Assembly (NCBI GenBank): GCA_900545875.1
Contig: URAQ01000035.1
Span: forward strand, 1-10,779
Origin: an uncultured Collinsella sp.
GTDB lineage: Bacteria; Actinomycetota; Coriobacteriia; Coriobacteriales; Coriobacteriaceae
Direction: 5' to 3'
Length of the DNA stretch: 10,779 nucleotides
Of the stretch, positions 1 to 10,779 are shown one piece after another. The notes beneath the pieces were generated by a model. That model was not told the origin of the DNA and ran no database searches. It saw only the letters and a list, made by a program, of their open reading frames with translations. Each line of letters begins with the position of its first letter. The first letter of the stretch is position 1. The translations under genes and the position numbers were made by a program.

Positions 1-392
1 GGAACGCCGACCTGACGGGCGAGCAGGATGTGCTCGCGGGTCTGAGCCATGGGGCCGTCGGTAGCGGCGATGACCAGGATAGCGCCGTCCATCTGAGCAG
101 CGCCGGAGATCATGTTCTTGACGTAGTCAGCGTGGCCCGGGCAGTCAACGTGAGCGTAGTGACGGGCAGCAGTCTCGTACTCGACGTGGGAGACGGAGAT
201 CGTAATGCCGCGCTCGCGCTCCTCGGGAGCCTTGTCGATGTTCTCGAACGCAGTGAAGTCAGCCTTGCAGCCCTCGGTCTCGGAGAGAACCTTGGTGATG
301 GCAGCGGTCAGCGTGGTCTTGCCGTGGTCGACGTGACCAATGGTGCCGATGTTAACATGCGGCTTAGTGCGCTCAAACTTCTCTTTGGCCAT
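1..392 (-). CDS. tuf: Elongation factor Tu, N-terminal part (gene runs off the left edge)
   Basis: EF-Tu is the GTPase that delivers aminoacyl-tRNA to the ribosomal A site. Reading the minus strand from the ATG at 392-390 gives [20 protein letters not shown] and continues through the P-loop (GHVDHGKTT), the RGITIS switch-I segment and the G3 motif DCPGHADY. These are the invariant G-domain motifs in their usual order. About 130 codons of a roughly 400-codon gene are present and the rest lies outside the window. The start is fixed by an AGAGGAGGG Shine-Dalgarno at 397-405, 4 nt upstream. The gene lies downstream of, and co-oriented with, tRNA-Tyr, tRNA-Thr and tRNA-Met. No confident separate promoter is visible between tRNA-Met and tuf, so co-transcription is likely but inferred. 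Confidence 0.97.
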
Positions 393-440
393 AAAGCCCT
401 CCTCTAAACAGGTCGTCCCCGGACGGGACTTTGCCTTTAT

Positions 441-492
441 ACCATAGTGGCCTCTCAACATACTATTGAGAAGCCACCGTGTTACCTATGGT
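441..492 (-). other. Imperfect hairpin between tRNA-Met and tuf
   Basis: Positions 447-458 pair with 466-477 around a 7-nt loop. The only non-Watson-Crick position (452/472) is a G-U in minus-strand RNA. An outer 6-bp helix (441-446 with 487-492) can pair with the discriminator and CCA end of tRNA-Met, leaving a 9-nt bulge. No U-run follows the hairpin in the minus direction, so it does not look like an intrinsic terminator. A processing or structural element in the tRNA-tuf transcript is more plausible, but the role is inferred. Confidence 0.5.
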
Positions 493-565
493 AGCGGTGA
501 CTGGATTCGAACCAGTGACAACACGGGTATGAACCGTGCGCTCTGACCAACTGAGCTACACCGCC
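489..565 (-). tRNA. tRNA-Met (CAT anticodon), probably elongator
   Basis: The minus strand folds as a 77-nt cloverleaf including an encoded CCA (491-489). The acceptor GGCGGTG pairs with CACCGCT, the discriminator is A, and the T-loop is GGTTCGAATCC. The anticodon loop TTCATAC sits on a CACGG/CCGTG stem. The three consecutive G-C pairs of initiator tRNA are absent from the anticodon stem, and the body resembles Gram-positive elongator tRNA-Met. A lysidine-modified Ile(CAT) tRNA is the alternative. It lies 3 nt after tRNA-Thr in the same transcript. Confidence 0.93.
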
Positions 566-568
566 GGA

Positions 569-644
569 TGGAGCCTGCAACCAGACTTGAACTGGTGACC
601 TCTTCGTTACCAACGAAGTGCTCTACCGACTGAGCTATACAGGC
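569..644 (-). tRNA. tRNA-Thr (GGT anticodon)
   Basis: A 76-nt minus-strand cloverleaf with encoded CCA (571-569). The acceptor GCCTGTA pairs with TGCAGGC and the discriminator is U. The anticodon stem CTTCG/CGAAG carries the loop TTGGTAA, giving anticodon GGT, which reads ACC and ACU. The 3' end is 3 nt from tRNA-Met and the 5' end is 10 nt from tRNA-Tyr, so all three mature from one precursor. Confidence 0.96.
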
Positions 645-654
645 ACTTGACGGG

Positions 655-736
655 TGGGAGCTATAGGATTCGAACCTATGTAGGCAGAGCCAACGGGTTT
701 ACAGCCCGTCCCCATTAACCACTCGGGCAAACTCCC
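655..736 (-). tRNA. tRNA-Tyr (GTA anticodon), class II
   Basis: An 82-nt minus-strand tRNA with the long variable arm expected of bacterial tRNA-Tyr. The acceptor GGGAGTT pairs with AGCTCCC and the discriminator is A. The anticodon stem ACGGG/CCCGT encloses CTGTAAA, giving anticodon GTA. The CCA is not encoded: after the discriminator the sequence reads CCC, so the tail would need nucleotidyltransferase, unlike the two downstream tRNAs. It is the first gene of the tRNA-tuf cluster. Confidence 0.95.
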
Positions 737-798
737 AATCGTTCAAGTATCCGCAGGTCCTTTGGTCTTTTGGACCGCCGCCCCCGCGAACGAAGAAG

Positions 799-828
799 AT
801 AATACGATGCAACCTTGGGGGCTGTCAA
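799..828 (-). promoter_or_regulatory. Probable sigma70-type promoter of the tRNA-tuf operon
   Basis: On the minus strand a consensus -35 TTGACA (828-823) is followed after 18 nt by TATTAT (804-799). The expected start is near 792, giving a leader of about 55 nt before tRNA-Tyr at 736. The initial transcribed region is G-rich and contains a small GGTCC/GGACC hairpin (about 760-780). Position and hexamer quality fit a strong stable-RNA promoter. The call is based on sequence match alone. Confidence 0.65.
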
Positions 829-1043
829 CGAAAACCTCTAGATACACGGTGCCGGGCGTATCTATATAGTCGTGACCTGCGGTTTTGTTGAGTTTGGATA
901 TGAAGGACGGTGGTTTTGGATACTGAGGTGACTTTTCCCGAGGTAACACTTTGGTGTAGTAGAGTACACCTTCAGGATCGAACTTCGATAACAGCCTATT
1001 TGCACCTATATATAGGTCGAGATCGGGCTTCCGTGGCAGATTC

Positions 1044-1107
1044 GAGCGTGGATTATCTCCCACTTTTAGCGCGGCTCTAAGGCCAAAGTGGCAGATTATC
1101 CACGTTC
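1044..1107. repeat. Long imperfect palindrome / hairpin
   Basis: Positions 1044-1058 pair with 1093-1107 (15 positions, one mismatch and one G-T). The stem continues after a C/C mismatch with CCACTTT (1060-1066) against AAAGTGG (1085-1091). A small apical TTAG/CTAA may also form. The outer arms contain the AATCCACGCTCGA-type motif that recurs at 5148-5167 and 5201-5213, so this looks like one unit of a dispersed repeat family rather than a terminator. No T-run flanks it on either strand. Confidence 0.7.
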
Positions 1108-1124
1108 ATTCTCCAGGCGAGAGA
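1095..1124 (+). repeat. Dispersed repeat, left copy
   Basis: Thirty bases beginning ATTATCCACGTTCATTCTCC match positions 5148-5177 at 25 of 30 sites in the same orientation. The 3' half can form a small TCTC/GAGA stem in both copies. The two copies bracket the rpiR-GH1-PTS module. The 5' half also forms the right arm of the hairpin at 1044-1107. Confidence 0.7.
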
Positions 1125-1139
1125 ACTGTAAAGCGGCAA

Positions 1140-2012
1140 CTACTCGGGCCAGGCCAAAGTAGACCCATAGAGCGGCTCCCCCTTGGTGCAGGGGTAGCGA
1201 CTCAAGTAACACGACGATAGCAAGTCGAAAAAATAAGTCATGGCGTATTTCGAATAAACGCCGAGTCGGTCAATTCCGTTTCCCGCATTACCAAGACGAT
1301 ATACACGGTCAAAAGACCTCGATTTGTCATCGTTGCTAAACGCAGTAATTAGAATCTTCCTGCCCGAACGGCAATCAAGATACTCACGCGCCTGTGACGC
1401 AAATAGCCCGGAGACCGATACGAGAATTATCAATGACTGCGAAGCGTCTCCCATGTTTTTCAATTCCGCGACGTTAGCCCCAGCAACTATGCGAACTATC
1501 TTGCCCGCATAAAACATTTCCTGCTGAAATCGTACGAGATTGGCGCTCACATTATTGGTGCACCAGATTTCAACGTTTTTATGGCCATCAATTTCGTCGA
1601 CAAGATGCTTAATAGCGATATCGGACACGCCGCTTTCAACCTCAGCGAACATCTCGATCATGCGAACGTCGAGCTCTGCCCTGTACTCCTCGTAGCCAAA
1701 TTCCTCCTCTCGATGGCTTAAGTCGCTTGGAAAGACTGACTGAGTAAATGATTCTTTCAAATCGCTAAGAGACTGGTAGCCCAATCGATTGCAGAAACGA
1801 CGAACAGCGGAACGAGTCACGAATGCATCGCGGGTTATTGCGGCAACATTGATTTCGCTCGAACGCCTAATGTGAGCGATGAGATATCGAGCGATGGCGG
1901 CATCGTTTGACCCAAACTCGCTGTTGATGATGGAGCTAATGCGATTGAGCACATCGAAGTCATTGATATTCACGTGATCCCTCTTTCCGCTCTCCTCGAA
2001 ATCATGGTTCAT
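1140..2012 (-). CDS. MurR/RpiR-family transcriptional regulator with SIS domain
   Basis: The N-terminal part (about residues 25-90) matches the RpiR helix-turn-helix: an ARYLIAHIRRSSEINVAAIT-type helix, then RSAVRRFCNRLGYQSLSDLKESF, close to the family signature of a recognition helix followed by RFCxxLGYxxxxxLK. The C-terminal half (about 120-280) has the alternating strand-helix pattern of a SIS sugar-phosphate-binding domain (VEIWCTNNVSANL, SLIILVSVSG, RKILITAFSN). At 290 aa the length is normal. It is divergent from the GH1 and PTS genes, so it most likely controls them in response to a phospho-sugar; activator or repressor cannot be told. The ATG at 2012 has no good ribosome site, whereas the in-frame GTG at 1973 is preceded by AGAGGG (1979-1984) at 5 nt. 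The true product may therefore be 277 aa. Confidence 0.9.
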   Translation of the reverse strand: MNHDFEESGKRDHVNINDFDVLNRISSIINSEFGSNDAAIARYLIAHIRRSSEINVAAITRDAFVTRSAVRRFCNRLGYQSLSDLKESFTQSVFPSDLSHREEEFGYEEYRAELDVRMIEMFAEVESGVSDIAIKHLVDEIDGHKNVEIWCTNNVSANLVRFQQEMFYAGKIVRIVAGANVAELKNMGDASQSLIILVSVSGLFASQAREYLDCRSGRKILITAFSNDDKSRSFDRVYRLGNAGNGIDRLGVYSKYAMTYFFDLLSSCYLSRYPCTKGEPLYGSTLAWPE

Positions 2013-2015
2013 TTA

Positions 2016-2053
2016 TTGAATCAAACAGCTTTGGTCGTTCTCCTATGATTCAA
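2016..2053. promoter_or_regulatory. Candidate operator in the divergent rpiR / GH1 control region
   Basis: A perfect 8-bp inverted repeat, TTGAATCA (2016-2023) and TGATTCAA (2046-2053), has half-site centres 30 bp (about three helical turns) apart. The right half also forms a local TGATT-CA-AATCA palindrome (2046-2057). A TGACGTCA palindrome lies at 2060-2067 and a CATAAT -10-like hexamer at 2075-2080. A convincing -35 at normal spacing is not visible, so exact promoters are not called. Regulation by the adjacent RpiR protein is inferred from position. Confidence 0.4.
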
Positions 2054-2126
2054 ATCAGTTGACGTCATCTTAATCATAATTCCGCCACACGTATCCACCG
2101 TGTTTTGAGTGATGGAAAGGGGATTC

Positions 2127-3545
2127 ATGGGCAACGTGAACAACATGCCGTTTCTCTGGGGTTCCGCCACGGCGTCTTATCAGTGCGAGGGTGCCTGGAA
2201 CGAAGACGGCAAAGGCCTTGGTGAGTGGGATTTCTTTAGCCACACAAGCAATAAGAACATCAACCATGTTGACGGTGATGTATCTTGCGACTTCTACCAT
2301 CGCTATGAAGAAGATATCCGCATGATGAAAGAAGGCGGACAAAACACCTATCGCTTCTCTCTTTCATGGAGTCGAATCATCCCCACGGGTATCGGCGAAG
2401 TGAATGAAGAGGGTATCGATTTTTATAATCGGGTCATTGATTGCTGCCTCGAAAATGGCATAGAGCCCAACGTTACGCTGTTCCATTACGATCTGCCATT
2501 CACGCTTGCTTGCAAAGGCGGATGGCTGAATAACGACATGGCAGAGTGGTTCTGCAAATACGCCAAGATTTGCTTTGAGCGCTTTGGAGACCGCGTCAAA
2601 ATCTGGGCTACCGTTAACGAGCCGCATTTCTACAGCTACTGCGTAAACATGTTGGGCAACTATCCCCCCAATCGATCGCTCGATGTTCAGTCGTACATGC
2701 AGTTTCAGTACAACCTGATGCGCGCAAGCGCACTCGCAGTCCGAGCATATCGTCAAATGGGCTACGACGGCATCATCGGCGCCGTCCACGATGGCGGCGT
2801 TGTCGAACTCGACCCGGCAACCGAGCACCCTGATGACGTATTTCGATACGCAGACTTTTTCGCCAATCGCATGATTCTGGCACCAGCGCTTCAGGGTCAA
2901 CTGCCGCCAGAAATGGACGAAATCCTTGAAAAACTTGGCGTCTCGCTCTATCGATCCCCAAATGACGTAAAAGAATTCAGAGACGGTAAAGTCGATTTTA
3001 TTGGACTCAACGTGTATTGCCGAGAGTATGTAACCGACTGGCACGGTGGAGAGCTTGCCGTTTCGGCGAACAATAAGGGCAGTTCGAGCAAAAGGGTCGA
3101 AGGAAAATGCATTGCGCCCTTGTTTGAAAGCGCCCGCGACAGCAATGTTCCCCGCAATAAATGGGGCCGCGAAATACTCCCAAGTTGCATGTATTCAACC
3201 ATCATGGATGTCCACGAGCGCTATGACGCGCCCCGCATCTTTATTACGGAAAACGGACATGGCGCCTATGAGCAACCAGACACAGACGGAATGATCCACG
3301 ATGATGACCGCATCGAGCTTCTGGGCCAGTTCATCGAGCACATGATGAGGGCTAAGCGCGACGGCGCGCGCGTTGAGGGTTACTACCTCTGGTCGACGAT
3401 GGATCTGTATAGCTGGATCAACGGCTACGAAAAACGATACGGACTTGTCCATATCGACTTCGAGAACAATCTGGAGCGCACCCCCAAAAAGAGCTGGTAT
3501 TGGTACCGAGACCTTATCTCGAAGTATCAAGAGCAGGAAGGTTAG
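2127..3545 (+). CDS. GH1 6-phospho-beta-glycosidase (6-phospho-beta-galactosidase or -glucosidase)
   Basis: A cytoplasmic retaining glycosidase of family GH1, 472 aa from the chosen start, which is the usual family length. It opens with the canonical FLWGSATASYQCEG block. The acid/base Glu165 lies in TVNEP and the nucleophile Glu375 in ITENG. Near the C-terminus LYSWINGYEKRYG supplies Ser429, Lys436 and Tyr438, the phosphate-binding trio of 6-phospho-glycosidases; ordinary beta-glucosidases have Glu in place of that Ser. The Ser-Trp pair and the 7+2 spacing match LacG, as do the NKGSSSK and PKKSWYWY segments. Galactoside-6-phosphate is therefore a serious possibility beside glucoside-6-phosphate. 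The ATG at 2127 is preferred because AAAGGGG (2116-2122) lies 4 nt upstream; in-frame GTG 2109 and ATG 2112 overlap that site. The PTS gene begins 9 nt after its stop. Confidence 0.93.
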   Translation: MGNVNNMPFLWGSATASYQCEGAWNEDGKGLGEWDFFSHTSNKNINHVDGDVSCDFYHRYEEDIRMMKEGGQNTYRFSLSWSRIIPTGIGEVNEEGIDFYNRVIDCCLENGIEPNVTLFHYDLPFTLACKGGWLNNDMAEWFCKYAKICFERFGDRVKIWATVNEPHFYSYCVNMLGNYPPNRSLDVQSYMQFQYNLMRASALAVRAYRQMGYDGIIGAVHDGGVVELDPATEHPDDVFRYADFFANRMILAPALQGQLPPEMDEILEKLGVSLYRSPNDVKEFRDGKVDFIGLNVYCREYVTDWHGGELAVSANNKGSSSKRVEGKCIAPLFESARDSNVPRNKWGREILPSCMYSTIMDVHERYDAPRIFITENGHGAYEQPDTDGMIHDDDRIELLGQFIEHMMRAKRDGARVEGYYLWSTMDLYSWINGYEKRYGLVHIDFENNLERTPKKSWYWYRDLISKYQEQEG

Positions 3546-3554
3546 GAGAAAGAG

Positions 3555-4955
3555 ATGAAATATCAGGCAATGTCCGAAACAGTCCTAAAGGCTGTTGGCG
3601 GCAAAGAGAACATTACATCGGTAACTCATTGTGCGACACGCCTTCGCATCGACGCACGAGACACCTCGATCATCGATCTCCAGCTCGCCAAATCGGCCGA
3701 TCAGGCGCTCGGGGCAGTAGTCAGCGGTGGCCAGCTTCAGGTGATCATCGGCCCCAACGTCACCGAGGCTTACAACGACTTCCTCGACTTCGCGGGAATC
3801 GAAGTCGGCGGTGGCACGGTTGCCGACGATGCCCAAACCGCCAAAGACCTTGCAGAAGGCATTAAAAGCGGTAACACCGCCATGGGCTTGATTGAGAAAT
3901 TCGGGAACGTCTCTGCACAGGTATTCATGCCCATCGTCCCGGCGCTCATCGTTGGCGGACTCATTCTTTCGATCAAGAATCTCCTGGTCAATTATTGCGG
4001 ATTAAGCACCGATAGCGGAACCGCCCAGGTCCTGTTGGCGATCTTTAGCGCTTCGTTTAGCTTCTTGCCCGTTTATCTTGGTTATCAGCTCGCAGCCGTC
4101 ATGAAGATGCAGCCCATCATGGGCGCATTGCTGGGCGCGATCATGATCAGCTCGTCCATTAGCGGTGCCGAGGGTCTCGACTTTCTTGGTATCCCCATCC
4201 CGACGAACGACTATTCGAGTACGGTAGTGCCCATCGTACTGGGCGTTGTGTTCATGTACTTTGTCGACCGCAGCCTTCAGAAGATCATTCCCGACGTTAC
4301 CAAACTGTTCTTGAAGCCGCTGCTCACCATGATCATCGTCGTGCCCGTCGAGCTGATTATCCTTGGCCCCGCCGGCAGCATGATGGGCTACGCGCTGAGT
4401 GATGCCGTCACGTGGCTTATGGACAACGTGGCATTTATCGCTACTCCGATCCTGGCAGCCCTTAACCCCTATTTCGTCATGCTCGGTCTCGATAAGGCTT
4501 ACATCGCAATCGAAGTTACGAGCCTGGCGCAGCTCGGTTGGGCACCCATTATCTTTGGATTCATCTCGAACCTCTGCATTGGCGGCACGAGCCTCGCCCT
4601 GGCAACTGCCATGAAGGGAAACAAGGAGAAGAAGGGTATGGTCACCACGGTTGCCGTTACCGCACTCTGTGGCGTAACCGAGCCCGCGTTCTACGGTTGC
4701 CTCATCGAGCGTCCCCGCCTGCTTGTCGGCACGGCAATCGGCGCGCTCTGCGCTGGACTCCCTGCAGGCATCTTTGTTCTGAAAGAGTATGTTGCGGGAG
4801 CATGCCCCGGCCTTCTTTCGGCACTCATCTTTATCGCTCCCGATGGGTCCATGGGCAACTTCGTGCTGGCATGCGTTGTCGCCATCATCGCCATCGTCGT
4901 CTCTTTCATCGCTGCACGCGTAATCATCAAGAAGAACCCCAGCTATATTGAGTAG
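3555..4955 (+). CDS. PTS transporter EIIBC, glucose/beta-glucoside superfamily
   Basis: A 466-aa membrane permease that takes up and phosphorylates a sugar. The N-terminal EIIB domain (about residues 1-80) contains GGKENITSVTHCATRLRI with Cys26 as the expected phosphorylated cysteine. After a linker, the EIIC domain (about 105-460) has roughly ten hydrophobic segments and the conserved substrate-region motif GVTEP (373-377). There is no C-terminal EIIA domain and no EIIA gene nearby, so a glucose-type EIIA must act in trans. The start is set by AGGAGAAAGAG just upstream. Tight coupling to the phospho-glycosidase gene indicates a beta-glycoside substrate, and the module has no other enzymes. 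Specificity beyond beta-glycoside cannot be read from sequence alone. Confidence 0.93.
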   Translation: MKYQAMSETVLKAVGGKENITSVTHCATRLRIDARDTSIIDLQLAKSADQALGAVVSGGQLQVIIGPNVTEAYNDFLDFAGIEVGGGTVADDAQTAKDLAEGIKSGNTAMGLIEKFGNVSAQVFMPIVPALIVGGLILSIKNLLVNYCGLSTDSGTAQVLLAIFSASFSFLPVYLGYQLAAVMKMQPIMGALLGAIMISSSISGAEGLDFLGIPIPTNDYSSTVVPIVLGVVFMYFVDRSLQKIIPDVTKLFLKPLLTMIIVVPVELIILGPAGSMMGYALSDAVTWLMDNVAFIATPILAALNPYFVMLGLDKAYIAIEVTSLAQLGWAPIIFGFISNLCIGGTSLALATAMKGNKEKKGMVTTVAVTALCGVTEPAFYGCLIERPRLLVGTAIGALCAGLPAGIFVLKEYVAGACPGLLSALIFIAPDGSMGNFVLACVVAIIAIVVSFIAARVIIKKNPSYIE

Positions 4956-5056
4956 ATGCCCGCTGTTTGCATTGGGGACATCCTCGGCAGACCATTAGCA
5001 AGAACCCAAGAAGTCCCTTAGGAGCTCGATTAATCCATTCGGATTCCTGAGGCACA

Positions 5057-5095
5057 AACGACCCCGATTCCACAATGAAATCGGGGTCGTTGTTT
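5057..5095 (+). terminator. Intrinsic terminator after the PTS gene
   Basis: A perfect 13-bp stem (5057-5069 with 5079-5091, core CGACCCCGATT/AATCGGGGTCG) with a 9-nt loop, followed by GTTT and T-rich sequence. It lies about 100 nt after the EIIBC stop and closes the GH1-PTS operon. Confidence 0.88.
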
Positions 5096-5147
5096 CTAAA
5101 GCCGTCGATAGACAATCGGTGTTTACCTTAGCTCCCTATCCAAGTTA

Positions 5148-5177
5148 ATTATCCACGCTCGTTCTCCGGTCGGGAGA
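5148..5177 (+). repeat. Dispersed repeat, right copy
   Basis: Begins ATTATCCACGCTCGTTCTCC and matches 1095-1124 at 25 of 30 sites in the same orientation. The end forms a TCTCC-GGTC-GGGAGA mini-hairpin. Differences between copies include T/C and A/G changes, consistent with an old duplication or a dispersed family. Confidence 0.7.
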
Positions 5178-5200
5178 TTTTCTTCGCTCGCGTGTCCAGA

Positions 5201-5213
5201 AATCCACGCTCGA
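5201..5213 (+). repeat. Short dispersed-repeat fragment AATCCACGCTCGA
   Basis: Thirteen bases identical to the reverse complement of 1042-1054, and sharing TCCACGCTCG with 5152-5161. The window therefore has four related copies of this core, one of them inverted, all in intergenic DNA. Confidence 0.6.
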
Positions 5214-5247
5214 GCAGGACATCCAGGTCCGCACCCGCCCTTGTCTC

Positions 5248-5294
5248 GATCTGTAACAGCAAGAGGCCTATTCCGCTTCTACATGTTACAGATC
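5248..5294. repeat. 47-bp inverted-repeat element, copy 1
   Basis: Perfect 11-bp arms GATCTGTAACA (5248-5258) and TGTTACAGATC (5284-5294). An inner stem AAGAGG/CCGCTT (5261-5266 with 5273-5278, one mismatch) has a 6-nt loop. It shares arms and exact length with 5328-5374. No T-run follows. Confidence 0.75.
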
Positions 5295-5327
5295 AGGATA
5301 TTCCTAAAACACCCTAAGTTTCATCTC

Positions 5328-5374
5328 AATCTGTAACAGTTAGATGCCAAATATCGGTCTTGGTGTTACAGATT
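5328..5374. repeat. 47-bp inverted-repeat element, copy 2
   Basis: Perfect 11-bp arms AATCTGTAACA (5328-5338) and TGTTACAGATT (5364-5374). The outermost pair is A-T here and G-C in copy 1, a compensatory change. The interior differs in sequence from copy 1 but again offers a short inner stem (AGA..CC with GG.TCT). The copies start 80 bp apart. Confidence 0.75.
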
Positions 5375-5448
5375 TAGACAAACTGGAGGACGAGACAAAC
5401 CAAAAACGGGATGGGCGCTAACCCGATGGCGCACCACCTAAATAGAAA

Positions 5449-5479
5449 CGGGCCCTGTCCCATATAGAGACAGAGCCCG
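5449..5479 (-). terminator. Intrinsic terminator of tRNA-Thr(TGT)
   Basis: Arms 5449-5459 and 5469-5479 form an 11-position stem with one mismatch and a 9-nt loop. In the minus direction it is followed by TTTCTATTT. It lies 10 nt after the encoded CCA of tRNA-Thr. Confidence 0.85.
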
Positions 5480-5488
5480 AAACTCTCA

Positions 5489-5563
5489 TGGAGCCAGTGA
5501 CAGGAATCGAACCTGCAACCCACTGATTACAAATCAGTTGCGCTACCGTTGCGCCACACTGGC
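5489..5563 (-). tRNA. tRNA-Thr (TGT anticodon)
   Basis: A 75-nt minus-strand cloverleaf including an encoded CCA (5491-5489). The acceptor GCCAGTG pairs perfectly with CACTGGC and the discriminator is U. The anticodon stem CTGAT/ATCAG carries loop TTTGTAA, giving anticodon TGT, which reads ACA and ACG. It is a solitary transcription unit with its own promoter and terminator. Confidence 0.96.
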
Positions 5564-5593
5564 ACACTTGGCGCTTTCACGCGAAGCGAGTTA

Positions 5594-5622
5594 AGAATAA
5601 AGGAATTGCGGACGGGGCGCAA
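5594..5622 (-). promoter_or_regulatory. Probable promoter of tRNA-Thr(TGT)
   Basis: Minus-strand TTGCGC (5622-5617), a 17-nt spacer and TATTCT (5599-5594). The predicted start near 5587 gives a leader of about 24 nt before the tRNA 5' end at 5563. Confidence 0.5.
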
Positions 5623-5710
5623 CAGGCCGCACGGCGTTATACAAATATGCAAAATCCAGCAACAACGCGTACCAGGCCCGTTCATTTCTGTCAGTGCGCC
5701 CTCAATCTTA

Positions 5711-5783
5711 AAACCATTCGCCAGAACGAATAGTTTTAATTACAATTGCTATATATAAAACTATTCGTTCTGGCGAAGGGTTT
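5711..5783. promoter_or_regulatory. 28-bp-arm inverted repeat overlapping the control region of the kinase gene
   Basis: Positions 5711-5738 pair with 5756-5783 with a single A/G mismatch (5716/5778), leaving a perfect 22-bp core and a 17-nt A+T-rich spacer that contains TATATA sequences. Each arm itself contains TTCG-N6-CGAA. The right arm includes the GAAGGG ribosome site (5775-5780) of the downstream ATG at 5788. It is well placed to be the operator of the HTH-kinase protein. If transcribed from upstream, it would also form an RNA hairpin hiding the Shine-Dalgarno. Function is inferred; the structure is direct. Confidence 0.8.
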
Positions 5784-5787
5784 CGCG

Positions 5788-7128
5788 ATGCTTACTACCA
5801 AAGAAGCCGCCGAGCTGCTCGGCATCACTCCGCGCAGGGTGCAGGAGCTCATAAAAAACGGAGCACTTGAGGCCCGCAAGGCTTCTGGTGTATGGCTCAT
5901 CGACAAAGACAGCGTCGACACGCGACTCCGCTCTGTGACCAAAACGGGGGGACGTCCCCGCCGCGGCCACGGTAAGAGCGAGATCGCGTTCACCCTCATG
6001 AACCGCACGTACGAAGTCGCTCAGCTGGTCTACAGTACATCGCGAAAAGACTTTACCCACATCGGTGCCGACATCGATTACGCCCACGCCCCTATTGGAG
6101 TATTTGGCCCTAATAGCCCCATATCGCTAGACTCCTTCCGCATCTGGTGGCGCGGCCGCGGTATCCCGCTCGCACGCATTGGGCTAGCCTCCCTGCTTGC
6201 AGAAGCCGCAGTCGATGTTCCCGATGAACTCGTCCAGCGAAATCTCGGCCTCTCCTTATCCGACCAGTATTGGATTAGGCCCCAAGGTTCCGGTCTCACC
6301 TGGGAGGATATCAACTTCTTCAATAACGCCTTTGATGACGTCTCGCTGTCCATTGCACCCTTTGCCCCAGAGGGAAAAGCGGCTGCCGCAAAGCCCGATA
6401 ACACCTCGGACGGCAATCTTCAAAAGTACTGGACGTGCGAGGGCGAACGTCGAATTCTGCATAAGGCAGGAGCGCACCTGGACCAGGAACCTTATAACGA
6501 GCTGGTGGCGACCGCGCTCCACCGTCGCATCCTAAACGCCTGCGATTATGTGCCTTACTCGCTCGAGGGCACGGGCACTTCCGCCCTGAGCACATGCGAT
6601 GTCTTCTTAACTGATGAAGAAGAGTATGTCCCTGCGTTCTATGTAAACCAGCACGCAAACGCAGATGAACGGCTAACCGACTACGAGCGATATGTAGCAA
6701 ACTGCGAGGAGCTCGGGGTGACAGGCGTCAAGGATGCCCTTGACCGCATGATTGTATGCGACGACATCATCGCCAACTATGACCGCCATTGGCGTAACTT
6801 TGGCCTTGTGCGAAACGTCAACACGCAAGCCTGCAGACCTGCCCCCATCTTCGATTCGGGCTCATCACTCTGGTGCAACATATCGCTAGAGGAGCTTAGG
6901 GCGGGAGAGCACAGTTTTACCAGCGCACAATTTCATTCAAGTCCCGCCAAACAAATGTTGCTCGTCGAGGACATGGGCTGGTTTGACGGCGACAAACTCG
7001 AGGGCTTTGTCGACGAGGCGATCGAGATTCTGTCTAAAAACGATGCCCTAGCAGCGAGACTGCCTTATCTAAAAGAGGCGCTAATGTGGCGCCTCGAAAG
7101 AATCATCGACATCGCTGAATGGAGTTAG
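5788..7128 (+). CDS. HTH (excisionase/MerR-like) fused to HipA-like protein kinase
   Basis: 446 aa from the ATG at 5788, which has GAAGGG 7 nt upstream; an earlier in-frame start at 5746 lies inside the palindrome spacer and is disfavoured. Residues 1-49 (MLTTKEAAELLGITPRRVQE onward to WLIDKDSV) are a typical HTH_17-type DNA-binding domain. A basic linker (GGRPRRGHGK) follows. Then comes a region like the N-lobe of HipA-related kinases (MNRTYEVAQLVYS; LSLSDQYWIRP; LTWEDINFFNN). Candidate catalytic features are Lys226 (ILHKAG), Glu238 (EPYNE), catalytic Asp332 with Asn337 (DRHWRNFG) and Asp356 (APIFDSG, the DFG equivalent). It is intact and apparently monocistronic, with no separate antitoxin gene beside it. 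Kinase fold and DNA binding are supported by motif; the target and the toxin-antitoxin role are unknown. It ends 27 nt before the convergent rae1. Confidence 0.8.
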   Translation: MLTTKEAAELLGITPRRVQELIKNGALEARKASGVWLIDKDSVDTRLRSVTKTGGRPRRGHGKSEIAFTLMNRTYEVAQLVYSTSRKDFTHIGADIDYAHAPIGVFGPNSPISLDSFRIWWRGRGIPLARIGLASLLAEAAVDVPDELVQRNLGLSLSDQYWIRPQGSGLTWEDINFFNNAFDDVSLSIAPFAPEGKAAAAKPDNTSDGNLQKYWTCEGERRILHKAGAHLDQEPYNELVATALHRRILNACDYVPYSLEGTGTSALSTCDVFLTDEEEYVPAFYVNQHANADERLTDYERYVANCEELGVTGVKDALDRMIVCDDIIANYDRHWRNFGLVRNVNTQACRPAPIFDSGSSLWCNISLEELRAGEHSFTSAQFHSSPAKQMLLVEDMGWFDGDKLEGFVDEAIEILSKNDALAARLPYLKEALMWRLERIIDIAEWS

Positions 7129-7155
7129 CGAGGCAGCATTGCCCCGCCAACTCCC

Positions 7156-7833
7156 CTACCGCCCGCGCAGGGCCTTAAGCTTTGCCAGGGCCTCGGGGCT
7201 CAGGCGGCTGCCCAGGGTCATCTTGATCTGGGGTGCTTCCTCGGCCTCATGCACGTCGTTATCGATCTGTTTGATCTCGTCCACCAGCATACGGCTCGAG
7301 ATGCGTGTAACGCCCTTGCCCATGACGACAGCCTGGATCGTGCCGTCGCTCGATACCACGGAGCACGCGCGGCCTTCCTCGCGCGCCTCGATGCAGAGCT
7401 TCTGCACCACGGTATCGGCCGAAACACCCGTCGGCGAAAACTCAATGCGCACGCCGCGGGCCGGTAGGTTGGGGCGCTCGCTGGAGATATTGCCCGCGCC
7501 ATCAAATACGATCACGGCCTCGTAGCGGCCCTGGGCAAAGGCGGCGACGTCGTTGATGAGAGCGGTGCGCGCCATATCGTGAACGTCGCTGGAATACGGA
7601 TCGTCGGAATGGTCGTAGACGAGCTTTTCGTAACGCGGCGTGCAGTGAATCACGTTGTAGCCGTCGACAACCAGCAGCTCGGGCTTGTTGGAGTGCACCG
7701 TCGAGACTGGGTCGGCGATAGCCTGTGCAAACGCATTGCCGCCCACGCCGTAGGTCGCGGCCGAAACAATCGGCTTGGCCGAGCCCTCGCCAAAGCGCTT
7801 AGCCTTGGACTTGGCACGGTTCTTTTTGGACAT
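7156..7833 (-). CDS. rae1: NYN-domain ribonuclease, Rae1/YacP family
   Basis: 225 aa. The NYN/PIN-like core runs from about residue 50 to 215, with LLVVDGYNVIH (first acidic site), AVIVFDGAG, the GVSADTVVQKL helix and CSVVSSDGTIQ, the same order as in Bacillus subtilis YacP (Rae1), a ribosome-associated endoribonuclease that cleaves mRNA at the A site. About 50 N-terminal residues (Lys/Arg-rich start, then a low-complexity stretch) are extra relative to the 170-aa Bacillus protein. The ATG at 7833 follows the rlmB stop by 3 nt, and a GGGGGAGGAG ribosome site is embedded in the rlmB 3' end, so the two are translationally linked. The rlmB neighbour supports orthology. Confidence 0.88.
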   Translation of the reverse strand: MSKKNRAKSKAKRFGEGSAKPIVSAATYGVGGNAFAQAIADPVSTVHSNKPELLVVDGYNVIHCTPRYEKLVYDHSDDPYSSDVHDMARTALINDVAAFAQGRYEAVIVFDGAGNISSERPNLPARGVRIEFSPTGVSADTVVQKLCIEAREEGRACSVVSSDGTIQAVVMGKGVTRISSRMLVDEIKQIDNDVHEAEEAPQIKMTLGSRLSPEALAKLKALRGR

Positions 7834-7836
7834 GCG

Positions 7837-8751
7837 CTACTCCTCCCCCATGAGCTCGCCGGCGTTGCGGCGCAGCCACTCAAAGCACAGCGCCGTGGTC
7901 GCCTGGGCAACATTGAGGCTCTCGGTCATGCCGCGCTGGGGAAGCTTGGTCAAAAAGTCGCATTTCTCGAGCACCAGGCGCGAGATGCCGTCGCCCTCGG
8001 AGCCCATGACGAGCGCCACGCGGCCCTCGAAGGGAGCATCCCAGCAACTGCCTTCGGCGTGCTCGGAGGCACCGCCCACCCAAAAGCCGGCGGCCTTAAG
8101 GTCGTCGAGGGCACGGGCGATGTTGGGCACCTGCGCGATAGGCAGATGCATGACGGCGCCGGCTGAAGTTTTGTAGCTGCCCACGGTCACGCCGGCGGCA
8201 CGCTTGTTGGCGATGATGACGCCGGCCGCGCCCACAACCTCGGCGGAGCGCACGATGGCACCAAAGTTGCCGTCGTCAGTCACATGGTCGAGCACCACGA
8301 CAAGTGCTGGGCCCTCGCCTGCGCGGTCGAGAATATCGGCGACATCGGCATAGGGGAAGTTGCCAACCTCGAGCGCAATGCCCTGGTGAGCGCCATGGCT
8401 CGACAGTGCATCGAGCTGCGCGCGCGGCACATACTTAATGCGGACACCCGCGGCGTTGAGGTCGTCGACCAGACGAGACAGGGCGGCATCGCGCTCCCCG
8501 CCCTCGGCGATGAGCGCGCACTTGACGGGAAAGCCGGTACGCAGCGCCTCGGCGGCAGCACGGCGACCTTCGATAAACTCGCCCTTGGGGACCTGAACGT
8601 TGTCGCGGTTGCGATCGCGCTGAGGACGTGCGGCCTGGGAGCGCTCGCGCTGGCCCTTGGGAGCGGCAGCGCGGTCGTTGCGGCGAATCGGACGCGAGCC
8701 AGAAGCAGCCTGCTTGCCTCCACGCGGTGCACGCTTGCGATTGTCGGCCAT
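7837..8751 (-). CDS. rlmB: 23S rRNA (guanosine-2'-O-)-methyltransferase, TrmH/SPOUT family (RlmB type)
   Basis: 304 aa from the ATG at 8751, chosen because AGGAGG (8759-8764) lies 7 nt upstream; the longer in-frame start at 8772 would overlap that site. Residues from about 59 (EFIEGRRAAAEAL) form the L30e-like RNA-binding domain. The knotted SPOUT catalytic domain follows with DHVTDDGNFGAIVRSAE (motif 1), LVMGSEGDGIS (motif 2) and LPQRGMTESLNVAQATTA (motif 3, SAM-binding trefoil knot). The first ~58 residues are a basic Arg/Lys/Gln/Pro/Ala-rich tail not found in the roughly 245-aa E. coli enzyme. The expected product is Gm2251 of the 23S rRNA P loop, inferred from family and the cysS-rlmB-rae1 context; another TrmH-family target is possible. 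Confidence 0.9.
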   Translation of the reverse strand: MADNRKRAPRGGKQAASGSRPIRRNDRAAAPKGQRERSQAARPQRDRNRDNVQVPKGEFIEGRRAAAEALRTGFPVKCALIAEGGERDAALSRLVDDLNAAGVRIKYVPRAQLDALSSHGAHQGIALEVGNFPYADVADILDRAGEGPALVVVLDHVTDDGNFGAIVRSAEVVGAAGVIIANKRAAGVTVGSYKTSAGAVMHLPIAQVPNIARALDDLKAAGFWVGGASEHAEGSCWDAPFEGRVALVMGSEGDGISRLVLEKCDFLTKLPQRGMTESLNVAQATTALCFEWLRRNAGELMGEE

Positions 8752-8779
8752 AAAGCGACCTCCTAAATACAACTATCAA

Positions 8780-8826
8780 ACGAAACAAAATAAACGACCG
8801 CCCATGAATATTAATTCGGGCGGTCG
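8780..8826 (-). terminator. Intrinsic terminator downstream of cysS
   Basis: A perfect 9-bp stem CGACCGCCC (8795-8803) with GGGCGGTCG (8818-8826) and a 14-nt A+T loop. In the minus direction it is followed by TTTATTTTGTTT. It separates cysS from rlmB, so rlmB-rae1 needs its own promoter or read-through. No clear promoter is visible in the short gap. Confidence 0.8.
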
Positions 8827-8829
8827 GTA

Positions 8830-8931
8830 CGGGTTTTCCAAGTGCCCGAGATTGCCGTGAAAGAGGAGCGACGCGTACTTGAGTACGCGAGCGACGGTTT
8901 GAACGGCAAGGTCGGGCGCTTGGGAAACCCG
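8830..8931. repeat. 102-nt long hairpin in the cysS-rlmB gap
   Basis: Outer arms 8830-8858 and 8903-8931 pair at 27 of 29 positions counting two G-T pairs, with a 2-nt internal mismatch. An apical perfect 7-bp hairpin CGCGTAC-TTGA-GTACGCG (8872-8889) tops the structure. The cysS stop is only 6 nt away. The two wobble positions (8837/8924, 8843/8918) are G-U only in plus-strand RNA and A-C in minus-strand RNA. No T-run follows. It may be an intergenic repeat or a structured RNA. Confidence 0.75.
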
Positions 8932-8937
8932 AAGGGA

Positions 8938-10404
8938 TTAGAGAGTCTTAATACGGGTGCCGGCTGCGGTATCTTCAATCGTCAGGCCCAGGTCCTTGAG
9001 CTGGTCGCGGATGGCGTCGGCCAGATCCCAGTTCTTGGCGGCGCGGGCCTCGGCGCGGGCCTCGAGAATCTTGGCAGCAGCCTCGTCCACGTCGTCGCCC
9101 GTGTAGGCGACCAGGCCGGCGGCAACGCCTAGCAGGCCCAACGGCAGCTCGACCTTGGGCTCGGGGAGCTCAACGCCAAACGTATCGAGCAGCTCGGCCA
9201 GCGTATCGGCGGCGGCAAGAGCGGCAGCCTTATCGGCGGCGTCGCCCGCCTGCTCCAGGTACTGGTTGCACTCGGTCACAAAGCCAAAGACGGCACCCAT
9301 GGCACCGGCGGTGTTAAAGTCGTCGTCCATGCACTCCTTAAAGGTGGCACGGGTCTCAGCAGCCTTGGCGGCAAATGCCTCGGCCGCGGCAGCGTCGGCA
9401 TCGGCCGTCGCGTGGTTCGCGGCCCAACGCAGGTTCTCGACCGTACCGGCGATACGCGTGAGCGAGTTCTCGGCACCCTCCAGGCGCTCCCAGGAGAAAT
9501 CGAGCGGCGAGCGATAGCTCGTCTGCAGCATCAGCAGGCGCAGAGCCGCGGCGGAGTGCTGCTCGAGGACCTCGGCCAGCGTAAAGAAGTTGCCAAGCGA
9601 CTTGGACATCTTCTCGCCGTCGACCAGCAGCATGCCCGTATGCATCCAGGTGTTAGAGAAACCCTGGTTCCAAGCGCAGGTGGCCTGGGCGCACTCGTTC
9701 TCATGATGCGGGAAAGCAAGGTCGGAGCCGCCACCGTGGATATCGATCGGGGTACCCAGATAGCGGTGCACCATGGCGGCGCACTCGGTATGCCAGCCGG
9801 GACGGCCCTCGCCCCAGGGGCTCGGCCAGCTGGGCTCGCCGGGCTTGGCGGCCTTCCACAGAGCAAAGTCGAGCGGGTCGTTCTTGTCCTCGTTCTCCTC
9901 GATGCGCGCACCCACCATGAGGTCATCGATGTTGCGGCCCGAGACCTGGCCGTAATTGGGATCGCTGCGCACAGCAAAGTACACATCGCCATTATCGGCA
10001 GCATAGGCATGGCCCTGCTCGATAAGCGTCTTGATCATGGCGATCATAGGGCCGATCTCCTTGGTGGCGCGGGGGCGCACATCGGGATCGAGCACGTTGG
10101 CGGCGCGCATGACGCCGATGAACTTGTCGGAGAACTCCGTCGCGACCTCGGCGGCGGTGCGGCCCTGCTCGTTGGCGCGCTTGATGATCTTGTCATCGAC
10201 ATCGGTGAGGTTCTGGGCGAACGTGACCTCGTAGCCGCTCGCGATGAGCCAGCGACGAATCACGTCAAAGCTGATGAACGTGCGGGCATTGCCGATGTGG
10301 ATGTTGTCGTAGACCGTGGGGCCGCACACGTACATGCGGACCTTGCCGGACTCGATGGGCTGGAACTCTTCCTTTTTATGGGTAGCGCTGTTGTAGATAC
10401 GCAT
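8938..10404 (-). CDS. cysS: Cysteinyl-tRNA synthetase
   Basis: 488 aa, a class I aminoacyl-tRNA synthetase charging tRNA-Cys in the cytoplasm. The HIGH-type signature is HIGN (36-39) and the second signature is KMSKS (265-269). The cysteine-sensing zinc site is intact: Cys27 (YVCGP), Cys208 (WHTEC), His233 and Glu237 (HHENE). The C-terminal third is an Ala-rich helical DALR/anticodon-binding region ending in the LADAIRDQL segment. The ATG at 10404 lies 3 nt after the ispF stop, with its AAGGAG site inside the ispF 3' end, so the two genes are co-transcribed and translationally coupled. Length and motifs are normal. Confidence 0.97.
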   Translation of the reverse strand: MRIYNSATHKKEEFQPIESGKVRMYVCGPTVYDNIHIGNARTFISFDVIRRWLIASGYEVTFAQNLTDVDDKIIKRANEQGRTAAEVATEFSDKFIGVMRAANVLDPDVRPRATKEIGPMIAMIKTLIEQGHAYAADNGDVYFAVRSDPNYGQVSGRNIDDLMVGARIEENEDKNDPLDFALWKAAKPGEPSWPSPWGEGRPGWHTECAAMVHRYLGTPIDIHGGGSDLAFPHHENECAQATCAWNQGFSNTWMHTGMLLVDGEKMSKSLGNFFTLAEVLEQHSAAALRLLMLQTSYRSPLDFSWERLEGAENSLTRIAGTVENLRWAANHATADADAAAAEAFAAKAAETRATFKECMDDDFNTAGAMGAVFGFVTECNQYLEQAGDAADKAAALAAADTLAELLDTFGVELPEPKVELPLGLLGVAAGLVAYTGDDVDEAAAKILEARAEARAAKNWDLADAIRDQLKDLGLTIEDTAAGTRIKTL

Positions 10405-10407
10405 TCG

Positions 10408-10779
10408 TTACTCCTTAACGGTTTTCTGTAGCAGGCAGACGGCCCAGGCGCCGATTCCCTCGCCCTGGCCTTCCCAACCGAGCTTTTCGGTCGTGGTGGC
10501 GGCGACGCCCACGTTTTCGACGTCGACGCCCAGAGCATGGGCCAGGTTGGCGCGCATGGCATCGCGGTGCGGGGTAATCTTGGGCTGTTGGCAGGCAATG
10601 GTGCAGTCGGCATCAACAAACTCAAAGCCCAACTCACGAGCGTAGTCCATCACGCGGGTGAGCAACACCATCGAATCGGCACCCTCATAGGCGGGGTCGG
10701 TGTCGGGAAACAGCTTGCCGATGTCTCCCCCGCGGCAGGCACCCAAGATGGCGTCGGCAAGCGCGTGCGCGAGCACGTC
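10408..10779 (-). CDS. ispF: 2-C-methyl-D-erythritol 2,4-cyclodiphosphate synthase, C-terminal part (5' end outside window)
   Basis: This MEP-pathway enzyme converts CDP-methylerythritol 2-phosphate to methylerythritol 2,4-cyclodiphosphate with release of CMP. The 123 residues visible begin at DVLAHALADAILGA, where the His corresponds to the metal-ligand His42 of E. coli IspF. They continue with GDIGKLFPDTDP, YEGADS, the PKITPHRDAMRANLA helix and ATTTEKLGWEGQGEGIGAWAV, all hallmark segments. Only the first ~35 residues (with the Asp-x-His ligand pair) are missing. The frame is open to the window edge. In many bacteria ispD lies just upstream; that would be outside this window. Confidence 0.95.
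   Translation of the reverse strand, partial: DVLAHALADAILGACRGGDIGKLFPDTDPAYEGADSMVLLTRVMDYARELGFEFVDADCTIACQQPKITPHRDAMRANLAHALGVDVENVGVAATTTEKLGWEGQGEGIGAWAVCLLQKTVKE

Follow-up and report, generated by a model that had tools for sequence, protein, structure and literature searches.

In this study, we describe an inverted repeat that lies just ahead of a kinase gene in a 10,779-nucleotide stretch of Collinsella DNA (the whole stretch analyzed, hereafter the window). The kinase has a HipA-type fold and carries an HTH_17 domain fused to its N-terminus. We favour an interpretation of the repeat as a pair of 22-bp dyad operators, O1 and O2, set around a candidate promoter and a Shine-Dalgarno site. 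This pair would probably serve the autoregulation of the gene by the fused HTH_17. Comparison of upstream sequences among relatives brings out the two dyads, a recurring spacing between them, a common half-site, a link to the presence of the HTH, and a co-variation of the sites with the HTH.

The repeat (5711-5783) consists of two arms of 28 nt each, at 5711-5738 and 5756-5783, separated by a 17-nt spacer, and 27 of the 28 positions (96%) are paired. Its significance was measured on locus L001, which is of the window's own type and has a leader identical to that of the window. None of 300 dinucleotide shuffles of a 116-nt stretch of L001 (110 nt upstream and 6 nt coding) matched the inverted-repeat score (p = 0.003, the smallest value possible), which confirms the near-perfect 28-bp inverted repeat reported in the first-pass annotation. 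The TTCG-N6-CGAA palindrome that had been noticed in each arm is present, nested inside AAACYATTCG-N6-CGAATAGTTT, and is part of a larger, near-perfect dyad of 22-26 bp. O1 extends to 26 bp (5711-5736) once its outer pairs are added. The centre-to-centre distance between O1 and O2 is 47 bp. Features are summarized in Table 1.

Table 1. Features of the kinase gene and of its leader, in window coordinates.
Feature	Position	Strand	Basis or remark
Operator O1 (putative), 22-bp dyad ACCATTCG-N6-CGAATAGT	5713..5734, centre 5723.5	.	Present in 14 orthologous Collinsella loci
Candidate -10, TACAAT	5741..5746	+	Consensus scan, 1 match vs 0.5 expected; kept in 9/9 distinct Collinsella repeats
Operator O2 (putative), 22-bp dyad ACTATTCG-N6-CGAAGGGT	5760..5781, centre 5770.5	.	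Sequence
Shine-Dalgarno-like AAGGG within O2	5776..5780	+	Sequence; 7 nt ahead of ATG 5788
446-aa HTH_17-HipA-fold kinase gene	5788..7128	+	No second same-strand gene adjoining
HTH_17 domain, residues 1-48	5788..5931	+	Pfam PF12728, 43.2 bits (cut-off 27)
Gly55-Arg56-Pro57, linker	5950..5958	+	Invariant in 53 aligned homologues; in wider set common, with exceptions (L051, L090)
HipA-fold kinase, residues 66-446	5983..7125	+	Fold matches; K226, D332, N337, D356 invariant in the same 53 homologues

Either of two elements could act as the -10 of the promoter: TACAAT, or TATATA/TATAAA at 5750-5759, the latter being more variable among Collinsella repeats. The Shine-Dalgarno-like bases sit in the right half of O2, in agreement with the ribosome site previously placed in the right arm. 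That the right half-site of this arm has GG for TA would be explained by bases common to the ribosome site and the operator. The repeat had also been said to cover the start region of the gene. This holds for the leader, but not for the coding part if translation begins at ATG 5788, as the repeat ends 4 nt, and O2 6 nt, ahead of it. The list of open reading frames includes an in-frame upstream TTG start at 5746, giving 460 aa, which would place O2 within the gene. We took ATG 5788 as the start because both the family alignment and AAGGG point there.

The neighbours of the kinase gene are a tRNA-Thr gene and an open reading frame at 7156-7833, both on the minus strand, so that no separate hipB antitoxin gene adjoins it; the HTH is instead fused to the kinase. 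This HTH also matches the TIGR01764 'excise' profile (33 bits, cut-off 28.8), and is in this sense of the HTH_17/excisionase type. In the structure alignment, which used 53 homologues (at least 53% identity) among the 120 proteins listed of 895 found, HTH residues R17 and L21 are invariant, but not in more distant relatives such as L086. We take the Gly-Arg-Pro of the linker to resemble the core of an AT-hook, with a putative function to match. The HipA fold, including its N-terminal subdomain, was recovered, and structures bearing the names HipA or HipBA rank among its best matches. Assignment to the HipA type rests on this fold, as the Pfam HipA_C profile scores 21 bits, under its gathering cut-off of 30.5; several homologues carry PF07804 in precomputed annotation. 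From HipA motifs, we assume for D332, N337, D356 and K226 the roles of the catalytic Asp/Asn and Mg-binding Asp set. The PADLOC profile PDC-M03A, for candidate phage defence, matches residues 206-370 only (best E = 4.4e-15), and such a match to the kinase core does not by itself demonstrate a defence role. A scan of viral contigs yielded one weak match, over residues 2-41, hence no phage link was found. Given its HipA fold, the product may be harmful to the cell.

A first homologue search returned 21 loci, including 14 Collinsella orthologues at 94-99% identity. The repeat is present in all 14 of these orthologous loci, under 9 distinct forms. Variable columns were concentrated in the central N6 (6 of 12), compared to 4 of 40 in the half-sites (Fisher p = 0.006). 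We then searched 43 Collinsella genomes for AAACTATTCG-N6-CGAATAGTTT, allowing up to 3 mismatches, and found matches in 23 of them. All 14 gene-bearing genomes had both sites at the locus and none elsewhere, 7 gene-less genomes had one site at the same place, and G017 and G031 had one 3-mismatch site each, elsewhere. With a reversed control pattern, one genome was matched. A looser pattern, run on three genomes, added a 1-mismatch site in G002 and 3-mismatch sites in G001 and G002. The 1-mismatch site (L024; G002 contig 33, 48997-49019) is a single O1-like site within a 541-aa open reading frame distant from the kinase, and may be a second target or a chance occurrence. Scatter of the palindrome over unrelated loci, which would have spoken against an operator, is therefore not what we see: apart from this one related site in G002, it stays with the gene in 14 of 14 genomes, and a scattered or mobile repeat was rejected, no copies being found elsewhere within 3 mismatches in these genomes.

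In the 7 gene-less Collinsella genomes, O1 and a partial, decayed O2 are retained between tRNA-Thr and the next gene (L129, L130, L131, L134, L142-L145, L147 and L150; 30 of the 42 neighbour-gene loci were taken in). A piece of tRNA-Thr follows the retained sites, 29 bp at 97% in G004 and weaker, 13-26 bp long, in five others; none was reported in G006. We read these remnants as gene loss that left the operator behind, though they may instead be an integration scar. Because O1 and part of O2 are kept there without the kinase, presence of a site does not prove its use.

Other features were observed around the locus. The segment 1027-5436 (a regulator, a beta-glucosidase and a PTS gene, by reading) is absent from two of seven Collinsella loci that we compared, namely L001 and L002, and direct repeats (1095-1124 and 5148-5177, 83% alike) lie near its edges. 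Two copies of ATCTGTAACA-N25-TGTTACAGAT are found at 5244-5293 and 5324-5373. In three Collinsella genomes, we counted 28, 21 and 35 occurrences of the pattern ATCTGTAACA-N(15-40)-TGTTACAGAT, frequently clustered and repeating about every 80 bp; on the evidence of sequence, it is a dispersed palindromic repeat family. Finally, Collinsella has a second HTH-kinase paralogue (L044-L050, L058 and L059; 38-39% identity), with a different repeat, of CGTTTAGTATT / CTTAACG type, adjoining the ribosome site.

We extended the comparison to the class Coriobacteriia, where 88 of 396 genomes have a homologue at E<=1e-50. From this search, 16 new loci and then 40 more were fetched, and the lower-scoring remainder was left out, apart from some HTH-less loci. 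Start codons were picked by rule. After removal of four duplicates, 84 upstream regions remained. Grouping them at a likeness of 0.8 gave 62 representatives, of which 46 were HTH-bearing (L020 among them) and 16 HTH-less, as judged by alignment start. An inverted repeat at p<=0.01 was found for 25 of the 46 HTH-bearing representatives, compared to 1 of the 16 HTH-less ones. With corrected starts (18 HTH-less loci minus one duplicate, L076 and L078 with unclear N-termini taken out and three new loci brought in), the HTH-less count becomes 1 of 17 (Fisher 4e-4 against 25 of 46), the one repeat lying at -104 to -74. A lack of any palindrome in homologues had been named as grounds for giving up the operator reading, and these 25 upstream regions show the opposite.

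Among the HTH-less homologues, solo kinases of about 400 aa that start near YxLMNKxxPVL were noted (L108, L112-L114, L116, L123, L126 and L128). None of these 8 has a significant inverted repeat near its start, except L108, at -104 to -74. Upstream of those that were read by eye, no HTH gene was seen either. An antitoxin gene upstream of HTH-less homologues was also sought by eye among the open reading frames around 10 fetched loci, and none was seen.

We next asked how the dyads are spaced. Briefly, the paired test looks for palindromic, mutually alike 22-mers, chosen for symmetry and self-likeness alone. With 115 nt of upstream sequence and distances of 30-65, 16 of 45 loci were significant (p<=0.01), all 16 at 44-48 bp. 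Widening the test to 160 nt and to distances of 30-70 made 17 of these first 45 loci significant, 16 of them at 44-48 bp. Ten loci from a later search, which had no role in this first look, gave 6 significant pairs, 4 of them at 44-48 bp, including L173, whose O1 and first 40 residues are the same as in L093. In total, 23 of 55 HTH-bearing upstream regions had a significant pair and 32 had none. The distance was 44-48 bp in 20 of the 23, and 32, 36 and 33 bp in L068, L167 and L174, respectively. Finding 20 of 23 in 5 of 41 possible distances has a binomial probability of 6e-16, a value that overstates the case since the loci are related and the counts not independent. Of the HTH-less controls (28 of 29 loci submitted, a set that did not include L103, which has a stop), one was significant, at 65 bp, so that pairs at 44-48 bp amount to 20 of 55 HTH-bearing against 0 of 28 HTH-less regions (Fisher 8e-5). 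The window's own type, L001, gave p = 0.01 with 115 nt and 0.025 with 160 nt, and is not among the 20. The paralogue group mentioned above has its other inverted repeat around the promoter, outside the twin-dyad plan, and was counted among the misses. L176, with an unclear start, was not significant when tried and was left out of the final count. L020 was excluded from the paired tests for its in-frame stops; by eye, a pair of palindromic 22-mers can be made out in it at a distance of 49 bp, and no HTH can be read downstream of the pair. In the order to which its genome (titled Clostridiales) belongs, 34 of 294 genomes were matched, and in 36 of 37 alignments the match begins no earlier than residue 61, so that the HTH part is not covered.

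The 20 loci with pairs at 44-48 bp fall into 10 operator clusters and share a half-site. An alignment that uses only the dyad centre shows T at position 5 of all 80 half-sites (and of all 40 when a single locus stands for each cluster), A at position 1 in 86% and A or C at position 4 in 92%; the inner positions differ from cluster to cluster. In the best pairs found elsewhere, T at position 5 was counted in 52 of 128 half-sites of the 32 non-significant loci, and in 10 of 12 for the three loci with other spacings. Among 44 loci (L083 being excluded here as well as L020), likeness between operators followed likeness between HTHs (residues 12-43) once the kinase was allowed for (partial r = 0.35, reached in 0 of 2000 permutations), with a smaller share for kinase likeness (partial r = 0.22). 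Together, the half-site and this correlation suggest that it is the fused HTH that binds. The suggestion that the promoter is surrounded by two dimer sites for the gene's own HTH is thus supported by conservation, by the spacing and half-site recurring in relatives, and by the contrast with HTH-less loci.

How might such an operator pair work? The N-terminal HTH_17 would bind each 22-bp dyad as a dimer, with O1 overlying the upstream portion of the promoter; O2 would lie across the transcript start, at its presumed position, and the ribosome site. A distance of 47 bp (about 4.5 turns) would place the sites on opposite faces of straight DNA, an arrangement that would suit a bend or a protein bridge, and the two dimers probably touch through their HipA-fold parts. 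This contact would keep the promoter closed, and transcription of the gene would thus be set by how much kinase is present. A bolder version, which we hold to be doubtful, is a HipBA made of one protein: the kinase would be its own repressor and its own antitoxin, inactive as long as two dimers sandwich across the 47-bp twin operator, and release from DNA would both open the promoter and free the kinase. If true, a spacing that recurs while operator sequences change would be a mark left by this protein-protein contact.

Alternatively, a transcript starting upstream could fold the 28-bp repeat into an RNA hairpin that hides the ribosome site, either as the sole mechanism or as an additional layer of control, the latter as the first-pass annotation had proposed. 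We consider this unlikely. The full repeat does fold at -38.8 kcal/mol, against a shuffle mean of -13.0 (z = -9.3), but trial transcripts beginning in the spacer or at 5764 fold no better than shuffles (43 and 59 of 200 being as good). When the arms of the 9 distinct repeats are counted as a helix, 93.7% of cells pair, and the 3 cells, in 2 pairs, that changed on both sides would suit a hairpin. Covarying bases, an expectation set beforehand for the palindrome of related genes, were nevertheless at the level of shuffles in these 9 repeats (98 to 172 of 500 being as high, and 103 of 500 reaching the both-sided cells). It is also the N6 columns, in mid-arm, that vary most: arm-to-arm mismatches occur there in 5 of the 9 repeats, 3 with only a single G-U wobble, which a hairpin would accommodate, and 2 with two unpaired positions, which speak against it. 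These nine sequences lean towards half-sites being held while the arms show no clear sign of selection for pairing. Moreover, L014 keeps its two dyads though its arms no longer pair (L021 looks similar, by eye only), and an Rfam scan at gathering scores reported only tRNAs. The hairpin layer over the Shine-Dalgarno thus gained no positive support.

The dyads might also be recombination or integrase sites rather than operators, since the HTH_17 is of excisionase type, with its 'excise' match, and the locus lies beside tRNA-Thr; the O1 and partial O2 left with a tRNA-Thr piece in gene-less genomes would fit as well. This seems very unlikely to us: inspection by eye of the window's open reading frames showed no integrase gene, and relatives have paired sites of other sequence ahead of the same kinase type, with kinase residues intact. 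As for a REP-like dispersed repeat, or a terminator, that happens to precede the gene, dispersed palindromic repeats do occur in three Collinsella genomes, as described above, but the O1/O2 pattern is confined to this locus in the 14 gene-bearing genomes, and a consensus scan of 5560-5860 placed no terminator-like site inside the repeat, which leaves this explanation with hardly any likelihood. Autoregulation through an operator pair is the reading that we retain.

Multi-site autoregulation of HipA-type kinases is already known. As described in PMC3376134, E. coli HipBA binds cooperatively to several dyad operators of about 21 bp, TATCC-N8-GGATA, and autoregulates. The present system resembles it by its HipA-fold kinase and several dyads, whereas HipB is a separate protein there and the HTH and kinase form one polypeptide here; the sites of the O1O2 oligonucleotide in that source start 28 bp apart, as measured, compared to 44-48 bp here. 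In L. pneumophila HipBST, according to PMC10653801, HipB is a distinct protein that binds three 18-nt operators with 53-bp gaps, upstream of a three-gene operon. A HipA-type kinase locus preceded by several operators at regular intervals is thus a shared trait, but here there are two 22-bp dyads and a fused HTH. A similar architecture is that of E. coli HipH (YjjJ), presented in PMC8262856 as a monocistronic HipA-type kinase whose N-terminal HTH was suggested to be a cis-acting antitoxin. Our kinase is likewise monocistronic with an N-terminally fused HTH; HipH has an extension of about 100 aa with the HTH at 15-34, compared to HTH_17 at 1-48 and the Gly-Arg-Pro linker here. The terms 'operator', 'HTH' and 'DNA-binding' do not appear in the main text of PMC9948734. 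The H. pylori kinase CtkA (PDB 3akj/3akk; 275-325 residues) aligned over kinase part 201-446 only, with no HTH counterpart in the alignment. What sets the present system apart from HipBA and HipBST is its fused HTH_17, its 22-bp half-site pattern and its pairing at 44-48 bp, and no title or abstract describing an HTH_17-HipA kinase with such operators was found in the open-licence literature.

HipA-type kinases underlie antibiotic persistence in E. coli, under the control of the separate HipB. In gut Coriobacteriia, a family of such kinases appears to carry its own, putative, operator-binding domain. Its operators seem to follow a readable code, in which every half-site has T at position 5, the variable inner bases track the HTH, and sites are paired at 44-48 bp. 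With its ready-made candidate binding sites and its natural HTH-less controls, this family may allow one to ask whether a fused HTH can replace an antitoxin.
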